DNA from: Acidithiobacillus ferrooxidans ATCC 23270
GTDB lineage: Bacteria; Pseudomonadota; Gammaproteobacteria; Acidithiobacillales; Acidithiobacillaceae
DNA: 64,000 nucleotides
Direction: 5' to 3'
Assembly (NCBI RefSeq): GCF_000021485.1
Contig: NC_011761.1
Coordinates: forward strand, 62,001-126,000
Shown here: positions 1-64,000 of the stretch, one piece after another
Layout: the number at the start of each line of letters is the position of its first letter
Position numbering within the stretch: position 1 is the stretch's first letter
Translations under genes and position numbers: made by a program
The notes under the pieces: generated by a model
Told to the model about the DNA's origin: nothing
Seen by the model: only the letters and a program-made list of their open reading frames with translations
The model's database searches: none

Positions 1-91
1 ACGCTCGCATGACGGCATCCCCGCCTTTGCGGTACCATGAGCGATATTTACTTTTGGCAGAATAGTCCAGTGATAGAACAGGGAGTGCGTC

Positions 92-844
92 ATGTCCGGG
101 CATAGTAAGTGGTCCACCATCAAGTTCAAGAAGGCGCTGAAGGACGCCAAGCGTGGCAAGATTTTCACCCGCCTCATCCGCGAAATCACGGTGGCGGCGC
201 GGGCGGGCGGCGGTGATCCGGCCAGCAACTCCCGCTTGCGTCTTGCCCTGGACAAGGCCTACGGGGCCAACATGACCAAAGACACCATCGAGCGGGCGAT
301 CAAGCGCGGCACCGGCGAACTGGAAGGCGTGGACTATGAAGAAGTCACCTATGAGGGCTATGGCCCCGGCGGTGTCGCGATCCTGATCGAGACCATGACC
401 GACAACAAGGTGCGGACCGTCGCCGAAGTGCGCCACATATTTTCCAAGCGCGGCGGCAATATGGGTACCGCAGGCTCGGTGGCCTATCAGTTCAAAAAGC
501 TTGGTCTGATTGTTTTCCCGGCGGATGCCGATGAAGACCGGATTCTCGAAGCGGCCCTGGAAGCGGGTGCGGAAGATGTCGTCAACGAAGGCGAGCGGAT
601 CGCCGTTTATACGGCTCCATCGGATCTGCACAGCGTGGTTCTGGCCCTGGAAGCGGCGGGGCTCAAGCCGGAAGAAAGTGAAATGACGATGATCCCGGAG
701 AATACGATCGAGGTCAGCGGTGAGGAGGCGGAAAAACTGCTGCGGCTCATCGATTTCCTCGAAGAAAACGATGACGTGCAGAACGTCTATGCCAACTACG
801 ACATCAGTGACGAAGAAATGGCCCGCCTGGAAGCGACATCCTGA
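92..844 (+). CDS. yebC: YebC/PmpR family protein
   Basis: The 250-residue product has the family hallmark N-terminus [14 protein letters not shown] followed by a basic stretch ([16 protein letters not shown]), and its length is typical. YebC proteins bind DNA as transcriptional regulators, and recent work also links the family to translation of proline-rich stretches; which role applies here cannot be told from sequence. The ATG is preceded by AGGGAG about 6 bases upstream. It stands directly before ruvC, the classic yebC-ruvCAB order, so co-transcription with Holliday-junction genes is likely. No oddities. Confidence 0.96.
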
Positions 845-926
845 ACCTGCGGCGGAATTCCCGGCGAGCGTGGCGGCCGTGGCGCTGAACGGAGGGGCAA
901 CGCCTGCCTTCCTGCCCCAGGCTGCG

Positions 927-1427
927 GTGCGGATCATCGGTATCGACCCGGGTTCTTTGCGCACCGGCTACGGCATTATCGAGTCCGACGCGGCCGGAGA
1001 ACTCCGGCATGTGGCCCACGGCTGCCTGAATGTGTCCGGACAGCCGTTTCTGGAGCGCATCGGCGCCATCTACCGTGAACTGAAACAGATCATCGGCACG
1101 TATCATCCCGAGGAAGCCGCCATCGAACAGGTGTTCATGGCGCGCAATGCGGATTCCGCCCTCAAGCTGGGGCAGGCGCGCGGCGCCGCCCTCGTCGCCT
1201 TGTTGGAAGCCGGGTTGCCCGTAGAGGAATACACGGCGCTGCAGATCAAAAAAGCCGCCGTCGGCGGTGGCCACGCAGCCAAGGAACAGGTGCAGAGCAT
1301 GGTCCGCTGGCTCCTCAAACTCAGCGAAAACCCGCAGGCGGACGCGGCGGATGCGCTGGCCTGCGCCATTTGTCATGCCCACCATGGCCGCACCCGGCAG
1401 CGCTGGCAGCCTGCGGTCAGCCGCTGA
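927..1427 (+). CDS. ruvC: Holliday junction endonuclease RuvC
   Basis: Resolves Holliday junctions together with RuvAB. The product opens IIGIDPGSLRTGYGII, where the first catalytic Asp lies in GIDPG, continues with AAIEQVFMARNADSALKLGQARG (second acidic residue, DNA-binding loop), and ends with DAADALACAICH, carrying the last catalytic Asp residues. The proposed GTG start at 927 gives 166 residues, close to the usual ~170. The frame is open further upstream into the end of yebC, and a GGAGG at 891-895 sits too far from this GTG, so the exact start is uncertain. Confidence 0.93.
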   Translation: MRIIGIDPGSLRTGYGIIESDAAGELRHVAHGCLNVSGQPFLERIGAIYRELKQIIGTYHPEEAAIEQVFMARNADSALKLGQARGAALVALLEAGLPVEEYTALQIKKAAVGGGHAAKEQVQSMVRWLLKLSENPQADAADALACAICHAHHGRTRQRWQPAVSR

Positions 1428-1455
1428 ACCCGTTACGACCAGAGGGCCCTCCGTC

Positions 1456-2037
1456 ATGATCACCTCCCTTACCGGCACCATCCTGCAGCGGCGTCCGCCC
1501 TGGCTCTGGCTCGATGTGCAGGGCGTCGGCTATGAACTGGAGATGCCCCTGTCCGGTTTTTACCAGATGCCCGCCGAAGGCGCGGCGCTGACCGTCCACA
1601 CCCACCTCACGATCCGCGAAGACGCGCATCTGCTCTATGGTTTCATGACCGTGGCGGAACGCGACATGTTTCGGCTGCTGATCCGGGTGAACGGCATCGG
1701 CGGCAAGGTGGCGCTGGCGTGTCTGTCCGGTTTGCCCGCCGAGCGGCTCAGTCAGGCCGTGGCCGAGGGCAACACGGCGCAGCTCACCGCCATCCCTGGA
1801 ATCGGCCCGAAAACCGCCGAGCGGCTGGTGGTGGAACTGCGCGACAAGATGGGCGGCATCGCGCCGGGGCCGATGGGGCGCGGCGGTGCCGGTGATCCCC
1901 GTCAGGAAGCCATTGCAGCGCTGCTGACTTTAGGTTATAAGCCTGCGCAGGCGAGCCAGGCGATAGCCGGTCTGGCGGACGGACTGGGTCTGGAAGACCT
2001 CATCCGTCAGTCGCTGCAGAATTTGTCACGTCACTGA
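1456..2037 (+). CDS. ruvA: Holliday junction branch-migration protein RuvA
   Basis: DNA-binding tetramer subunit that holds the four-way junction for RuvB. The 193-residue product starts MITSLTGTIL, as RuvA proteins do, and carries two helix-hairpin-helix motifs (RVNGIGGKVAL and AIPGIGPKTAERL). The C-terminal domain that contacts RuvB (residues about 145-193) ends in LEDLIRQSL. The ATG at 1456 is chosen because the family start is conserved; the longer open frame from 1267 overlaps ruvC and has no RuvA similarity. It lies 28 bases after ruvC. Confidence 0.96.
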   Translation: MITSLTGTILQRRPPWLWLDVQGVGYELEMPLSGFYQMPAEGAALTVHTHLTIREDAHLLYGFMTVAERDMFRLLIRVNGIGGKVALACLSGLPAERLSQAVAEGNTAQLTAIPGIGPKTAERLVVELRDKMGGIAPGPMGRGGAGDPRQEAIAALLTLGYKPAQASQAIAGLADGLGLEDLIRQSLQNLSRH

Positions 2038-2076
2038 TTTTTTGGAACCCGCCGCTGCACGGACGGTCAGAGCAGG

Positions 2077-3091
<1,015 letters not shown>

Positions 3092-3102
<11 letters not shown>

Positions 3103-3514
3103 TGCCTCCGTCAGCCGCTTCCAGATCCGCGTTTATTATGAAGATACGGATCATGGCGGGGTGGTGTATCATGCCAACTATTTACGTTTCATGGAGCGCG
3201 CACGTACCGAGATGCTGCGCGAACGGGGTTATGAACTGGATGTGCTGGAGCAGGATGCCGGGATCATTTTCGTGGTGCGCCGCGCCCGGCTGGATTTCCG
3301 CGCGCCGGCCCGCTTCAACGACCTGCTCCTCGTGGAAACCCGGATCGTGAGCAAGAGCCCCGTGCGCATGGGCTTTCAGCAAATCGTTTCGGTGGGGGAC
3401 AGAACGCTCTGTAGCGGAGAGGTGGAAGTGGTCTGCCTGGATGCCGCCGGTTTTCGTCCCCACGTCATCCCTGCAGCCTTGTTGCAGGCCATCCCGCTTT
3501 CTGTTCAGCCGTGA
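3092..3514 (+). CDS. ybgC: YbgC-type acyl-CoA thioesterase of the tol-pal cluster
   Basis: Hot-dog fold thioesterase hydrolysing acyl-CoA or acyl-ACP near the inner membrane. The 140-residue product has the catalytic signature [20 protein letters not shown], with the Asp used by this family, then [12 protein letters not shown]. The start overlaps ruvB by 11 bases. It is the customary first gene of the tol-pal cluster and lies 6 bases before tolQ. Confidence 0.94.
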
Positions 3515-3520
3515 GAATTT

Positions 3521-4222
3521 ATGGATCCGCATAGCATCGCCAACACCGCGCAGTCCCTCTCCCTGGGTCATCTGGTCATGAACGCCAGTTGGGTCGTGCA
3601 GGGCATCCTCGCCATACTGATGATCGCGTCCGTCATCTCGTGGACCATCATCTTCCAGAAGTGGGCCATTTTTGCCGCCGCCCAGCGTGCCCTGGAGCGA
3701 TTCGAGAAGCGCTTCTGGAGCGGTGGCGAGATGAGCCAGATTTACCAGCACGTTTCCGGTAACGCCAACCTGGAAACCGGGGCCGGCAGCATCTTCTGCG
3801 CCGGTTATGAAGAATTCCAGCGTCAGCGCAACAAGATTCGTCCCAGCGATGCCCTCGATGCAGCGCGGCGCGCCATGCGGGTGGCTCAGATGCGCGAGGT
3901 CGGGCGCCTGGAAAACAATCTCGCCTTTCTTGCCTCCGTATCTTCCGTAAGCCCTTTTATCGGCCTTTTCGGTACCGTCTGGGGCATCATGACCGCCTTC
4001 ATGAATATCGGCATGGCGGGACAGGCCACCCTGGCGACGGTGGCGCCTCCCGTCGCCGAAGCCCTCATCGCCACCGCGGCGGGTCTGTTCGCCGCGATCC
4101 CGGCGACCGCAGCCTATAACCGCTATATCCACCAACTGGACAAGCTCGACGCGCAATACGAAGTCTTCATGGACGAGTTCACCAACATCCTGCACCGGCA
4201 GGTGCCCGAGACGAAACCATGA
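3521..4222 (+). CDS. tolQ: Tol-Pal system proton-channel subunit TolQ
   Basis: Inner-membrane component that, with TolR, converts proton motive force into TolA movement during outer-membrane constriction. The 233-residue protein has three predicted membrane segments (about 29-48, 134-158 and 180-203), a long cytoplasmic loop after the first, and the MotA/TolQ/ExbB signature SPFIGLFGTVWGIM. Its stop overlaps the tolR start (ATGA), so the two are translationally coupled. Confidence 0.96.
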   Translation: MDPHSIANTAQSLSLGHLVMNASWVVQGILAILMIASVISWTIIFQKWAIFAAAQRALERFEKRFWSGGEMSQIYQHVSGNANLETGAGSIFCAGYEEFQRQRNKIRPSDALDAARRAMRVAQMREVGRLENNLAFLASVSSVSPFIGLFGTVWGIMTAFMNIGMAGQATLATVAPPVAEALIATAAGLFAAIPATAAYNRYIHQLDKLDAQYEVFMDEFTNILHRQVPETKP

Positions 4223-4629
4223 AGCGACGGCGTCTCATGGCGGAGATGAACGTCGTCCCCTACATCGACGTGTCTCTCGTGCTGCTGGTGATTTTCATGC
4301 TCTCGGCGCCATTGCTGACCCAGGGCGTCAACGTCAATCTGCCCAAGGGCGTGACCAAGCCGGTATCAGACAAAATCCCGCCGGTGCTGATTTCGGTGAC
4401 GCGGCAGGGCGCCATCTCGGTGCAGTACAAGGGGCACCACAGCGCTGTCGCCCTGGATGACCTCGCGACGGCGGTGGGGCATATCGCCGCCGCCAGCCAC
4501 GATCAGGTGCAGGTGCTGGTGGGCGGTGACGCCCATGTCGATTACGGCAAGGTCATGGCGGTCATGGCGCGTTTGCAGGAGGCGGGCATTTCCCATGTCG
4601 GTCTGCTGACCCGCCCGGAGGGACATTGA
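4219..4629 (+). CDS. tolR: Tol-Pal system protein TolR
   Basis: Partner of TolQ with one membrane helix and a periplasmic ExbD-type domain. In 136 residues it shows NVVPYIDVSLVLLVIFM, which contains the conserved channel Asp at the start of the single transmembrane helix, then a periplasmic domain with typical strand-helix pattern (QVQVLVGGDAHVDYGKVMAVM). It overlaps tolQ by four bases and tolA by four. Confidence 0.95.
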   Translation: MKRRRLMAEMNVVPYIDVSLVLLVIFMLSAPLLTQGVNVNLPKGVTKPVSDKIPPVLISVTRQGAISVQYKGHHSAVALDDLATAVGHIAAASHDQVQVLVGGDAHVDYGKVMAVMARLQEAGISHVGLLTRPEGH

Positions 4630-5579
4630 AAAAACGCAAGTCAGCCTGGCCGCTGGTGCTGGCTATCGTGCTCAACGGCGCGATACTGCTGGCTCTGTTC
4701 TGGAGCTATCACATCAATGTGCCCGAGGCCGGGGGTACCCCCATGCAGGCGCAACTGAGCGGCGGCATGCCGGCGGCGCCGGTACCTCAGCCCGTGCCCA
4801 AACCCGCGCCGGTACCGCAGCCGGCGCCCGCCCCAGTGCCAAAGCCGGCACCGGTGCCGAAACCCAAGCCAGCCGCTCCGCCGCAGCCCAGCGCCGCGCA
4901 GATTGCCGCGGAAAAAGCGGCGCAACAAAAGGCCGCAGAGCAGAAGGCCGCACAGATCACCGCCGAAAAACACGCCGCCGAAAAGCAGGCTGAGAAACTG
5001 GCCGCGCAACGGGCGGCCGAAAAAGCCGCCGCGGAAAAGGCGGCTGCACAAAAAGCTGCTGCGCAGAAAGCCGCCGCCGAAAAGGCCGCCGCCGAAAAAC
5101 AGGCGGCGCAAAAAGCGGCCGCTGCACAGCGCGCGGCGGAGCTGAAGCGGCAACTCGCCCGGCAGCAGGCAAAGGCCGCGGAAGCCGCGCGGGCCAAGGC
5201 GCTGCAGCAGCAGATGGAGGCCGGGGCCAAGCTGCGGGCCGAGGCCAACATGGCCGCGGCCCGCGCCCAGCAGGCGGCGGAAAATCAGCGTATGCTCGGG
5301 ATGTTGATCAACACGATCAAAACGCGGGTATCAGAGAAGTGGAGTACTAATTTTTCTCCCGCCTTGTCCTGCGTATTACAAATCCATCTCGGACCTCAGG
5401 GTCAACTCCTGGGTGCCCCGGTCGTAGTGCGTTCCAGCGGTAATCCCGGCTTCGACCGGTCTGTAATCGCAGCAGTGGAAGCAGCAGCGCCATTCGTACC
5501 ACCCATCGGGCTGGCTTACAGCACCTTTAATCAGCCGATAAACCTTAAAATGAATGCGGAGGATCTCAATCATGGCTAA
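4626..5579 (+). CDS. tolA: Tol-Pal system linker protein TolA
   Basis: Periplasm-spanning linker between the TolQR motor and TolB/Pal. Start is TTG at 4626 overlapping the tolR stop; the product begins MKKRKSAW and has one N-terminal membrane helix (about 8-28). A proline/lysine-rich stretch of KPAPVP-type repeats (about 55-92) follows, then a long Ala/Lys/Glu coiled helix of AAEKAA-type repeats (about 93-215). A TonB-like C-terminal domain (about 222-312, including VLQIHLGPQGQL and NPGFDRSVIAAV) binds TolB/Pal in the family. Low-complexity repeats make this region prone to length change. Confidence 0.93.
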   Translation: MKKRKSAWPLVLAIVLNGAILLALFWSYHINVPEAGGTPMQAQLSGGMPAAPVPQPVPKPAPVPQPAPAPVPKPAPVPKPKPAAPPQPSAAQIAAEKAAQQKAAEQKAAQITAEKHAAEKQAEKLAAQRAAEKAAAEKAAAQKAAAQKAAAEKAAAEKQAAQKAAAAQRAAELKRQLARQQAKAAEAARAKALQQQMEAGAKLRAEANMAAARAQQAAENQRMLGMLINTIKTRVSEKWSTNFSPALSCVLQIHLGPQGQLLGAPVVVRSSGNPGFDRSVIAAVEAAAPFVPPIGLAYSTFNQPINLKMNAEDLNHG

Positions 5580-6840
5580 ACGCTTTTGGACCCTGGCCAT
5601 TTTTCTGCTGGCATGGGCCTTCGTTCTTCCCGCCCAGGCGGCGCTCACGGTGGAGATCACCAAGAATGTGGCCTCGGCACTGCCTATCGCCATTCCTTCC
5701 TTTGGTCCCGGCATAGCCGGGCAGCCATCCGTTGCCGAGGTGGTCCGTAATGACCTGCGCCACAGTGGGTTGTTCCGGGTCATCGACCCTGCGGGCTACC
5801 CCGCCGACCCCCGCGCCCCCGGCGGCGTGAAGGCCGCGGACTGGACAGCGGTAGGGGCCACCGGCCTGGCCGTGGGTTCCGTGGAACCGCGGAACGGCGG
5901 CTACGCGGTCAACGTCTACGTCTACAATGTCAGCACGGGGCAAGAACTCACCGCCCACCGTTTCACCTGTTCGGCCGCCGAGTTGCATATGACCGCGCAT
6001 CACGTCGCGGATGTCATCTACCAGGCGTTCACCGGCAAACCCGGCCCCTTCGCCAGTCGGATCGCCTATGTCCGGCAGACGGGTGCAAACTACGAACTGC
6101 TGGTGGCAGAATCCGACGGCTGGAATCCGCACCCCATCGTGCGCGGCCGCATGCCGGTATTCTCCCCCGTCTGGTCGCCGGATAACCGGCGTCTGGCCTA
6201 TGTCACCTACGCCAACGCCCGCGCCGTGATCTATGTCCAGGATCTGGCTACCGGACAGCGTCAGTCCATCGCCCCCGGTGGCGAGATCGTCAGTGCTCCG
6301 GCCTTCTCGCCCAACGGGACGGAACTGGCCTATGCCCGCTCCTCCGGTGGCCACACCGAGCTTTACGTGGCGAACCTGCAGACCGGGCAGCGCCGGCAAT
6401 TGACCCATGATGACGCCATCAACACCTCTCCCACCTGGTCGCCGGACGGCAGTCGGATCATTTTCGTCTCTGATCGTGCCGGTGGCCCGCAAATCTACGC
6501 GATGAACGCGAGCGGCGGTGCGGCGCATCGTCTGAGCTACGACGGCAGCTACAATGCCAGCCCGGTCTATTCGCCCGCGGGCAACGCGATTGCTTTCATT
6601 CATCGCACCAACGGCGTCTATGCCCTCGCGGTGATGAACCCGGACGGCAGCGGCGTGCGCGTGCTGGATGCCCAGGGCAATTGCGATCATCCGAGCTTCG
6701 CCGGCAACGGCCAGATGATCCTCTACGGCACTCAGCGCGGCGGGCGCAAGGTGCTGGCCGAGGTCAGCCTGGACGGCAAGACCATGGCCATTCTGCACAG
6801 CAACGCGGGAGAAGACAGCCAACCGGCCTGGTCCCATTAA
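5572..6840 (+). CDS. tolB: Tol-Pal system periplasmic protein TolB
   Basis: Periplasmic beta-propeller that shuttles between Pal and TolA. Of 422 residues, the first 23 form a signal peptide ending AQA, followed by the TolB N-terminal domain and a six-bladed propeller with repeats such as SPVWSPDNRRLAYV, SPTWSPDGSRIIFV and SPVYSPAGNAIAFI. ATG at 5572 is preferred over 5554 because GGAGG at 5558-5562 then lies at a usable distance and the signal peptide begins cleanly. It overlaps the tolA end by 8 bases. Pal does not follow on this strand (see finding). Confidence 0.95.
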   Translation: MAKRFWTLAIFLLAWAFVLPAQAALTVEITKNVASALPIAIPSFGPGIAGQPSVAEVVRNDLRHSGLFRVIDPAGYPADPRAPGGVKAADWTAVGATGLAVGSVEPRNGGYAVNVYVYNVSTGQELTAHRFTCSAAELHMTAHHVADVIYQAFTGKPGPFASRIAYVRQTGANYELLVAESDGWNPHPIVRGRMPVFSPVWSPDNRRLAYVTYANARAVIYVQDLATGQRQSIAPGGEIVSAPAFSPNGTELAYARSSGGHTELYVANLQTGQRRQLTHDDAINTSPTWSPDGSRIIFVSDRAGGPQIYAMNASGGAAHRLSYDGSYNASPVYSPAGNAIAFIHRTNGVYALAVMNPDGSGVRVLDAQGNCDHPSFAGNGQMILYGTQRGGRKVLAEVSLDGKTMAILHSNAGEDSQPAWSH

Positions 6841-6855
6841 ACGGAGCCGGTGATG

Positions 6856-6883
6856 GAGCGCGGTTCCGGCTGGAGCCGCGCTC
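6856..6883. terminator. Convergent hairpin between tolB and queC
   Basis: GAGCGCGG (6856-6863) pairs perfectly with CCGCGCTC (6876-6883) around a 12-base loop. It lies in the 41-base gap between the converging tolB and queC stops and touches the queC end. No T-tract follows on either strand, so it may be a rho-independent-like pause or an mRNA-stabilising hairpin serving both operons. Confidence 0.45.
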
Positions 6884-7571
6884 AGGAATCCTGATAAGGC
6901 GTGGGGTCGGCGATGCCGGCCTGACGGAATCCTTCCCGGCGCAGGCGGCAACTGTCACAGCGACCACAGGACCGGCCTTCGGCATCCAACTGATAGCAAG
7001 AGCGGGTCATTCCGTAATCCACACCCAAACGGCTGCCGAGACGAATAATCTCGCTCTTGTTGAGAAACTGCAGCGGCGCATGGATACGTGGCCCGCGGGC
7101 TTCATCGCCGAGGCGGGTGGCCACCTGCGCCAGGGCCTCAAAAGCCTGGACGAACTCCGCCCGGCAGTCGGGATAACCGCTGTAATCCTGACTGTTCACC
7201 CCCAGGAAGATATCCCTGGCGCCCAGCACCTCCGCCAGCGCCAGGGCCAGCGACAGAAAGACGGTATTGCGCGCGGGCACATAGGTGATGGGGATGCCCG
7301 GCGCCAGGCCGGTCTCGGGAATGCTGAGTTGCGGATCGGTCAGCGCTGAGCCGCCAAAGGCCGCCAGATCGATACGCAGCACCCGGTGGCTGGCCGCCCC
7401 CATGGACTGCGCCAGCAGCGCCGCATAGCGCAGCTCTTCCTTATGCCGCTGCCCGTAGTCAAAAGAGAGGGCGTGGACCGCAAAGCCGTCCCGGCGCATG
7501 AGCGCCAGCACGGTGGCGGAATCCAGTCCGCCGGAGAGCAGTACAATGGCGGGTGTGGCGGGCGTCGGCAT
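6882..7571 (-). CDS. queC: 7-cyano-7-deazaguanine synthase QueC
   Basis: Converts 7-carboxy-7-deazaguanine to preQ0 with ATP and ammonia, a step in queuosine tRNA modification. The 229-residue product has the ATP-pyrophosphatase loop [10 protein letters not shown] near residue 8 and the C-terminal zinc-binding cysteines in [21 protein letters not shown] at 7571 fits the family start; the longer open frame from 7775 overlaps queE. It lies 2 bases after the queE stop in the pal-cpoB-queE-queC operon. Confidence 0.95.
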
Positions 7572-7573
7572 GG

Positions 7574-8221
7574 TCAGTGTCCGGGCAGGTCGCCCCAGAT
7601 CAGTTTGTGCAACTGAATCTGCAGGCGTACCGGCAAATGGTCGGCGAGCATCCATTCGGCGAGATCGCGCAGGGCGAGCGTGCCATGGCTGGGAGAAAAG
7701 AGTATTTCGCAGCGTTCGGCCAATGCCTCCCGAGCGAGCACCTCCTTGGCCCAGTCGTAATCGGCACGGCTGCACAGCACAAATTTAATCTGGTCCTGCG
7801 GGTTGAGTAAGGGCAGGTTTTCCCAGAGATTGCGTTCGCACTCCCCGGAATCGGGGCTTTTGAGGTCGAGCACCTTCACCACCCGGGTATCCACCCCCGC
7901 CAGTGAAAGGGCGCCGCTGGTTTCCAGAAAGACTTCATGGCCCGCATCGCAAAGCTGCGTCATCAGCGGCAACACATCGGCCTGTGCCAATGGTTCGCCA
8001 CCCGTCACCACCACCAGCCGGTTTCCCCCCGCGCGCACCTGTTCCAGAATCTCGGGGATCCGCCGCCACTCGCCGCCATGAAACGCATAGGCGGTATCGC
8101 AGTAACGGCAACGCAAAGGGCAGCCCGTGAGACGCACAAAGGTCGCCGGACGCCCGACGCTGCGGGTTTCCCCTTGCAGGCTGTGGAAGATTTCCGTGAT
8201 GCGGAGCCGCCCCTCCATCAC
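7574..8221 (-). CDS. queE: 7-carboxy-7-deazaguanine synthase QueE
   Basis: Radical-SAM enzyme forming 7-carboxy-7-deazaguanine from CPH4 in the preQ0 pathway. The 215-residue protein opens with [13 protein letters not shown], then the CX3CX2C cluster motif CPLRCRYC and the SAM-binding TGGEPL. It overlaps the cpoB stop by four bases and is followed by queC, so substrate channels to the next enzyme in the same operon. queD is not in the window. Confidence 0.95.
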
Positions 8222-9036
8222 TTTCCGGCGGACAACGCCTGTAACTGCGCCTCGGCCTTCTGAGCCGACGGTGTGCTCGGATACTGGCTGATGATTTTGC
8301 TGAGAACGGTGCGGGCTTTGCCGGACTGGCCGATGGCCTGATAGATTTCCGCCATCCGCAGCATGGCCTCCGGCGCCTTACTGCTCTGGGAGAACTGCGC
8401 CTCCACGACATGGAGGCTCTTCAGGGCGGCATCGTTCTGGCCCAGCACGTACTGCGCTTGCCCTAGCCAGTAGTAGGCGTCGGGCACCAGACTGCTCTGC
8501 GGGTATTTCTGAATGAAGCCCTGCAATCCGGTGACGGCCGATCCGTACTTGCCCTGCCGCAGCAGATCGAAAGCCCGTTGATAATCGGCTTGCCCCAGAC
8601 CCTGAACCGCAGGCGCGGAGGTATTGCTCGCCGCGGAGGCGACGGCCGCGGCCGGACTGATGATGGCGACACCGCTGCCCAGCGCGCTGCTGGTGCTGGC
8701 GGTTGCCGCCGTGCCCCCCGTAAGCTGCGCGGTCAGGGCCTGTACCTGAGCCGCCGTAGACTGCTGCTGGGTTTGTAGGGCGTGAGTTTTGGTGTCGAGT
8801 TCGCCGCGCAGGTCGCGCACTTCCTGCTCCAGATGCTGGGTGCGCCCGAGCAGGTCGGCCAGCGCGCTCTGGCTACCCTTGTTGGCCTGTTGAACCGCCA
8901 CCAGACTGCTCAGTTCGCCCTGCATGACCGCCATCTGCTGTTGCAACTGCAGCACTTTCTCGCCGGTTGACTCGGCCTGTGCGAAGGGACTCAGGCATAG
9001 TAAGGAAAGGACGGGATAAAGATGCCAGCGTTTCAT
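8218..9036 (-). CDS. cpoB: Cell division coordinator CpoB (YbgF), TPR protein
   Basis: Periplasmic TolA-associated protein that couples Tol-Pal constriction to peptidoglycan synthesis. A signal peptide (MKRWHLYPVLSLLCLSPFAQA) precedes a coiled coil (about 25-95), a low-complexity Ala/Ser linker (about 96-145) and C-terminal TPR units (YQRAFDLLRQGKYGSAVTGL, YYWLGQAQYVLGQNDAALK, MLRMAEIYQAIGQSGKA). ATG at 9036 is chosen over 9042 because AAGGAG then stands about 9 bases upstream. It lies just downstream of pal. Confidence 0.92.
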   Translation of the reverse strand: MKRWHLYPVLSLLCLSPFAQAESTGEKVLQLQQQMAVMQGELSSLVAVQQANKGSQSALADLLGRTQHLEQEVRDLRGELDTKTHALQTQQQSTAAQVQALTAQLTGGTAATASTSSALGSGVAIISPAAAVASAASNTSAPAVQGLGQADYQRAFDLLRQGKYGSAVTGLQGFIQKYPQSSLVPDAYYWLGQAQYVLGQNDAALKSLHVVEAQFSQSSKAPEAMLRMAEIYQAIGQSGKARTVLSKIISQYPSTPSAQKAEAQLQALSAGK

Positions 9037-9056
9037 CAGCATGCGCTCCTTGGTGT

Positions 9057-9635
9057 TCAGCCGTTATAGCCACCGCTATAAACGAAGTCCACGCGGCGGT
9101 TTCTGGCCCAGCAGGCGGAGTCGTTGGTGGTACACAAGGGATTGTCCTTGCCGAAACTCACGGTGCTGATCCGTGCCGCGCTGACGCCCTGGGACTGCAG
9201 GAACTGCTTCACCGTCTCGGCGCGCTGTTCACCGAGGGCCAGGTTGTACTCCTGGGTGCCGCGATCATCGGTATTCCCCTCCAGGCGCACCTGGACATGG
9301 GGATGGGCCACCATGAACTGCGCGTTCTGGGCGGCGATCTGTTGCGCCTGTGCATCCATGGCACCGCTGTTGAATGCGAAATGTACCCGCAAGTTCTGGG
9401 GCAAAGCGGCCAGTTCAGCCGCACTCAGGCCGCTGCTGCCACCTCCGATGGGTCCGTTGGCATTGAGATTCTGGCCATTGATGCCCTCACCGGCAAGACC
9501 AGCCGTGGCCGCCGAGTTGGCTGGCGCCACCGCGCCAGCCGTCGTGGGCGCCCCGCTCCCCACATTGTGCGCACAGCCCGCCAGCACCAGCGCTCCAGCC
9601 GCGGCAACCACCACCTTCAGAAAATCAGAACGCAT
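9057..9635 (-). CDS. pal: Peptidoglycan-associated lipoprotein Pal
   Basis: Outer-membrane lipoprotein that anchors the membrane to peptidoglycan and binds TolB. Its signal peptide ends in the lipobox LAGC (Cys about residue 21). A variable Ala/Gly linker follows, then an OmpA-like domain (about 80-190) with LEGNTDDRGTQEYNLALGEQRA and a C-terminal CWARNRRVDFVY. The family Asp and Arg that bind diaminopimelate are present (NTDDRG; NRRVDF). First gene of a leftward operon with cpoB, queE and queC. Confidence 0.95.
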   Translation of the reverse strand: MRSDFLKVVVAAAGALVLAGCAHNVGSGAPTTAGAVAPANSAATAGLAGEGINGQNLNANGPIGGGSSGLSAAELAALPQNLRVHFAFNSGAMDAQAQQIAAQNAQFMVAHPHVQVRLEGNTDDRGTQEYNLALGEQRAETVKQFLQSQGVSAARISTVSFGKDNPLCTTNDSACWARNRRVDFVYSGGYNG

Positions 9636-9666
9636 ATCTTCAACCCCCAGCGAAAAATTTGGAGGA

Positions 9667-9696
9667 ATTGTAGCCCGTAGCCAGAGGCAATAGCAA
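9667..9696 (-). promoter_or_regulatory. Candidate sigma70 promoter of the pal operon
   Basis: Read on the minus strand, TTGCTA (9696-9691) and TACAAT (9672-9667) are separated by 18 bases and lie about 30 bases upstream of the pal ATG. This is a reasonable match to -35/-10 boxes; no mapping evidence. Confidence 0.4.
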
Positions 9697-9719
9697 TGCG
9701 GCGACTTGGCGCGGTGCTC

Positions 9720-9785
9720 TCAGTAGGCCCCCTCTCGCCGCAAGACCACTTTGACGGTGCGCAGCAGAAGTGTGGTCTTGATCAT
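9720..9785 (-). pseudogene. Remnant: 3' end of a WbaP-like sugar transferase
   Basis: The last 16 of 21 residues here read LLLRTVKVVLRREGAY before the stop. The intact sugar transferase at 10256-11767 ends LLLTVKVVLRREGAY, and the nucleotide match continues about 20 bases beyond the stop. This is therefore a duplicated scrap of the 3' end of that gene or of a close paralogue. The upstream part of the gene is absent. Confidence 0.75.
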
Positions 9786-9818
9786 AAAACGCTAAATGTC
9801 CTACCTTCTGTAAGGCCA

Positions 9819-9923
9819 TTTCCCTGGCTCGCCGCCATCGTCCCGCTCATCGCCCTGATCTCCGTCCTGGCGGGTACTCTCGAAGCGCGTCAGGCCTTTC
9901 TCTCCCTCCCAGGTAGCCAAGAA
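9819..9923 (+). pseudogene. Remnant: internal piece of a Wzx-like flippase
   Basis: Translated on the plus strand, this stretch contains PWLAAIVPLIALISVLAG and TLEARQAFLSLPGSQ. The intact flippase at 13356-14855 has PWLALALPLAIIISLLAG and ALEGRQAFLALNGAQ at the corresponding place. About 35 residues match with no family start or end, so it is a fragment of a diverged second wzx. The 9636-9969 gap otherwise holds only the pal promoter and the WbaP-like scrap. Confidence 0.7.
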
Positions 9924-9969
9924 AGCAAGATGCTTGTATCTTTATGTTTTTTCCCTGAGGAATCGTGCC

Positions 9970-10170
9970 ATGACTACGGTGGAGATGGTTGAAAAAGCCG
10001 TTCAGAGCTTGCCCCCTGCCGACCTCGCAGCATTCCGACGCTGGTTCGCTGAATTTGACGCCGCTGCCTGGGATACTCAGATTGAGGCCGATGCGACGAC
10101 AGGTAAACTGGACGCATTGGCGACCGAGGCGCTCGCCGAGTACCGCAGCGGCACGGCACGCGAGATTTGA
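9970..10170 (+). CDS. Type II antitoxin-like small protein
   Basis: 66 residues, with GAGGA about 9 bases before the ATG. The sequence (VEKAVQSLPPADLAAFRRWFAEFDAAAWD, ending LATEALAEYRSGTAREI) resembles small antitoxins that sit directly before RelE-like toxins whose N-terminus is MRHFTS. Exactly such an N-terminus follows, overlapping the stop, but it is truncated (see 10167-10226). The antitoxin therefore appears orphaned. The family assignment rests on remembered similarity. Confidence 0.6.
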   Translation: MTTVEMVEKAVQSLPPADLAAFRRWFAEFDAAAWDTQIEADATTGKLDALATEALAEYRSGTAREI

Positions 10171-10226
10171 GGCACTTCACATCCAGTCGATTCTGGCATT
10201 GCTTTGACGATCTGCAAGAGGGATGA
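10167..10226 (+). pseudogene. Truncated RelE-like toxin, N-terminal 19 codons
   Basis: TTG at 10167 overlaps the antitoxin stop and starts a frame reading MRHFTSSRFWHCFDDLQEG, then TGA. This resembles the first residues of RelE-like toxins of about 85-90 residues; the catalytic remainder is missing. The frame ends 30 bases before the 3' end of the sugar transferase gene on the other strand, so the break coincides with the edge of the EPS locus. Confidence 0.65.
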
Positions 10227-10255
10227 CAAATGATGCGCCGCAAGTGGCGACACTC

Positions 10256-11767
10256 TCAATAAGCCCCCTCCCGCCGCAAGACCACCTTCACCGTCAGGAG
10301 CAGGATGACGATGTCGTACCAGAGCGTCCAGTTCTTGATATACCAGGCATCGAGGTAGGCGCGTTCGTCAAAGGTGGTCTCGGAACGGCCGCTGACCTGC
10401 CACAAACCGGTAATACCCGGATAAACCATATGATACAGGCAGATATTGTCGCCGTAACGGTCAAGCTCCCGAGCCAATAATGGGCGCGGGCCCACCAGAC
10501 TCATGTCGCCACGCAACACATTGAACAACTGGGGCAACTCATCCAGGCTGCCACGCCGCAGAAACTTCCCGATCCGGGTCACCCGGGGATCGTTGCGCAG
10601 CTTGAAATTTCTTTCGTACTCGGCGGCCAGTTCGGGGTGACTATGCAGGTATTGTTTCAGGCGGTCCTCCGCATCCATCACCATGCTGCGGAATTTCAGG
10701 CAACCAAAGGTGCCACCCCCTCGTCCCACACGCTCCTGGATAAAAAATACCGGCCCGCCATCCTCCCTGCGTATACGCCAGGCGACGTAGAGGAGCAGCG
10801 GCGACAGCAGAACGACGAGCAACGACGCGGCCAGCAGGTCAAAAAGGCGTTTGGCGATGCGCGGACCCGGCCGGGCCAGGTTGTCCCGCACCCGCAGCAT
10901 CAGCACCTCGTGGCCAAAAAAATGCATGGCCTCCATGCCAAACAGAGGCAGACCGCGCAAGGGCGGCACCACGGTAAGGTTGGGGTAGCTGAGCCCCAGG
11001 GAGCGCACCAGTTTTTCCTGCGCGTCCCACTGATCCATGTCCAGGGCCAGCACGACATGGGGTTTGCCCAGACGGGCCAGGGTAGCCAACGGATCGTCTC
11101 CCAGAGCTTCCATGGGCGCCTGGGTGGGAAGTTCGCCAGAAGCCGGATCGCACCCCCCCGGCGTCAGCACCCGTTGTACGGCATAGCCCAGCATGGGTTC
11201 GCTGTCCAGGGCGCGGATGGCCTCGGCGGCGTTCCGTCCGCAGCCAACGACCACCACGGGCCGCATCCACACGCCCAGGCGCTGCAAGATATGGTGTACC
11301 AGCCATCGGGCCAGGGGCAACAGCACCAGCGCCAGCACCCAGGTGGAAAAAAGCCATAGCCGTGACAGAGGCCATTTGCCGGAAAAGGCAATGGTGGCAT
11401 TCAATGCCAGCAAGAGCGTGAACACGCCCAGCACTTCACCAGCCTCGTCCCAAAAAGCCTTGCGCCGGGCATAATGCCCCTTGACGGCGAAGGCGGTAAT
11501 GCCCAGAGCCATCAGCAACAGGAACAGAAGCACATTGACTTGCGCAAGGCTCCCCCACCAGTAGAGCAGCACCCAGCCGGGACTCAGGTGGTAATAGAAG
11601 GCGTGGGAAAGGCGGCCAAGATAAAAGGCGGCCAAAAGCGCCAGCACATCGCCCAGCACCAGCGCATAAGGCACCCATTGCGGTCCACGCAAACAGGTAC
11701 GGCCCGTTGCCGCCGATTTCACGAGTTCACCGATCAGAACTGCCCATTCGCCACTCCGTCGCTCCAC
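10256..11767 (-). CDS. Undecaprenyl-phosphate sugar phosphotransferase (WbaP-like)
   Basis: Initiates lipid-linked polysaccharide assembly by moving a sugar-1-phosphate onto undecaprenyl phosphate at the inner membrane. The 503-residue product has about five N-terminal membrane segments, a Rossmann-like central part (VVVVGCGRNAAEAIRAL) and a C-terminal bacterial sugar-transferase domain. That domain includes KRLFDLLAASLLVVLLSP, ERVGRGGGTFGCLKFRSMV, RRGSLDELPQLFNVLRGDMS and GLWQVSGRS. The GTG at 11767 gives a complete N-terminus. It is divergent from wzz. Galactose as substrate is the commonest in the family but not proven. Confidence 0.92.
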   Translation of the reverse strand: MERRSGEWAVLIGELVKSAATGRTCLRGPQWVPYALVLGDVLALLAAFYLGRLSHAFYYHLSPGWVLLYWWGSLAQVNVLLFLLLMALGITAFAVKGHYARRKAFWDEAGEVLGVFTLLLALNATIAFSGKWPLSRLWLFSTWVLALVLLPLARWLVHHILQRLGVWMRPVVVVGCGRNAAEAIRALDSEPMLGYAVQRVLTPGGCDPASGELPTQAPMEALGDDPLATLARLGKPHVVLALDMDQWDAQEKLVRSLGLSYPNLTVVPPLRGLPLFGMEAMHFFGHEVLMLRVRDNLARPGPRIAKRLFDLLAASLLVVLLSPLLLYVAWRIRREDGGPVFFIQERVGRGGGTFGCLKFRSMVMDAEDRLKQYLHSHPELAAEYERNFKLRNDPRVTRIGKFLRRGSLDELPQLFNVLRGDMSLVGPRPLLARELDRYGDNICLYHMVYPGITGLWQVSGRSETTFDERAYLDAWYIKNWTLWYDIVILLLTVKVVLRREGAY

Positions 11768-11892
11768 ATCATGACGCCGAAATTAGACTTGGGAAAGTAC
11801 CTGCGCGTCAAGCCGCGCAGGGCCAACCGGTACAAGCTTGGACGTTTAGCTGCTACACTCAGCGGCTGTACGAATTTGTCAGAGGATACCGC

Positions 11893-12717
11893 ATGCCGAT
11901 AGAAGATAACGCCGGAGCCGGACAGCCCCAACGCGCAAATGCCGCTTATACCATTTCCGAGGACGAGATCAGCCTGCGCGACCTGTGGGAGATCATCGCC
12001 AAACGCAAATGGCTGGTATTTCTCAGCACGGTGGTCTGTTTGGGGCTGGCGGCCGCCTACGTGAGTCTGGCGCCCACGATCTATGAGAGCACGGCCGTGG
12101 TGCAGATCGGCAAGGTCGCCGGGCAGCCGGTGGACAACGGCCTGCAGTTGGCCAGCCGGCTGATGAACCAATACACCCCGGTCAATACCGAGGAGGCACA
12201 AAAGCAGATGCCCAAGCTGTACGCCGTGACGCCGGACAAGGCCGACGGCTCCATCCTGACCCTGGAGGCCCGGGGGCGCTCACCACAAGAGGCGCAGCAG
12301 TATCTGCAGGGGGTCATCCAGCGACTGCTGGCGGAGGATCAACAACGCTATCAGCAGATCGTGGGGACCCGCCAGGCGCAATTGACACGGTTGCAGGCGC
12401 AGTATCAGCGTATGCGCACCTCCCTGAACGCCAAAAGTGGTAAAGGGCAGGCCGATTCGACGTCGACTTTGCTGTTGCTGGAGCAGTCTCGGCGCACCGA
12501 CGCGCTTACCAATATACAGGCAGCCATCGCCAATATGGAAAACGCACTGGCACCCAATAACACCAGTCCCACGGTGCAAACCCTGTCACCCCGTTATGAC
12601 CCCATCCCCGTCGCGCCCAAACGCGGGCTGATTCTGGTGCTGGCCGGTCTGGGTGGCCTGATGCTGGGCGTGTTTCTGGCGCTCCTGCAAAACGCATTCC
12701 GCAAACAGCAGGCGTAA
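11893..12717 (+). CDS. Wzz-type chain-length determinant protein
   Basis: Inner-membrane polysaccharide co-polymerase setting chain length with Wzy. 274 residues: a membrane helix near 44-62 (KWLVFLSTVVCLGLAAAYVS) preceded by the Wzz motif ISLRDLWEIIAKRK, a periplasmic coiled-coil stretch rich in Gln (about 150-225), and a second helix near the C-terminus (GLILVLAGLGGLMLGVFLAL) after the Pro-rich PIPVAPKRG. No cytoplasmic kinase domain is fused. AGAGGA precedes the ATG at 11893. The 125-base gap to the sugar transferase must hold both divergent promoters. Confidence 0.88.
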   Translation: MPIEDNAGAGQPQRANAAYTISEDEISLRDLWEIIAKRKWLVFLSTVVCLGLAAAYVSLAPTIYESTAVVQIGKVAGQPVDNGLQLASRLMNQYTPVNTEEAQKQMPKLYAVTPDKADGSILTLEARGRSPQEAQQYLQGVIQRLLAEDQQRYQQIVGTRQAQLTRLQAQYQRMRTSLNAKSGKGQADSTSTLLLLEQSRRTDALTNIQAAIANMENALAPNNTSPTVQTLSPRYDPIPVAPKRGLILVLAGLGGLMLGVFLALLQNAFRKQQA

Positions 12718-12792
12718 CGGCCCGGCAGATGCCAAGGCTGTACGCCTTGACGCCACCCACCGGACCCCCTACGCTACCCATACGTTCACCGC

Positions 12793-13164
12793 ATGAACAA
12801 GACTATGCTCGACGACGCCACACGCTACCATTTACTCAAGCTCCTCACGGAGCACCCCGAGAGCACCCAGCGCGAGTTGGCCGCCGCCATGGGCGTGAGC
12901 TTGGGTAAGACCAATTATTGTCTCAAGGCTCTTGTGGATAAGGGCTTGGTCAAGATGGGAAATTTTCGTAGCAACCCGAACAAGGACGTCTACGCCTACC
13001 TGCTGACGCCAGAAGGCATCCAGGAAAAAGCCCGGGTCACCGTCCGCTTCCTGCACCGGAAAATGGCGGAATACGACACTCTCCAGGCGGAGATCGCCGC
13101 CCTGCGCCGGGAAGTGGACGGCCTCAGCGCATCCGGCCTCGATGCCGGGAGGGGGGCGGCATGA
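12793..13164 (+). CDS. EPS-associated MarR-family transcriptional regulator
   Basis: Winged-helix DNA-binding protein of 123 residues. The helix-turn-helix lies at about 25-60 (STQRELAAAMGVSLGKTNYCLKALVDKGLV), the wing includes FRSNPNKDVYAYLLTPEGI, and a C-terminal coiled helix (KMAEYDTLQAEIAALRREV) probably dimerises. This matches a MarR subgroup found inside exopolysaccharide loci. It lies between wzz and wzx and its stop overlaps a tiny ORF start (ATGA). It probably regulates the locus itself. Confidence 0.88.
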   Translation: MNKTMLDDATRYHLLKLLTEHPESTQRELAAAMGVSLGKTNYCLKALVDKGLVKMGNFRSNPNKDVYAYLLTPEGIQEKARVTVRFLHRKMAEYDTLQAEIAALRREVDGLSASGLDAGRGAA

Positions 13165-13244
13165 CCGCCGCCGAGCGCCTCGCGCGCTACGAACGCCCCT
13201 TCGCCGCCATCCCTCTTTCCCTCGCCGGGCTGTGGGTGGATTGA
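13161..13244 (+). pseudogene. Tiny ORF of 27 codons after the MarR gene
   Basis: ATG at 13161 overlaps the MarR stop. The product MTAAERLARYERPFAAIPLS continues LAGLWVD and stops. It looks like the N-terminus of a larger protein rather than a finished small protein. No function assigned. It lies 4 bases before another truncated ORF, so both may be leftovers of one deleted gene pair. Confidence 0.35.
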
Positions 13245-13248
13245 ACCC

Positions 13249-13359
13249 ATGCGCCTCAGCCCCGAACAAATCGCCCAGATCCGCCAGGGTGCGGCGGAAA
13301 GTTTTGGCCCCAAAGCAGGCAACCCAGGTGGCCATGGCACGGCAAAGCCCCTGACATGA
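13249..13359 (+). pseudogene. N-terminal scrap resembling an MNT nucleotidyltransferase
   Basis: 36 codons starting MRLSPEQIAQIRQGAAESFG, which resembles the first helix of small minimal nucleotidyltransferases (the toxin/antitoxin-like HEPN-MNT families). The GSR/DxD catalytic core is absent and the frame ends KPLT. Its stop overlaps the wzx start (ATGA), so ribosomes could still be handed on to wzx. The identification is tentative. Confidence 0.35.
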
Positions 13360-14855
13360 CCGCCCCCCACCCCCGTATCGCCCGCTCCACCCTCATCAAT
13401 CTGGTGGGCGCTGCCATACCTGCCGCTCTGCTGTTAATCACTGTACCCATCTATCTTCACCTCATAGGTGAAGCCCGCTACGGCGTCCTTGCCATAGTCT
13501 GGCTGCTGCTTGGCTACTTTGGGGTATTTGATTTTGGATTCGGGCGGGCAGTCGCCAACCGCATCGCCGCCCTCCACGACGCTACGGCCGAAGAGCGACA
13601 GGGTATTTTTTGGACCGGATTAGCGATCAGTGCCGTTACCGGCCTCATTGGCGGAGCCATTCTCTATCTGCTTGGGGATTGGCTGTTTGCTCATGTTTTC
13701 CACATCTCCGGCTCTTTGCGAATCGAAGCGGAAAATGCAATGCCGTGGTTGGCACTTGCGTTGCCACTAGCCATTATTATCTCGCTGCTGGCAGGCGCCC
13801 TGGAAGGGCGACAAGCCTTTCTCGCGCTTAATGGAGCACAAATTTTTGGTACGGTGCTCTATCAGCTTTTCCCGTTAGTTGTAGCCTATGCGGGATGGAT
13901 AACGCTACCTTATTTGATATCGGCCGCCATTGTCGGACGGCTATTGAGCGTCCTATTACTTTTCGCTCTTAGCTATCGCCATGTACCCCTGTCGCCACGC
14001 CCCCGCTTTGCCCTCCATCAGGTGAAATCCTTGCTGCACTACGGCGGCTGGATCACGGTCACCGGGCTGGTCGGCCCCCTGTTGACCGTTTTTGACCGCT
14101 TCCTCATTGGCGCCAAGGTGGGCATGGTGGCAGTCACCGCTTACACTGTGCCTTATAACCTTGTCATGCGGCTCTCCATTCTTCCTGGCAGCCTACAAAC
14201 TGCATTGTTCCCCAGATTTGCCATGGTGGACCCCACCGAGGCAAAGGTGCTGGCGGCGCGTGCCATATTATCCATAGGGGCTATCATGACCCCGATAGTG
14301 GTGATAGGGTTGCTGCTCATCAAACCCTTTCTGATCCTTTGGGTGGGCGCAGCGCTGGCGGAAAAAACCGCCCCGGTCGGACAAATACTACTCGTCGGGA
14401 TATGGATCAATACCCTGGCCATTATTCCCTTTACCTATCTCCAAGGCAGAGGGCGCCCCGATTTGCCCGCCAAGTTCCATGTCCTGGAGCTTCTTCCCTA
14501 CGTTGCTATCCTGTGGGTGCTTATCGACCGGCTTGGCATACCGGGCGCCGCTTGGGCCTGGGATCTGCGTGTCCTTGCGGATACCCTGCTCTTGTTCTGG
14601 GCGGCGCAGACTACCTCCGGCTTGAACCGCACCATGGCTGGTATCCTGCCCATTACCGGGGCCTTCGTTATTGCCTTTGAAATGCCTTATGACTCTGCCC
14701 TGTATGTGGGGATTTCGCTACTGTTGGCAGGTGCAAGCATTGGCTGGTCCATTGCCAGCATTCCTCAAGATCAACGCACCACCCTCTCGCGTCGCCTTTT
14801 GGCGCGAACGCCTCCTGTCAACTCAACGGTCTCGCAGGAAAAACATGGATCATGA
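13356..14855 (+). CDS. Wzx-type polysaccharide flippase
   Basis: Polytopic inner-membrane protein (499 residues, about 12-14 hydrophobic segments) of the MOP/PST superfamily, expected to flip undecaprenyl-linked repeat units to the periplasm. The N-terminus STLINLVGAAIPAALLLITVPIYLHLIGEARYGVLA is typical of Wzx. ATG at 13356 overlaps the preceding ORF stop. The end overlaps the following methyltransferase by 11 bases. A diverged partial copy lies at 9819-9923. Confidence 0.9.
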   Translation: MTAPHPRIARSTLINLVGAAIPAALLLITVPIYLHLIGEARYGVLAIVWLLLGYFGVFDFGFGRAVANRIAALHDATAEERQGIFWTGLAISAVTGLIGGAILYLLGDWLFAHVFHISGSLRIEAENAMPWLALALPLAIIISLLAGALEGRQAFLALNGAQIFGTVLYQLFPLVVAYAGWITLPYLISAAIVGRLLSVLLLFALSYRHVPLSPRPRFALHQVKSLLHYGGWITVTGLVGPLLTVFDRFLIGAKVGMVAVTAYTVPYNLVMRLSILPGSLQTALFPRFAMVDPTEAKVLAARAILSIGAIMTPIVVIGLLLIKPFLILWVGAALAEKTAPVGQILLVGIWINTLAIIPFTYLQGRGRPDLPAKFHVLELLPYVAILWVLIDRLGIPGAAWAWDLRVLADTLLLFWAAQTTSGLNRTMAGILPITGAFVIAFEMPYDSALYVGISLLLAGASIGWSIASIPQDQRTTLSRRLLARTPPVNSTVSQEKHGS

Positions 14856-15906
14856 ACAGATAGAAAGTCAGCCCTGGCCCCAGGAAGGTCTGGAGCGAGT
14901 AGAACGCTGCCCGATCTGCGGTGAGGTAGACCGAGCGCTGCTTCATGACGGGCTGACGGACAAGATATTTTTTTGCGCGCCGGGGCGGTGGTCACTATAT
15001 CAATGCCCGACCTGTGGTGCCGCCTACCTGGACCCAAGGCCGACCCCTGCCACCATAGCCATGGCTTATAGTGACTACTACACCCATGAAGAAGGGGATG
15101 ATGCCCCCAAGGGAAGATTCGCGCATTTAAAGCGCCGTTTGCGCAATGATTACCTCAATGCCCGCTATAATGCCGATCTCCAGCCTGCATGGAAGGTCGG
15201 GCGATGGATCACCCCCCTGTTGGGCCGAAAACGAAAGCAGATAGACGAAAGCGTTCGCCACCTGCCCGCCACTGGAAAACCGGGTGTGCTGGTAGACATT
15301 GGCTGTGGCAATGGTCAGTTCCTCGGCGTCGCCATGCAGCTGGGTTGGGAAGCTTGGGGCGTTGATCTCGATCCCAAAGCAGTGAAAACTGCGCAGAAGA
15401 CGGGGGCCACCGTCATACAGGGCGGCTTTCCAGACACTGGCCTACCTTCTGCACACTTCGATATTGTGACGCTCAGCCATGTGATTGAACACGTTCATGA
15501 CCCCCTAGCTGCGCTTCGGGAAGCATTTCGAGTACTTAAACCTGGTGGACACCTCTGGCTTGCCACGCCAAACATGGGGAGTTTCGGCCACGTGCGCTTC
15601 GGTGCCGATTGGAGAGGGCTTGAGCCGCCGCGGCACCTCGTCCTTTTTAACAATAATAGCCTAGAAATAGCGTTAGATGGCGCTGGATTTATAGATATTA
15701 AGCAAAAGCCCTGTCTGGCGCAGGCAGCATGGTTTTACCAAAGCAGTTTGCGTATCTCTCGTTGTCAAGATCCGTACGATGCTAGCGCAAGTGGCTTGCC
15801 CCTAACTCTGTGGATTGCAGCCAAGCTCGTTGATTTCAGAGTGGCGGTGTCACCCTTTCGCTGTGAGAGCATCGTGGTAACCGCGAAACGGCCAGAATCC
15901 GATTAA
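14845..15906 (+). CDS. SAM-dependent methyltransferase with N-terminal zinc-ribbon motif
   Basis: 353 residues. Two CxxC pairs (CPICG near 22 and CPTCG near 54) form a likely zinc ribbon. A class I methyltransferase domain follows with motif I LVDIGCGNGQFLG (about 150), acidic motif II WGVDLDP, motif IV FDIVTLSHVIEHVHDP, and LKPGGHLWLATPN. Its position between wzx and glycosyltransferase genes suggests it methylates a sugar or the chain end of the exopolysaccharide. ATG at 14845 overlaps the wzx end. Confidence 0.87.
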   Translation: MDHEQIESQPWPQEGLERVERCPICGEVDRALLHDGLTDKIFFCAPGRWSLYQCPTCGAAYLDPRPTPATIAMAYSDYYTHEEGDDAPKGRFAHLKRRLRNDYLNARYNADLQPAWKVGRWITPLLGRKRKQIDESVRHLPATGKPGVLVDIGCGNGQFLGVAMQLGWEAWGVDLDPKAVKTAQKTGATVIQGGFPDTGLPSAHFDIVTLSHVIEHVHDPLAALREAFRVLKPGGHLWLATPNMGSFGHVRFGADWRGLEPPRHLVLFNNNSLEIALDGAGFIDIKQKPCLAQAAWFYQSSLRISRCQDPYDASASGLPLTLWIAAKLVDFRVAVSPFRCESIVVTAKRPESD

Positions 15907-15929
15907 CGCCGAAAGGATGGTAACAGTTC

Positions 15930-16952
15930 ATGGTTATGGAAGAAACCAACAGCGCTAAAGGTGTTACAGTGGTCACTGTAACATATGGCGAACGTCGGCA
16001 TTTTCTGGAGCCCATGTTGCGTGCAACATTAGCCCAAGGTGTAGAAAGGATCATCCTTGTCAACAACGGCACCAATTGGGATGTGGCAGGACTTGCGACA
16101 GAGATCGATCGTACGCGCATCGAGCTCGTTCAATCAAGTAAAAACATGGGCTCTGCCGCTGGTTTTTCCACTGGGATATCTAAAGCCCTGGAGCAAGGCG
16201 CCGAGATGATTTGGTTATTGGACGACGACAATAGGGCAACCGAGGGGTCCTTGAAGGTGCTACTCGGTGCCTATGCAAAGTTGCGGGAGACACACCCCCA
16301 TGAGGAGTTCGCCGCCCTAGCTTTTCGGCCCGAGCATCAAGCTGACGTTACCATGGGAGCATCCCAGCGGCGGGTCAATCCACGGCGCTCCAGCTTTCTT
16401 GGTTTCCATATTTTTGACATTCCTCATAAATTTTGGCGGCGGACGCCGCTGGGCAAGCGGCGTCCGAACCAAGCGTTGCCCAAAATAATCCGGCTGGACA
16501 CAGCCATTTATAGTGGTCTCCTCTTTCATCGTAGGCTAGTTGATCGTATTGGTTTACCTCGGACGGACTTCGTTCTCTATGGTGACGATAATGAATTCAC
16601 TTACCGCATCACCCGGTATGGGGGTGGTACCTACCTGATCACCGGAGCGTTGCTGGAAGATATGGAATCATCTTGGAATGTTAAGCGCCGACATAGCAAT
16701 TCCTTTTCTGGCCTGTTGAAAGGAGAAGGCGACTTTCGAGCCTATTATGGTATGCGCAATGGCGCTTTTTTCGATACTTATTGCAAAGATCATAATCCAA
16801 TGATGTATGCCATCAATCTTAGGTTTTATCTTGCTATTCTTTTTCTATTCTCCCGTATATACAATCGCCATGAGCGTTATCGCTTGCTTTCCCAAGCGGT
16901 GAAAGACGGCCTCGCGAAGAGGCTTGGCCTCCATTCAGATTATCCGTTATGA
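15930..16952 (+). CDS. Family 2 glycosyltransferase
   Basis: GT-A fold enzyme adding a sugar to the lipid-linked repeat unit on the cytoplasmic side. 340 residues: TVVTVTYGERR at the N-terminus, the DxD-type motif WLLDDDNRATEGSL near residue 95, and FVLYGDDNEFTYRITRYGG near 210, which recalls galactofuranosyl/rhamnosyl transferases of the RfbF/GlfT type. Either ATG at 15930 or 15936 could start. The stop overlaps the next gene by 4 bases. Donor sugar unknown. Confidence 0.87.
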   Translation: MVMEETNSAKGVTVVTVTYGERRHFLEPMLRATLAQGVERIILVNNGTNWDVAGLATEIDRTRIELVQSSKNMGSAAGFSTGISKALEQGAEMIWLLDDDNRATEGSLKVLLGAYAKLRETHPHEEFAALAFRPEHQADVTMGASQRRVNPRRSSFLGFHIFDIPHKFWRRTPLGKRRPNQALPKIIRLDTAIYSGLLFHRRLVDRIGLPRTDFVLYGDDNEFTYRITRYGGGTYLITGALLEDMESSWNVKRRHSNSFSGLLKGEGDFRAYYGMRNGAFFDTYCKDHNPMMYAINLRFYLAILFLFSRIYNRHERYRLLSQAVKDGLAKRLGLHSDYPL

Positions 16953-18160
16953 AAATATTGCACCTGAATACCTTCGACGACCCGGTCGATGGTGGAGGCG
17001 CTGAAGTTGTTCTTTGGGAACTGATACGGGGACTCGCTAGTGCAGGCCACGATAATGTTCTTCTTGCGACCCGCGACCAACCTGGGCTGCAAAGGATCGA
17101 GCGCGATGGCATTCCCATCTGGCGTGCGGGGCTCCGCAATTGGTACTGGTCAGGGAACCATACACCCAAAGGAGCCGCTCTGCGGGCCATGTGGCATGCA
17201 TTCGATAGCTACAATCTCTGGATGCAGGATTACCTGCTTCGGGTATTGCGGACAGAGCGGCCTGATGTGGTGACGGTACATGGCCTATCCGGATGGTCAG
17301 CCGCATCATGGAAAACGATCCAAAGCCAAGGCATCCCCATCGTGCAAGTCCTGCATGACCATTATCTATTATGCCCAAGGGCAACCATGTTCAAAAAGGG
17401 GCGTACTTGTGAAAAACAATGTACTAGTTGCCACTTGCTGCGCATTTGGCATCCCAACTTAAGCAATGCGCTCTCTGCGGTAGTAGGGGTAAGTCGCTAT
17501 ATTCTTGATCGCCATATGGCATTGGGCTACTTTCAGGACGTGGCTCTGCGTGAGGTGATTCACAATGTCCGCAGCCCCAGCGCCTTGGGCCTCGATGAGC
17601 CTACGCCAGTGCGTGAATCGCCTACGGGCTTGCGTATAGGCTTTATCGGCCAGCTAGTCCCTGCCAAGGGGGTAGAGGTCCTAATGGGAGCGTTCAAAAC
17701 TGCCGTGTTACCGAATGCGGAACTCTGGATTGCGGGCAGAGGTAAACCAGATTATGAGGCGTCATTGCGTAAAAACGCTGCATCAACTCCTGTGCGCTTT
17801 CTCGGTCGCATGGCACCACGAGACTTTTATCCTCAGGTGGATATTGTTGTGGTACCTTCCTTGTGGCAGGAGCCCCTTGGCTTGGTCGTGGCGGAGGCTC
17901 TCGCATTTGGTAAGCCCGTCATCGCTTCAAAGCGTGGAGGCATTCCGGAGATGATCAAAGATGGTGAGAATGGTTTGTTATTCGAGCCGAATCGTCCGGA
18001 AGATCTACAGGAATCTTTACATCGTCTTGGCAGTGATCGGGCAATGCGCGTCCGTATGGGGAAAACGGCCAAAATATCGTCCGCCAATTTTCTCGACGTA
18101 ACCCGATGGATCGACGGATATATAGATATTTATAGGCAACTTGATAAGCACGGAATATAA
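16949..18160 (+). CDS. Family 4 glycosyltransferase with cysteine cluster
   Basis: GT-B fold retaining glycosyltransferase, 403 residues. N-terminal MKILHLNTFDDPVDGGGAE is the acceptor domain start; LRIGFIGQLVPAKGVEVLM opens the donor domain; EPLGLVVAEALAFGKPVIAS is the E-x7-E motif. A cysteine cluster (HYLLCPRATMFKKGRTCEKQC, then TSC) near residue 140 is seen in a GT4 subgroup and may bind metal. The ATG overlaps the previous stop. Donor and acceptor sugars unknown. Confidence 0.88.
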   Translation: MKILHLNTFDDPVDGGGAEVVLWELIRGLASAGHDNVLLATRDQPGLQRIERDGIPIWRAGLRNWYWSGNHTPKGAALRAMWHAFDSYNLWMQDYLLRVLRTERPDVVTVHGLSGWSAASWKTIQSQGIPIVQVLHDHYLLCPRATMFKKGRTCEKQCTSCHLLRIWHPNLSNALSAVVGVSRYILDRHMALGYFQDVALREVIHNVRSPSALGLDEPTPVRESPTGLRIGFIGQLVPAKGVEVLMGAFKTAVLPNAELWIAGRGKPDYEASLRKNAASTPVRFLGRMAPRDFYPQVDIVVVPSLWQEPLGLVVAEALAFGKPVIASKRGGIPEMIKDGENGLLFEPNRPEDLQESLHRLGSDRAMRVRMGKTAKISSANFLDVTRWIDGYIDIYRQLDKHGI

Positions 18161-18175
18161 AAAGAGGTTTATTGC

Positions 18176-19456
18176 ATGGATGATATTTTGGCGCATGAAG
18201 CAATCCCGAATTATTTTGGTCGCCGTATGCGCGGTATGTTATCAATGTCTACTATGGTCCTCTGGACAACAACGTTATTTTTACTATCATTGGTTTGCTA
18301 TGGTCCATTTCGTTATTATATGGCGAAGTTTGGCCTTGCTGAATTTGTGTATATACCCAAGATTCTGTTGTTCATTATGATACCATTCATGATAAGTTAT
18401 ATTGGGCGCGCTAGTAAGGCTTTAATTATTGGGGGCGCGATTGTAACGCTGTTCGCTGGGTGGGGTATGGTAGAGCTTCCTTCTCTTGATCAATCATTAT
18501 TTGGAGTGTGGGTGATCATACCGTTGCTATATGGTTTGTTGTCGGCGCACTATTTTTTTAATAATACGAACGCATACAAAAAGATATTTGTTATCTTATT
18601 TATTATAGCGTTGTCAGGGGTTCTTATTAACGTTTTCGTGCAATATCCGTGGGTTGGTGCAAGCTTTAAAATTGGTGGGGAGGAAGTGCAAATTTCTCGG
18701 AGATGGTGGGCGTTTGGGATCAGTAGGATTGGCGGATTTTCCGGCGCCTCTTTCGATGCAGCCATACAGATCATGTTTTTTTCTGTCTGGCTGATGTTCG
18801 TTATAAACAGCAACGCCATAAAAGTATTGGTGTGGATTGCTTCTGGTGTAGGTGTTACGCTGACAACAACAAAGGGTGTCCTTGGAGCATATTTGATATT
18901 AACTACATTTTTTATAAGCGGAAAAGTATTTGGCCATAAATTGTTGTGGCGCCAAATCTGGGTGCTGCTTTTGTTGGCTAATCTCAGCCTGTTAGTTTTT
19001 TTGCCGTTGTCAACTGTTATTATCCATTATAATCCAACATTTCATGGTTATTTTGACCGGTTTATCTTTGCGAGTTTCGGCGATAGGCTGAACTATACAT
19101 GGCCAGCGTCATTCGGCCTTTTGCACCATGATGTAGGGTGGCTTTTCGGTCGGGGGATTGGCGGAATCGGCACCCCGCAAACCTATTTCGAGCCATCAAA
19201 TGCGTTGCCCGCAGATAATTTATATGTTTATTTGGCGGTTGACCTTGGGCCGATTCTCGCCGCCGTAATATTGATTGCCATTTGCTTAAAGGCAGCCCGG
19301 TCCTTTTTGAGGACGAATGATGCATCTTTAATGTTTTCTATCCTTGTTTTTTTGATAGCATACGGTATGGTGGTAAATATCGTTGAAGCACCAATACTAT
19401 CCCTTTTCTTTGGGGTAGTCATTGGTAGATTATTTCAGAAGGACCGAGAGGTATGA
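18176..19456 (+). CDS. Wzy-like O-antigen/EPS polymerase
   Basis: 426 residues with about 11-12 hydrophobic segments and one large periplasmic-type loop near residues 280-345 (HYNPTFHGYFDRFIFASFGD, then GWLFGRGIGGIGT), the pattern of Wzy polymerases, which share little sequence. RBS AAAGAGG lies about 9 bases before ATG 18176. Base composition is clearly richer in A/T than neighbouring genes (many ATA, TTA, ATT codons), as is common for transferred wzy genes. Assigned by topology and context; an EPS ligase or other membrane protein is the alternative. Confidence 0.72.
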   Translation: MDDILAHEAIPNYFGRRMRGMLSMSTMVLWTTTLFLLSLVCYGPFRYYMAKFGLAEFVYIPKILLFIMIPFMISYIGRASKALIIGGAIVTLFAGWGMVELPSLDQSLFGVWVIIPLLYGLLSAHYFFNNTNAYKKIFVILFIIALSGVLINVFVQYPWVGASFKIGGEEVQISRRWWAFGISRIGGFSGASFDAAIQIMFFSVWLMFVINSNAIKVLVWIASGVGVTLTTTKGVLGAYLILTTFFISGKVFGHKLLWRQIWVLLLLANLSLLVFLPLSTVIIHYNPTFHGYFDRFIFASFGDRLNYTWPASFGLLHHDVGWLFGRGIGGIGTPQTYFEPSNALPADNLYVYLAVDLGPILAAVILIAICLKAARSFLRTNDASLMFSILVFLIAYGMVVNIVEAPILSLFFGVVIGRLFQKDREV

Positions 19457-19462
19457 TTAAAC

Positions 19463-20503
19463 TTGTTCTACGTTAATTCCAGAATTTTAGGTCAATCCAT
19501 AACCGGCGTGCAACGCTATCTGCTGGAGTTGCTGCAGCGAATGCCTGCTGGTGGCATACAACAGATTGCCCCCCGGCACCCTATCAGCGGCGCCCGTGCT
19601 CACCTCTGGGAGCAGGCGGTCCTGCCGCTGCGGACGCGAGGGCATCTGCTATGGAGTCCAAGCAACACCGGACCCCTGGCGGTCTCCCGGCAAGTAGTGA
19701 CCATCCACGATGTAGTGCCGATTGATCACCCCGAGTGGCTTAACCCGCGCTTTTCGGCGTGGTACCGCTTCCTCACGCCGAAATTGGCGCGGCGGGTCGC
19801 GCGGGTGATTACCGATTCGGAATTTACCAAGGCGCGTCTTCTGGAAACCACCGGCGTCGCTGACAATAAGGTGACTGTCGTTCCGTTGGGAGTGGATGCC
19901 CGTTTTGGTCCGCAAGACGGGGATGATGTGGAGAGCGCCATTCAAAAACTGGAATTGCCGACCAGTCGTTATGTTTTGAGCCTTGGGTCCCTGGAGCCGC
20001 GCAAGAATCTTGGCCGCCTGCTGCGCGCCTGGGCAATCATTTATCGCCGCTTGCCGGAAGATGTTTGGTTGGTCGTGAGCGGGGCGAAAGGGAAAAGCCT
20101 GGTATTTCAGGACGTACCGGAGTTGAAGGCGCTGCCGCCTCGGGTCTTTCTTACCGGCCATGTCCCCGATGAACTTCTCCCCTCTTTATACGCGGGGGCG
20201 ATCGCCTTCGCGTATCTTTCCGTCTACGAAGGCTTCGGGCTGCCCCCTCTGGAGGCGATGGCATCAGGCACCCCTACGCTGGTGGGTAACTGTGCGTCAT
20301 TGCCGGAGGTGGTTGGCGATGCCGCCGTGCAAGTGGACCCCTATGACATCGACGCCATTGCGGATGGTCTTCAGCGGCTGATCGAAGATGCTTCCCTGCG
20401 CGCGGTGCTACGGGAGAAGGGACTGGAGCGGGCCGGGCAGTTTAAGTGGGATAAAACCGCCGAACAGACCTGGCGGGTGCTTGCGGAGGCTGCGGAAGAC
20501 TGA
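19463..20503 (+). CDS. Family 4 glycosyltransferase
   Basis: 346-residue GT-B enzyme, mannosyltransferase-like. It starts at TTG 19463 with [24 protein letters not shown]. Motifs are [36 protein letters not shown], and the donor-binding [20 protein letters not shown] (E-x7-E). The gap from wzy is 6 bases; the stop overlaps the next (broken) ORF by ATGA. GC content returns to the local norm compared with wzy. Confidence 0.88.
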
Positions 20504-20571
20504 TGCGCATCGCCATAGTGCATGACTGGCTGGTGGTTTATGCCGGCGCGGAGCGGGTGCTGGAGCGATAA
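20503..20571 (+). pseudogene. 5' fragment of a split family 4 glycosyltransferase
   Basis: 22 codons reading [20 protein letters not shown] followed by ER and TAA. This is the conserved N-terminus of a GT4 family whose C-terminus appears at 21490-21858. The stop shares its last base with the ATG of the intervening GT2 gene (TAATG), so the remnant may still act as a coupling leader. Confidence 0.8.
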
Positions 20572-21497
20572 TGTCGGCAAATAAAGTTGCAGTGATCATT
20601 CCAACGTGGAACGGTGGCGAAGTCTGGTTGCGCTGCCTCGATGCCTTACGCCAGCAGATTCCACCGCCAGGGTATGTGTTGGTTGTAGACTCTGGCTCGA
20701 AAGATGGAACGGATGCGGCCGCATTGAAAGATGGTTTTGATGTCCTGCTCTTGGCCAAGGGGACATTCGACCACGGAGGTACGCGGCAGATGGCTGCCGA
20801 ACGGCTGGCGGCATTTAATGTGCTGGTTTATCTCACCCAGGATGCGGTGCTGGCAGATCCCAATGCCTTGGCGCAGTTGGTGGCGCCATTTGCTGATCCC
20901 CGAGTAGGCGCTACTTATGGGCGCCAGTTGCCTAGGCTGGGCTCCGGCGCTATAGAGGCCCATGCGCGGCTTTTCAATTATCCACCTCGGTCGACTAAGC
21001 GAACCATTGCAGACAAGGCACGTATGGGTATCAAGGCGGCTTTTACTTCCAATTCCTTTGCGGCTTATCGCACAGAAGCGCTCATGGCGGTTGGAGGCTT
21101 TCCCCAAAGCCTGATTCTGGGTGAAGACATGGTGGTGGCCGCTCGTATGCTACAGGCAGGGTGGACCATCGCATATGTGGCCGAGGCCCAGGTGAGGCAC
21201 TCGCATGGCTATAGCGTGGCGCAGGAGTTTAAGCGCTATTTTGATATTGGCGTGATGCATCAGGACCAGGCGTGGATTCTTCGGGATTTTGGAAAGCCGG
21301 AAGGCGAGGGCGGCCGCTTCGTGCGTTCCGAGATTGCCTATCTCCTACGGCATGCGCCTTGGTTACTGCCGTCTGCTTTTATTCGCACCTTGGCCAAATA
21401 TCTGGGATATAAGCTTGGCCAGCATTCGTCCTCGCTGGCCTTGCCCATCAAGCGAAAACTGAGCATGCACCAAGGTTTTTGGGATAAGCATGGGTAG
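20571..21497 (+). CDS. Family 2 glycosyltransferase, rhamnosyltransferase-like
   Basis: 308 residues with VAVIIPTWNGGEVWLRCLDALRQQ, VDSGSKDGTD, the FDHGGTRQMAAER motif typical of rhamnosyltransferase-like GT2 enzymes, TQDAVLADPNAL, and GEDMVVAARMLQAGW. It sits exactly between the two halves of a broken GT4 gene, so it probably arrived by recombination into that gene. It belongs functionally to the EPS locus; the donor sugar is inferred only from the subgroup. Confidence 0.87.
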   Translation: MSANKVAVIIPTWNGGEVWLRCLDALRQQIPPPGYVLVVDSGSKDGTDAAALKDGFDVLLLAKGTFDHGGTRQMAAERLAAFNVLVYLTQDAVLADPNALAQLVAPFADPRVGATYGRQLPRLGSGAIEAHARLFNYPPRSTKRTIADKARMGIKAAFTSNSFAAYRTEALMAVGGFPQSLILGEDMVVAARMLQAGWTIAYVAEAQVRHSHGYSVAQEFKRYFDIGVMHQDQAWILRDFGKPEGEGGRFVRSEIAYLLRHAPWLLPSAFIRTLAKYLGYKLGQHSSSLALPIKRKLSMHQGFWDKHG

Positions 21498-21858
21498 GAG
21501 TGCGCGCGCCTTCGTCTTCGCGGCGGAGGAGGACTTCGGTATCACCCCCCTGGAGGCCCAGTCCTGCGGCACGCCCGTCATCGCCTTTGGCAAGGGCGGG
21601 GCGCTGGAGACCATCGTTCCCCTGCCGGAGGCGGAGTGCGCAGCGTCATCCCCTGCGCCCACCGGCGTATTCTTTTACGAACAATCCGTTGCCGCCATCA
21701 TCGCCGCCGTGGAGCGCTTCGAGGGAGCGGGTGCGGCCATCACCCCGGAAGCCTGCCGCGAAAACGCCCTGCGCTTCGCTCCGGAGCGCTTCCGCACGGA
21801 GTTCACGACCTTCGTGGAGCGAGAGTGGGCGGTGTTTCGGGGTGGTAAACAGGGCTGA
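21490..21858 (+). pseudogene. 3' fragment of the split family 4 glycosyltransferase
   Basis: 122 codons reading ARAFVFAAEEDFGITPLEAQ then SCGTPVIAFGKGGALETIVP, the C-terminal donor domain with the E-x7-E motif; the end RFRTEFTTFVEREW is also typical. The N-terminal two thirds are missing, replaced by the GT2 gene at 20571-21497. It could be translated from ATG 21490, which overlaps the GT2 stop, but would lack the acceptor domain. Confidence 0.85.
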
Positions 21859-21925
21859 TGTTCGGCTTGATGGATTGCGTAAGGTTCGCTGGCGCCGTTG
21901 CGGTGGTGTCTGTTGCGGTTGTGTC

Positions 21926-21954
21926 TTGACCGGCCACTGCCTGCACCCGATAAT
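21926..21954 (+). promoter_or_regulatory. Promoter of tRNA-Lys
   Basis: TTGACC (21926-21931) and GATAAT (21949-21954) are separated by 17 bases, and the tRNA begins 33 bases after the -10 box. A good sigma70-type match. Confidence 0.65.
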
Positions 21955-21987
21955 ACGCAGCCCTGTCGGGTATCTTGCAGGGTCTTT

Positions 21988-22063
21988 GGGGATGTAGCTC
22001 AGTCGGTAGAGCAGCGGCCTTTTAAGCCGTGGGTCGCGGGTTCGAATCCCGCCGTCCCCACCA
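21988..22063 (+). tRNA. tRNA-Lys (anticodon UUU)
   Basis: A 76-base cloverleaf with encoded CCA. The acceptor stem GGGGATG/CGTCCCC has one T-G pair, D-arm GCTC/GAGC, anticodon stem GCGGC/GCCGT around loop CTTTTAA (anticodon TTT), and T-arm GCGGG-TTCGAAT-CCCGC. Decodes AAA/AAG. Accessory DNA begins just after its 3' end, the usual place for integrative elements, although no integrase gene or clear long att repeat remains. Confidence 0.97.
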
Positions 22064-22557
22064 AATAAAACAGGTAGTTACAAGAGCATCCAGACGGACC
22101 ACGGCGCACAATATCAATCTGGTCCCCATACAGTCCCCACTTGGCGGGTTTTTTCGTGCTGGTGCTGCCCCTATCCACCCGCCACGAATCCGATCAGTAA
22201 TCCGTCTGTGACAGTACCAGACGAAGAAAAGCCCCTGCAACATGATGGTGAGGGGATGGCTGAACGTTTACGATCAGACCGCCATTCGGGTTATGACAGA
22301 AAGCATGAGAAATCTCACTGACAAGCCCGAGCTTTAGACAGCAGAATTTATGCCAAAGGTTCCGGAAGGCTAAATTGCTTGGTGAAATCAACGGCCCGCT
22401 CTGTTCGTTCATGAAGTTGCTCTGCGGGCTTCACGGGATCTCGGTACTGCCGGCTCAGTTCTCGAGCGCATCTGTTGTGCTTAAGCGACAACCAATCGCA
22501 ACGTCGGGGCCCTGGGAAGTCGGCGATGTGCATATGTTGTTGCCGGACACATCTGTA
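22064..22557. other. Gene-free stretch after tRNA-Lys
   Basis: About 490 bases without a supported gene. It has a T6 run after a GC-rich patch (about 22130-22152), which may terminate the tRNA transcript. A minus-oriented hairpin (CCCCT/AGGGG arms about 22224-22254, followed by TTTT on the minus strand) hints that a leftward gene once ended here. No integrase or transposase could be read. Confidence 0.4.
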
Positions 22558-22577
22558 ATGTACACTTTGATGTACAT
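22558..22577. promoter_or_regulatory. Palindromic operator of the Phd/VapC module
   Basis: ATGTACA (22558-22564) and TGTACAT (22571-22577) form a perfect inverted repeat around CTTTGA, 20 bases upstream of the antitoxin ATG. Type II antitoxins of the Phd/YefM type usually repress their own operon through such sites, so autoregulation is inferred. Confidence 0.65.
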
Positions 22578-22597
22578 CATCTGACGGGAGCACATTC

Positions 22598-22819
22598 ATG
22601 CCGGAAACCACCTTCACCGATTTACGCAACCACGCCAAGACCTGGTTCGATCTGGTCGAGAGCGGCCAGACGGTGCGCGTATTGCGCAATGGCAAGCCAA
22701 TCGCCGAAATCCACCCCATCCCGGCGCAACTGCCCTCGTGGAAGCAGCGTCCGGCACGCCCGCTGGCCATCGGCGGCAAGGAGATCAGCCGGCTCATCCT
22801 CGACGAGCGCGGAGACTGA
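22598..22819 (+). CDS. Phd/YefM-type antitoxin
   Basis: 73 residues. The N-terminus PETTFTDLRNHAKTWFDLVE followed by SGQTVRVLRNGKPIAEI is the DNA-binding and dimerising fold of Phd/YefM proteins. The C-terminal tail (about 45-73) would wrap the toxin. The stop overlaps the VapC start (ATGA), the standard coupled arrangement. GGGAG lies about 9 bases before the ATG. Confidence 0.88.
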   Translation: MPETTFTDLRNHAKTWFDLVESGQTVRVLRNGKPIAEIHPIPAQLPSWKQRPARPLAIGGKEISRLILDERGD

Positions 22820-23232
22820 TGCGCGTCTATTTCGACTCATCGGCCTTTGCCAAGCGCTACATCGACGAGACCGGCACCGCGGACGTCCTGGCGTGGTGCG
22901 GACGGGCCAGCGAACTGGCGCTGTCGGTCATCGCGGTGCCTGAACTGATCTCCGCCTTCCGTCGCCTGCAACGGGAAGGACGCCTGACGGACGCGCAATA
23001 CCAGATCATCAAGCGCGCCCTTATGCTCGACATCGCCGATGCGCTGATCTGCGATACGACGCCCCAGGTCATCCAGCATGCCGTCAAGGCGTTGGAAAAC
23101 CACACGCTGCGCGGCATGGACGCCATCCACCTGGGCGCCGCCCTCGCCTGCACCGCCGAAGTATTCATCTCGGCCGACGCCCGCCAATGTCGCGCCGCCG
23201 AGGCCTTCGGTCTGCAAGTGGTATCGCTGTGA
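22819..23232 (+). CDS. vapC: PIN-domain toxin VapC
   Basis: 137-residue ribonuclease toxin. The acidic PIN residues are visible: Asp in VYFDSSAFAKRYI near residue 6, Glu in AVPELISAF near 43, Asp in HTLRGMDAIHLGAA near 99, and Asp in VFISADARQ near 118. Family members cleave tRNA or rRNA. It appears intact. The GTG of a further small ORF overlaps its stop. Confidence 0.9.
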   Translation: MRVYFDSSAFAKRYIDETGTADVLAWCGRASELALSVIAVPELISAFRRLQREGRLTDAQYQIIKRALMLDIADALICDTTPQVIQHAVKALENHTLRGMDAIHLGAALACTAEVFISADARQCRAAEAFGLQVVSL

Positions 23233-23519
23233 AACACCCGCCGCGCTCCGGAAACCGCCTGCCGGATTTTCGCCGCGCCGAGCGTCTGCCCTGGGCGCGC
23301 GCCATGCTCGATCACCTTGACGACCCCGCCGTGCTGCATTGGGACTACGCGGAAGGCGACGGCGACATCCACACCTATGTGTGGCTGCAAGCCTTGGACT
23401 ACCTGATCGTGATGAAAAAGTACCACGACGGCAGACGACGGCTGATCATGGCATTCTGGCTGGAGTATGAGAACAAGCGGCGCAAGCTGGCGCAAAAACA
23501 TGCGCAGCGTCTGTTGTAG
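23229..23519 (+). CDS. Unassigned 96-residue protein coupled to vapC
   Basis: GTG at 23229 overlaps the VapC stop, so this ORF is probably translated with the toxin-antitoxin pair. The product is basic and soluble: HPPRSGNRLPDFRRAERLPW, then HWDYAEGDGDIHTYVWLQAL, ending WLEYENKRRKLAQKHAQRLL. No family recognised. Being third in a toxin-antitoxin operon it could be a modulator or a passenger; nothing in the sequence decides. Confidence 0.6.
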   Translation: MKHPPRSGNRLPDFRRAERLPWARAMLDHLDDPAVLHWDYAEGDGDIHTYVWLQALDYLIVMKKYHDGRRRLIMAFWLEYENKRRKLAQKHAQRLL

Positions 23520-23536
23520 CTACCCGGAAACGAAAA

Positions 23537-23559
23537 GGCCAACGCACATGGCGTTGGCC
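23537..23559 (-). terminator. Strong hairpin after the vapC-linked ORF
   Basis: GGCCAACGC and GCGTTGGCC form a perfect 9-bp stem around ACATG. On the minus strand it is followed by TTTT; on the plus strand there is no T-tract. It separates the Phd/VapC operon from HigBA and may insulate both. Confidence 0.5.
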
Positions 23560-23606
23560 CAACTCCTTCAGCCTTGAAGTTTGTGGGCAAGGCGTGCGCC
23601 AGCGAC

Positions 23607-23646
23607 TGTCAACAGATGGTTGACACCTATGGCACTGCGGTGTAAT
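23607..23646 (+). promoter_or_regulatory. Operator and promoter of higBA
   Basis: TGTCAAC (23607-23613) and GTTGACA (23619-23625) are perfect inverted arms around AGATG. The right arm contains a consensus -35 box TTGACA (23620-23625), with TGTAAT (23641-23646) as -10 after 15 bases. A repressor bound to the palindrome would cover the -35 box, matching HigA autorepression. Confidence 0.6.
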
Positions 23647-23684
23647 TTTTAACAGGACGGTAACAACCTCTCCGAGGGTTCCAC

Positions 23685-23960
23685 TTGATACGAAGTTTTG
23701 TGCATAAGGGCCTCAAGCAGGTTTTCGAAACAGGTCAATCGGCGAAAGTCGGTGCGGATTTGGTAACCCGCTGCAAGCGCAGGCTCGATGCCATAAACGC
23801 TGCGACATCCCCGGAGGAGTTGAACGTGCCGGGTTTCGACTTCCATGCTTTGGAGGGGAAACCGAAGCGGTACACGGTTCATGTGAATGGACCCTATTGC
23901 ATCACCTTCGAGTGGCGTGAAGGAGATGCCTGGCGCATTGATCTGGAGAATTACCATTAA
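23685..23960 (+). CDS. higB: HigB-type toxin (RelE/HigB superfamily)
   Basis: 91-residue ribosome-dependent mRNA nuclease of the HigB-1 type. It starts at TTG 23685 (MIRSFVHKGLKQVFETG) behind GAGGG and contains LDAINAATSPEELNVPGFDFHALEG, KRYTVHVNGPYCITFEW and DAWRIDLENYH, all characteristic of the family. Gene order is toxin first, as in hig loci. It is 15 bases before higA. Confidence 0.92.
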   Translation: MIRSFVHKGLKQVFETGQSAKVGADLVTRCKRRLDAINAATSPEELNVPGFDFHALEGKPKRYTVHVNGPYCITFEWREGDAWRIDLENYH

Positions 23961-23975
23961 GGAAGGGGGTGTCCA

Positions 23976-24293
23976 ATGGACGAAATGACCGTTGAGCAAG
24001 TGGATCGGATACCGACGCATCCTGGCGAGATATTGCGGGAAGAGGTACTGCCCGCACTGGATATCTCTGTAGCAGAGTTTGCCCGTGGCCTGCGGGTCTC
24101 GCGCCAGACCGTTCACGGCATCCTGTCTGAGCGCAAGGGCATCACCCCGGAGATGGCCTTGCGTATCGGCAAATATCTGGGTAACGGGCCGGGGATATGG
24201 CTACGCATGCAGCAGGCTTACGATTTGACCGTTGCAGAACGTCGGTTGGCCGAAGAACTGGCGGCCATTCACAAGCCCGAGCAGGCCGCCTGA
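23976..24293 (+). CDS. higA: HigA-type antitoxin, XRE family
   Basis: 105 residues. The family signature PTHPGEILREEVLPALDIS is followed by a helix-turn-helix (VAEFARGLRVSRQTVHGILSERKGITPEMALRIGKYLG) and IWLRMQQAYDL. It neutralises HigB and represses the operon. Its stop overlaps the start of a truncated HNH nuclease frame. Confidence 0.93.
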   Translation: MDEMTVEQVDRIPTHPGEILREEVLPALDISVAEFARGLRVSRQTVHGILSERKGITPEMALRIGKYLGNGPGIWLRMQQAYDLTVAERRLAEELAAIHKPEQAA

Positions 24294-24487
24294 CCAAAGT
24301 CGAACGCATGGTACGCCAGCGCATCGGCCAGCAGAAATTCCGCGAAGCCATGTTGACCTACTGGGGTGGCGCCTGCGCTGTCACCGGCCTGGCCTTGCCC
24401 GACGTGCTCCGCGCCAGCCATGCCAAACCTTGGGTACCCGAGTTTCCCCTTGGCGAAAGAAAACATTCTGGCCATTCATTGGCTTAA
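24290..24487 (+). pseudogene. Truncated HNH endonuclease
   Basis: The frame reads RQRIGQQKFREAMLTYWGG then ACAVTGLALPDVLRASHAKPW. This is the central signature of HNH restriction-type nucleases (CAVTG, xASHxKPW); the H in ASHAKPW is the first metal/catalytic His. After about 15 further residues similarity ends and the frame stops at 24487; the asparagine and second His part (LLL..HLDxLFD in relatives) is missing. A broken accessory nuclease. Confidence 0.75.
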
Positions 24488-24522
24488 ACAGCATCTTTGG
24501 CTCTTTTTACAGGAGGTCCAGG

Positions 24523-24567
24523 ATGCCCACACTGAAGATGACCATGAAGGCGATTCAAGAAGTGTAC
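24523..24567 (+). pseudogene. Possible IstA (IS21-type transposase) N-terminal scrap
   Basis: A strong AGGAGG ribosome site precedes ATG 24523, and the first 15 codons read MPTLKMTMKAIQEVY. That resembles the start of IS21-family transposases, which continue into a helix-turn-helix. Here similarity stops at once. Too short to be sure. Confidence 0.3.
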
Positions 24568-24586
24568 CCACCTGATTCAGGGTGCA

Positions 24587-24836
24587 TCACTCCACCTCGT
24601 CGGCGGGATATTCTGTCGCGTCGTCATCGTCGCCCGCCGCTTCCGGTATGCCTTCCGACTTCGTGTGGTACTCGGTCTGGAACACGACAAGCATCCAGCC
24701 GGCGTCGTCCGCCAACCGCTTCGCTGGCAATGTCGCCCATCTTGAGCTTCGACAGGAGGGTGATGTGCTCCGGGGCGTACTGCCCGACGGCTTCCAGAAT
24801 CGCGGCCTTCGGTGCTTGCTGGAGCCCAAATATTAC
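24587..24836 (-). pseudogene. Frameshifted C-terminal remnant of a ParB-like protein
   Basis: Minus-strand translation gives KAAILEAVGQYAPEHITLLS then KLKMGDIASEA in one frame and RLADDAGWMLVVFQTEYHTK up to DEVE-stop in the next frame. Joined across one missing base near 24730 they make the tail of ParB-like proteins known from integrative conjugative elements and plasmids (from memory). The N-terminal nuclease/DNA-binding part is absent. Evidence that a conjugative or plasmid-like element once sat next to this tRNA. Confidence 0.6.
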
Positions 24837-24906
24837 TGCAGAATGCCATTCTATTAAAAAACTACCGTTTTTGTTTAATAGCAAAGCATCTAATTAAAGG
24901 ATTACC

Positions 24907-26070
24907 ATGTTTCGAGAAGCGACAGGCCATTACGAAACCAGCACAGCCGGGGGAGAGACTGTCCGTTCCTTCATACCTGACGCGCTGCCTCCTGTGCCGC
25001 CGCTGGAACTGAATGGTACCCGACAGGCGGCGCTGGAGCGGGCCACTCTTGCCTTGGGGCGTCTTGACAGCATCGCCCTGCTGCTGCCAGATCCACAGCT
25101 TTTCCTCTATGCATATGTTCGGCGCGAAGCGGTGCTTTCCTCGCAGATCGAAGGAATCCAGTCCTCACTGTCTGACTTGCTGCTATTCGAGTTGGATGAA
25201 ACCCCCGGCGTACCATTCGACGACGTCGTGGAAGTTTCCAACTACGTCGCCGCCCTGGAGTTTGGCATGGACCGGCTGCGTGAAGGCTTTCCTCTTTGCA
25301 ACCGGCTGCTGCGTGAGATACATGTTCACCTGATGGCGCGGGGACGCGGCGCGGAAAAGGCTCCAGGCGAATTCCGCCGTACCCAGAACTGGATCGGCGG
25401 CACTCGGCTTGGCAATGCCCGCTTCGTGCCTCCGCCGCCGCAGGAGGTTGAGTCCTGCATGGCGGCGTTGGAGCGCTTCATCCATGACGATGGAACCACC
25501 CTTCCTGTATTGCTGAAAGCGGCGCTCGCTCATGTCCAGTTCGAGACCATCCACCCCTTTCTGGATGGCAACGGCCGCCTGGGCCGGTTATTGATCGCCA
25601 TGCTGTTGCATGAAGGTGGCCTGTTGATTCAGCCCATGCTCTACCTTAGCCTCTACTTCAAGCAGCACCGCGATATGTACTATGAGCTGCTGGATGGTGT
25701 GCGTCGCCACGGCGATTGGGAAGCCTGGGTTGACTTCTTTCTCGAAGGTGTGGAATTAACGGCCACGGGCGCGGTGAACACCGCCCGCCGCCTGGTGGAT
25801 CTGTTCCAGCAGGATAGCCATCGTGTACGGGCCGTCGGACGTGGGGCCGCAAATTTCCTGCGAGTACTCGAAGCACTACGCCAGCGCCCCCTGAACGACC
25901 TTGGTCAGATCAGTCGGCAAGCTGGCATCAGTTTCCCCACAGCTTCCAAGGCTATGATGGCGTTGGTTGAAATAGGCATCGCTCGCGAACTGACCGGTCG
26001 GCGCCGCAATCGTGTTTTTGTGTACGACGCCTACATGAATATTCTCAATGAAGGGGGAGAGGCATTATGA
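24907..26070 (+). CDS. Fic domain AMP-transferase-type protein
   Basis: 387 residues. The inhibitory helix motif SxxxEG appears as SSQIEG near residue 80, on the N-terminal side (class II). The Fic core motif HPFLDGNGRLGR lies near 218, and a C-terminal winged-helix segment (LGQISRQAGISFPTASKAMMALVEIGIARELTGRR) could bind DNA. Fic enzymes transfer AMP or related groups to Ser/Thr/Tyr hydroxyls; the target is unknown. Both active-site and autoinhibitory residues are intact. It is surrounded by remnants of accessory genes. Confidence 0.92.
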   Translation: MFREATGHYETSTAGGETVRSFIPDALPPVPPLELNGTRQAALERATLALGRLDSIALLLPDPQLFLYAYVRREAVLSSQIEGIQSSLSDLLLFELDETPGVPFDDVVEVSNYVAALEFGMDRLREGFPLCNRLLREIHVHLMARGRGAEKAPGEFRRTQNWIGGTRLGNARFVPPPPQEVESCMAALERFIHDDGTTLPVLLKAALAHVQFETIHPFLDGNGRLGRLLIAMLLHEGGLLIQPMLYLSLYFKQHRDMYYELLDGVRRHGDWEAWVDFFLEGVELTATGAVNTARRLVDLFQQDSHRVRAVGRGAANFLRVLEALRQRPLNDLGQISRQAGISFPTASKAMMALVEIGIARELTGRRRNRVFVYDAYMNILNEGGEAL

Positions 26071-26228
26071 TTCAGATCAGTCAGGAATTATTGAAGCCGC
26101 GTGCCAGCAGCCGCCATCTGGTCGTACCAGCGGTATTTACTCTTCCGTCCAATGCTTGGCGTGCCCGCCCACGCTCATATCGTAGCGCAGACAGCGACTT
26201 GGTCAGAGGTGAGCCTCCCAAGGATTGA
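26067..26228 (+). pseudogene. Short ORF fused to island debris after fic
   Basis: ATG overlaps the Fic stop (ATGA) and begins MIQISQELLKPRASSRHLVV, which looks like the real N-terminus of a coupled gene. After about 28 residues it runs antisense into the end of the frameshifted vapC and stops at 26228. Probably a truncated partner of fic; family not recognised. Confidence 0.35.
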
Positions 26229-26633
26229 TGATGGCCACGCCGGTCGGCTCGAAGTCGGCTACATTCCGGGTCACCACGGTCATGCCATGCACAAGTGCGG
26301 TGGCTGCGATATACGCGTCTCGCTCGGGGCGAGGATTGGGCACATGGAGTTGGGCACAACGAAGTGCTACAACCCCTCATCGATCGGCAGCGTGCGTTCG
26401 GAAAATTCAGGAAGAACATGGTGGTCCATCCAAGTGCGCAGCCGCGCTCCTTGAACGGCGTCACGCCGCTCCACGCGGAGAATACCAACCTCAAGTTCCA
26501 TGGTGGTCACGGCCGAGATGTAGAAACTCGTTGCGTCCGTGCCCGACAGCCATGCTGTAACGTTGGCATCGGCCCTGCCGTCGCCGGCCTTGCGCAGCTC
26601 GGAAATAACATTGGTATCAAGCACGAACATCAT
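26203..26633 (-). pseudogene. vapC: VapC-type PIN toxin with frameshift
   Basis: The frame opens MMFVLDTNVISELRKAGDGR (first catalytic Asp) and continues to PEFSERTLPIDEGL-stop. Shifting frame near 26372 restores VALRCAQLHVPNPRPERDAY, then VHGMTVVTRNVADFEPTGV and INPWEAHL-stop at 26203. One base is missing within GATGAGGGGTTGTAGCA. The reconstructed protein would be about 143 residues with all four PIN acidic positions. Either an inactivated toxin or a sequencing error; its antitoxin gene is intact. Confidence 0.85.
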
Positions 26634-26872
26634 TCAAAGGCCGCTGGCCGGGGAAACTCGCGTGAACGGGGGATCTCCATTTCGATATCGGCAATGCCCG
26701 GCATGGACAACGCCTCAACGAGGTTCCTACGCTTGCCAGTAAGTCGCCGGTATTCCTCGATGCTCAACAGCACGTGTGCTGGTTTGCCGCGATCCGTGAT
26801 GAACACTGGGCCGTTCTTGGCACGAGCAACGTCCTGATTAAGTTCTCGGCTGGATAGGGTCGTGATGGTCAT
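26630..26872 (-). CDS. Phd-type antitoxin
   Basis: 80 residues beginning MTITTLSSRELNQDVARAKN followed by GPVFITDRGKPAHVLLSIEEYRRL, the Phd/YefM fold, then a toxin-binding tail. ATG at 26872 has CAGGAGG about 8 bases upstream and overlaps the vapC start by four bases. Because the toxin reading frame is broken, this may persist as an orphan or anti-addiction antitoxin. Confidence 0.9.
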   Translation of the reverse strand: MTITTLSSRELNQDVARAKNGPVFITDRGKPAHVLLSIEEYRRLTGKRRNLVEALSMPGIADIEMEIPRSREFPRPAAFE

Positions 26873-26955
26873 GGCGACACCTCCTGGATGGGATAGTGTA
26901 GGTAAGTTGCTACACGCACGCCACATTTGCAAGCTCATCTACGACCGAACTGACG

Positions 26956-27129
26956 CTAACCCATCAGTTTCCCTTTGTTGGCATCGAGAAACGCGGCGGT
27001 GACTTTCGGTTCGCCCGCTTCCCTGGCGGCCTTCTCGATTTTGGCCTTGGCCATGTTGCGCACGAAAGAAGGCATCTTCTCCAGGCGTTGCAGTGCGTCT
27101 TCGTCCCAGGGCAGCGTCTGTTCGCTCAT
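26956..27129 (-). CDS. Small PCP_red-domain-like protein
   Basis: 57 residues: MSEQTLPWDEDALQRLEKMP then SFVRNMAKAKIEKAAREAGE. This pattern (W-x2-x-A-x2-R/L-x4-P-x-FVR-x-M-x3-I-E-x-x-A) resembles the PCP_red domain found at the C-terminus of light-independent protochlorophyllide reductase and as stand-alone proteins in non-phototrophs. Function of stand-alone forms is unknown. GGAG lies upstream of ATG 27129. Confidence 0.6.
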   Translation of the reverse strand: MSEQTLPWDEDALQRLEKMPSFVRNMAKAKIEKAAREAGEPKVTAAFLDANKGKLMG

Positions 27130-27239
27130 TCGTCGACTCCTTCATCAGGTGGGTACAGGTAGGGGATTGCGCTTGCGCGCACAGGTATTGAGGCCATTAT
27201 CAAACAGTCTGCGCGGCAAGTCACGACGCCCCTGTGACA

Positions 27240-27668
27240 TCAGGAAAACCAACGCAGGAATGCCGCGGCGGTGAGTGCCGTGACACCCAGGCCAAAATCG
27301 GCACCCAGAACCCGGCGCTGCCCCGCGCCCGACCATCCGCTTTCAAAGCCCAGGTAGGTCATTCCGAGGATGATACCCGCAACGGCACACGCCATCTTGA
27401 GGAACAGGGCCGTCAGGGCGATCCCGTGAATGTCGGGCAAACGGCCATCATAGGCATAGCTGGTAATCCCGAAAAGGGCGCCGGTTACCCCCTGGTTAAC
27501 CCATCCCAAGGTGATTACCCACACCAGCGTTCTCTGCGTGCCGGGAGAACGGCGCGCCAGCAGCAGCGCCGCGGCGCCGCCGCCGACGATGGCCACCGCC
27601 CCCAGATTGTGCAGCGCCTGAATGCAGGCATAGAGCAGAAGTTGGGTGCTGAAGAAGAAGCCCGACAT
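27240..27668 (-). CDS. Four-helix integral membrane protein, unassigned
   Basis: 142 residues with four hydrophobic segments (about 5-35, 48-68, 80-105, 118-140) and an early His (QALHNLGAVAIVGGG) in the first. The layout is reminiscent of CopD-like four-helix proteins but no motif proves that. ATG at 27668 follows the stop of the secreted protein gene by 2 bases, so the two form an operon with the larger gene first. Confidence 0.7.
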   Translation of the reverse strand: MSGFFFSTQLLLYACIQALHNLGAVAIVGGGAAALLLARRSPGTQRTLVWVITLGWVNQGVTGALFGITSYAYDGRLPDIHGIALTALFLKMACAVAGIILGMTYLGFESGWSGAGQRRVLGADFGLGVTALTAAAFLRWFS

Positions 27669-27670
27669 GG

Positions 27671-28102
27671 CTACTTGACCGTAACCAAAATGCACCGGTT
27701 GACCCCGATGAGGACGTGCGCCACCGTGGCCTCCTTGATGCAGATGTCATGGGTACCGGGCGCCAATGTGCCCAGGGAAAAGGTCCCCTTCAGTTCATGG
27801 CTTAATCCGGCCATGTGGTTGTCGACGTAGAAGTGGATGTGATTGCCGTTAGGGGCCAGGGTGACATCGTAGGACAGGACCACGGGAACGCCGGCAGCGA
27901 TCTCGGCGCCATTGGCGGGGGCGAGGATCTGGATATACTTCAGGCCGGAAGGCGTGGTACCGCTGCCTTGGGGCATTTTTCCAACGGGGTTGCCGTTCAT
28001 GGCGAGCTGCAAGGGAGGACTGGCCGCAGCTCCGAGCGAAACCATCATCGGGCATAGCGACACAGCGGCGACCAACAGGATACGGCGGATATCGGGGCTC
28101 AT
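27671..28102 (-). CDS. Secreted beta-sandwich protein, DUF4399-like
   Basis: 143 residues with a signal peptide (cleavage near AASP, about residue 27). The mature part has IQILAPANGAEIAAGVPVVL then HIHFYVDNHMAGLSHELKG and LGTLAPGTHDICI, an Ig-like pattern similar to DUF4399-type periplasmic proteins. Cys residues near 117 (DICIKEA) and 137 (NRCILV) could form a disulfide. It is first gene of a two-gene operon with the downstream membrane protein. Role unknown; a periplasmic ligand or metal function is possible. Confidence 0.65.
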   Translation of the reverse strand: MSPDIRRILLVAAVSLCPMMVSLGAAASPPLQLAMNGNPVGKMPQGSGTTPSGLKYIQILAPANGAEIAAGVPVVLSYDVTLAPNGNHIHFYVDNHMAGLSHELKGTFSLGTLAPGTHDICIKEATVAHVLIGVNRCILVTVK

Positions 28103-28130
28103 AAGGCACCTCCAGTGTATGGCCGGACAC

Positions 28131-28149
28131 TACTCCTGATTGGAGTATA
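28131..28149 (-). promoter_or_regulatory. Palindrome over the -10 box of the secreted-protein operon
   Basis: TACTCC (28131-28136) and GGAGTA (28142-28147) form a perfect inverted repeat around TGATT. On the minus strand, TATACT (28149-28144), a near-consensus -10 box, overlaps it about 45 bases before the secreted protein ATG. No good -35 box is seen. A repressor site is inferred. Confidence 0.4.
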
Positions 28150-28247
28150 GCAGGTGGGAAAGAGAATGCTTCCGTCCTAGTCCGCAACGGACACCAAACG
28201 TGCTGCACTGCGGTTGGCCCATGCGATTTTCATCGGGATAGGCCTGT

Positions 28248-30506
28248 TCAGGGCCGTTCGATGGTCCTTATGACAGGATTTTCTGCCAGAGACGCCTCGT
28301 TTCCCGTGATCAGGCGGGTGCCCCGTTTGAACGTGAGATAGGCCCAGAACCAGTTGAACATCACCGAGATGCGGTTGCGCAAACCCACGAGAAGAGCTAC
28401 ATGAATCAGGCCCCATAGCCACCAGGCCGATGCGCCGCTCACGTTGACGCCGTTGAAGCTTGCCACTGCAGCTTTCCTGCCGATGGTGGCGAGGCTGCCC
28501 ATGTGGCGGTATGCAAATGGCGGTTGCTCCGACTGTCCTTGTAGTTTTCGGCGAATCGTTCTTGCCACGTAGGCCCCGCCCTGCTTCGCCGCCGGTGCCA
28601 GGCCGGGCACCGGTTTTCCCTTCCAGGCATTGGCCAGCGCGGTGTCACCGATGACAAACACGTTTGGCAGACCGGCTACCGAGAGGTCCGGTTCGACTTT
28701 CACCCTGCCGCTGCGGTCGGCTGCAGCGTTGAGCCATCGCGCCGCCGGGGATGCCACGACCCCCGCCGCCCACAATACCGTGCGAGACGCCAGGCGTTCG
28801 CCGTTGATGCGCACTCCCTCCTGATCAATGTGCTCTACCCTGCTTTCCAGCATGACCTCGACGCCCAGCCGTTCGAGTGAGCGCTGCGCCTTTTCTGATA
28901 ATACTCCGGGAAAAGTCGGCAGGATGCGCGCAGCCGACTGAATCAGAACCACGCGGGCGCTGGCCGGGTCGAAATAGTGGAACTCCTTCTCCATGCCGTG
29001 GCGCACCAGTTCGGCAATGTCGCCTGCCAGCTCGACCCCTGTTGGTCCGCCTCCCACAATCACAAAGGTGAGCAGGCCCAGACGCTCGGCGGGATCTTCG
29101 GCAGATTCCGCCTGTTCGAAGGCGGAGAGAATCCGTCGCCGTATTTCCACCGCATCGTCGATGGTCTTCAATCCCGGCGCATAAGGCTCCCACTCGTCCC
29201 GTCCGAAATAGCTGTGGGACGCGCCCGTAGCAAGCACCAGGTAATCGTATGACAGGCGTCGTTTGCCGATCAACACCGCCCGTTGCGTGGTATCGATCCC
29301 GGTCACCTGACCCAGCAGCACCTGTACGTTGAGGTGATCGCAAAACAGGCCACGCACCGTAGCGGCGATATCGGCAGGGGAAAGCGAAGCCGTGGCGACC
29401 TGATATAACAAGGGCTGGAACAAGTGGTAGTTATGGCGATCGATCAGGGTCACCCGCACCGGCGTTTTGGTCAACCGCGCCGCGCATGCCAGCCCACCGA
29501 AGCCGGCGCCCACGATCACCACGTGCGGCGCACCCTCCGGCGGACATGTCTGCCTGCCGCTGATCTGCGGGAGGATAGCCGAAATCCATTTGTCGAGCGA
29601 CAGATCGCCCGGCCCATACAGGCCAACCAGTGCCAGCGTCATCATGAAATAGACATCCGCCGGATCAGCCGCGCCGGCTGCATGCATCCCGGCAACGGCC
29701 AGCATAAGCAGTAGTGCGGCGGGGCGGGCGGCCAGGCCGAAAGTCACGAGCAGCGCGCCCACCAGCGCCAGCGTGGGCGCCGGGGCAAAATGGGCCAGCG
29801 ACTTTTCCGGAAGCAGCTTTGTCAGCCCGACGGGTATCGAGGTTTCCGTACTTGCCGCCAGCAGTGCCAACCCAAGCCACAGACGGATAAGCAATTGATA
29901 GTACGGCCTGAGATATCGCGTAACGGCGCCCGCCAGGCGGGTCAGCGCCGTGGCGAAGGGCAGCGCGGTATCCCCCAATCCTCGGGCGAGGAGATGGTCC
30001 AGCGACAGTGGCCCCGCACCACATATCACGAACCACCCGAACAGCACCGCCGAGTACAGGTTGATATCCAGAGCGAGGTAGTTGAACTGGACCACCAGCA
30101 CGAGAATGAGCATGTACAGCGCGGCCCACCGGGTTGCCAACCCCAGCGCGAGCAACATCGGGATGATCATCTGTATCGCGGCGCCCAGATAGGTGGGGCT
30201 GAGCGGCTCCACCCACGGCACGGGATATGCCGCACCGGACAGGTAGGGCTCGATGCTCAGGCCGAAAATCCTTAATACGCCCGACACAAAAAAGACTTTC
30301 GCCAGCCACAGGCGGATCAGGAGGTCCACCACAGGTCCGCCCGAATGCTCCAGCAAGCGGTAGGTGGCAGCGAGGGCGCCTGTCGGAGCCGGCAGCCACC
30401 GGGTGGCGAGGTCGCGGAGGCTTCGCTCTGCCCTGTTCAATCTACCGGACCGCGATGGCCATAGGTTTGCCGGCGCATTGCAGGTAACCTGAACCCTTGG
30501 GGGCAA
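28248..30506 (-). CDS. Fusion of two DoxX-like membrane domains with type II NADH dehydrogenase
   Basis: 752 residues. Residues about 55-175 and 200-315 each look like a four-helix DoxX domain (VVDLLIRLWLAKVFFVSGVLRIFG; YYQLLIRLWLGLALLAAS, ending YGPGDLSLDKW). From about 325 a complete NDH-2 follows: first dinucleotide fold HVVIVGAGFGGLACAARL, second FVIVGGGPTGVELAGDIAEL, and FAD/quinone motif NVFVIGDTALA, with a C-terminal amphipathic tail. NDH-2 oxidises NADH and reduces quinone without pumping; DoxX/DoxD domains are linked to thiosulfate:quinone reduction and redox homeostasis. The TTG start at 30506 is the longest option and uncertain. Confidence 0.85.
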   Translation of the reverse strand: MPPRVQVTCNAPANLWPSRSGRLNRAERSLRDLATRWLPAPTGALAATYRLLEHSGGPVVDLLIRLWLAKVFFVSGVLRIFGLSIEPYLSGAAYPVPWVEPLSPTYLGAAIQMIIPMLLALGLATRWAALYMLILVLVVQFNYLALDINLYSAVLFGWFVICGAGPLSLDHLLARGLGDTALPFATALTRLAGAVTRYLRPYYQLLIRLWLGLALLAASTETSIPVGLTKLLPEKSLAHFAPAPTLALVGALLVTFGLAARPAALLLMLAVAGMHAAGAADPADVYFMMTLALVGLYGPGDLSLDKWISAILPQISGRQTCPPEGAPHVVIVGAGFGGLACAARLTKTPVRVTLIDRHNYHLFQPLLYQVATASLSPADIAATVRGLFCDHLNVQVLLGQVTGIDTTQRAVLIGKRRLSYDYLVLATGASHSYFGRDEWEPYAPGLKTIDDAVEIRRRILSAFEQAESAEDPAERLGLLTFVIVGGGPTGVELAGDIAELVRHGMEKEFHYFDPASARVVLIQSAARILPTFPGVLSEKAQRSLERLGVEVMLESRVEHIDQEGVRINGERLASRTVLWAAGVVASPAARWLNAAADRSGRVKVEPDLSVAGLPNVFVIGDTALANAWKGKPVPGLAPAAKQGGAYVARTIRRKLQGQSEQPPFAYRHMGSLATIGRKAAVASFNGVNVSGASAWWLWGLIHVALLVGLRNRISVMFNWFWAYLTFKRGTRLITGNEASLAENPVIRTIERP

Positions 30507-30625
30507 CAGCAGTATGCCGTGTCCATTAAATATTCCATATGATTCATAAGTTGGTATTATAGGCGGTGGGGCACATCATGGGAACGACTTGTGCTTGTAA
30601 TACCCAGACGGATGAGGAGCGCGTT

Positions 30626-31072
30626 ATGCCGCAAAGCAGCGGATTATTGGTCATTGATCTTCAGTTTGGATTTTCCCCCAAGCCGGACCTGGTGGACCGT
30701 ATCAGGGATGCGGCCCAGGATTATTCGGTTGTCGTGGCTACCCGTTTCTGCAATCTGCCCGACAGCCTGTTCCGGACCCGCATGAACGACGGCAACGATG
30801 GCGGTGCGGTGATCGACGTGGGGCACGCGGTGGTGATCGATAAACCGGGTTACGGATTGAATCACGCGGCGATCACCGTCTTGCGTGAGTTTACGGGAAT
30901 CACCGAATGGGGGCTGGTCGGTAGCCGGACGGGCGCCTGCATAATGGCCTGCGGGTTTTCCCTGTGGGACGCGGGGATACCCTTTCACGTCATTCGCGAT
31001 CTGTGTGCTTCCGAAAAGGAGCCCATGTGCGGAGCGGTCAGCACGATCCTGCAACAGAAGTTTGGCGTGTGA
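30626..31072 (+). CDS. Isochorismatase-fold cysteine hydrolase
   Basis: 148 residues with the Asp-Lys-Cys catalytic pattern: Asp in LLVIDLQFGF (about residue 10), Lys in VVIDKPGYG (about 73), and Cys in GSRTGACIMACGFSLWDAG (about 105). ATG at 30626 is preceded by GAGGAG six bases upstream and is preferred over 30566. Substrates vary widely in the family (isochorismate, nicotinamide, ureidoacrylate and others). It is divergent from the DoxX/NDH-2 gene; the 119-base gap carries TATTAT near 30555. Confidence 0.82.
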   Translation: MPQSSGLLVIDLQFGFSPKPDLVDRIRDAAQDYSVVVATRFCNLPDSLFRTRMNDGNDGGAVIDVGHAVVIDKPGYGLNHAAITVLREFTGITEWGLVGSRTGACIMACGFSLWDAGIPFHVIRDLCASEKEPMCGAVSTILQQKFGV

Positions 31073-31078
31073 CCGCCG

Positions 31079-32164
31079 CTATTTCTTGCCTATATACACA
31101 TCCACCAGCTCGCCGGGAAACAGGTTCATGTGTGCCGGAATTTTGAACTTGAAGAGAATCGGCAGCACCCGTACGTCCACTTTTTCGGTTCTTTGATTGG
31201 ACAGTTCGATCTTCGGCGTCACGTAGGGCTGTATCCGTACGAACTGCAGCGGTACGCTGACATTGCTGAGTCCGCGAATGAACATTTTCGCGGTAATGTC
31301 TGCGGGGGCCGGAAGCCGTGGCACCAGTATTTCATCCAGATAGGCGCGGACCTGCATATAGGCGGTCTTCTTGCCCATCACCACGACCGGATTCATCCCC
31401 TGCGTATAGGTGCCGTAGACTCCCTGGGGGGACGCGTAGCTGCCGACGGCGGTGCTGATGCGCAGGACATCGCCGGTGACCGGCGCCCGCACCACATATT
31501 CCCGCAACAGGGCGCTGCTGGACGCGTAGGTTTTTTGCGCCGCGTCATATATGGCTTGTTGATTCCGGATATCGTAACGCCAGGCGCCGGCCCTGGTCAG
31601 CGCATACTGCGCCTGTGCCACCTTAAGATTGTTCCGGGCAATCAGGACCGAGTTTTGCACGTTCTCCAGGGCAAGTTTGCTCACCGCCTGGGGATCGATG
31701 GCCCTTTCCCTTTGGGTGATTCCCAGTTGTGCCTGCTGGTATTTCAGGCTGGCCCGGGCATATTCGACCTGTTTTTCGGCAATGGTCAGGGTCTCTTTCC
31801 GGGGTTCCGCTTTCAATTCCTGCAACAGGGCCAGGGCGGCCTGGGCCTGGGCCTTGTTCTGGGCCACCAGTTCCTTTTGCACGGAGTCATCGATGGCGAA
31901 GATCGGCGCGCCCTTCGCCACCGTCTGCCCCTCCTGGACGAAGATGCCGGTCACCCTACCGGATACCTGGGGGTAGATGTTGATGTTTTCGCCATCGGCC
32001 GCGTAACTCTCGATGATGCCGTTGGCGAATATTCCGTTGACGTAGGGATTGTAGTTGGTGGCCAGAGGGGGTTGCGGTGGCGTTTGCCGGCTGTATATGT
32101 AGGCGCTGACCAGGCCGATGAGGATGCCAACGATGGCGAGCCCGAATAGTATCTTATTTCTCAT
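31079..32164 (-). CDS. HlyD-type membrane fusion protein of an ABC exporter
   Basis: 361 residues: one N-terminal membrane helix (ILFGLAIVGILIGLVSAYIY), a lipoyl-like half motif (NIYPQVSGRVTGIFVQEGQTVAKGAPIFAID), a coiled-coil hairpin (about 90-190) and a second lipoyl half (VVRAPVTGDVLRIS). Resembles DevB-type adaptors. ATG at 32164 overlaps the end of the ATPase gene. It is the last gene of the permease-ATPase-adaptor operon. Substrate unknown. Confidence 0.85.
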   Translation of the reverse strand: MRNKILFGLAIVGILIGLVSAYIYSRQTPPQPPLATNYNPYVNGIFANGIIESYAADGENINIYPQVSGRVTGIFVQEGQTVAKGAPIFAIDDSVQKELVAQNKAQAQAALALLQELKAEPRKETLTIAEKQVEYARASLKYQQAQLGITQRERAIDPQAVSKLALENVQNSVLIARNNLKVAQAQYALTRAGAWRYDIRNQQAIYDAAQKTYASSSALLREYVVRAPVTGDVLRISTAVGSYASPQGVYGTYTQGMNPVVVMGKKTAYMQVRAYLDEILVPRLPAPADITAKMFIRGLSNVSVPLQFVRIQPYVTPKIELSNQRTEKVDVRVLPILFKFKIPAHMNLFPGELVDVYIGKK

Positions 32165-32846
32165 GGTCCGCTCCTGCCTCGGGGACGATCCGGCCATCTT
32201 CCATACGGATGATCCGCGTCGCGTATTCATAAATTCTGCTGTCGTGAGTCACGATGATGATCGCACGCTGCATATTCAAAATATGCTCCTTGACGAAGGC
32301 GACGATTTTCCTGCCGGTGTCCCCATCCAGGGAAGCGGTAGGCTCATCGAAAATCAGCAGGTCCGGTTGGGCAACGATGGCGCGGGCGATGGCGACCCGT
32401 TGTTGCTCGCCCCCGCTGAGTTTGTAGGGCGGCAGGCTTTCTTTTTCCGCCAGACCGACGACCTGCAGCGTTTTGCGCGCCGCCGCCAGACTCTTGTCCC
32501 AGGGCTCGCGCCGGAGAATCAGCGGAATGGCCACGTTTTCCAGGGTGGTCAGGCGGGGAAAGAGATGGTAATCCTGAAAGACGAAACCGATGGTCTGCAG
32601 ACGAAAGCCGGCCAGTGCGTCACTGCCCAGCTTCCAGATATCCGTATCCTTGACCACCACATCGCCGTCATCGGGGCGCAAGATGCCGGAGATGATGCTC
32701 AACAGCGTGGTTTTGCCGGAGCCGGAGGGGCCGACGATATACAGCATCTCGCCGAAATTCACCGCGAAGCTGACATCGCGCAGCGCGTAGGTCTGGTTCG
32801 GTGCCTCGCCAAAGGATTTGGTGATATCCCGCGCGGTCAGGATCAT
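32154..32846 (-). CDS. ABC transporter ATPase, LolD/DevA/MacB type
   Basis: 230 residues from ATG 32846. Walker A GPSGSGKTT, Q-loop FVFQDYHLF, signature LSGGEQQRVAIARAI, Walker B LLIFDEPTASLD, and switch His THDSRI. It powers the exporter with the flanking permease and adaptor. The start one base after the permease stop suggests tight coupling; an ATG at 32867 inside the permease gene is an alternative. Confidence 0.93.
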   Translation of the reverse strand: MILTARDITKSFGEAPNQTYALRDVSFAVNFGEMLYIVGPSGSGKTTLLSIISGILRPDDGDVVVKDTDIWKLGSDALAGFRLQTIGFVFQDYHLFPRLTTLENVAIPLILRREPWDKSLAAARKTLQVVGLAEKESLPPYKLSGGEQQRVAIARAIVAQPDLLIFDEPTASLDGDTGRKIVAFVKEHILNMQRAIIIVTHDSRIYEYATRIIRMEDGRIVPEAGADHEK

Positions 32847-32847
32847 G

Positions 32848-33984
32848 CTAACCCCGGAAGACGTCAAAGGGGTCGATGCGGATGACCTTGCGAATGCCGA
32901 TATAGCTCGAAAAGGCGGAAATGATCAGGACCATGATCAGGGCCAGAAACAGGTTTTCGTAAGTGACCATGGCGGCGTAGTTGGCGATCTCCACTTTGGA
33001 GATGGCGATCATGGTGGAAGACAGCAGCACGCCGAAGCCGAAACCCAGGAACCCCACGACCAGCGACTGAAAGACGATCATCTGGATCAGTTCGCCGCTT
33101 TTGGCGCCAATGGCCTTGAGAGCGCCGAAATGCTCCAGATTGTCCAGAACGAACATGTAAAAGGTCTCTCCGGCGATGGATAGTCCTACGAGAAAACTGA
33201 TCAGAGTCATGATCAGGATGCTGGTGCCCATCCCGGTCTGAAATTCATAGAACCGGTCGTTGCGGGTGATGAATTGCCGATCGGTCAAGGCCAGATAGCC
33301 CAGTTGCTTTACCTGCTGCTCGATGGCGGCGATATCCCGGGTGCTTTTGGGCTGCACCAGGATGTAGGAAATCAGGTAGCGGGTGGAGGGCAGGTCCTGG
33401 GTGGCGCGGTTATAGGTGGTATACAGGGTCGGCAAACCGAACAGGCCGGACACCGGGGTGTGGGCCAGGGCTACGACAACCGCGCGATGATCATTGATCT
33501 CAAAGCTGGTGCCTATTTTGGGGCTGCCCAGTTTGGCGTAGTTGGCGTCCTTGACCATGATGAAAGCGTTGTTCCTGTAAATATCCAGAATATTGCCGGA
33601 GATGATCGTCGGTCGGCCGAACAGGCTGGCGTCGTCCAGACCGATGATGGTGGCGGACTGATAGGTGCCGTCATTGAGCTTGACGAGGCCCGCACCCACA
33701 TAAAAGGGCACCGCAAACTTGACGCCGGGTATGCTGCGCACCGCGTCCAGCACATAGTTGGGCATGGGGATACTGTTTTGCGGGGTTCGGACGGCGGGGT
33801 CCATCACCCACATCCTGGCACCGACATTCACGATGTTGGCCGCGGATTGATAGAGTATCCCGGAAAACATGGAGGTCATCTGCATCATCAGAAAGACGGA
33901 GAAGGTGATGCCGATGACCAGGGTGGCGAATTTGCCTTTGTCGTTGAGCAGCAGTTTCAGGGCGATGCGGAGCAGGCCGTTCAT
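32848..33984 (-). CDS. ABC transporter permease, DevC/MacB type
   Basis: 378 residues with the type VII/FtsX topology: one N-terminal helix (FATLVIGITFSVFLMMQMTSMF), a large periplasmic domain (about 45-255), then three C-terminal helices (ILIMTLISFLVGLSIAGETFYMFV; IVFQSLVVGFLGFGFGVLL; LFLALIMVLIISAFSSYIG). It ends IDPFDVFRG, as in this family. First gene of the three-gene operon. No outer-membrane channel gene is adjacent. Confidence 0.88.
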   Translation of the reverse strand: MNGLLRIALKLLLNDKGKFATLVIGITFSVFLMMQMTSMFSGILYQSAANIVNVGARMWVMDPAVRTPQNSIPMPNYVLDAVRSIPGVKFAVPFYVGAGLVKLNDGTYQSATIIGLDDASLFGRPTIISGNILDIYRNNAFIMVKDANYAKLGSPKIGTSFEINDHRAVVVALAHTPVSGLFGLPTLYTTYNRATQDLPSTRYLISYILVQPKSTRDIAAIEQQVKQLGYLALTDRQFITRNDRFYEFQTGMGTSILIMTLISFLVGLSIAGETFYMFVLDNLEHFGALKAIGAKSGELIQMIVFQSLVVGFLGFGFGVLLSSTMIAISKVEIANYAAMVTYENLFLALIMVLIISAFSSYIGIRKVIRIDPFDVFRG

Positions 33985-34316
33985 GGCTGAATGCCTTTTG
34001 GTGCGTTGCCCCTGTGCGTGATGCTGATCGCACCCATAGTTCTCCAACCTCCGCCTGATTCCAGACAACCCCGATCCTGCCGGCCCGCCAGGTAGAGATG
34101 ACGCTTCCTCGCAGCCATCGTGTCACGATGCGCGATCTGCTCGCGTAAAGAAGGATAGGGGTGCGCCACGGGATGCGCAAGGTGCATCGGGGACCATCGC
34201 CCGTGCATCGGTTCGGCGCTGTGGATTTGAAGCCGCCCCCGTGGGCGTTTACACTGCAGAGCAGCGCGGGGCCTGGTGTTCCGGCCGACAATCTTTTCCG
34301 GGTGGAGAGCTTCTAA
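33985..34316. other. 332-base intergenic region
   Basis: Divergent gap between the ABC permease gene and the small protein at 34317. It holds no supported gene. GGTGGAGAG at 34301-34309 serves as ribosome site for the ORF at 34317. Confidence 0.4.
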
Positions 34317-34553
34317 ATGAGCACAGAAAATGCGGATGGCAGAGAAATAAAGCGCTTCGTCCTGGCGATCACTACTGCGCGCACACGCAGAGGGCGGTAC
34401 ATGAAAACGGCAACGTTATTTGTCTCTCTTATTTCCAGCCTGCTGATTCCCATGGGGGTCCTCGTTATCTATTACCTGTGGAAGCATGGCAACCAGATTC
34501 TGGACGAACAGCGCGGGGCGATCCGTCAGGGTATGAACACCGGCGAGGCGTAG
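34317..34553 (+). CDS. Small single-helix membrane protein, hypothetical
   Basis: Up to 78 residues, with one hydrophobic helix (TLFVSLISSLLIPMGVLVIY) and a charged C-terminus. An internal ATG at 34401 with GAGGGCGG upstream would give a 50-residue form beginning MKTATLFV. Either start is plausible. No family recognised. Confidence 0.5.
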   Translation: MSTENADGREIKRFVLAITTARTRRGRYMKTATLFVSLISSLLIPMGVLVIYYLWKHGNQILDEQRGAIRQGMNTGEA

Positions 34554-34589
34554 GCGTAGCCCGGTGCCGGAGGTGGCGGCATGCTGCGT

Positions 34590-35855
34590 CTACCAACCCG
34601 GAATGCTGTTCAATCCTCCGTAAACTCCCAACCCCCCCGCCAGAATCACCACGAACAGCACCAGCCAGAGATAGGGGCCGCGCAAGCGGTGTTCGGCGGG
34701 CAGCGCCTTGATGGACAGGGCCACCAGAAAGCCCAGCACCAGGGGCAGGAGCAGCGCATTCATCACTTCGACCCCGATGTCGAGGCTGACGAGGTCGGGG
34801 ATGGTGATCACTGCCGCGGCGCCAGCCGCGATGATGGTGGTGTAGATCCCGTAAAACCAGGGCGCATCTTTGGGGTGATGCTCCAGGGAGTGGCGAAAGC
34901 CGGTGACTTCCCCCCAACCCCAGGCCCCGGCGAGGGAGGCGACGATGGCCGCCACCATACCTGCCCCAAGGATGCCCAGGGAAAACACAATCCGTCCCCA
35001 GGTGTTGCCGAGATAGGGAATGATGGCCTCCGAGAGCTGATGCACCGTATTGAGGGGTGCGTTGGGGTTGAGGCGGCCAATGGTGGCGGCTGTGGCGATC
35101 AGCACCGCCGCCATGATCGCCTGGGTAATGATCGCGCCGAACGCGGTATCCCAACGGGCATGGCGGTAATGTTCGGGGTGCAGACCCTTATCAGCCACTG
35201 CCGACTGCTGGTAGAACACCATCCACGGCATGATGACGGCACCGATATTGGCGGCGACCAGCATCATGTAGTGGTCGTTGGTGATGGGGGCGTGCAGCAG
35301 GCCATCCAGGATTTCATGGATGCTGGGATGACTGGCCCAGGCGATACCAAAAAAGACCAGCTCAAAGAGGCCCATGATCAAGGCGATGCGTTCGACGCGT
35401 CGATACGAACCGGTCCAGACGACGATCAGCAGGGTGGCTGCGGCCAGGGCAACCCCGACCCAGCGCGGCAAGCCATAGAGATGGCTGACGCCCGCGACTC
35501 CTGAAAATTCCGTCAGCAAGGCGCCGGTGGTGGCGATACTGAGACCGGCGACGGAGAGATAGGCCCAGCCTTTCCCGAAGGTTTCGCTAATCAGTTCACC
35601 GTGTCCTTTACCCGTAAAAATGCCGAGACGGACCGTCAGCTCCTGCACGATGTAGAGAATAGGCATGAGGACGAATTGCAGGAGCAGCAGCTTGAAGCCC
35701 CATTGTGCGCCACTCTGGGCGGCGGTGATGATGCTGCCGACGTCGGTATCGGCGAGCATGACCACCAGGCCGGGACCCAGTACCGCGAGGAAGATACCCC
35801 AGCGCGAGCGATGGGCCAGGGATTGGATATTGCGGGCAGCGGGCGCAGCAGACAT
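34590..35855 (-). CDS. Nramp-family divalent metal transporter homologue
   Basis: 421 residues with about 11 membrane helices. TM1 carries LADTDVGSIITA where canonical Mn/Fe transporters have DPGN, and TM6 carries AVIMPWMVFYQQ where the usual motif is MPH. The Asp and Met positions remain but the Asn and His differ, so metal preference may differ from MntH. FTGKGHGELI follows TM2. A Fur-like site lies upstream. Monocistronic. Confidence 0.87.
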   Translation of the reverse strand: MSAAPAARNIQSLAHRSRWGIFLAVLGPGLVVMLADTDVGSIITAAQSGAQWGFKLLLLQFVLMPILYIVQELTVRLGIFTGKGHGELISETFGKGWAYLSVAGLSIATTGALLTEFSGVAGVSHLYGLPRWVGVALAAATLLIVVWTGSYRRVERIALIMGLFELVFFGIAWASHPSIHEILDGLLHAPITNDHYMMLVAANIGAVIMPWMVFYQQSAVADKGLHPEHYRHARWDTAFGAIITQAIMAAVLIATAATIGRLNPNAPLNTVHQLSEAIIPYLGNTWGRIVFSLGILGAGMVAAIVASLAGAWGWGEVTGFRHSLEHHPKDAPWFYGIYTTIIAAGAAAVITIPDLVSLDIGVEVMNALLLPLVLGFLVALSIKALPAEHRLRGPYLWLVLFVVILAGGLGVYGGLNSIPGW

Positions 35856-35883
35856 GGAATGATCCGTATTTACATTGGTAGAC

Positions 35884-35902
35884 GAGAATGATTCCCGTTT
35901 AT
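35884..35902 (-). promoter_or_regulatory. Fur-like box upstream of the Nramp gene
   Basis: GAGAAT-G-ATTCCC (35884-35896) is an imperfect 6-1-6 palindrome (one mismatch between arms) close to the Fur core GATAAT-N-ATTATC. It is about 30-45 bases upstream of the Nramp ATG. Iron-dependent repression is inferred. Confidence 0.45.
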
Positions 35903-35941
35903 TGATGCCTTGTCAAGCATCAGGCCGTCCGAAAAATACCC

Positions 35942-37243
35942 CTAAAAGGAGCTTGTGGCCAGCCCCGGCGCGACCGTTCCATGGTCGGGAAATGCAAGCT
36001 TCGCGATGAGCCCGCCGGTTCGGGCGTTGGCGAAACGCAGCGTACCGCCGTGCAAAGCCATGATGCGCCGGCAGATGCGCAGGCCGATGCCGGAACCGTG
36101 CCCGGACTGACGGGGCAGCGTGCCGCTGTTCATCGCTTCTATATCCCGTTCAGGTACGCCGGGGCCGTGGTCGCGTAGACGGATTTCGGTGCTGTCCGGA
36201 TGGCGGATGATCTGGACGTCCAGACGCCCGCCACCATACCGTCTGGCGTTGTCGAACAGGTTGCGGAACACTCTTTCCAGCGCCAAAGGGCGGCAGCGCA
36301 GGGGCGGCAAGGCGGTCGCCTCGGCAGCATGTTCTACCTGTACCTCCAGACCGTAGCGTTCGCGACCCGTTTCGGCCATTTCCATTACCCAGTCGGTCAC
36401 CTCTACCCGGATGACTTTTTCCTCGTCTCCGCTGCGTACCAGGGTCAGAAACTTGTCGATGGTCTCGTCCATTTCACTGACGTCCACCAGCATGGCCGCT
36501 TTCCCGGCCAGCAGATCGGGGTCCTGAAGATGCAGGGTCAGCAGCAGACGCGACAGGGGCGTCCGCAGTTCGTGGGAAATGCCGGTGAGCAGCAGAGTGC
36601 GTTCTTCGTGCAGGCGGTGCAAATCCTTGGCCATGCTGGTGATGGCCTGTTCCAGGTGGCGTACCTCCAGGGGGCCGCCAATGGGTGCGAGGGACTCCGG
36701 CATGTCGCCTCGGCCGATGCGCGGCGCTTCCGCCGCCAGGCGGGCCAAGGGGCGATTGATCTGGCGAACGATGATCCAGGCGCCGAGCAGGGTGCAAAGG
36801 GCGATGATCCCTAGGCGTATGAACATGAAGCCCCGGCCGCCGAACTCCATGGGGGAAACGCGCAGACCCAGCCAGGGCTGGTGGTAGTCCCCGCGAATCC
36901 ACATCCAGGTGGTATGGGCATCGGCGGGGCCGACCCGGAGTGCTGCGCCGGGGGCAATCCGAGCCAGATAACGGGCGCTTTGGCGCAAAAAATAGTTGTT
37001 GGCGGGGGTGCCGGGCATAACCTGGGGTGATCGCCACTGCAGGGTGCCGATGGCGCTGTGATCGGCGCCGGCCGCAATCAGGGCGTGGTCAGTCTGCCAG
37101 AGAAATTCCGCGAAGCGTTCGGCTGCGGGATTCAGCACGTACTGATGAAACAGGACATAGACGGCGCCCTGGGTCCCCAGCAGTAAAACCGCGAGCAGGA
37201 GCAGTGTCCGACCCAGAGTGCTGCGCGGCCAGAAACTCCGCAT
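35942..37243 (-). CDS. Sensor histidine kinase, EnvZ-like
   Basis: 433 residues: N-terminal helix (about 12-32), periplasmic loop (about 33-150), second helix (GFMFIRLGIIALCTLLGAWII), HAMP linker, H-box GISHELRTPLSRLLL, N-box NLFDNARRYGG, G1 DHGPGVPE and G2 GSGIGLRICRR. ATG at 37243 lies 2 bases after the response regulator stop. Signal unknown; divergent efflux genes suggest envelope or toxic compound sensing. Confidence 0.92.
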   Translation of the reverse strand: MRSFWPRSTLGRTLLLLAVLLLGTQGAVYVLFHQYVLNPAAERFAEFLWQTDHALIAAGADHSAIGTLQWRSPQVMPGTPANNYFLRQSARYLARIAPGAALRVGPADAHTTWMWIRGDYHQPWLGLRVSPMEFGGRGFMFIRLGIIALCTLLGAWIIVRQINRPLARLAAEAPRIGRGDMPESLAPIGGPLEVRHLEQAITSMAKDLHRLHEERTLLLTGISHELRTPLSRLLLTLHLQDPDLLAGKAAMLVDVSEMDETIDKFLTLVRSGDEEKVIRVEVTDWVMEMAETGRERYGLEVQVEHAAEATALPPLRCRPLALERVFRNLFDNARRYGGGRLDVQIIRHPDSTEIRLRDHGPGVPERDIEAMNSGTLPRQSGHGSGIGLRICRRIMALHGGTLRFANARTGGLIAKLAFPDHGTVAPGLATSSF

Positions 37244-37245
37244 GC

Positions 37246-37950
37246 TCAGGGTTCCGCGACGAACAGGTAACCATGACCCCAAACCGTGCGGATGTGCCGG
37301 GGTTGGCCGGGGCTGCCGTCGAGCAGGCGGCGCAGGCGGGAGATCTGCATGTCGATGCTGCGGTCATCGTTTTCGAGTTGACGGCCACGGGTCAGCCACA
37401 TGAGTTTTTCGCGGGTCAGGGGCTGGCCTTCATGCTGAATGAGGGTTGCGAGGGTCTGGAACTCGGCACTGGTGAGGGACAGGGCTTTCCCGTCACGCAG
37501 GATCTCCTGCCGGCTCATATCCACGCTAAAAGGGCCACACTGAAAGGGGGCGGTCGCCATGCCGGGTGGTCGGTCGGCCCCGCGGACCCGGCGCAGAATC
37601 GCCTGGATGCGGGCCACCAGTTCGCGGGGATGAAAGGGCTTGGCGAGGTAGTCGTCGGCGCCCATCTCCAGTCCCAGAATACGGTCTACTTCATCACCCC
37701 GCGCGGTGAGCATGAGGATGGGGACATCATGATGCTGGCGCAGGCGCCGGCAGATTTGCAGGCCGTCTTCGTGGGGCAGGCCCAGATCGAGGACGATCAG
37801 ATCCACGGGCGCTTCGGCAAGCAGGCTTTCGATCTGCCGACCATCGCTCATGCCTCGCACCCCAAAGCCAAAGCCCTGCAGATGCGACTCCACCAGACCG
37901 CGCAGGCGCAGATCGTCGTCCACCACCAGAATCTGTTTCCGTGTATCCAT
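37246..37950 (-). CDS. OmpR-family response regulator
   Basis: 234 residues: receiver domain with ILVVDDDLRLR, phospho-acceptor Asp in LIVLDLGLPHEDG, switch residues MLTARGDEVD, and Lys in YLAKPFHP. A C-terminal winged helix ends IDMQISRLRRLLDGSPGQPRHIRTVWGHGYLF. It is co-transcribed with the kinase and likely binds the repeated TGTTAC motifs in the divergent promoter region. Start at ATG 37950; GTG 37956 is an alternative. Confidence 0.94.
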   Translation of the reverse strand: MDTRKQILVVDDDLRLRGLVESHLQGFGFGVRGMSDGRQIESLLAEAPVDLIVLDLGLPHEDGLQICRRLRQHHDVPILMLTARGDEVDRILGLEMGADDYLAKPFHPRELVARIQAILRRVRGADRPPGMATAPFQCGPFSVDMSRQEILRDGKALSLTSAEFQTLATLIQHEGQPLTREKLMWLTRGRQLENDDRSIDMQISRLRRLLDGSPGQPRHIRTVWGHGYLFVAEP

Positions 37951-37993
37951 GAGCACACTCTAACCTGTTGTTCCCGGACGGACCAACATGAAT

Positions 37994-38084
37994 TGTAACA
38001 AGACCTTTCGGTGCGCCACAAAGTGACACTCTGTTACGTTTCAGTCCCTCTACGGCAGAGATTGTTACAGGCATCCCCGTTACC
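37994..38084. promoter_or_regulatory. Repeated TGTTAC motifs in the divergent promoter region
   Basis: TGTAACA (37994-38000, the reverse complement of TGTTACA), TGTTACG (38032-38038), TGTTACA (38063-38069) and GTTACC (38079-38084) lie between the response regulator gene and the efflux operon. The second and third start 31 bases apart, three helical turns. Likely binding sites of the adjacent OmpR-type regulator. Confidence 0.5.
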
Positions 38085-38176
38085 ATTTGATCGGTTGCGA
38101 TGACGGTATTGCAGTCTCTGTTTGCGCTTCTGGAGCGCATCCATCTTCCCGGTTGATCGAGTGAATGAGGGTTTGC

Positions 38177-39736
38177 ATGAAAAACGCCAGGTATCCGCAT
38201 GGCCACAGGCGGCAGAAGGCGGGGCGATCCGCCCCGGGCATGGCCCGGCTGGGCGTCTTGCTCGGGATTGTCGCTGCGGCCGGCTGCGCGGTGGGGCCGC
38301 AGCCTGGTGCGCCCAATGTGCGGGCGCCTGCGGCCTATAACGCCCATCCCCTGGACTTGCATGGCGGGCCGCAGCGGATTCGGTGGACGCAGCAGGAATC
38401 TCAGGCCTGGTGGTCGCTCTTTCATTCGTCCGCCCTGAACGGCTACATCCGGCAGGCCATGGAGGCCAACCCGGATATACAGGCGGCGCGGGCAGCCCTG
38501 GCGCGTGAGCAGTCCTTGATCGCGGTGGCCCAGGGCGGACTGCTGCCCAGTGTCGGTGCCGGTGCCGGAATCAGTCGTGGACGGGCACAACGCACCGGCG
38601 CGAATGGCGGGGCAAGCTACCGCATTCCCGGCAACCTCTATAGCCTGCTGCTGGGCACCATAAACGTCAGCTACAACCCCGACGTGTTTGGTCGCCAGAA
38701 GGATCTGGTACATGCGGCCAGGGCCCGGGCTGCGATCAGTCGTGCCAGTCTGCATCAAAGTGAAGTCTTTCTGGCGGCGGCCGTGAGCCGGGCGGTAATC
38801 AACGGTGCTGCGGCGCGGGCTCAGCTCGACGCCGCCCGGCAGATCGCCACTGCCGATGCCCGTCTGTTGCGCCTGCTGCAGCAGGAATATCAGTTGGGTT
38901 ATCAGAATCTGCAAAGTGTGGATCAACAGGAGGCCATCACCGCAGCCGCGCAGGCGCGCATTGCCCCCTTGCAGGCCGATGTGGCGGTGGCCCGCCACGG
39001 GCTGGCGGCTTTGCTGGGCCAGTCCCCCGATACGGATCTGCCCATGCCGACACTCGCCAGTCTGCAATTGCCGTCCAGCCTGCCCACCACCCTGCCTTCG
39101 GCTCTGGCCGCGCAGCGCCCGGATATCCAGGCCGCAGCGGCGGAGCTGAAGGTGGCTGCGGCGCAGGCCGATGTGGCCACCGCCGATCTGTATCCCCAGT
39201 TCAATATCACCGCCGACATCGGTAAGGCGGCCATGACCGGGGGGATGTTCTTCAACCCGATTTCGACCCTCTGGTCCCTGGGGGCGGGGATCGCGGCGCC
39301 GATTTATAACGGTGGCGCCCTCCATGCCCAACGTCGTGCGGCGCTTGACCAGTACAAAGCGGTCAGCGACCAGTATCGCGGCACCGTACTCGACGCCTTT
39401 CGTGAAGTGGCCGATGCCCTGCGTGCTTTGCAGGGCGCCGACACGTCCTATCAACATCGTCTGGCCGCACAGACTGCCGCCGGGGCCGCCCTGCGTCTGG
39501 CGGAAGCCCGCTACCGTGACGGCGCCACCGACTATGCCACGGTGCTCGATGCCGAAATCGCATATCAACAGGACACGGTCGCTGCCATCAGCGCACGTGG
39601 TCAGCGTTATCTGGACAGCGTGGCGCTCTTTGTGGCGCTGGGCGACGGCTGGCAGCCCGAAGCCGGTGATGCCCGCACGGCCAGCGACGCGCAACCCCAT
39701 TCCGCCATTCACCAATCTCCGGGAGCCCCTGCATGA
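38177..39736 (+). CDS. RND efflux outer membrane factor, NodT family
   Basis: 519 residues. The N-terminus ends in a lipobox-like AAAGC (residues about 36-40), after which two OEP repeats follow (WWSLFHSSALNGYIRQAMEANPDIQAARAAL; RPDIQAAAAELKVAAAQADVATADLYP), the TolC fold. ATG 38177 is preferred because GAGGG lies six bases upstream. It forms the outer-membrane channel for the pump encoded downstream; the stop overlaps the adaptor gene (ATGA). Confidence 0.9.
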   Translation: MKNARYPHGHRRQKAGRSAPGMARLGVLLGIVAAAGCAVGPQPGAPNVRAPAAYNAHPLDLHGGPQRIRWTQQESQAWWSLFHSSALNGYIRQAMEANPDIQAARAALAREQSLIAVAQGGLLPSVGAGAGISRGRAQRTGANGGASYRIPGNLYSLLLGTINVSYNPDVFGRQKDLVHAARARAAISRASLHQSEVFLAAAVSRAVINGAAARAQLDAARQIATADARLLRLLQQEYQLGYQNLQSVDQQEAITAAAQARIAPLQADVAVARHGLAALLGQSPDTDLPMPTLASLQLPSSLPTTLPSALAAQRPDIQAAAAELKVAAAQADVATADLYPQFNITADIGKAAMTGGMFFNPISTLWSLGAGIAAPIYNGGALHAQRRAALDQYKAVSDQYRGTVLDAFREVADALRALQGADTSYQHRLAAQTAAGAALRLAEARYRDGATDYATVLDAEIAYQQDTVAAISARGQRYLDSVALFVALGDGWQPEAGDARTASDAQPHSAIHQSPGAPA

Positions 39737-40815
39737 AGAAGGCCTTTTTCTTACTGGGTATCGTTGTCGTGCTGCTTTTTGGCGGTGTTTATGGCTGGTA
39801 TCAATGGCGTCAGGGTCGGTTGCACACACGCCTGGCGGCGGCGGCCAACCCGGTGGTCACCGTTTCTGCCACGCGCGCGCAAAACGAGTCGATGGCGGGT
39901 GAGTTGACCGCCGTGGGCGAGATCGTGCCGCAACAGGGAGCGGTGCTCAGTCCTCAGACCGGGGGGGTGGTGCAGCATATCGGCTTTCACTCCGGTGCCA
40001 CAGTGCAAAAGGGACAACTGCTCCTGTCTCTCGACCCCGGCGCTTTGCCTGGCCAGTTGCAGGCCGCCAAGGCCGAGGCCGACCTCGCGCAGGTGGATTA
40101 TCAGCGCGCCGAGAAGGTCTTTGCCATCCACGGCATCTCTACCGCTGCACTGGATAAGGCTCGCTATGGTGCCAGCGTGGCCCAGGCCCGGGTGACGGCC
40201 TTGCAGGAGTCTCTGGCGGATACGCAGATCCGTGCCCCTTTCAGCGGAGTATTGGGGTTGCGTACCGTGAACCTGGGGGAATATGTCCATGCGGGTATGC
40301 CGGTGGTGCATATCGAAAACCTGCAGACGCTCTACGCCGATTTCACGGTACCTCAGCGTGATGTGCAGGCGGTGCGGGCGGGCGGGCCGATACAACTTGA
40401 CGTGCATGACGGGATTATCCTGCGCCATTACAGTGCCAAAGTGCAGGCAGTTTCCAGTCATGTGGATGCGCAAAACCGGGCAGTCAGCGTTCGCGCCCTC
40501 GTCGATGCGCCACTGGGCTTGAAACCGGGCATGTTCGTCCGCGTCGTCCTGCAAAAGGAGGCACCCACGGCACGCCTGATGATTCCTACGGTGGCAGTAA
40601 GCTTCAATACCTATGGGGACTTTGTCTATGTGCTGACCCCGGGACCGGACCGTACCCTGATCGCCAAAGAGCAGCCGGTGACCACGGGCCTGCAGCGCGG
40701 TAACCAGGTGGTGGTCCGTTCCGGCCTCAAGGCGGGCGACCTGGTAGTCACCGCGGGGCAGGTCAAACTGCACAGTGGTGACCATGTGCGCATCAATAAC
40801 GCTGTGCATCTCTGA
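39733..40815 (+). CDS. RND efflux periplasmic adaptor (MFP)
   Basis: 360 residues with an N-terminal membrane anchor (AFFLLGIVVVLLFGGVYGWY) and lipoyl-like GAVLSPQTGGVVQHIGFHSGATVQKGQLLLSLD. A short coiled-coil hairpin (about 105-150), IRAPFSGVLGLRTVNLGEYV and a beta-barrel region follow. It bridges pump and channel. The NodT gene overlaps its start; the pump follows after 17 bases. Confidence 0.92.
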   Translation: MKKAFFLLGIVVVLLFGGVYGWYQWRQGRLHTRLAAAANPVVTVSATRAQNESMAGELTAVGEIVPQQGAVLSPQTGGVVQHIGFHSGATVQKGQLLLSLDPGALPGQLQAAKAEADLAQVDYQRAEKVFAIHGISTAALDKARYGASVAQARVTALQESLADTQIRAPFSGVLGLRTVNLGEYVHAGMPVVHIENLQTLYADFTVPQRDVQAVRAGGPIQLDVHDGIILRHYSAKVQAVSSHVDAQNRAVSVRALVDAPLGLKPGMFVRVVLQKEAPTARLMIPTVAVSFNTYGDFVYVLTPGPDRTLIAKEQPVTTGLQRGNQVVVRSGLKAGDLVVTAGQVKLHSGDHVRINNAVHL

Positions 40816-40832
40816 GTCTTCCAAGGATTTCC

Positions 40833-43800
40833 ATGCACTTCACCGAACCCTTTATCCGCCGCCCCATCCTTGCCATCTCCCTGAGTCTGGTGCTGTTTTT
40901 CTTCGGATTGCGTTCCCTCGGCCTGATGCCCATCACCGAATATCCGCCGACCAACAGCTCCATGATCACGGTGACCACCCATTACTTCGGTGCCACCCCG
41001 AAAACCGTCAATGCCTTTATTACGGCGCCACTGGAAAAAGCCGTCGGGCAAGCCCCCGGCATCAACTATATGACGGCGGTGAGTGAGGACGGCATCTCCA
41101 TTCTCACCCTCTATATGCGCATGGGCGAAGATCCCAACGCGGCCTTGTCACAGGTGCAGAGCAAGGTCAATACGGTCCTCAATCAGCTCCCCAAGGGGGT
41201 GATGCAGCCGGTGGTGCAGGAAATGTCCGGCTCCGGCGCCTACCTGATGTTGTTGAGCTACCATGGTAAAGGTTTCAATCAGCAGCAGATCACCGACTAT
41301 CTGACCCGGGTGGTGCAACCCGCCATCCAGTCCGTGCCGGGGGTGGGCCTGACTTCCATCTTGCCGCCGGGCACCGGACCCAACGGCAACACCTATGCCA
41401 TGCGCATCTGGCTCGACCCGCAGGAGATGTCCGTGCTCGGCATTACCCCGGAACAGATCAGTACCGCCCTGAAGCAGAACGACTTTGTGGCTGCGGTGGG
41501 GCGCCTGCGCGGTCAGTACACGGCAGTCTCCCTGAGTGCCAATACCGCCTGCACAGCGCCGCGGAATTCCGCAATCTGGTGGTGGCGACGGTGCATGGGG
41601 TGCCGATTCGACTGGGACAGGTGGCCAAAGTCTCCCTGGGCGCTCAGACATATGACTCATCCGTCATGGTGGACGGCCAGCCGGCGGTCAATATCGGCAT
41701 CCAGCAGGCTCCCGGCAGTAATGCCCTGAACGTGTCCCAGGGGATTCAAAAGGTGATGGCCCAGTTGGACTCGACCATGCCGCCGGGCATGAAGGGCTAC
41801 ACCATCTACAATGGCGCGCAGTTCGTCAAAAGCTCTTTGCAGGAAGTGGAAGTCAATATCGCCCTCGCGCTGCTGGTGGTCATCCTGGTGATCTATTTCT
41901 TCATGGGCTCGTGGCGGGCGCTGATCGTGCCGGTGCTCGCCATCCCGGTGGCGATGGTGGGGGCGGTCACCATCCTCCATGCCCTCGGTTACACGCTGAA
42001 TTTGCTTACCTTGCTGGCCATGGTGCTGGCCATCGGGCTGGTGGTGGATGACGCCATCATCGTCGTCGAAAACGTCCACCGGCATATCGAAAACGGTGCC
42101 ACGCCCCTGCACGCGGCGCTGCTCAGCGCCCGTGAACTGGCCAGCCCCATCCTGGTCATGGCGACGACGCTGGTGGCGGTTTTCGCCCCTATGGCCTTCA
42201 TCGGCGGGTTGGTGGGGCATTTGTTCAGCGAATTCGCCTTTACCATTGTCGCCACGGTGCTGCTGTCCATGGTGGCCGCCCTGACCCTCGCCCCCATGCT
42301 CGCCTCGCGGGTCTTGAAGGCCGGGCACGAAGGGCGGATGGCGCATCTGGTGGATCAGCTTTTCGGCCGGCTCAAGGCTTTCTATGGGCGTGTCCTTTTT
42401 GCCAGTCTGCGGGTCTGGCCGGCGACGGTGACGCTGGCGCTGATCCTCACCGTCGGCATTTATTTCCTCTTTTCCATCAGCCAGAGCGAGCTGGCACCTC
42501 CCGCCAACCAGGGCATCGTCTATGTCAACGGCGTCGCCCAGCCGACGGCGACCCTGGAGTACATGAACGCCTATGACCGTTATCTGACCAAGACGGTTTT
42601 CAATAAAATCGACAGTCGCAGCCACAGCTTCGCGGTCAATGGGGTGGGTATCGGCGGCATGTTGTTGAACAACGAGGTGATGGCAGGTGTGGTGCTCAAA
42701 CCCGAGCGCGGCAGTGTCACCACCCAGCAGGTCAAAGAAAAAGTGCAGAAACTGGCCGAGCAGGTGCCGGGCATGAAGCTCTCCGCCTTCGGCCTGCCGC
42801 CCTTGCCGGGAGCGGCGGTGGGGCTGCCGGTGCAGTTCGTGCTCACCAGTACCGGCGGCGGTTACCATCAACTGGACGCCGTCTCCGGCAAGCTGGTGCG
42901 GGAGGCCAGAGCCAGCGGCCTGTTCTCCTTCGTCTGTAAAAATCTTAAGTATAACAACCAGATCCAGGAGCTTCATATCAATCGCCAGATGGCTGCCTCC
43001 TTCGGTCTGAGCATGGCGGATATCGGGCAGAATCTGGAAACCCTGCTGGGCGGCAACTATGTCAATTATTTCGACATGGACGGCCTCAGCTACCGCGTCG
43101 TGCCCCAGGTGCCGCCCGCGTTGCGCGCCAATCCGGATTTCCTGAAGGCCTACACCATCAAGACCCCATCCGGCGCGCAGGTGCCACTGTCCACCTTTGT
43201 CTCCCTGAAGTCGCGACCGGCACCCACTTTCCTGCCGCAGTTCCAGCAGTTGCCCGCGGTCTTCATTCAGGCCAATCCGGCACCAGGGGTGTCATTGGGC
43301 CAAGCCCTGCAATTCCTGCGGAACCATGCCCAGAAAATCCTGCCCGCCGGGGACCAGATCCACTATGCCGGCGTGTCCCGTCAGTACATGCATCAGGGCA
43401 GTGCCCTGGTGGTCACCTTTGGTTTTGCGCTGTTGATGGTCCTGCTGCTGCTGGCGGCGCAGTTCAATAGCTTTCGCGACGCCCTGGTGGTGCTCACCGC
43501 GGTGCCCGTCGCCCTTTTCGGGGCCTTGCTGCCCATTGCGCTGGGCGCCTCCAGCGTCAATATTTATTCCGAAGTGGGTATGGTCATGCTCATCGGGTTG
43601 ATCGCCAAACAGGGCATTCTCATCGTGCAATTTGCCCGTGTCATGCAGGAGGAAAAGCATTTCGACCGGCGCCATGCGGTGGCGGAAGCGGCAATCCTGC
43701 GCCTACGCCCTATCCTCATGACGGTGGCGGCGATGATTGCCGGCGCCATACCCCTGCTCTTCGCCAGTGGCGGGAATGCCGATGCGCGGTTCTCCATGGG

Positions 43801-43918
43801 ACTGGTCATTGTCAGCGGTCTGGGCTTCGGGTCGCTGGTTTCGCTCTTTGTGATCCCGGCGTTTTATGTGTGGTTCGGGCAGGTGGTACGGCAGCCGGAG
43901 AGCGATTTGGTGGGGTAG
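40833..43918 (+). pseudogene. RND inner-membrane efflux pump gene with frameshift
   Basis: AcrB/MexB-type proton antiporter, about 1028 residues if repaired. Codons from 40833 (FTEPFIRRPILAISLSLVLF) read through LRGQYTAVSLSANTA to about 41548. The continuation LHSAAEFRNLVVATVHGVPI lies in another frame and runs to 43918, with TM4 motif VLAIGLVVDDAIIVVENVHR and the usual C-terminal helices. One C appears to be missing in GCCTGCAC (41546-41553). Real mutation, polymorphism or sequencing error cannot be told apart. Confidence 0.88.
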
Positions 43919-44156
43919 TAAGGAGTACCGGTTTCCCGCGAAATCCTATGGCTGGGGCTGGGGCATCCCCACCGCGTGGCAAGGATGGGCGGTCTTGGTG
44001 GCCTATGGCGTGGGGATGGCGGCGATCATCTTGCTGGTGTCGCCTGAGGAACGGCCGGTAGAGTTCTTCTCTTATATCGGTATACTCACGGCGGCACTCC
44101 TGGTGGTCTGCTGGTTCAAGGGTGAACCGCCGAAGTGGCGGTGGGGCCGCAGATGA
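43866..44156 (+). CDS. Small two-helix membrane protein after the efflux operon
   Basis: The conserved-looking part is PAKSYGWGWGIPTAWQGWAVLVAYG with a second helix FFSYIGILTAALLVVCW and a basic end KGEPPKWRWGRR, similar to a common small membrane protein family of about 80-90 residues with no known function. No good start lies between the pump stop and this motif, so ATG 43866 inside the pump gene is used (96 residues); the true start may be non-canonical. Confidence 0.6.
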   Translation: MCGSGRWYGSRRAIWWGSKEYRFPAKSYGWGWGIPTAWQGWAVLVAYGVGMAAIILLVSPEERPVEFFSYIGILTAALLVVCWFKGEPPKWRWGRR

Positions 44157-44330
44157 GGTCCTAACCGGCGCTCAACCTCGCTCCCTTCGGTCGCTGGACG
44201 CTGCGTGATAAAGCCGCGCAGCGCCGGCAGGTGCGTCGCGTGGCTATGCCGCAGGCCGAGGCTGTAGAGGGTGAGATAGAACACCCGGTAGCTCAGGGTG
44301 CGGGCATAGGCGTCGATGGTCTTGGGTTGC
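44157..44330 (-). pseudogene. Internally deleted tyrosine recombinase remnant (IS91-associated type)
   Basis: Minus-strand reading gives GLQPKTIDAYAR joined directly to TLSYRVFYLTLYSLGLR, joined to HSHATHLPALRGFI. In full-length integrases of this type these three pieces are the N-terminal SAM-like start, the helix before the first catalytic Arg, and the HSxATHL motif with a catalytic His, separated by roughly 100 residues each. Two in-frame deletions have fused them. No terminal repeats were recognised. Confidence 0.65.
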
Positions 44331-44412
44331 AGGCCTTAACAACCCCTCGGCATGGAGGGGATGAAGGTGCAGAATAACAGGTCTGGAAAAGATGCATGAA
44401 GGACGAATCGCC

Positions 44413-44949
44413 ATGTTCTCCGATGTCCTCGACTTCTGGTTTCACGAGATCGCGCCGGCGCAGTGGTGGGCGGCCGATCCGGCGTTCGACGCGCTGATCC
44501 GCAGCCGCTTTGGCGCGCTGCATGCGCAGGCGGTGCGCTGCGAACTGTACGGCTGGCGTGACCGGCCCGAGGGGCGGCTGGCGGAAATCATCGTGCTCGA
44601 CCAGTTCTCGCGGAACATGTTCCGCGGCGATCCGCGCGCCTTTGCCGCCGACACCCTGGCTCTCGCGCTGGCGCAGGAGGCGGTGGCCCGCGGTGCCGAT
44701 CGGGCGCTGGCGGCCGAACAGCGCAACTTCGTCTACATGCCCTATATGCACAGCGAATCGCCGGCGATTCACGTCGTCGCCGAGCAACTGTTCAAGGCCA
44801 ACGGCCTGGCGGACAACTACGACTACGAACTGCGGCACAAGGCCATCGTCGACCGCTTCGGGCGCTACCCGCACCGCAACGCCATTCTCGGCCGCGAATC
44901 GACCGACGAGGAACTTGCCTTTCTCGACCAACCGGGGTCGAGCTTCTAA
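44413..44949 (+). CDS. DUF924 family protein
   Basis: 178 residues from ATG 44413 (the ATG at 44392 would add seven). It begins DVLDFWFHEIAPAQWWAADPAFD and contains LAEIIVLDQFSRNMFRGDPRAFA and QRNFVYMPYMHSE, then YELRHKAIVDRFGRYPHRN, all typical of the all-helical DUF924 family. Biochemical role unknown. Stands alone. Confidence 0.9.
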   Translation: MFSDVLDFWFHEIAPAQWWAADPAFDALIRSRFGALHAQAVRCELYGWRDRPEGRLAEIIVLDQFSRNMFRGDPRAFAADTLALALAQEAVARGADRALAAEQRNFVYMPYMHSESPAIHVVAEQLFKANGLADNYDYELRHKAIVDRFGRYPHRNAILGRESTDEELAFLDQPGSSF

Positions 44950-45261
44950 GCGCCCCAGGGTCTGCTCGCCGGCCCGCCTCCCGTGGGGGTCGGGGAAACT
45001 GGGGCGCCCTGCATTTTCTTGAGAACGGAGGCCCCGGTGCCGGCACGCGCATCGAAGCGGCATGCTTCAGGCGTGGGCCTTGCACGGATGCCCCCGGGTT
45101 GCAGGGCCTGCCTGCGTCGGTGGCGTTTGGGGCGAGATCGCGACGCCGGTTTCGACTTCGACGTGGCCGACCCCGATGGCACTGTCAGCGCCATGGTTAT
45201 ATAGTGTCGTCGTCGCAGTCGTCGACGAGCAGGCAGCAATTGCCGCAAAGGAAAATCGTCC
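44950..45261. other. 312-base gap with long inverted repeat
   Basis: GCGCCCCAG (44950-44958) begins at the last base of the DUF924 stop codon and is the exact reverse complement of CTGGGGCGC (44999-45007), enclosing a 40-base GC-rich loop; it may act as terminator or stabilising hairpin. The rest holds no supported gene. AAAGGAAAA precedes the next ATG. Confidence 0.45.
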
Positions 45262-46281
45262 ATGAAACGCTTTTTTCTCTGGTTCGGCGTCGGTTTTCTC
45301 GTTTTGATCGCGGCCCTCGCCCTTGCGTTCAAGTTCAGCCCATGGCCTTCGGTGTTCGTGTTTTCCCAGATGTTCGCCAAGGGAGATCAGGCGACCGACG
45401 CGGCGCTGGCGCGATACGTGCCGCCGGGCATCGCGGCGCGCACCGGCATTGCCTACGGCAAGGGGGCGGACGAGACCTTCGATCTCTACTTCCCGCAAGG
45501 CCGCAAAGGCGCCTTGCCGACCATCGTCTGGGTGCATGGCGGTGGCTGGATCGGTGGAAGCACAAGCGGCATCGCCAACTATCTGAAAATCCTCGCGGGC
45601 CACGGCTACACCACGGTTGGGGTCGAATACTCCACCGGCTTCGGTTCGGCCTATCCCAGGCCGGTGCAGCAGGTCAACGCTGCGCTGCGTTATCTGCTTG
45701 CGCACGCCACCGAGTTGCACGTCGACCCAGGGCGCATCATCCTCGCCGGCGATTCGGCCGGCGCGCAGATCGCCGCGCAGATCGCGCTGCTCGGCACCGA
45801 CTCGGACTATGCGCGTGAGGTCGGCATCACGCCGTCGCTCAAGGCACACCAGATTGCCGCCACCCTGCTGCTCTCCGGCGCCTACGACCTGGACGCGGTG
45901 GACTACCACGGCAATTACGCCTGGTTCCTCAAGACCGTGCTCTGGGCCTATTCGGGAACGGAGAAGTTCCTGCATGACCGGCGCTTCCGGCTGATGTCCA
46001 TTACGCCGCATGTCACCGCCGCCTTTCCGCCGAGTTTCATTTCCAGCGGCAACGGTGATCCGTTGGAGCCGCAGGCCGTCGCGTTGGCGAAGAAGCTCGG
46101 CAGTCTGAGTGTTCCGGTCGAGACCCTGTTCTTCCCGGCGAACCGCCAACCGGCGCTACCCCATGAGTATCAGTTCAATCTCGACAGCGCTGCCGGGCGC
46201 GAAGCGCTGCAAAAGATGCTCGATTTCCTCGCCTCGGTTCGCGCGGGCGAGGCGGCTGTTTCATCCACCAACGCGCAATGA
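45262..46281 (+). CDS. Alpha/beta-hydrolase esterase, membrane anchored
   Basis: 339 residues: an N-terminal hydrophobic segment (FFLWFGVGFLVLIAALALAF), then the hormone-sensitive-lipase-like oxyanion motif WVHGGGWIGGS near 90 and nucleophile motif AGDSAG near 165. The Asp (GNGDPLEP) and His (ALPHEYQF) candidates of the triad are in place. An esterase active on short acyl esters is likely; the substrate is unknown. RBS AAAGGA lies upstream of ATG 45262. The next gene follows after 19 bases. Confidence 0.88.
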   Translation: MKRFFLWFGVGFLVLIAALALAFKFSPWPSVFVFSQMFAKGDQATDAALARYVPPGIAARTGIAYGKGADETFDLYFPQGRKGALPTIVWVHGGGWIGGSTSGIANYLKILAGHGYTTVGVEYSTGFGSAYPRPVQQVNAALRYLLAHATELHVDPGRIILAGDSAGAQIAAQIALLGTDSDYAREVGITPSLKAHQIAATLLLSGAYDLDAVDYHGNYAWFLKTVLWAYSGTEKFLHDRRFRLMSITPHVTAAFPPSFISSGNGDPLEPQAVALAKKLGSLSVPVETLFFPANRQPALPHEYQFNLDSAAGREALQKMLDFLASVRAGEAAVSSTNAQ

Positions 46282-46300
46282 GACCAACGAGGGAGGAATC

Positions 46301-47737
46301 ATGTTGAAGCGACAACCATCACATTCACCCGCGCCCGAAGGGCGTTCGCCGGGGAGCCTGTTGGCACGGTGCGTGCTGCTGTTCGCATTGGCGCTGGCCG
46401 GCACCGGGCTGACGCAGGCGGCGACACTGGAGGGGACCGCGACCTACCGCGAACGCATGATGCTGCCGCCGAGCGCGGTATTCGAGGCGACGCTGCAGGA
46501 TGTGTCGAAGACGGGCGCGGCACCGAAGACGCTGGGCCGCGCGATCCTCGATCCCGCCGGGCAACCGCCATTTCGTTTCGCCATTGACTACGACGCTGCG
46601 GCCATCCAGCCCGACGGGCACTATGTCGTGAACGCCATGGTGAGTGTGCCCGGTCGGATGCTGTTCGTTGCGCTGGCGCGCCATCTGGAGTTCACCGGCA
46701 CGACTGCGCCGGTGCAACTGCTGCTGGTGCGCGCGCAGAGCAATCGTTTCTCGATATTCGCCAAGCAGTTGCCCGCGTCCTATGAGCGAGAGGTGCCGGG
46801 GGCGGACAGCCTGGTCCGCTGGCATCTCGATCTGCTTCCGGGCGGGCAGTACCAGTTGCGCACCACCTACGTGGACAAACCGACGCTCAAGCCGATCGAT
46901 CGCATCGGCCGCTGGCAGTATGACAGCGCACTCGGGGTGCTCAAGCTGTTCCAGAGCGACAGGTCCACACTGCTGTTCGATGTGGAAGACGCGGGCGGCC
47001 TGCTGCGGCCGCTCGATGCGCGGGGCAAGCTCGCCACATCGCCTTACAACGTGCCGCTGCGGCGCTTGCCCCGACTGGCGCTCGTCGAGCCGGAGCTGAA
47101 ACTGACCGGCATGTTCTCCTACATGGCCGATGCCGCTTCGATCACCCTGTGCGAAGACGGTCGGCGGATGCCGGTGGCGATGGAGGGAGACTTCAAAGCG
47201 CTGGAACGGGCGTATGTCGACGCGCCTCACAAGTCCGGGCAGGCCTTGTATGTGCGCCTGGATGGCCGGATCGCCTCGCGTCCTTCGGCGGAGGAAAGCC
47301 AGCCGCCGCGTGCCACCCTGGTCGTCGAGAAGTTCACCGACATCCAGCCCGGCCTGAGCTGCGGCATGGTGGCGACCCACATCGCGCTGCGCGGCACCTA
47401 CTGGAAACTGGTGCAGCTCAATGGGCAGGCGATCAGCCTCCCGGGCGCCGTCAGGAAGCAGGAACCGCATCTGGTGTTTTCCGCGAAAGGCGACCGCGTG
47501 TCCGGCGCCGGCGGCTGCAACGCCGTGACCGGCAGTTTCAAGGTCGACGGCGACAAGCTGCATCTGCGCCAGATGGTCAGTACGCTGCGCGCCTGCCTGA
47601 CCGGCATGGAATACGAACGCGAGTTCCTGCAAACGCTGGGCAAGGTGGAGCGCTACCGCATCGTCGGCGGGCATCTCGACCTGCTCGACGAGAAGGGTGC
47701 CGTCATCGCGCGCTTCGAGGCGGTTGCGCTGCGGTGA
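46301..47737 (+). CDS. Envelope protein with YbaY-like, NlpE-like and META-like domains
   Basis: 478 residues. A signal peptide ends near TQAATL. The first part (about 42-145: GTATYRERMMLPPSAVFEATLQDVS) matches YbaY-type beta-sandwich lipoproteins. A middle part (about 165-260: YEREVPGADSLVRWHLDLLPGGQYQLRTTY) matches NlpE N-terminal domains. A C-terminal META/HslJ part (about 365-478) has GTYWKLVQLNGQAI and GAGGCNAVTGSFKVDGDKLHL. NlpE and HslJ relatives take part in envelope stress. No lipobox Cys is evident. GGGAGG precedes ATG 46301. Confidence 0.78.
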   Translation: MLKRQPSHSPAPEGRSPGSLLARCVLLFALALAGTGLTQAATLEGTATYRERMMLPPSAVFEATLQDVSKTGAAPKTLGRAILDPAGQPPFRFAIDYDAAAIQPDGHYVVNAMVSVPGRMLFVALARHLEFTGTTAPVQLLLVRAQSNRFSIFAKQLPASYEREVPGADSLVRWHLDLLPGGQYQLRTTYVDKPTLKPIDRIGRWQYDSALGVLKLFQSDRSTLLFDVEDAGGLLRPLDARGKLATSPYNVPLRRLPRLALVEPELKLTGMFSYMADAASITLCEDGRRMPVAMEGDFKALERAYVDAPHKSGQALYVRLDGRIASRPSAEESQPPRATLVVEKFTDIQPGLSCGMVATHIALRGTYWKLVQLNGQAISLPGAVRKQEPHLVFSAKGDRVSGAGGCNAVTGSFKVDGDKLHLRQMVSTLRACLTGMEYEREFLQTLGKVERYRIVGGHLDLLDEKGAVIARFEAVALR

Positions 47738-47865
47738 GAAAGGGATGAGCGCCAGCCGATGATTGCGAAGTCCGACATGGTGCGGATGACGCAGCGCCGA
47801 GTCCGAGGGTCGGGAGCCGAGGCGCGGAATCGGTCCGGAGTCAGCGAAAGCGGCGGCGGACCCGT

Positions 47866-48060
47866 TCAGTCCGCCTTTGCCGCCTTCCCGCGCAGCACCC
47901 ACGCCACGAACCGCCGTCCGTACTCCGGCTGCATCCAGATCAGCCAGCTCACCACAAGCGCGTTGAGCACCGCCACGCTGAGCAGCACAGGCTGAATAAT
48001 TCGTGGCGCCGCAGCCGGCGACTCCTCCGCGTAGCGGCTTCGTCCAACAATCGCCTCGAG
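47866..48060 (-). pseudogene. Possible C-terminal remnant of a membrane protein
   Basis: An open minus-strand frame without start reads IIQPVLLSVAVLNALVVSWL then IWMQPEYGRRFVAWVLRGKA and stops at 47866. One strong helix followed by a basic tail looks like the end of a polytopic protein. Family not recognised; may be spurious. Confidence 0.25.
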
Positions 48061-48403
48061 TGTCCCTCAAGCTAAACGTGTGCGCCGGGCATGGCGCGTT
48101 ACTTCTTTTACACGCTGGTTATACCGGGTTACGTAACGTCACAAAAAAATAAACCAAATCTGCCCATATTTTTGTAGCATATTGTTTATGAATGAATAAA
48201 ATAGGCATGTTAGGCGGCATCGTTCTTGCTTGACTTTAATCAGACCGAAGCAAGCAAGTGGCTTGCGAAGCGTCATCATCGTGCCAGGTGAAGCGACATT
48301 CGTTTTCAAACAAGAGAGATGGAGAAAGATGACAGCATCATTGGTTAAAGCACCGATAGTTTGTTTGCCAAAACTAAAAACGCATCTTTAGGCCCGTAGC
48401 AGC
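48061..48403. other. AT-rich intergenic region before the Sel1 gene
   Basis: Markedly richer in A/T than the surroundings from about 48100, with several promoter-like A/T tracts. A 20-codon ORF (48329-48391, MTASLVKAPIVCLPKLKTHL) with GGAGAAAG upstream ends 12 bases before the Sel1 gene and could be a leader peptide. Nothing else recognised. Confidence 0.35.
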
Positions 48404-49384
48404 GTGAATATAAAAAAAGATTTGTTGCTGTGGTTGCCCTCTTTACTGCTTTGCTGCGCGGCCTCATCGGCCTACGCTATGACTCATGCGCAGGGAGAAA
48501 TGCTCAGCGCTCAGGCTCGTGCGGGGGATGCCAGTGCATTACGCACCCTTGAAAAGGCAGCTAAAAGCGGGGACAAAACCGCCGAAAACTGGCTAGGAAT
48601 TTACTACGGTGTTCAGAAAAAATATCGCAAGGCGGTATTCTGGTCGCGCAAGGCAGCCATTCAAGGTGACCCGTTGGCCGAGTTTGTCATGGGCGAGGTG
48701 TACTACTACGGTAATGGCGTCCCGAAAAGCGACCGCACTGCATTGTATTGGTATAAATTGGCAGTAGCCCAAGGCTATCAGGGTGCGCAACCCATGCTGA
48801 CCAAAGTACGGCAAGAGATTGCTGCGCAGGCGGAGTTGCGCGACCACACTCAGGTCGTCGCTCGAACAGATGAACAGCCACCCGCAGGGACAAGCAGTTC
48901 TACATCTGTGACGCCGATTTCTGACAACAAGGTTGTCAGTACCCCTGCGATCAAGTCGACAACACCAATGGCAGTAACTCGTCCTTCATCCGCCCTCCTG
49001 ACAGCCAAAGAACAAAACCTTCTGGGCTACGCCTACTATAGTGGCCAGGGCAAACCCAAAAATTATGAAAAGGCGGTTTATTGGTACCGCAAGGCGGCTG
49101 CCCAAGGTGATGCGAGTGCTGAGAACAATCTGGGTGTGGCCTATAACTATGGTAATGGAGTGGACAAAAATTTTTCACGCGCTGTGTACTGGTATCGAAA
49201 AGCTGCTGATCAGGGGAATCCCAGTGCCCAAACGAATCTGGGAGTTGCCTATTACCAGGGCGACGGAGTGAAAAGTAGCACCACCGAGGCTCTCCACTGG
49301 TGGACGAAAGCTGCCAAGCAGGGCGATGCGCGTGCACGTAGCTATTTGAATGTGGTAAAACTGACGTCACGGGGGACTAAGTAA
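48404..49384 (+). CDS. Sel1-repeat protein, secreted
   Basis: 326 residues from GTG 48404. The signal peptide (LLLWLPSLLLCCAASSAYA) precedes Sel1-like repeats near 52-140 (AENWLGIYYGV, AEFVMGEVYYYGNGVPKSDR) and 205-318 (NLLGYAYYSGQGKPKNYEKA, NNLGVAYNYGNGVDKNFSRA, TNLGVAYYQGDGVKSSTTEA), separated by a Ser/Thr/Pro-rich linker. Sel1 proteins act as scaffolds; the target is unknown. Lower GC than neighbours suggests transfer. Confidence 0.85.
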   Translation: MNIKKDLLLWLPSLLLCCAASSAYAMTHAQGEMLSAQARAGDASALRTLEKAAKSGDKTAENWLGIYYGVQKKYRKAVFWSRKAAIQGDPLAEFVMGEVYYYGNGVPKSDRTALYWYKLAVAQGYQGAQPMLTKVRQEIAAQAELRDHTQVVARTDEQPPAGTSSSTSVTPISDNKVVSTPAIKSTTPMAVTRPSSALLTAKEQNLLGYAYYSGQGKPKNYEKAVYWYRKAAAQGDASAENNLGVAYNYGNGVDKNFSRAVYWYRKAADQGNPSAQTNLGVAYYQGDGVKSSTTEALHWWTKAAKQGDARARSYLNVVKLTSRGTK

Positions 49385-49478
49385 CCTGAAAGCGGGAGTG
49401 TCAGAATTTCTGTGTGTGAGGCGGTTTGGGACGTTTCCTCACGGGGTTTGTCGAGATTCATTCGGTGAGGCGATCAGG

Positions 49479-49688
49479 ATGTCGCTTCTGGCGGCCGCCG
49501 CATGGATGGCCTGGGGTATCTGGATGTATTTGAAGGAGTGTCACGAGCATATGGCATACCCACAACGCCATGAAACGTACGCACATGTATGCGCACGATG
49601 CCCACCACCAGCATCTCTACAATTTCCCGGTAGTTTCGGGAATCCGGCACGGTCATCCGCATGTTCCAGGCCTGCGTCAGTTGCATAA
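49479..49688 (+). CDS. Doubtful small ORF before the Crp/Fnr gene
   Basis: Up to 69 residues, starting MSLLAAAAWMAWGIWMYLKE (one helix) followed by Cys/His-rich sequence without similarity known to me. The 3' part contains the candidate operator of the next gene, so it may not be coding. The 309-base gap 49385-49693 otherwise holds only that operator. Confidence 0.25.
   Translation: MSLLAAAAWMAWGIWMYLKECHEHMAYPQRHETYAHVCARCPPPASLQFPGSFGNPARSSACSRPASVA
49624..49642. promoter_or_regulatory. Inverted repeat upstream of the Crp/Fnr gene
   Basis: TTCCCG (49624-49629) and CGGGAA (49637-49642) form a perfect palindrome with a 7-base spacer, about 52 bases before the regulator ATG. Candidate autoregulatory site; it is not the standard FNR or CRP box. 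Confidence 0.4.
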
Positions 49689-49693
49689 GCATC

Positions 49694-50356
49694 ATGCATA
49701 ACTGGTTTCAGAATTTCCCTCTCCTTGCAAGGCTTGACGACGGTCCGGAAAAAAATCTGCTGATCACTGCACGACCCATAACCTGGGGATCGGGTGAAAT
49801 CGTATTTCATGCAGGCGCGCCCTGCCATCAGTACTTATTGGTGCTGGAGGGACAAATCCGAGTGCAGCAAACTTCTGCGACGGGACGAGAAATCGTATTG
49901 TACCGCATCGGACCCGGAGAATCCTGCATTCTGACGACGGCTTGCCTGTTCAGCCATCGTCCCTATCCGGCCATGGGCATCACCGAATCTGCGGTTAGAG
50001 CCGTCAGCCTTTCTCAATCTGTTTTTGAGCGTCTCGTCGCGCAATCTGGCATTTTTCGGGAGTTTGTTTTCAACGCCTACGGAAACCGTTTGACTGATTT
50101 GCTCGCACTGGTTGAAGAAGTCGTTTTTACCCGTCTCGATGTGCGGCTGGCAAAAAAACTTCTGGAGTTGGGAGGCGCCACGCCGTTCATCCACATCACT
50201 CATCAGGCATTGGCCACAGAACTCGGATCAGCCCGGGAGGTAATCAGTCGTGCTCTGAAAGAGTTTGAAATACGCGGCTGGATCCAGCGTAGTTCAGGAC
50301 AGATCCAGATCATTCATCCTCAAGCGCTCCGTCAATTGGCGCATTCCGAATGTTGA
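49694..50356 (+). CDS. Crp/Fnr-family transcriptional regulator
   Basis: 220 residues: cyclic-nucleotide-binding-like beta roll (about 20-125, with VFHAGAPCHQYLLVLEGQIRV), long dimer helix, and winged helix (ITHQALATELGSAREVISRALKEFEIRGWI) near 165-200. It lacks the FNR N-terminal cysteine set; Cys appear at about 42 (APCH) and 79 (SCIL). It lies 89 bases before a DUF2892 gene, a pairing often seen with sulfur or redox regulators, so it may control that gene. Confidence 0.87.
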   Translation: MHNWFQNFPLLARLDDGPEKNLLITARPITWGSGEIVFHAGAPCHQYLLVLEGQIRVQQTSATGREIVLYRIGPGESCILTTACLFSHRPYPAMGITESAVRAVSLSQSVFERLVAQSGIFREFVFNAYGNRLTDLLALVEEVVFTRLDVRLAKKLLELGGATPFIHITHQALATELGSAREVISRALKEFEIRGWIQRSSGQIQIIHPQALRQLAHSEC

Positions 50357-50445
50357 TCCCTGATTCATTGGGTGAGTAAGTCACAGACAATCTGCCACAA
50401 ACAGCCTACGATACAGTTCGGATGAGCGCACAAAAGGAGTTCAAA

Positions 50446-50652
50446 ATGTCTGCATCTTCACTGTTTAACGAAGGCATGCCCGACCGGTTGATACGGGTCA
50501 TTGTCGGGATTATTGTCATTGCACTGGTATTTGTCGGACCCAAAACCCCCTGGGGATGGTTGGGGCTTGTTCCTTTAATCACCGGTCTGGTGGGTTGGTG
50601 CCCCGCATACACGCTTTTGGGTATCAGGACTTGTCCCTTGCGGAAATCATAA
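50446..50652 (+). CDS. DUF2892 inner-membrane protein
   Basis: 68 residues with two helices (RLIRVIVGIIVIALVFVG; WGWLGLVPLITGLVGWCPAYTLLG) and a conserved-looking end GIRTCPLRKS. Cys residues at the membrane face (WCPAY, RTCPL) recur in this family, which is often fused or linked to rhodanese domains (YgaP). AAAGGAG stands 6 bases before ATG 50446. Probably regulated by the adjacent Crp/Fnr protein. Confidence 0.85.
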   Translation: MSASSLFNEGMPDRLIRVIVGIIVIALVFVGPKTPWGWLGLVPLITGLVGWCPAYTLLGIRTCPLRKS

Positions 50653-50733
50653 CGGGGCCCCTTCAGGAGCCGGACCTCTACGGCGCGGGAATGGCCGTTG
50701 ACTGGTCAAGTGGCTGATTCTTCGGCGTCGGAT

Positions 50734-50865
50734 TCACTTGCGGCCGCAGCAGCCACTAGGCTTGATTGCCTCGATGGTGGCGGAAACCAGGTAGTCCGTC
50801 ACCTTGCGGCCCGACGCCCGGTCCTTGATGAACTGAGGTGCCCTGACAATAGTAGACAGTCCCAT
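50734..50865 (-). CDS. Unassigned 43-residue ORF with CCG end
   Basis: Minus-strand ORF MGLSTIVRAPQFIKDRASGR then VTDYLVSATIEAIKPSGCCG and RK-stop. It is plausibly coding in composition and looks like the C-terminal end of a larger protein; an in-frame stop lies upstream of its ATG. No family recognised. Confidence 0.3.
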   Translation of the reverse strand: MGLSTIVRAPQFIKDRASGRKVTDYLVSATIEAIKPSGCCGRK

Positions 50866-50951
50866 TTCAGGACGATGCCGGAAGCCCTTATCGAGCGGTG
50901 TGTGCTATATTTTCATTCCTGCAAAAGGGCGGGAGCGGGTGTGATTGCGGT

Positions 50952-51305
50952 ATGGATGAAATCAGCGGAAAGCATCAGGCAGGGTCTTGTGGCGGGGCAG
51001 GCGCGGCCTTTGATGCGATGGACTCTGACCAAAAAGTGGCTCTGGTGCGGGCCTTGCGCTGGCCGCTGTCGGCTTCAGCGGGCGCGCGATCCTGTTTGAC
51101 GACGCCGGGCCGTCCTGTCCGGCCACTGCTCGTGGACCCCAAAAATTTACCGCGGCGTCGCGCGCTGACCACTGTGGCTGGTCGATTTGCCTTGCTCCAT
51201 GCCCTCACCCATATTGAATTCAATGCCATCAATCTCGCGCTGGATGCGATTTGTCGCTTCCCCGGTCTACCCGACTCAAAGCCGGAGGAGGCTTGCCTTG
51301 ATTGA
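50952..51305 (+). pseudogene. Truncated DUF455 (ferritin-like) protein
   Basis: 117 codons. The part GRPVRPLLVDPKNLPRRRAL then [20 protein letters not shown] and [11 protein letters not shown] matches the first half of DUF455 proteins, including the first HxxE metal site (HALTHIE). Full proteins are about 260-280 residues. Similarity ends at FPGLPD and the frame stops inside the start of tsaD, so the second half has been replaced by the tsaD ribosome site region. Confidence 0.75.
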
Positions 51306-52305
51306 GCGGATACTGGGCATTGAAAGCTCCTGCGATGAAACGGGGCTTGCTCTCTATGACCGCCAGCGTGGCCTCCTCGGCGAAGTGCTGTTCAGCCAGA
51401 TTGCCCTGCACGCGCCCTACGGCGGTGTCGTGCCGGAACTGGCGTCGCGGGACCATGTGCGCCGCCTGCCCTTGCTGCTCGACGAGTTGCTGGCGCAAAC
51501 CGGCGGGCAGCGCCCTGACGCCATCGCCGTCACCGCCGGGCCGGGACTTATCGGTGCCCTGCTGGTGGGGGTGAATTTCGCCCGCGGCCTCGCCATGGGC
51601 TGGGATATCCCGGTGATCCCCGTGCATCATCTGGAAGGTCACCTGCTGGCCCCGCTGCTCAATGAGGTGGACCCCTTTCCGGCGGTGGCCTTGCTGGTTT
51701 CCGGTGGGCATACGATGCTAGTGGAAGTCCGTGCTCCCGGCGACTATATTTTATTGGGAGAGACGCTGGATGACGCCGCCGGTGAGGCCTTCGACAAGGC
51801 GGCGAAGATGATGGGACTGGGCTATCCCGGTGGGCCTGCGCTGGCCGCCCTGGCGGAGGGGGGAGATGCCCAGGCTTTTCGCCTGCCGCGGCCACTGCTG
51901 GACCGGCCGGGACTGGACTTCAGCTTCAGCGGTCTGAAAACGGCCTTCCGTCTGGCCTCCATGCCCATCGCGCCCGACGACGGGCAGAAGCGGGCCGATC
52001 TGGCTGCCAGTTTTCAGGCCGCGGTGGTGGAGACGCTGTTCACGAAGTGCCAGCGTGCCCTGCGGCAGACCGGGCTGAGGCGTCTGATCGTGGCCGGCGG
52101 GGTCGGCGCCAATCGGGCGCTGCGAGCGGCCCTGAACGGCCTGGTGTCCGCAGGCGTCGAAGTCTTTATAGCCGATCTCGCGCACTGTACGGATAACGCG
52201 GCGATGATCGCTCTCGCCGGTGCCCTGCACACGGAGCGGGCCCAGGCAGCCACGGCGGACTTCCCGGTGCGGGCGCGCTGGTCCCTGACGGAGGAGGAAG
52301 CGTGA
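51298..52305 (+). CDS. tsaD: tRNA N6-adenosine threonylcarbamoyltransferase TsaD
   Basis: 335 residues. It transfers threonylcarbamoyl from TC-AMP to A37 of ANN-decoding tRNAs. Start TTG 51298 ([20 protein letters not shown]) with GGAGGAG about 8 bases upstream. Metal-binding His pair [10 protein letters not shown] near 111-115; phosphate motifs [13 protein letters not shown] and [16 protein letters not shown] near the end. It overlaps the DUF455 fragment by 8 bases and the TPR gene by 4. Confidence 0.95.
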
Positions 52306-52832
52306 TGAACGAGCCATTTTCTCTGGATATGATCGTCGACGAGCTGGCGGCACAGGATGTGGACTTTCAGGAGGGCCTGGACTGGCAGCAGACGGATCAT
52401 CCGCGGGAAGCGGCCATCGCCTTCCGGCGCGCACTGGAACATGGCCCGAAGAGTGCGGTGATCTGGACCTTCTACGCCTGGGCACTGTCTGCTTCCGGCG
52501 ACCCACACGGGGCCATCGCTGCCTGCCGCCGCGCCATCGCCTGCGATGCAGAGTGGGGGCAGGCGTGGAATGACCTCGGTGAGTATCTGATGGACGCTGG
52601 CCGTGAAGACGAGGCGCTCTTCGTGATCCGCCGCGCCCTGAAGGCCAAACGCTTCGACAGCCCGCATCTGGCGCAGATGAATCTGGCCCGCTACTACCTG
52701 CATAAAGGCAGCATGCGCCGTGCCCTGGCCGCAGCGCAGGAGGCGCAGCGGCTGGTTCCCGGTTTTCGCCCGGCGGCGCGACTGGCGGACTGGATCAGCG
52801 ACCGGATGCAGGAGTGGAACATCCGGGATTGA
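52302..52832 (+). CDS. TPR-repeat protein coupled to tsaD
   Basis: 176 residues with three TPR-like helical pairs: [77 protein letters not shown], and [28 protein letters not shown] in pieces along residues 38-160. No signal peptide, so cytoplasmic. ATG 52302 overlaps the tsaD stop; ATG 52305 is equally possible. Partner unknown. Confidence 0.85.
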
Positions 52833-52838
52833 CCGGTC

Positions 52839-53435
52839 TCAGCGCCTTTTGAAGGGACGTTCGCTGCCGTCCAGCAAACGGCGGATATTGCCGCGGTGCC
52901 GCCAGAGGATCAGTAGCGCCAGCACCAGAACGAGTAGCCGCATGCTCGTCGCGGCGGAGACCGCAAAGACGATAGGCACCGCGCCGACCGCCGCCAGCAG
53001 CGCCGCCAGTGATGAAACCCGCGTCACGGCGAACACCAGTATCCATACACCCAATATCGACAGGCCCAGTACCGGCAGGAGCGCCAGCAGAATACCCAGC
53101 GCCGTGGCCACCCCCTTGCCGCCGCGAAACCCAAAAAACACTGGATAGAGATGGCCGAGAAAGGTGGCGAGGGCCACCGCGGCCAGCGCCCAGTCCTCCA
53201 GTCCGAGCAGGCGGGCGATGACGATGGGGACGATGCCCTTGGTCAGGTCGCCGAGCAAAGTCAGCAAGGCGGCCTTTTTGCCACCGATGCGCAGGATATT
53301 GGTGGCGCCGGGATTGCCCGATCCGGACTGGCGCGGGTCCCCCAGACCCAGCGCGCGCGCCACCAGAATGGCGCTGGCAATGGAACCGACGGCATACCCC
53401 CCGCCGATCAGGGCAACATCCAGAAGAAGTGACAT
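52839..53435 (-). CDS. plsY: Glycerol-3-phosphate acyltransferase PlsY
   Basis: 198-residue membrane enzyme acylating glycerol-3-phosphate from acyl phosphate. Motifs: VGSIASAILVARALGLGDPRQSGSGNPGATNILR (SGNPGATN motif), FLGHLYPVFFGFRGGKGVATALG (HxxPxxxxFxGGKG) and several helices. Length and topology match the family. Divergent from folB, convergent with the TPR gene. Confidence 0.96.
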   Translation of the reverse strand: MSLLLDVALIGGGYAVGSIASAILVARALGLGDPRQSGSGNPGATNILRIGGKKAALLTLLGDLTKGIVPIVIARLLGLEDWALAAVALATFLGHLYPVFFGFRGGKGVATALGILLALLPVLGLSILGVWILVFAVTRVSSLAALLAAVGAVPIVFAVSAATSMRLLVLVLALLILWRHRGNIRRLLDGSERPFKRR

Positions 53436-53476
53436 GCAGTGCTTTGGCCGGGAAATTGGTTATTATAGGCCGAGCT

Positions 53477-53497
53477 GCGGCGGATTGCCGCTTTTTT
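53477..53497 (+). terminator. Intrinsic-terminator-like hairpin in the folB leader
   Basis: GCGGC (53477-53481) and GCCGC (53487-53491) pair around GGATT and are followed at once by TTTTTT (53492-53497). The folB ATG is only 11 bases further on, so transcription reaching folB from upstream must pass this hairpin. TATTAT near 53461 may be the -10 box. Confidence 0.5.
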
Positions 53498-53507
53498 CGG
53501 GATAACC

Positions 53508-53867
53508 ATGGATATTCTTTTTGTACGTGAACTGAAGGTGGACACCCGCATCGGCATCTACGACTGGGAACGTCAGGTCAAACAGACGGTGCTCATCGAT
53601 CTGGATATCGCTGGGGATGCGGGGGCCGCGGCGCGGACCGACAAGGTGGAGAACACCATCAACTACCAGACCATCTGCCAGCGCCTGGTCGCCCATATCG
53701 CCGCGTCGGAGGTGGAGCTGGTAGAGACCCTGGCCGAGCAGATCGCGGATATCGTTCGCGGTGAATTCGGCGCGACCTGGGTGCAGGTGACGGTGCACAA
53801 ACCCGCCGCCGTGCGCGGAACACGGGATGTGGGGGTGCGGATCGAGCGGGGCAGTCGCCTGCCCTGA
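53508..53867 (+). CDS. folB: Dihydroneopterin aldolase FolB
   Basis: 119 residues; cleaves dihydroneopterin in folate synthesis. MDILFVRELKVDTRIGIYDWERQVKQTV is the family N-terminus with the catalytic-site Glu in YDWER. INYQTICQRLVAHIAASEVELVETLAEQIADIV carries the substrate-binding Glu, and the VTVHKPAAVRGTRDVGVRIER end includes the catalytic Lys. Single gene; a pteridine reductase-like gene lies nearby at 55611. Confidence 0.95.
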   Translation: MDILFVRELKVDTRIGIYDWERQVKQTVLIDLDIAGDAGAAARTDKVENTINYQTICQRLVAHIAASEVELVETLAEQIADIVRGEFGATWVQVTVHKPAAVRGTRDVGVRIERGSRLP

Positions 53868-53884
53868 GCGACCAAAGGCCCTGG

Positions 53885-55225
53885 TCAGGCCGACACCACC
53901 ATCCCATATAAATCATGGGCATCCGCCCGGGTGATCGCCACCTCCACCCAGTCTCCGACCTGCAACCCCGCCGCCTTGCCCAGATGCACCACACCATCGA
54001 TCTCCGGGGCATCGCTGGCGGAGCGGGCGATGACTCTGCCGCCCCGGGCCATTGCATCCACCAGTACCCGCTGACGCTGGCCCACCCGGCGTTGTAGCCG
54101 CTGGCGGCTGATGGCTTCCTGCACGGCCATGAATGCGGCGCGGCGTTCCTCTTTGACCGGCTCCGGCACCGCTCCGGCGATCGCGTTGGCGGGCGCGCCT
54201 TCTACAGCGGAATAGGCGAAACAACCGACCCGATCCAGCTCTGCCGCCCGCAGAAAATCCAGTAACTCCGCAAAGTCCGCATCGGTCTCGCCGGGGAAGC
54301 CGACAATGAAGGTGCTGCGGATGATCAGGTCGGGCACCGCCTGGCGCCAGCCGAGAATCCGGTCGAGGGTTTTTTCGGCGGCGGCAGGGCGACGCATGGC
54401 CTTGAGGATGCGCGGACTGCCGTGCTGCAGGGGCACATCCAGATAGGGCAGAATTTTGCCTTCCGCCATCAGGGGCAGGAGTTCGTCGATGTGCGGGTAG
54501 GGGTATACGTAGTGCAGACGCACCCAGACGCCGAGTTCCCCCAGGGCCGCGCAGAGATCGGTGATGCGGGTCTTGAGCGGACGGCCGTTGTGAAAGGCGG
54601 TGCGGTATTTGCGGTCTACCCCGTAAGCGCCGGTGTCCTGAGAAATCACCAGCAGTTCTTTGGCGCCGCCCGCCACCAGCGCCTCGGCCTCGCGCAGAAT
54701 ATCGTCCGGCGCACGGCTGACCAGCTTGCCGCGCATGCTGGGAATGATGCAGAAACTGCAGGACTGATTGCAGCCCTCGGAGATTTTGAGGTAGGCGTAG
54801 TGGGGCGGCGTCAGGCGCAGGCCCTGGGGCGGCACCAGATCGGTGTAGGGATCGTGGGCCGGAGGGAGTGCCGCATGGATCGCGTCGAGCACGGCGCCAG
54901 CCTGGTTGGGGCCGGTGACGGCAAGCACCTTGGGATGGGCGCCGCGCACAAAGTCGCCGCCCTCGCGGGCACCCAGGCAACCGGTGACCACCACCTTGCC
55001 GTTCTCATCCAGCGCCTCGCCGATGGCCTCCAGGGATTCCTCCACCGCCGCGTCGATAAAGCCGCAGGTATTGACGACGACCACATCGGCGTTGGCGTAA
55101 TCCCCCACCAGCAGATAGCCCTCGGCGCGCAACTGGGTGAGGATGCGCTCGCTGTCCACCGTGGCCTTGGGGCAACCGAGGCTGACGAAGCCGACTTTGG
55201 GCGGCGTATTCGCGCCCGCCTTCAA
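53885..55225 (-). CDS. rimO: Ribosomal protein S12 methylthiotransferase RimO
   Basis: Radical-SAM enzyme that methylthiolates Asp of ribosomal protein S12. 446 residues from TTG 55225: N-terminal UPF0004 domain ([46 protein letters not shown]), radical-SAM cluster [23 protein letters not shown], and C-terminal TRAM domain. The TTG overlaps the nfu-like stop. The longer open frame to 55699 lacks similarity. Confidence 0.94.
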
Positions 55226-55605
55226 AAGGTATTGCTCACGTTGACCACGCCCGGAACGGCGCCGACGATACGCTCGACCACCTGTTTGAGATCGATGACG
55301 GCGTTGGGGCAGCCGGCGCAGGCGCCTTTCATGCGGACCCGCACGTCGCGTTCGATGATTTCCACCAGTTCGATATCGCCGCCATCGCGGTGGAGGATAT
55401 GGCGTACCGTCTGCACCGCCTCTGCCACAGCCGCAGGGTCGGGCAGGGGGTCGTCGGGACCGTAGCGTTTCTGGCGGTCGAGTCCGCGTTCGGCCATGGC
55501 CTGGGCGTGGGCGATTTTGGCCGCGGCGAGGGGGTCTTCCGCCTCCAGGGCGTCCAGTTCTTCTTCGCTGTAAAAGCGGATGGGGGATTTTACGGTTGAG
55601 CGCAT
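55222..55605 (-). CDS. NifU-like Fe-S cluster carrier protein
   Basis: 127 residues. The C-terminal NifU domain (about 55-125) has [20 protein letters not shown] followed by [20 protein letters not shown], containing the CxxC that holds a 4Fe-4S cluster. The N-terminal half is helical and charged, without the degenerate HesB domain of NfuA. It directly precedes rimO, which needs two 4Fe-4S clusters, suggesting dedicated cluster delivery. ATG 55605 is 5 bases after the upstream gene. Confidence 0.87.
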
Positions 55606-55610
55606 GGCCG

Positions 55611-56351
55611 TCAATATAACATGCGGCCGCCATCGACGACGAGATTGTGGCCGGTGACGTAAGGCGCGTCGAAAAGCAGATAGGCGATGGCGCCGGCAAT
55701 ATCCTCCGGGCTGCCGACGCGCTTGAGGGCGTTGCGTTCGATGAGTCCCTGCTGGTCGCCGTCGGGCGGGTCCTTGTCCTCGGCCCAGAGCACCACGCCG
55801 GGCGAGACGCTGTTGACGCGGATCTCCGGCCCCAGCTCTTTGGCGAGGGCGCGGGTGAGGGCCAGCAGACCCGCCTTCGTCACACTGTAAGGCAGATAAC
55901 CGCGCAGGGGGATTTCGGCGTGGATGTCGCCGATGTTGACGACGGCGCCGCCGGTTTTTCGCAAATGCGGTGCGGCGACCTGGGTCAGAAAGAGTGGCGC
56001 GCGCAGATGCACGGCCTCCATCGCCGCCCAGTCTTCCGGCGTGATTTCGCCGAAAGGCGCAGGGGAGTACAACGAAGCGTTGTTGACGAGGCCGTCCAGG
56101 CAACCAAAATGCCCGATAGCGGCATCAATCAGGTGCGCTGGCGTTTCCGGGGCAGCCAGGTCGCCCGCGATCAACAAGGGTTCAGTTCCATGCCGCGCGC
56201 GCAACTCCTGCGCCAGGGCTTCGGCGTCTGCGGCGGATCGCTTATAATGCAGGGCGAGCTGGCAGCCTTCCGCGGCGAGCTGGCGGGCAATGGCGGCGCC
56301 TACCCTGCGGGCGGCGCCCGTGATGAGAACGACTTTTCCGGTAGCTTTCAA
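55611..56351 (-). CDS. Short-chain dehydrogenase, pteridine reductase (FolM)-like
   Basis: 246-residue NADPH-dependent SDR. The [19 protein letters not shown] cofactor motif has the TGxxxRxG form of pteridine reductases rather than TGxxxGxG. NNASLYSP and [19 protein letters not shown] (catalytic Tyr/Lys), then [14 protein letters not shown], and C-terminal [12 protein letters not shown] follow. It may reduce dihydrobiopterin or dihydrofolate. First gene of the leftward folM-like/nfu/rimO operon. Confidence 0.85.
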
Positions 56352-56360
56352 GAGGTGTCC

Positions 56361-57488
56361 ATGCGCGTAGAGCGTCCCGATTTTTTAACCCATTCTCACG
56401 GGGCGCGCAAGACAAGTCTGCCCGCCCCGGACGCCGATGCGCTGGCCCACTCGTCCGCACTGCTGACCCATATCCGGCGGGAAATCGATGCCGCAGGCGG
56501 GATGATCCCCTTTCGTCGTTATATGGAGCTCGCCCTCTACACGCCGGGGCTGGGCTATTACATGGCGGGGCAGACCCGCTTCGGTGCGGCGGGCGACTTC
56601 GTCACGGCACCGGAAATGGGACGGGTGCTGGCCGCTGTGCTGGCCCGGACCCTGCAACCCGATCTGGGGCCGGATGGCATTCTGGAATTTGGCGGTGGGA
56701 GCGGCGCGCTGGCGGGCCAGATCCGGGACATTTTGCCGGACACCCCCTACACCCTGCTCGAACCCAGCCCCGATTTGCAGGCGCGGCAACGATCAGTCGT
56801 GACTGGTATTCAGCATCTGCAAACTCTGCCGGAGCACTGGCGCGGCGTGATGCTCGCCCACGAAGTGCTGGATGCCATGCCGGTGCAGGTGCTGGAGCTG
56901 GATGCCTCCGGGCAGTTGCACGAATGCGGCGTGCGCTGGAATGGCGAGGCACTGGATTGGGTGATGCTGCCTCCGCCGGTCGCTGCGCCTCTGGCGGCGC
57001 GGCTGGCGCCCTATGTAACGCATTGGCCCCGGCCCTATCGGACGGAAATCAATCTCACTGCCGAATCCTGGCTGCGCGAGGTCGCCGCCCGCCTGGACTC
57101 CGGCGCCATCCTTCTGATCGATTACGGGTACGAGGCCGCAGAGTTTTATCATCCCCAGCGGCAGATGGGCAGCCTGCGCGCCTATTATCGCCACCACTGG
57201 CTGGATGATCCCTTTTATCTGCCAGGCCTCTGCGACCTCACCGCCCATGTGGATTATACCGCGCTGATGACCGCTGCGGTGGAGGCCGGGCTGGAGGTGG
57301 CCTTTTATGGCCATCTCGCCCGTTTTCTGGTGGAACATGGGCTGGCCGAGGTGTATGGCACCCTTTGTGCGCAGGCGGGTGAGGACGGCCGCTTCGCCCT
57401 GAATAATGAGATCAAACGGCTCACCCTGCCGCAGGAAATGGGCGAAAGCTTCAAGGTATTGATTCTGAAAAAGCGGGAGAACACTTGA
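56361..57488 (+). CDS. NDUFAF7/MidA-like SAM-dependent methyltransferase
   Basis: 375 residues. MIPFRRYMELALYTPGLGYYMAGQTRFGAAGDFVTAPEM is the family signature. ILEFGGGSGALAGQI is the SAM-binding motif (about 113-125), VMLAHEVLDAMPVQVLE follows near 165, and LIDYGYEAAEFYHPQRQMGS near 258. Relatives methylate an Arg of a complex I subunit in mitochondria; the bacterial substrate is unproven. ATG 56361 has AAGAGGTG upstream; divergent from the SDR gene with a 9-base gap. Confidence 0.9.
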   Translation: MRVERPDFLTHSHGARKTSLPAPDADALAHSSALLTHIRREIDAAGGMIPFRRYMELALYTPGLGYYMAGQTRFGAAGDFVTAPEMGRVLAAVLARTLQPDLGPDGILEFGGGSGALAGQIRDILPDTPYTLLEPSPDLQARQRSVVTGIQHLQTLPEHWRGVMLAHEVLDAMPVQVLELDASGQLHECGVRWNGEALDWVMLPPPVAAPLAARLAPYVTHWPRPYRTEINLTAESWLREVAARLDSGAILLIDYGYEAAEFYHPQRQMGSLRAYYRHHWLDDPFYLPGLCDLTAHVDYTALMTAAVEAGLEVAFYGHLARFLVEHGLAEVYGTLCAQAGEDGRFALNNEIKRLTLPQEMGESFKVLILKKRENT

Positions 57489-57590
57489 CCAGCGAGACCA
57501 TGCAATTCAGGGTCAGGGACCGTCAGTCCGCACGGAGGCCGCGCGCCTGGAGCCATCTGTCATCCTGGCTGCGCAGGGGCCTCCTTTGGA

Positions 57591-58526
57591 TCAGTTGACG
57601 GTATATTCTGACTGATCGCTGTGGTGTTCCAGAACACCTTCCATCCATTGCCAGAAATGCCAGGTTACGAGGCACATCGTGGGCAGGGAAAGAAAAGTCA
57701 TCATCATTCCCGCAAGGTGTTCGTCCAACAACGGGGTCAGCCCCCAGAGCATATGGGACGATTGCGCGGGATTCATGCTCATGGCGCTCCAGAACCAGAT
57801 GCCACCCATCGCCATCATGGCCATTTCCATGATCCACACGTAAAGCGCCTTTTGCAAATGGTTACGCAGATTCGGCCACGATGGGAATACCTGAAGAGAT
57901 TGCATCCAGACAATGATTCCTGAAACCAGATAAACGCCCGGCAGCAAGGCAAAAACCAACGGACTTTTTAAGCCCAGGGACATCTGATCGGACATGTCCC
58001 ATATAACCAGTATCACGGCCAGAATGACTGCGGTAACGGAAGGGCGATGCATGAATCGCAACAGCTTCCAGAAGGCGCCGTTCGTTTTTTCATCAATCAG
58101 TTTAAAAGGAATTCCAAATACGATCAGTGGTGCCGCCAGTTCGAACTCTCCCATGAGTTTTAAGGTGTACAGCGTCATCGATTCAGGCACAAAGGCATTG
58201 AGCGGAGATTCCCAAAGAAACATCGTCATCAGGATTCCGGCAACAAATGTCCATACTTTCCACTTGGACCAGTTCGCGTCAGAGCCCCGATCTGCCATGT
58301 AGCGATCATATTGTAGAAAATAGTAGGCTATCACGCCGATGGCCCCGAGCCACGGAATGGGGTTGAGGTTCATCAGCAATAACGTGGTCAGCCCGACGGG
58401 TGCGCCTGCCAGCAGATATCCCGACGCATATAAGACAATCACCGCCAGCGATATCGGTAAGGCCGTTTTCCAACGCCGCATGAGACTACTCGCCCAAACC
58501 ATATATCCCATTTGCAACTGTTTCAT
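57591..58526 (-). CDS. CtaG-like (caa3-type oxidase assembly) membrane protein
   Basis: 311 residues with about eight helices. RFMHRPSVTAVILAVILVIWDMSDQ in the middle and WGLTPLLDEHLAGMMMTFLSLP near residue 270 resemble the conserved histidine/acidic segments of CtaG_Cox proteins, which deliver copper or assist assembly of heme-copper oxidases. It is methionine-rich, and no oxidase subunits lie in the window. Single gene; assignment by pattern only. Confidence 0.65.
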   Translation of the reverse strand: MKQLQMGYMVWASSLMRRWKTALPISLAVIVLYASGYLLAGAPVGLTTLLLMNLNPIPWLGAIGVIAYYFLQYDRYMADRGSDANWSKWKVWTFVAGILMTMFLWESPLNAFVPESMTLYTLKLMGEFELAAPLIVFGIPFKLIDEKTNGAFWKLLRFMHRPSVTAVILAVILVIWDMSDQMSLGLKSPLVFALLPGVYLVSGIIVWMQSLQVFPSWPNLRNHLQKALYVWIMEMAMMAMGGIWFWSAMSMNPAQSSHMLWGLTPLLDEHLAGMMMTFLSLPTMCLVTWHFWQWMEGVLEHHSDQSEYTVN

Positions 58527-59002
58527 GTCGCCACCTCTTCCTTTCGGTGTGTACGGTGCACCTCAATACCATACGGCAATTTTACCTAAAAACAAGGCAT
58601 GAATCGCGTCTTGGCGCTGCTCGCCCAACCCGTCCCCTGCAGTCATGCCGCCAGCGTAAATCCCAGCGCCGGCGTACCGCCGGCATGTTCCGGAATGCGG
58701 CAACATCTGATTCCTGCGACGTGAATAATCCTATGCCCACCAGAACTCCCGTAAAATGCGGCAAATTGTCGCACCCCGATATCAGGGGCATTGTGCTGTC
58801 TCTGGTGACAGCCGCTTGCCGGAATGGGTCGGGCTGTGCGTGTCCACACATGGTGGCCGGGGAAATGCAATACTTAGCTATTGGGACCGTCGCTCGTGGA
58901 GAGCTACCCCCCCTCCGCGTCCGACCTGGCAACAGCCCCTGATGCTGCCATTTCTTGCCGACCCGAGTCCCGGGCCTGGTAGGTAGAGTTGGCCGTTGCC
59001 CC
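58527..59002. other. 476-base region without a recognised gene
   Basis: Open frames here have no convincing ribosome sites or families. It contains a perfect hairpin GCCGGCG-TAC-CGCCGGC (58668-58684), a REP-like palindrome. Nothing else supported. Confidence 0.4.
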
Positions 59003-60394
59003 TCAAATCACCCGCGAGTAACGCACCGGCTTTTGCGCGAGGTAGGCGTCGAAGGCCATGCAGATATGGCGGATCAGCAGCCGCCCCTGCGGAGTGACCG
59101 TCAGGGTGTGAGCGTCCATGTGCAGGAGTCCATCACTCGCCATGGCCTCCAGGGCGGGCAGGCTGGCTGCGAAATGCTGGTGGAAATCCAGGCCGAACTG
59201 CCGGTTCAGCGCGGCGAAATCCAGGCTGAAATCGCAGATCAGACGGGTGATGATGTGGCGGCGCAGCAGGTCCTCGTCGCCCAGGTGCAGGCCGCGCTCC
59301 ACCGGTAGGTGGCCGCTCTCCAGGGTGGTGCCCCAGGTATCCAGATCCTTGATGTTCTGACTGTAGGTGGGACCGACCATGGCGATGGCGCTCATCCCGA
59401 AGGCCAACAGATCCGTCCCGGCATGGGTGGAGTAGCCCTGAAAATTGCGATACAGACTACCTTCCCGCTGTGCGATAGCCAATTCGTCATCGGGCAGGGC
59501 GAAGTGGTCCATGCCGATATAGAGATAACCGGCCTCCTGCAGGGTGGCGATGCTTTCGGCGAGGATGCGTAGCTTGGTGTCGGGACTGGGGATGTCCGCG
59601 TCGGGAATCCGCTTCTGGGGCGGGAACCGCTCCGGCAGGTGGGCATAATTGAAGACGGACAGGCGATCCGGACGCATGGCGAGAACCGCTTCCAGCGTCC
59701 GGGCAAAGCTTTCCGGGGTCTGCAGGGGCAGGCCGTAGATCAGATCGAGGCTGACGGAGCGAAAGCCAAGCTGGCGCGCCTCGCCGATGACACCCGCAGT
59801 GAGTGCAAAACTCTGTTCGCGATGCACGGCTTTCTGCACCGCCGTATCCAGATCCTGCACCCCGATGCTGATGCGGTTGAAGCCGAAGTCGCGGAGGAGG
59901 CGGAGCGTGCCGGGCTCCAGCGCGCGCGGGTCGATTTCGATGCCGTATTCACCTCGATCATCCGGGAGCAAAAGGAAGTGTTTGCGGATGCTGTCCAGGA
60001 GGACGGTCATGTCATGCCGGCGGAGGAAAGTGGGAGTGCCGCCGCCGAAATGCAGTTGGTCCACGGGACGGTTGCCGTCGATGTGGGCGCGCGTCAGGGC
60101 CATTTCCTGGTCCAGATGGGCGACATAGGGTGTTCCCCATTCGTGGTGGCGGGTGACCACCTTGGTGCAGGCGCAGTAAAAACACAGATGCTCGCAAAAG
60201 GGGATATGGAAGTATAGAGAGAGTGGGCGACCGCTGGTATTGGAGCGGTCGAGCGCGCCTTGCAGCGATCTTTCATCGAAATCTTCGCGGAAATGGGGGG
60301 CTGTGGGGTACGAGGTGTAGCGCGGCCCCGGCTGGTCGTAACGGCGGATGAGTTCCGGGTCGAAAATCAGGCTTTGGGTGGGCGTTATGGTCAT
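59003..60394 (-). CDS. hemN: Oxygen-independent coproporphyrinogen III oxidase HemN
   Basis: 463-residue radical-SAM enzyme converting coproporphyrinogen III to protoporphyrinogen IX without oxygen. N-terminal YDQPGPRYTSYPTAPHF is diagnostic of true HemN; the cluster motif is CEHLCFYCAC (CX3CX2CXC), then LHFGGGTPTFL and GIEIDPR. GYSTHAGTDLLAFGMSAI near 320 is also typical. It lies downstream of metR by 37 bases and may be co-transcribed. Confidence 0.96.
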   Translation of the reverse strand: MTITPTQSLIFDPELIRRYDQPGPRYTSYPTAPHFREDFDERSLQGALDRSNTSGRPLSLYFHIPFCEHLCFYCACTKVVTRHHEWGTPYVAHLDQEMALTRAHIDGNRPVDQLHFGGGTPTFLRRHDMTVLLDSIRKHFLLLPDDRGEYGIEIDPRALEPGTLRLLRDFGFNRISIGVQDLDTAVQKAVHREQSFALTAGVIGEARQLGFRSVSLDLIYGLPLQTPESFARTLEAVLAMRPDRLSVFNYAHLPERFPPQKRIPDADIPSPDTKLRILAESIATLQEAGYLYIGMDHFALPDDELAIAQREGSLYRNFQGYSTHAGTDLLAFGMSAIAMVGPTYSQNIKDLDTWGTTLESGHLPVERGLHLGDEDLLRRHIITRLICDFSLDFAALNRQFGLDFHQHFAASLPALEAMASDGLLHMDAHTLTVTPQGRLLIRHICMAFDAYLAQKPVRYSRVI

Positions 60395-60431
60395 CGGTTT
60401 TCGGCTCCGTCGAAACGCGGTTGCAGGGCGA

Positions 60432-61364
60432 TCATAAGCCTGAAATATCCTTTACCCCAAGCAGGTTGGCCGCCACGCTGGCGCGGATTTCGGCGAGGAA
60501 AGCCTGCATGTGCGGCTGCTCCGCCTGCTCCGCCGTGGTGGCCGCTTGCAGCGTTTGCCAGAGACCCTGCGATCCTAGAGGAATGGCGCGGACATAGTTT
60601 TTTTCGCCGTAACTTCCCACCGCCCAGGCTGGTAACGCGGCGATGCCCTGCCCGGAGGCGACGAGCTGAAGAATGATGACGGTGAGCTCCGCGTGGCGCC
60701 GCCGCCAGGGCTGGATACCCGCGGGCTGGAGAAACTCGCGAAAAAGATCGAGGCGGCGATCCTCTACCGGGTAGGTGATCAGGGTTTCTTCCAGAAAGTC
60801 CGCGGGGGTCAGAAAGCTGCGTTCCGCCAGAGGGTGCCGCGGATTGACCAGTGCGACGACTTCATAAGCGAAGAGCGGGTGCACGACAATATCGCAGCCC
60901 ATGGCGTCCGGGGCGGTCAACACCATGAGGTCGGCCTGATGGCTCTGGAGCAGGGGTAAGGGATCCTGCTGAAAACCCGAAACCAGATCCATTTCCACGT
61001 CCGGCCAGTTCTCGCGAAAGTGGTTCATGGCGGGCGTCAGCCAGTCGAAGCAGGTATGGCATTCGACGGCGATACGCAGGCGGCCGCTGTTGCCTGCTGC
61101 CCGCCGTCGCAGTTCCTCCTGCATCTGCCGGATACGCGGCAGCACTTCCCGGGCCACGGCGAGCAAGGCCTCTCCGGCGGGGCTCATGCGTAACTGCGCG
61201 CCACGTTCCCGATCCAGGAGATTGACACCATATTCTGCTTCCAGCCCGCGCAACTGGTGGGAGAGCGCGGATTGGGTGAGGTGCAGGCGTTGCGCCGCCG
61301 CGGCGAGGCTGCCGAACTGGGCGACTGCCTCCATAGTGCGCAGGTGACGGATTTCCAGTGGCAT
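60432..61364 (-). CDS. metR: LysR-type regulator MetR
   Basis: 310 residues from ATG 61364. N-terminal helix-turn-helix GSLAAAAQRLHLTQSALSHQLRGLE, then LRIAVECHTCFDWLTPAMNHFRENWPDVEMDL, which is distinctive of MetR (CH-x-C-x2-WL-x-PA), and ETLITYPVEDRRLDLFREFLQPAG. MetR uses homocysteine as coactivator for methionine biosynthesis genes; no met gene is adjacent here. Divergent from the porin gene. Confidence 0.9.
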   Translation of the reverse strand: MPLEIRHLRTMEAVAQFGSLAAAAQRLHLTQSALSHQLRGLEAEYGVNLLDRERGAQLRMSPAGEALLAVAREVLPRIRQMQEELRRRAAGNSGRLRIAVECHTCFDWLTPAMNHFRENWPDVEMDLVSGFQQDPLPLLQSHQADLMVLTAPDAMGCDIVVHPLFAYEVVALVNPRHPLAERSFLTPADFLEETLITYPVEDRRLDLFREFLQPAGIQPWRRRHAELTVIILQLVASGQGIAALPAWAVGSYGEKNYVRAIPLGSQGLWQTLQAATTAEQAEQPHMQAFLAEIRASVAANLLGVKDISGL

Positions 61365-61505
61365 GAGGATCCCAGTGAGCAACAGATCAGGTTGCAGTTT
61401 CCCACGAACATTGGGTAATGCAAAGACTTTTGGGGATGATGGGGATTTCGACGCGCGGCACCCCGTTCGCCGAAGGTGATCGATGACTGTATTTATAGAA
61501 AGATA

Positions 61506-61561
61506 ACGTCATAAAAAGTTCATGAAAATGTCATAATAGTGTCATGTTGGCCCTTTACCAT
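61506..61561 (+). promoter_or_regulatory. Tandem Pho-box-like array and -10 box of the porin gene
   Basis: Four half sites start every 11 bases: ACGTCAT (61506), AGTTCAT (61517), ATGTCAT (61528) and GTGTCAT (61539). The second pair, with its linker, matches the Pho-box consensus (CTGTCATAWAWCTGTCAY) at 15 of 18 positions, the first pair at 13. TACCAT (61556-61561) lies 10 bases after the last unit, the normal placing of the -10 box in PhoB-activated promoters that lack a -35. Confidence 0.65.
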
Positions 61562-61599
61562 GGATGGCATCATTTCAAAAACACCAAAGGGGGGTTGTT

Positions 61600-62943
61600 G
61601 TGTTTATCAAAAACCGCATTGTCATCGCGACGGTCGCCGTCCTGTGTGGCGTCAGTGTCTCAGCCCAAGCCGAAACGCTGACCGATTTCTTTAAGCAGAG
61701 CAAGATCGATGGCCAGATCCGCTCTTATTACTTCAGCCGGGATTATGGCGCAACCGGACCCAATACCTACAATCAGGACGTCTTTAGTCTGGGGGGCATG
61801 CTGAATATCAAGACGGCACCTTTTCTGGGCGGCTTTGGTGTAGGCGTCAGTTTCTTTGCCGCGCACGGACTCGGAGCGAATGATACCAGTGGCGGGCCGG
61901 CCTACCCACATCTGGATGCGACGGTGATGGGTCCGCAGTCCATCGATGCCCTGGGGCAGGCTTACCTCCAATATGAGATTCCAAAAACGCTGTTGATCCG
62001 GGCGGGCGATCAGGAGTTGGATACGCCCTGGATGAACGGCTCAGATTCGCGCATGTTGCCCGCCACATATCAGGGTGTGTTTGCCGACATTTCACCCTAT
62101 CACGATTTACACCTGTATGGCATGCGTATTTTCCGCTGGAAGAGTCGCACATCGAATAGTTATTACAATGACAACCTGTTTTATTCCGCTAATTACGAGG
62201 GGGATGAACTGTACGGTGGTGGTACACAGTTGCCGACCACCGCTCCCTCCACCAGTGGTACCCTGGCTTTTGGCGCCTCGTATTCCCTGATGGGCGCCAA
62301 GGCGACTGCCTGGTACTATGATTTTTATCAATTCGCCAAGATGTTTTATGCGACAGCGGATTATACACTGAAAACCGGGACCGGGGTTGATCCATTTGTG
62401 GGTGCCCAGTACCTGCGTGAGTGGGGTGCTTCCCTGCTATCCCGGCAAGGGGTTGACGCCACGGCCTGGGGCGTCATTGGTGGCGTGAACTACAAAACCG
62501 GTATGGGTGACGGAACCTTCAGTGTAGCCTATAACGCACTTGCGCCACAGACTGGCGGATTTTTGAACGGTGGAATAGTGTCGCCCTATACCGTGGGCTA
62601 TGCCACCGATCCACTATATACGACGGCGATGATTCGTGGTCTTGCGGATAATCTGGGGCCTGGGCATGGTTACAAGATCAAGGTTGCACAACATCTTGAC
62701 TTGATGGGCCAGAAATTCCTGGCCATCGCGGCCTTTGCGCACTTCACCACCTATTATAATGGTAGCAGCAGTTATCCTTATTTTGACCTGACCTATTTTC
62801 CGGGTGGCGCATTCAAGGGGCTTTCCATTCGTGACCGGGTGGAACTCGCTACCGGAACGAGCGCGCAATTTGGTAATGGCGCCGGTTTCAACAAGGGGCA
62901 TTCCTTCATCTATAACCGGGTGATGCTGACCTACGCATTTTAG
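61600..62943 (+). CDS. OprD-family outer membrane porin
   Basis: 447 residues from GTG 61600, with AAAGGGGGG six bases upstream; the longer ATG 61564 is less likely because the signal peptide (IVIATVAVLCGVSVSAQA) then starts too deep. The mature protein opens ETLTDFFKQSKIDGQIRSYYFSRDY, the OprD start, has repeated amphipathic strands rich in Tyr/Gly, and ends in Phe (MLTYAF), the outer-membrane insertion signal. OprD relatives pass small organic acids or amino acids; the Pho-type promoter suggests a phosphate-related role. Confidence 0.85.
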   Translation: MFIKNRIVIATVAVLCGVSVSAQAETLTDFFKQSKIDGQIRSYYFSRDYGATGPNTYNQDVFSLGGMLNIKTAPFLGGFGVGVSFFAAHGLGANDTSGGPAYPHLDATVMGPQSIDALGQAYLQYEIPKTLLIRAGDQELDTPWMNGSDSRMLPATYQGVFADISPYHDLHLYGMRIFRWKSRTSNSYYNDNLFYSANYEGDELYGGGTQLPTTAPSTSGTLAFGASYSLMGAKATAWYYDFYQFAKMFYATADYTLKTGTGVDPFVGAQYLREWGASLLSRQGVDATAWGVIGGVNYKTGMGDGTFSVAYNALAPQTGGFLNGGIVSPYTVGYATDPLYTTAMIRGLADNLGPGHGYKIKVAQHLDLMGQKFLAIAAFAHFTTYYNGSSSYPYFDLTYFPGGAFKGLSIRDRVELATGTSAQFGNGAGFNKGHSFIYNRVMLTYAF

Positions 62944-62980
62944 TTTTCCTCCCGTTTGGTTCCTCCTCTCCTCGCCTCGA

Positions 62981-63002
62981 CCCGCAAGTCGGGGCTTTTT
63001 TG
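62981..63002 (+). terminator. Intrinsic terminator of the porin gene
   Basis: CCCG-CAAGT-CGGG followed by GC and TTTTTT, 38 bases after the porin stop. The converging heptosyltransferase gene ends at 63017. Confidence 0.7.
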
Positions 63003-63016
63003 TATTCGTTCGCGGC

Positions 63017-64000
63017 CTATATCCCGAAGATCTGGCGGAGAACGTATTCCGGCCTGAGATCTTCCATACAGCGGTGATGTCGGAGTGGACACTCGCGCTT
63101 TCCGCATGGACTGCAGGGCAGGTCGATGCGTAGAGCCTGCGCCCCGGCGGAGAGGGGGGGGGTCATGCTGAGGGGTGTGGAGCCATAGAGCGCGATGACC
63201 CGGCTGCCGACAGCCCCTGCCACGTGCATCAGACCAGAGTCGTTGCTGACCGTCAGGGGGGCGAGCGACAGCAGGTCCAGAGCTTCCAACAGAGTGGTCC
63301 GGCCCCCCAGGTCAAGGGCTTCCGGGACGACCGCCGCTATGGCCCGAGTGATTTCTGCATCCTTGGGGCTGCCGAAAATCCACACGGCATAGCCGCGTTC
63401 GATAAGGGCTTGGGCCAGGGTACTCCAGTGGTGCACCGGCCAGCGCTTGGCCGGACCATATTCGGCACCGGGTGCCAGGGCGACCAAGGGCTGTTGTGGT
63501 GGGCTTATGCCCAGCCGCTGCAGGGTCGCGGCAAGGGCCGCCCGGTTTACCTGTAAACGGGGGGCGGGCAGTTGCGTGGGTTGTGGAAGGCGTAGCGGCA
63601 GTCCGAGGGCAACGAAGCGGTCCACGGTGCGCAGCAGTTTCTTTTTGTTCAAGCGACGGCGGTCGTTCAGGAGCAAACGGCGCCCCGCGCCGCTGAAACC
63701 GGTGCGGGTCGGGATATGTGCCCAATAAGGGACCAGCGCGGATTTGAAGCTGTTGGGCAGGCAGATGGACCAGTCATAGTTCTGTGCGCGCAGTTCCGCT
63801 GCGGTCCGGCGCCGCAGACGCAACCCCAGTTGACCGTGGTCGATGCACAGGGGCATGGCCCGCCGCACCTCCAGCATGCGTTCCGCCACCGGAATGCTGG
63901 CGGGCGGCGCCAGGACATCCACCTGCAGGCGTGGCCAGCGACGGCGCAGTACCTGCAACAATACCTGCGCCATGACCATATCCCCCACCCAGGCCGGACC
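63017..64000 (-). CDS. ADP-heptose:LPS heptosyltransferase (WaaF-like), cut by window edge
   Basis: Family 9 glycosyltransferase adding heptose to the LPS inner core on the cytoplasmic membrane face. The readable part begins GPAWVGDMVMAQVLLQVLRR, so only about 5-10 N-terminal residues lie beyond the right edge. Motifs: ALAPGAEYGPAKRWPVHHW (donor loop), TVSNDSGLMHVAGAVGSRVIALYGST, and the Cys-rich CSPCGKRECPLRHHRCMEDL near the end. It looks intact. Confidence 0.9.
   Translation of the reverse strand, partial: GPAWVGDMVMAQVLLQVLRRRWPRLQVDVLAPPASIPVAERMLEVRRAMPLCIDHGQLGLRLRRRTAAELRAQNYDWSICLPNSFKSALVPYWAHIPTRTGFSGAGRRLLLNDRRRLNKKKLLRTVDRFVALGLPLRLPQPTQLPAPRLQVNRAALAATLQRLGISPPQQPLVALAPGAEYGPAKRWPVHHWSTLAQALIERGYAVWIFGSPKDAEITRAIAAVVPEALDLGGRTTLLEALDLLSLAPLTVSNDSGLMHVAGAVGSRVIALYGSTPLSMTPPLSAGAQALRIDLPCSPCGKRECPLRHHRCMEDLRPEYVLRQIFGI

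Follow-up and report, generated by a model that had tools for sequence, protein, structure and literature searches.

The genes of an exported Ig-like protein and of a four-helix membrane protein, which lie side by side in Acidithiobacillus ferrooxidans ATCC 23270, almost certainly constitute a conserved two-gene module. The pair is widespread, apparently uncharacterised and probably an operon, and its two products probably cooperate at the outer face of the inner membrane. With regard to function, we favour metal handling, to which we assign a probability of a little under 40%: judging from conserved residues, structural models and the analogy with known copper systems, the Ig-like protein may capture a metal ion and hand it over to the membrane protein. 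The two genes that flank the pair in this genome, one encoding a DoxX/NDH-2 fusion and the other a stand-alone PCP_red protein, look like chance neighbours.

Location and identification of the gene pair

The stretch of DNA analysed, referred to here as the window, comprises 64,000 nucleotides and spans positions 62001-126000 of a genome that consists of one contig (2,982,397 bases). The original prediction had placed three leftward open reading frames at this locus, and all three were confirmed on the minus strand, at the coordinates listed in Table 1, by an ORF check and by their homologues. Given that homologues are found in other genomes, the three frames represent genes rather than chance frames: in other genomes of the genus, the homologues of the Ig-like protein are full-length with 67-97% identity and those of the four-helix protein are full-length with 82-98% identity, and, elsewhere in the order, the PCP_red protein has homologues with 89-98% identity. 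Among named organisms, A. ferruginosus is the closest found, its membrane protein being 98% identical.

Table 1. Coordinates of the gene pair and of its neighbours in the window
Feature	Positions	Strand	Product and evidence
Exported Ig-like protein gene, module gene 1	27671-28102	-	143 aa; ORF, family alignment A4, AlphaFold2, conservation
Four-helix membrane protein gene, module gene 2	27240-27668	-	142 aa from ATG; ORF, family alignment A5, AlphaFold2, conservation, charge topology
PCP_red stand-alone protein gene, neighbour outside the module	26956-27129	-	57 aa; PF08369 E 1.6e-17; variable context
DoxX/NDH-2 fusion gene, neighbour outside the module	28248-30506	-	Pyr_redox_2, NDH2_C and DoxX above cut-off

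Only 2 bp separate the stop codon of the Ig gene from the start of the four-helix gene, and an alternative GTG start of the latter, 27 bases further upstream, falls within the Ig gene. The PCP_red gene lies 110 bases past the four-helix gene, and the DoxX/NDH-2 fusion gene ends 145 bases ahead of the Ig gene. No literature tied to these genes was found with the guessed locus tags AFE_0091 to AFE_0100, most items being judged by their listing; a section of PMC12997845 gives AFE_0091 as a pilus gene.

Linkage of the Ig-like and four-helix genes

The membrane-protein alignment alone was scanned against genome contigs of 84,980 species, which yielded 106 relatives, and the best 80 of these 106 loci were kept and named. 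When searched with an Ig profile (A3), made from six sequences of Acidithiobacillus type plus one relative, 76 of these 80 loci showed an Ig gene immediately upstream of the membrane gene. The four loci lacking it by this check are L062, in which the membrane gene is itself a fragment, L071, L090 and L096; in L093 and L095, the Ig gene is truncated by a contig end. The intergenic gap has a median of 3 bp (n=74) and ranges from -4 to 13 bp in 71 of the 74 cases, the start codons having been picked by script. The distances among Ig-like proteins correlate with those among membrane proteins (Mantel r 0.755, reached by 0 of 999 permutations), to which shared ancestry contributes.

The same picture emerged when 370 genomes, drawn evenly from the class, were searched with each profile on its own. 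The membrane gene was detected in 19 genomes and the Ig gene, at E <= 1e-5, in 28; all 19 genomes with the membrane gene also possess the Ig gene, and the two are adjacent in 17 of them. In the remaining two (G050 and G181), the genes are located on separate contigs, and these are the same genomes as L090 and L096, as shown by identical membrane protein cores. The nine genomes with the Ig gene only comprise one strong match (G212, which has no membrane gene) and eight weak ones. The hypergeometric probability of this co-occurrence by chance is 2e-25, phylogeny not being removed. The two samples are not independent, since 7 of the 21 distinct survey rows are also a named locus. At the level of the order (31 genomes), the Ig gene is present in eight genomes and the four-helix gene in nine. 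They are adjacent in all eight genomes with the Ig gene; the ninth (G002) shows a membrane-protein match of 63 residues only and no Ig gene. Conserved linkage, the test that the original prediction had set for itself, is strong for these two genes; it does not extend to the DoxX/NDH-2 gene, which stands beside the pair in one of the eight genomes, or to the PCP_red gene, which does so in three.

The record titles of the members belong mostly to beta- and gammaproteobacteria and include Ferrovum, Gallionella, Thiobacillus, Sulfuricella, Nitrosospira and Nitrotoga, which we take to be oxidisers of iron, sulfur, ammonia or nitrite. In a plasmid search, neither the Ig-like nor the membrane protein of L100 gave a match. 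Clustering of the neighbouring genes revealed no general third partner common to the 80 loci, apart from the two genes themselves and antisense ORFs that overlap them; weak neighbours may have been missed because the ORF picking took antisense ORFs in some loci of high GC content. The commonest neighbours, named from a reading of their sequences, are GGDEF-type or sensor-like genes (15 loci) and uvrA-like genes (7 loci), followed by P-type-ATPase-like and sulfatase-modifying-like genes (6 loci each) and by secY-, L17- and rpoA-like genes (4-5 loci). A gene resembling that of a formylglycine-generating enzyme, likewise by sequence reading, is located within 8 kb of the pair in the gammaproteobacterial loci L066, L075, L107, L110, L119 and L121. 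A tandem duplication of the whole pair was observed at L060:2915-4186 and at L063:1157-2558, the first copy retaining only a short piece of the membrane gene.

The Ig-like protein

The family alignment of the Ig-like protein (A4) comprises 75 rows. It leaves out L116 (masked letters), L093 and L095 (contig end) and L071, L090 and L096 (no upstream Ig gene); L062, a fragment of 70 residues, is absent from both A4 and the membrane-protein alignment A5. All 74 fetched members exhibit a hydrophobic N-terminal stretch, and two carry a lipobox. In the AlphaFold2 model of the window protein, an Ig sandwich follows this stretch at residues 55-142, with a block pLDDT of 92-98 from residue 61 onwards.

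The domain of the window protein carries His88-x-His90, His118, His129, Cys121 and Cys137. The original prediction of conserved His and two Cys was borne out by the alignment: all 75 rows have His88, 74 have His90, 74 have His129 and 60 have His118, and both cysteines occur together in 67. His118 is replaced by arginine in 13 of 53 non-redundant rows, and the cysteine pair is absent in 8 of the 75. In the model, one strand carries both His88 and His90, two residues apart, and the turn that leads into the last strand carries His129; these three residues may form a single site. The Ig-like proteins of L102, L104, L114, L123 and L126, two of which come from records titled Ferrovum, lack the usual cysteine pair and have a CPCSE stretch near the middle instead.

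Neither protein of the pair in the window reaches a Pfam or NCBIfam cut-off. The closest domain families of the Ig-like protein, at E <= 0.01, are Big_7 (PF17957), matched by 28 of 75 members (best 3.3e-6), DUF6130 (PF19625), matched by 17 (best 1.8e-4), and DUF4399 (PF14347), matched by 3 (best 0.0019). The window protein scores 21.3 bits against DUF6130 and 18.4 bits against Big_7, in both cases short of the gathering scores of 23.7 and 24.1; other members may pass that of Big_7. A literature search by name listed papers with a mention of DUF4399 and no paper on DUF6130. By sequence, the PDB offered two matches for the family (E 0.13 and 0.94). By structure, the best matches of the model are FnIII and Ig modules, headed by the FnIII domain of CbhA (VIA Z 11.7-11.6; top match Z 11.7, rmsd 2.4, 86 aligned residues) and followed by other enzyme-attached Ig domains, with SoxYZ and CopC chains lower among the Foldseek matches.

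The four-helix membrane protein

The window protein is modelled by AlphaFold2 as four helices with a mean pLDDT of 93.4. In the family alignment A5 (80 rows), Gln17, His20, Asn21, Gln59, Lys91, Arg139 and Trp140 are present in all 80 rows, Cys94 in 67 and His81 in 58; the early histidine that had been singled out in the original prediction, His20, is therefore invariant. The strings around Tyr13/Gln17 and the C-terminal TAAAFLRW served as search patterns for the 80 loci, so that the invariance of TAAAFLRW in A5 is partly circular. As strings around Gln17 and Arg139 had fetched these loci, the rows of the survey, which were found by profile, provide a fairer test of conservation. In these rows, Gln17, His20 and Asn21 are present in all 20 that reach them, Gln59 in 20 of 21, Lys91 and Arg139 in 21 of 21, and Trp140 in 20 of 21. 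Of the 21 distinct survey rows, 20 retain LRW at the C-terminus, 16 retain the longer AAAFLRW and 13 the complete TAAAFLRW.

Lysine and arginine residues are concentrated in loops 1 and 3 in all 80 rows, and by these charges the N-terminus, loop 2 and the C-terminus should therefore face the periplasm in all 80. With this orientation and the helix boundaries of the model, His20 and Lys91 would lie at roughly one third to one half of the membrane depth as counted from the periplasm, and Arg139 would be near the surface.

No Pfam or NCBIfam model clearly matches the family. A scan of the 80 members against both returned scattered weak matches at most (best E 0.0055 and 1.7e-4, few members each), a search of the PDB by sequence returned none, and structure searches of the model gave nothing specific, with no match at E <= 0.001; CopD and HemJ are absent among the structure matches listed, which excludes nothing. 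HemJ (PF03653) resembles the membrane protein in having four helices, the same size, an early histidine and a later lysine, but its profile scores of 12.3/11.9 are noise, being reached by 31 and 38 of 60 shuffled controls. CtaM (DUF420, PF04238) is likewise small and membrane-bound, and a passage of PMC13344008 places it in a copper-trafficking pathway for haem-copper oxidases; its comparison with the family gave scores of 18.2/18.4, with a Prob under 2% and a partial, out-of-register alignment. The profile comparisons with HemJ, DoxX and DUF420 all amounted to noise. The genome of A. ferrooxidans itself (G000) has no HemJ PF03653 match at E <= 1e-8, and 47 of 56 sampled genomes have one.

Comparison with CopC and CopD

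CopC and CopD (PcoC/PcoD, YcnJ; PF04234/PF05425) resemble the pair in layout, as they combine a small periplasmic beta-sandwich with a multi-helix inner-membrane protein and both carry histidines. A second copy of the Ig gene in the same genome (C1:2354638-2355069, 70% identical) precedes copC and copD by about 430 bases (L031:8639-10982 = C1:2354638-2356981), these two being identified by CopC PF04234 at 6.5e-19 and CopD PF05425 at 2.4e-15. This neighbourhood is a single case: a single-sequence search at E 1e-4 with the CopC and CopD of this genome as queries, which covered the 80 named loci and another 15 regions, many of them short, detected neither gene beside the pair.

At the level of sequence, the window Ig-like protein has no CopC match in Pfam at E <= 10, its 75 family members have none at E <= 0.01, and none of the 80 membrane members matches CopD at E <= 0.1. 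Foldseek places CopC 5icu 17th for the Ig model, at an E of 1.2e-3 and a TMq of 0.40, behind generic Ig and FnIII domains. The CopD of this genome has 364 aa, in contrast to the free four-helix protein of the pair.

Profile alignment of the membrane family with partial or few CopD sequences scored 21.5/26.2. With six large CopD sequences, the scores of 20.9/26.3 exceeded all 60 window-shuffled controls (best 20.8/24.3), in one direction by 0.1, and the alignment is co-linear over most of the four helices (reversed 20.5/19.6). With 31 CopD sequences, the scores fell to 20.6/21.3 at a Prob of 4-5%, and 4 and 3 of the 60 window-shuffled controls scored as high, the alignment being co-linear over about 120 columns (reversed 14.7/12.0). 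With 17 small four-helix proteins of CopD type, they were 12.0/16.6, against shuffled scores of up to 16.8. In the non-significant CopD alignment, the helix-1 histidine and the helix-3 lysine come close together. Since CopD against HemJ scores 27.5/35.2, the test is able to detect remote relations. Homology to CopD is thus not established, only the set of six having beaten its controls, and the family was not filed under CopD because the larger alignments (31 and 17 sequences) gave scores within the control range. By analogy, the membrane protein may nevertheless work like CopD without being CopD.

Proposed function of the pair

The Ig-like protein is a free, exported domain with an HxH...H trio, and its gene lies a few bases from that of a membrane protein with a polar cluster that could be reached from the periplasm; this combination suggests the capture of a metal outside and its hand-over to the membrane. 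The Ig domain would bind one metal ion through His88-x-His90, on one strand, and His129, and pass it to the four-helix protein, in which Gln17, His20, Asn21, Gln59 and Lys91 would form a pocket within the membrane that is open to the periplasm, where the conserved 'PD' loop and the C-terminal Arg-Trp would adjoin its mouth. From there, the membrane protein would carry the ion into the cell or supply it to a metalloenzyme of the membrane. Of the candidate metals, copper comes first, since the second Ig copy precedes copC and copD and copper systems such as YcnJ share this layout. A section of PMC13344008 reports that His24 of the CopC domain and His295 of the CopD domain of B. subtilis YcnJ are needed for copper-limited respiration, and an excerpt of PMC6769254 describes several copies of CopC and CopD in betaproteobacteria of metal-rich places. 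The proposed mechanism resembles that of CopC/CopD, and membership of those families is not claimed. A more far-reaching reading, which we consider possible and somewhat doubtful, is that the pair represents an undescribed class of periplasmic metal acquisition or delivery, comprising an Ig metal chaperone (HxH...H) and a minimal four-helix partner of a new family, analogous to CopC/CopD by convergence or very deep homology.

Several observations weigh against a metal relay. The CopC/CopD linkage is a single case, with none in the 95 regions, and generic Ig and FnIII domains outrank CopC in Foldseek. In the rows counted above, arginine stands in place of His118 or the cysteine pair is missing. 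The two genes reside on different contigs in G050 and G181, L071 has no upstream Ig gene, and G212 has the Ig gene and no membrane gene. Finally, a consensus pattern scan of the window, which is no proof of function, gave a weak terminator-like match at the junction of the two genes (27710-27693) and no promoter-like match directly ahead of the Ig gene. An unlikely alternative on present evidence takes the four-helix protein for a small membrane protein linked to haem b or quinone, with His20 as axial ligand, and the Ig-like protein for its periplasmic partner, which would make the two an electron-transfer or cytochrome-related pair instead of a metal-ion relay. A four-helix bundle with a fully conserved histidine and conserved lysine and arginine is what such a protein might look like, 3 of the 80 members touch the model of formate dehydrogenase cytochrome b556 (best E 1.7e-4), one matches Ni_hydr_CYTB at 0.068, and the weak Foldseek rows include cytochromes c' and bd, polysulfide reductase and STEAP1. 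Those structure matches are nevertheless at noise level, none attaining E <= 0.001, and there is no conserved bis-His pair, as only one membrane histidine is fully conserved and His81 is found in 58 of 80 rows.

The pair could also serve as a chaperone or assembly factor of the envelope, one possible client being a respiratory oxidase or cytochrome c, with histidines that bind a partner rather than a metal. The CtaM-like size of the membrane protein, the spread mostly over beta- and gammaproteobacteria by record title, and the absence of a general third gene, as expected for an assembly factor, are consistent with this role. It is improbable to much the same degree as the haem reading, given that the DUF420/CtaM comparison stays under 2% Prob, partial and out of register, and that a by-eye reading of the shared neighbours listed for the 80 loci finds no prominent oxidase or cytochrome gene. 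Still less probable is a ligand-binding or adhesive role for the Ig domain, with the four-helix protein as its anchor or sensor: the best structural matches of the Ig model are indeed modules of carbohydrate enzymes, with the FnIII domain of CbhA at the top, whereas a free single domain with three near-invariant histidines would be unexpected for a spacer.

If the metal-handling reading is correct, a common, unnamed gene pair of bacteria that subsist on metals, sulfur and ammonia would gain a testable function, and structural work could address the membrane partner, of very small size, of a periplasmic metal chaperone. Even without a metal role, the linkage defines a two-gene family, the four-helix member of which lies beyond Pfam and NCBIfam save for scattered weak matches among its 80 members.

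The neighbouring DoxX/NDH-2 and PCP_red genes

The original prediction had united all four genes in one possible periplasmic redox or metal module. Of this, a metal module is plausible for the Ig/four-helix pair alone; the redox part, involving the quinone-reducing fusion, is unsupported. Among the 31 genomes of the order, the fusion is present at E <= 1e-100 in seven, in one of which (G029) the match covers the NDH-2 half only. Four of the eight pair genomes possess it (G000, G004, G005 and G011); it adjoins the pair only in the window's own genome and is on other contigs in the three drafts. In G003, G007 and G012, the fusion (window 28248-30522) is deleted, and the pair is intact there, with proteins 95-98% identical to those of the window. 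Scraps of the fusion persist between an isochorismatase-like gene and the Ig gene, corresponding to window 28374-28447 and 29326-29357 in L023 and L024 and to 30326-30379 and 30406-30436 in L025. The scraps of L025 are different from those of L023 and L024, which suggests that the gene was deleted more than once.

The PCP_red gene occurs in 13 places in 11 genomes of the order. Seven of the eight pair genomes have it, and only three have it beside the pair (G000, G003 and G007). The other 12 places, in 10 other genomes (L042-L053), encode proteins 89-98% identical in changing surroundings, and the gene is also present in four genomes in which the searches detected no intact pair (G002, G013, G014 and G024). 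Among the 95 regions, the fusion protein as query matched an NDH-2-like gene in L133, a relic in L054 and, weakly, a sequence in L191; PCP_red was detected in L054 only.

A four-gene module can draw on the shared strand and order of the genes in this genome and on the PCP_red gene following the pair in G003 and G007 as well. It is nevertheless highly improbable and was rejected on linkage, given the fusion beside the pair in one of eight genomes, its loss in three close relatives that keep the pair, its near absence from the 95 regions and the occurrence of PCP_red without the pair.

Downstream of the PCP_red gene, the window contains a PIN (VapC-like) toxin gene at 26203-26633 on the minus strand, which is split between two frames, 26367-26633 and 26203-26343, each of which matches part of the PIN profile with a score under the cut-off, and which adjoins a Phd-type antitoxin gene (26630-26872). 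A PIN or Phd gene follows PCP_red, as in the window, in L042 (G014) and L046 (G002), and L042 holds an intact PIN copy of 145 aa.
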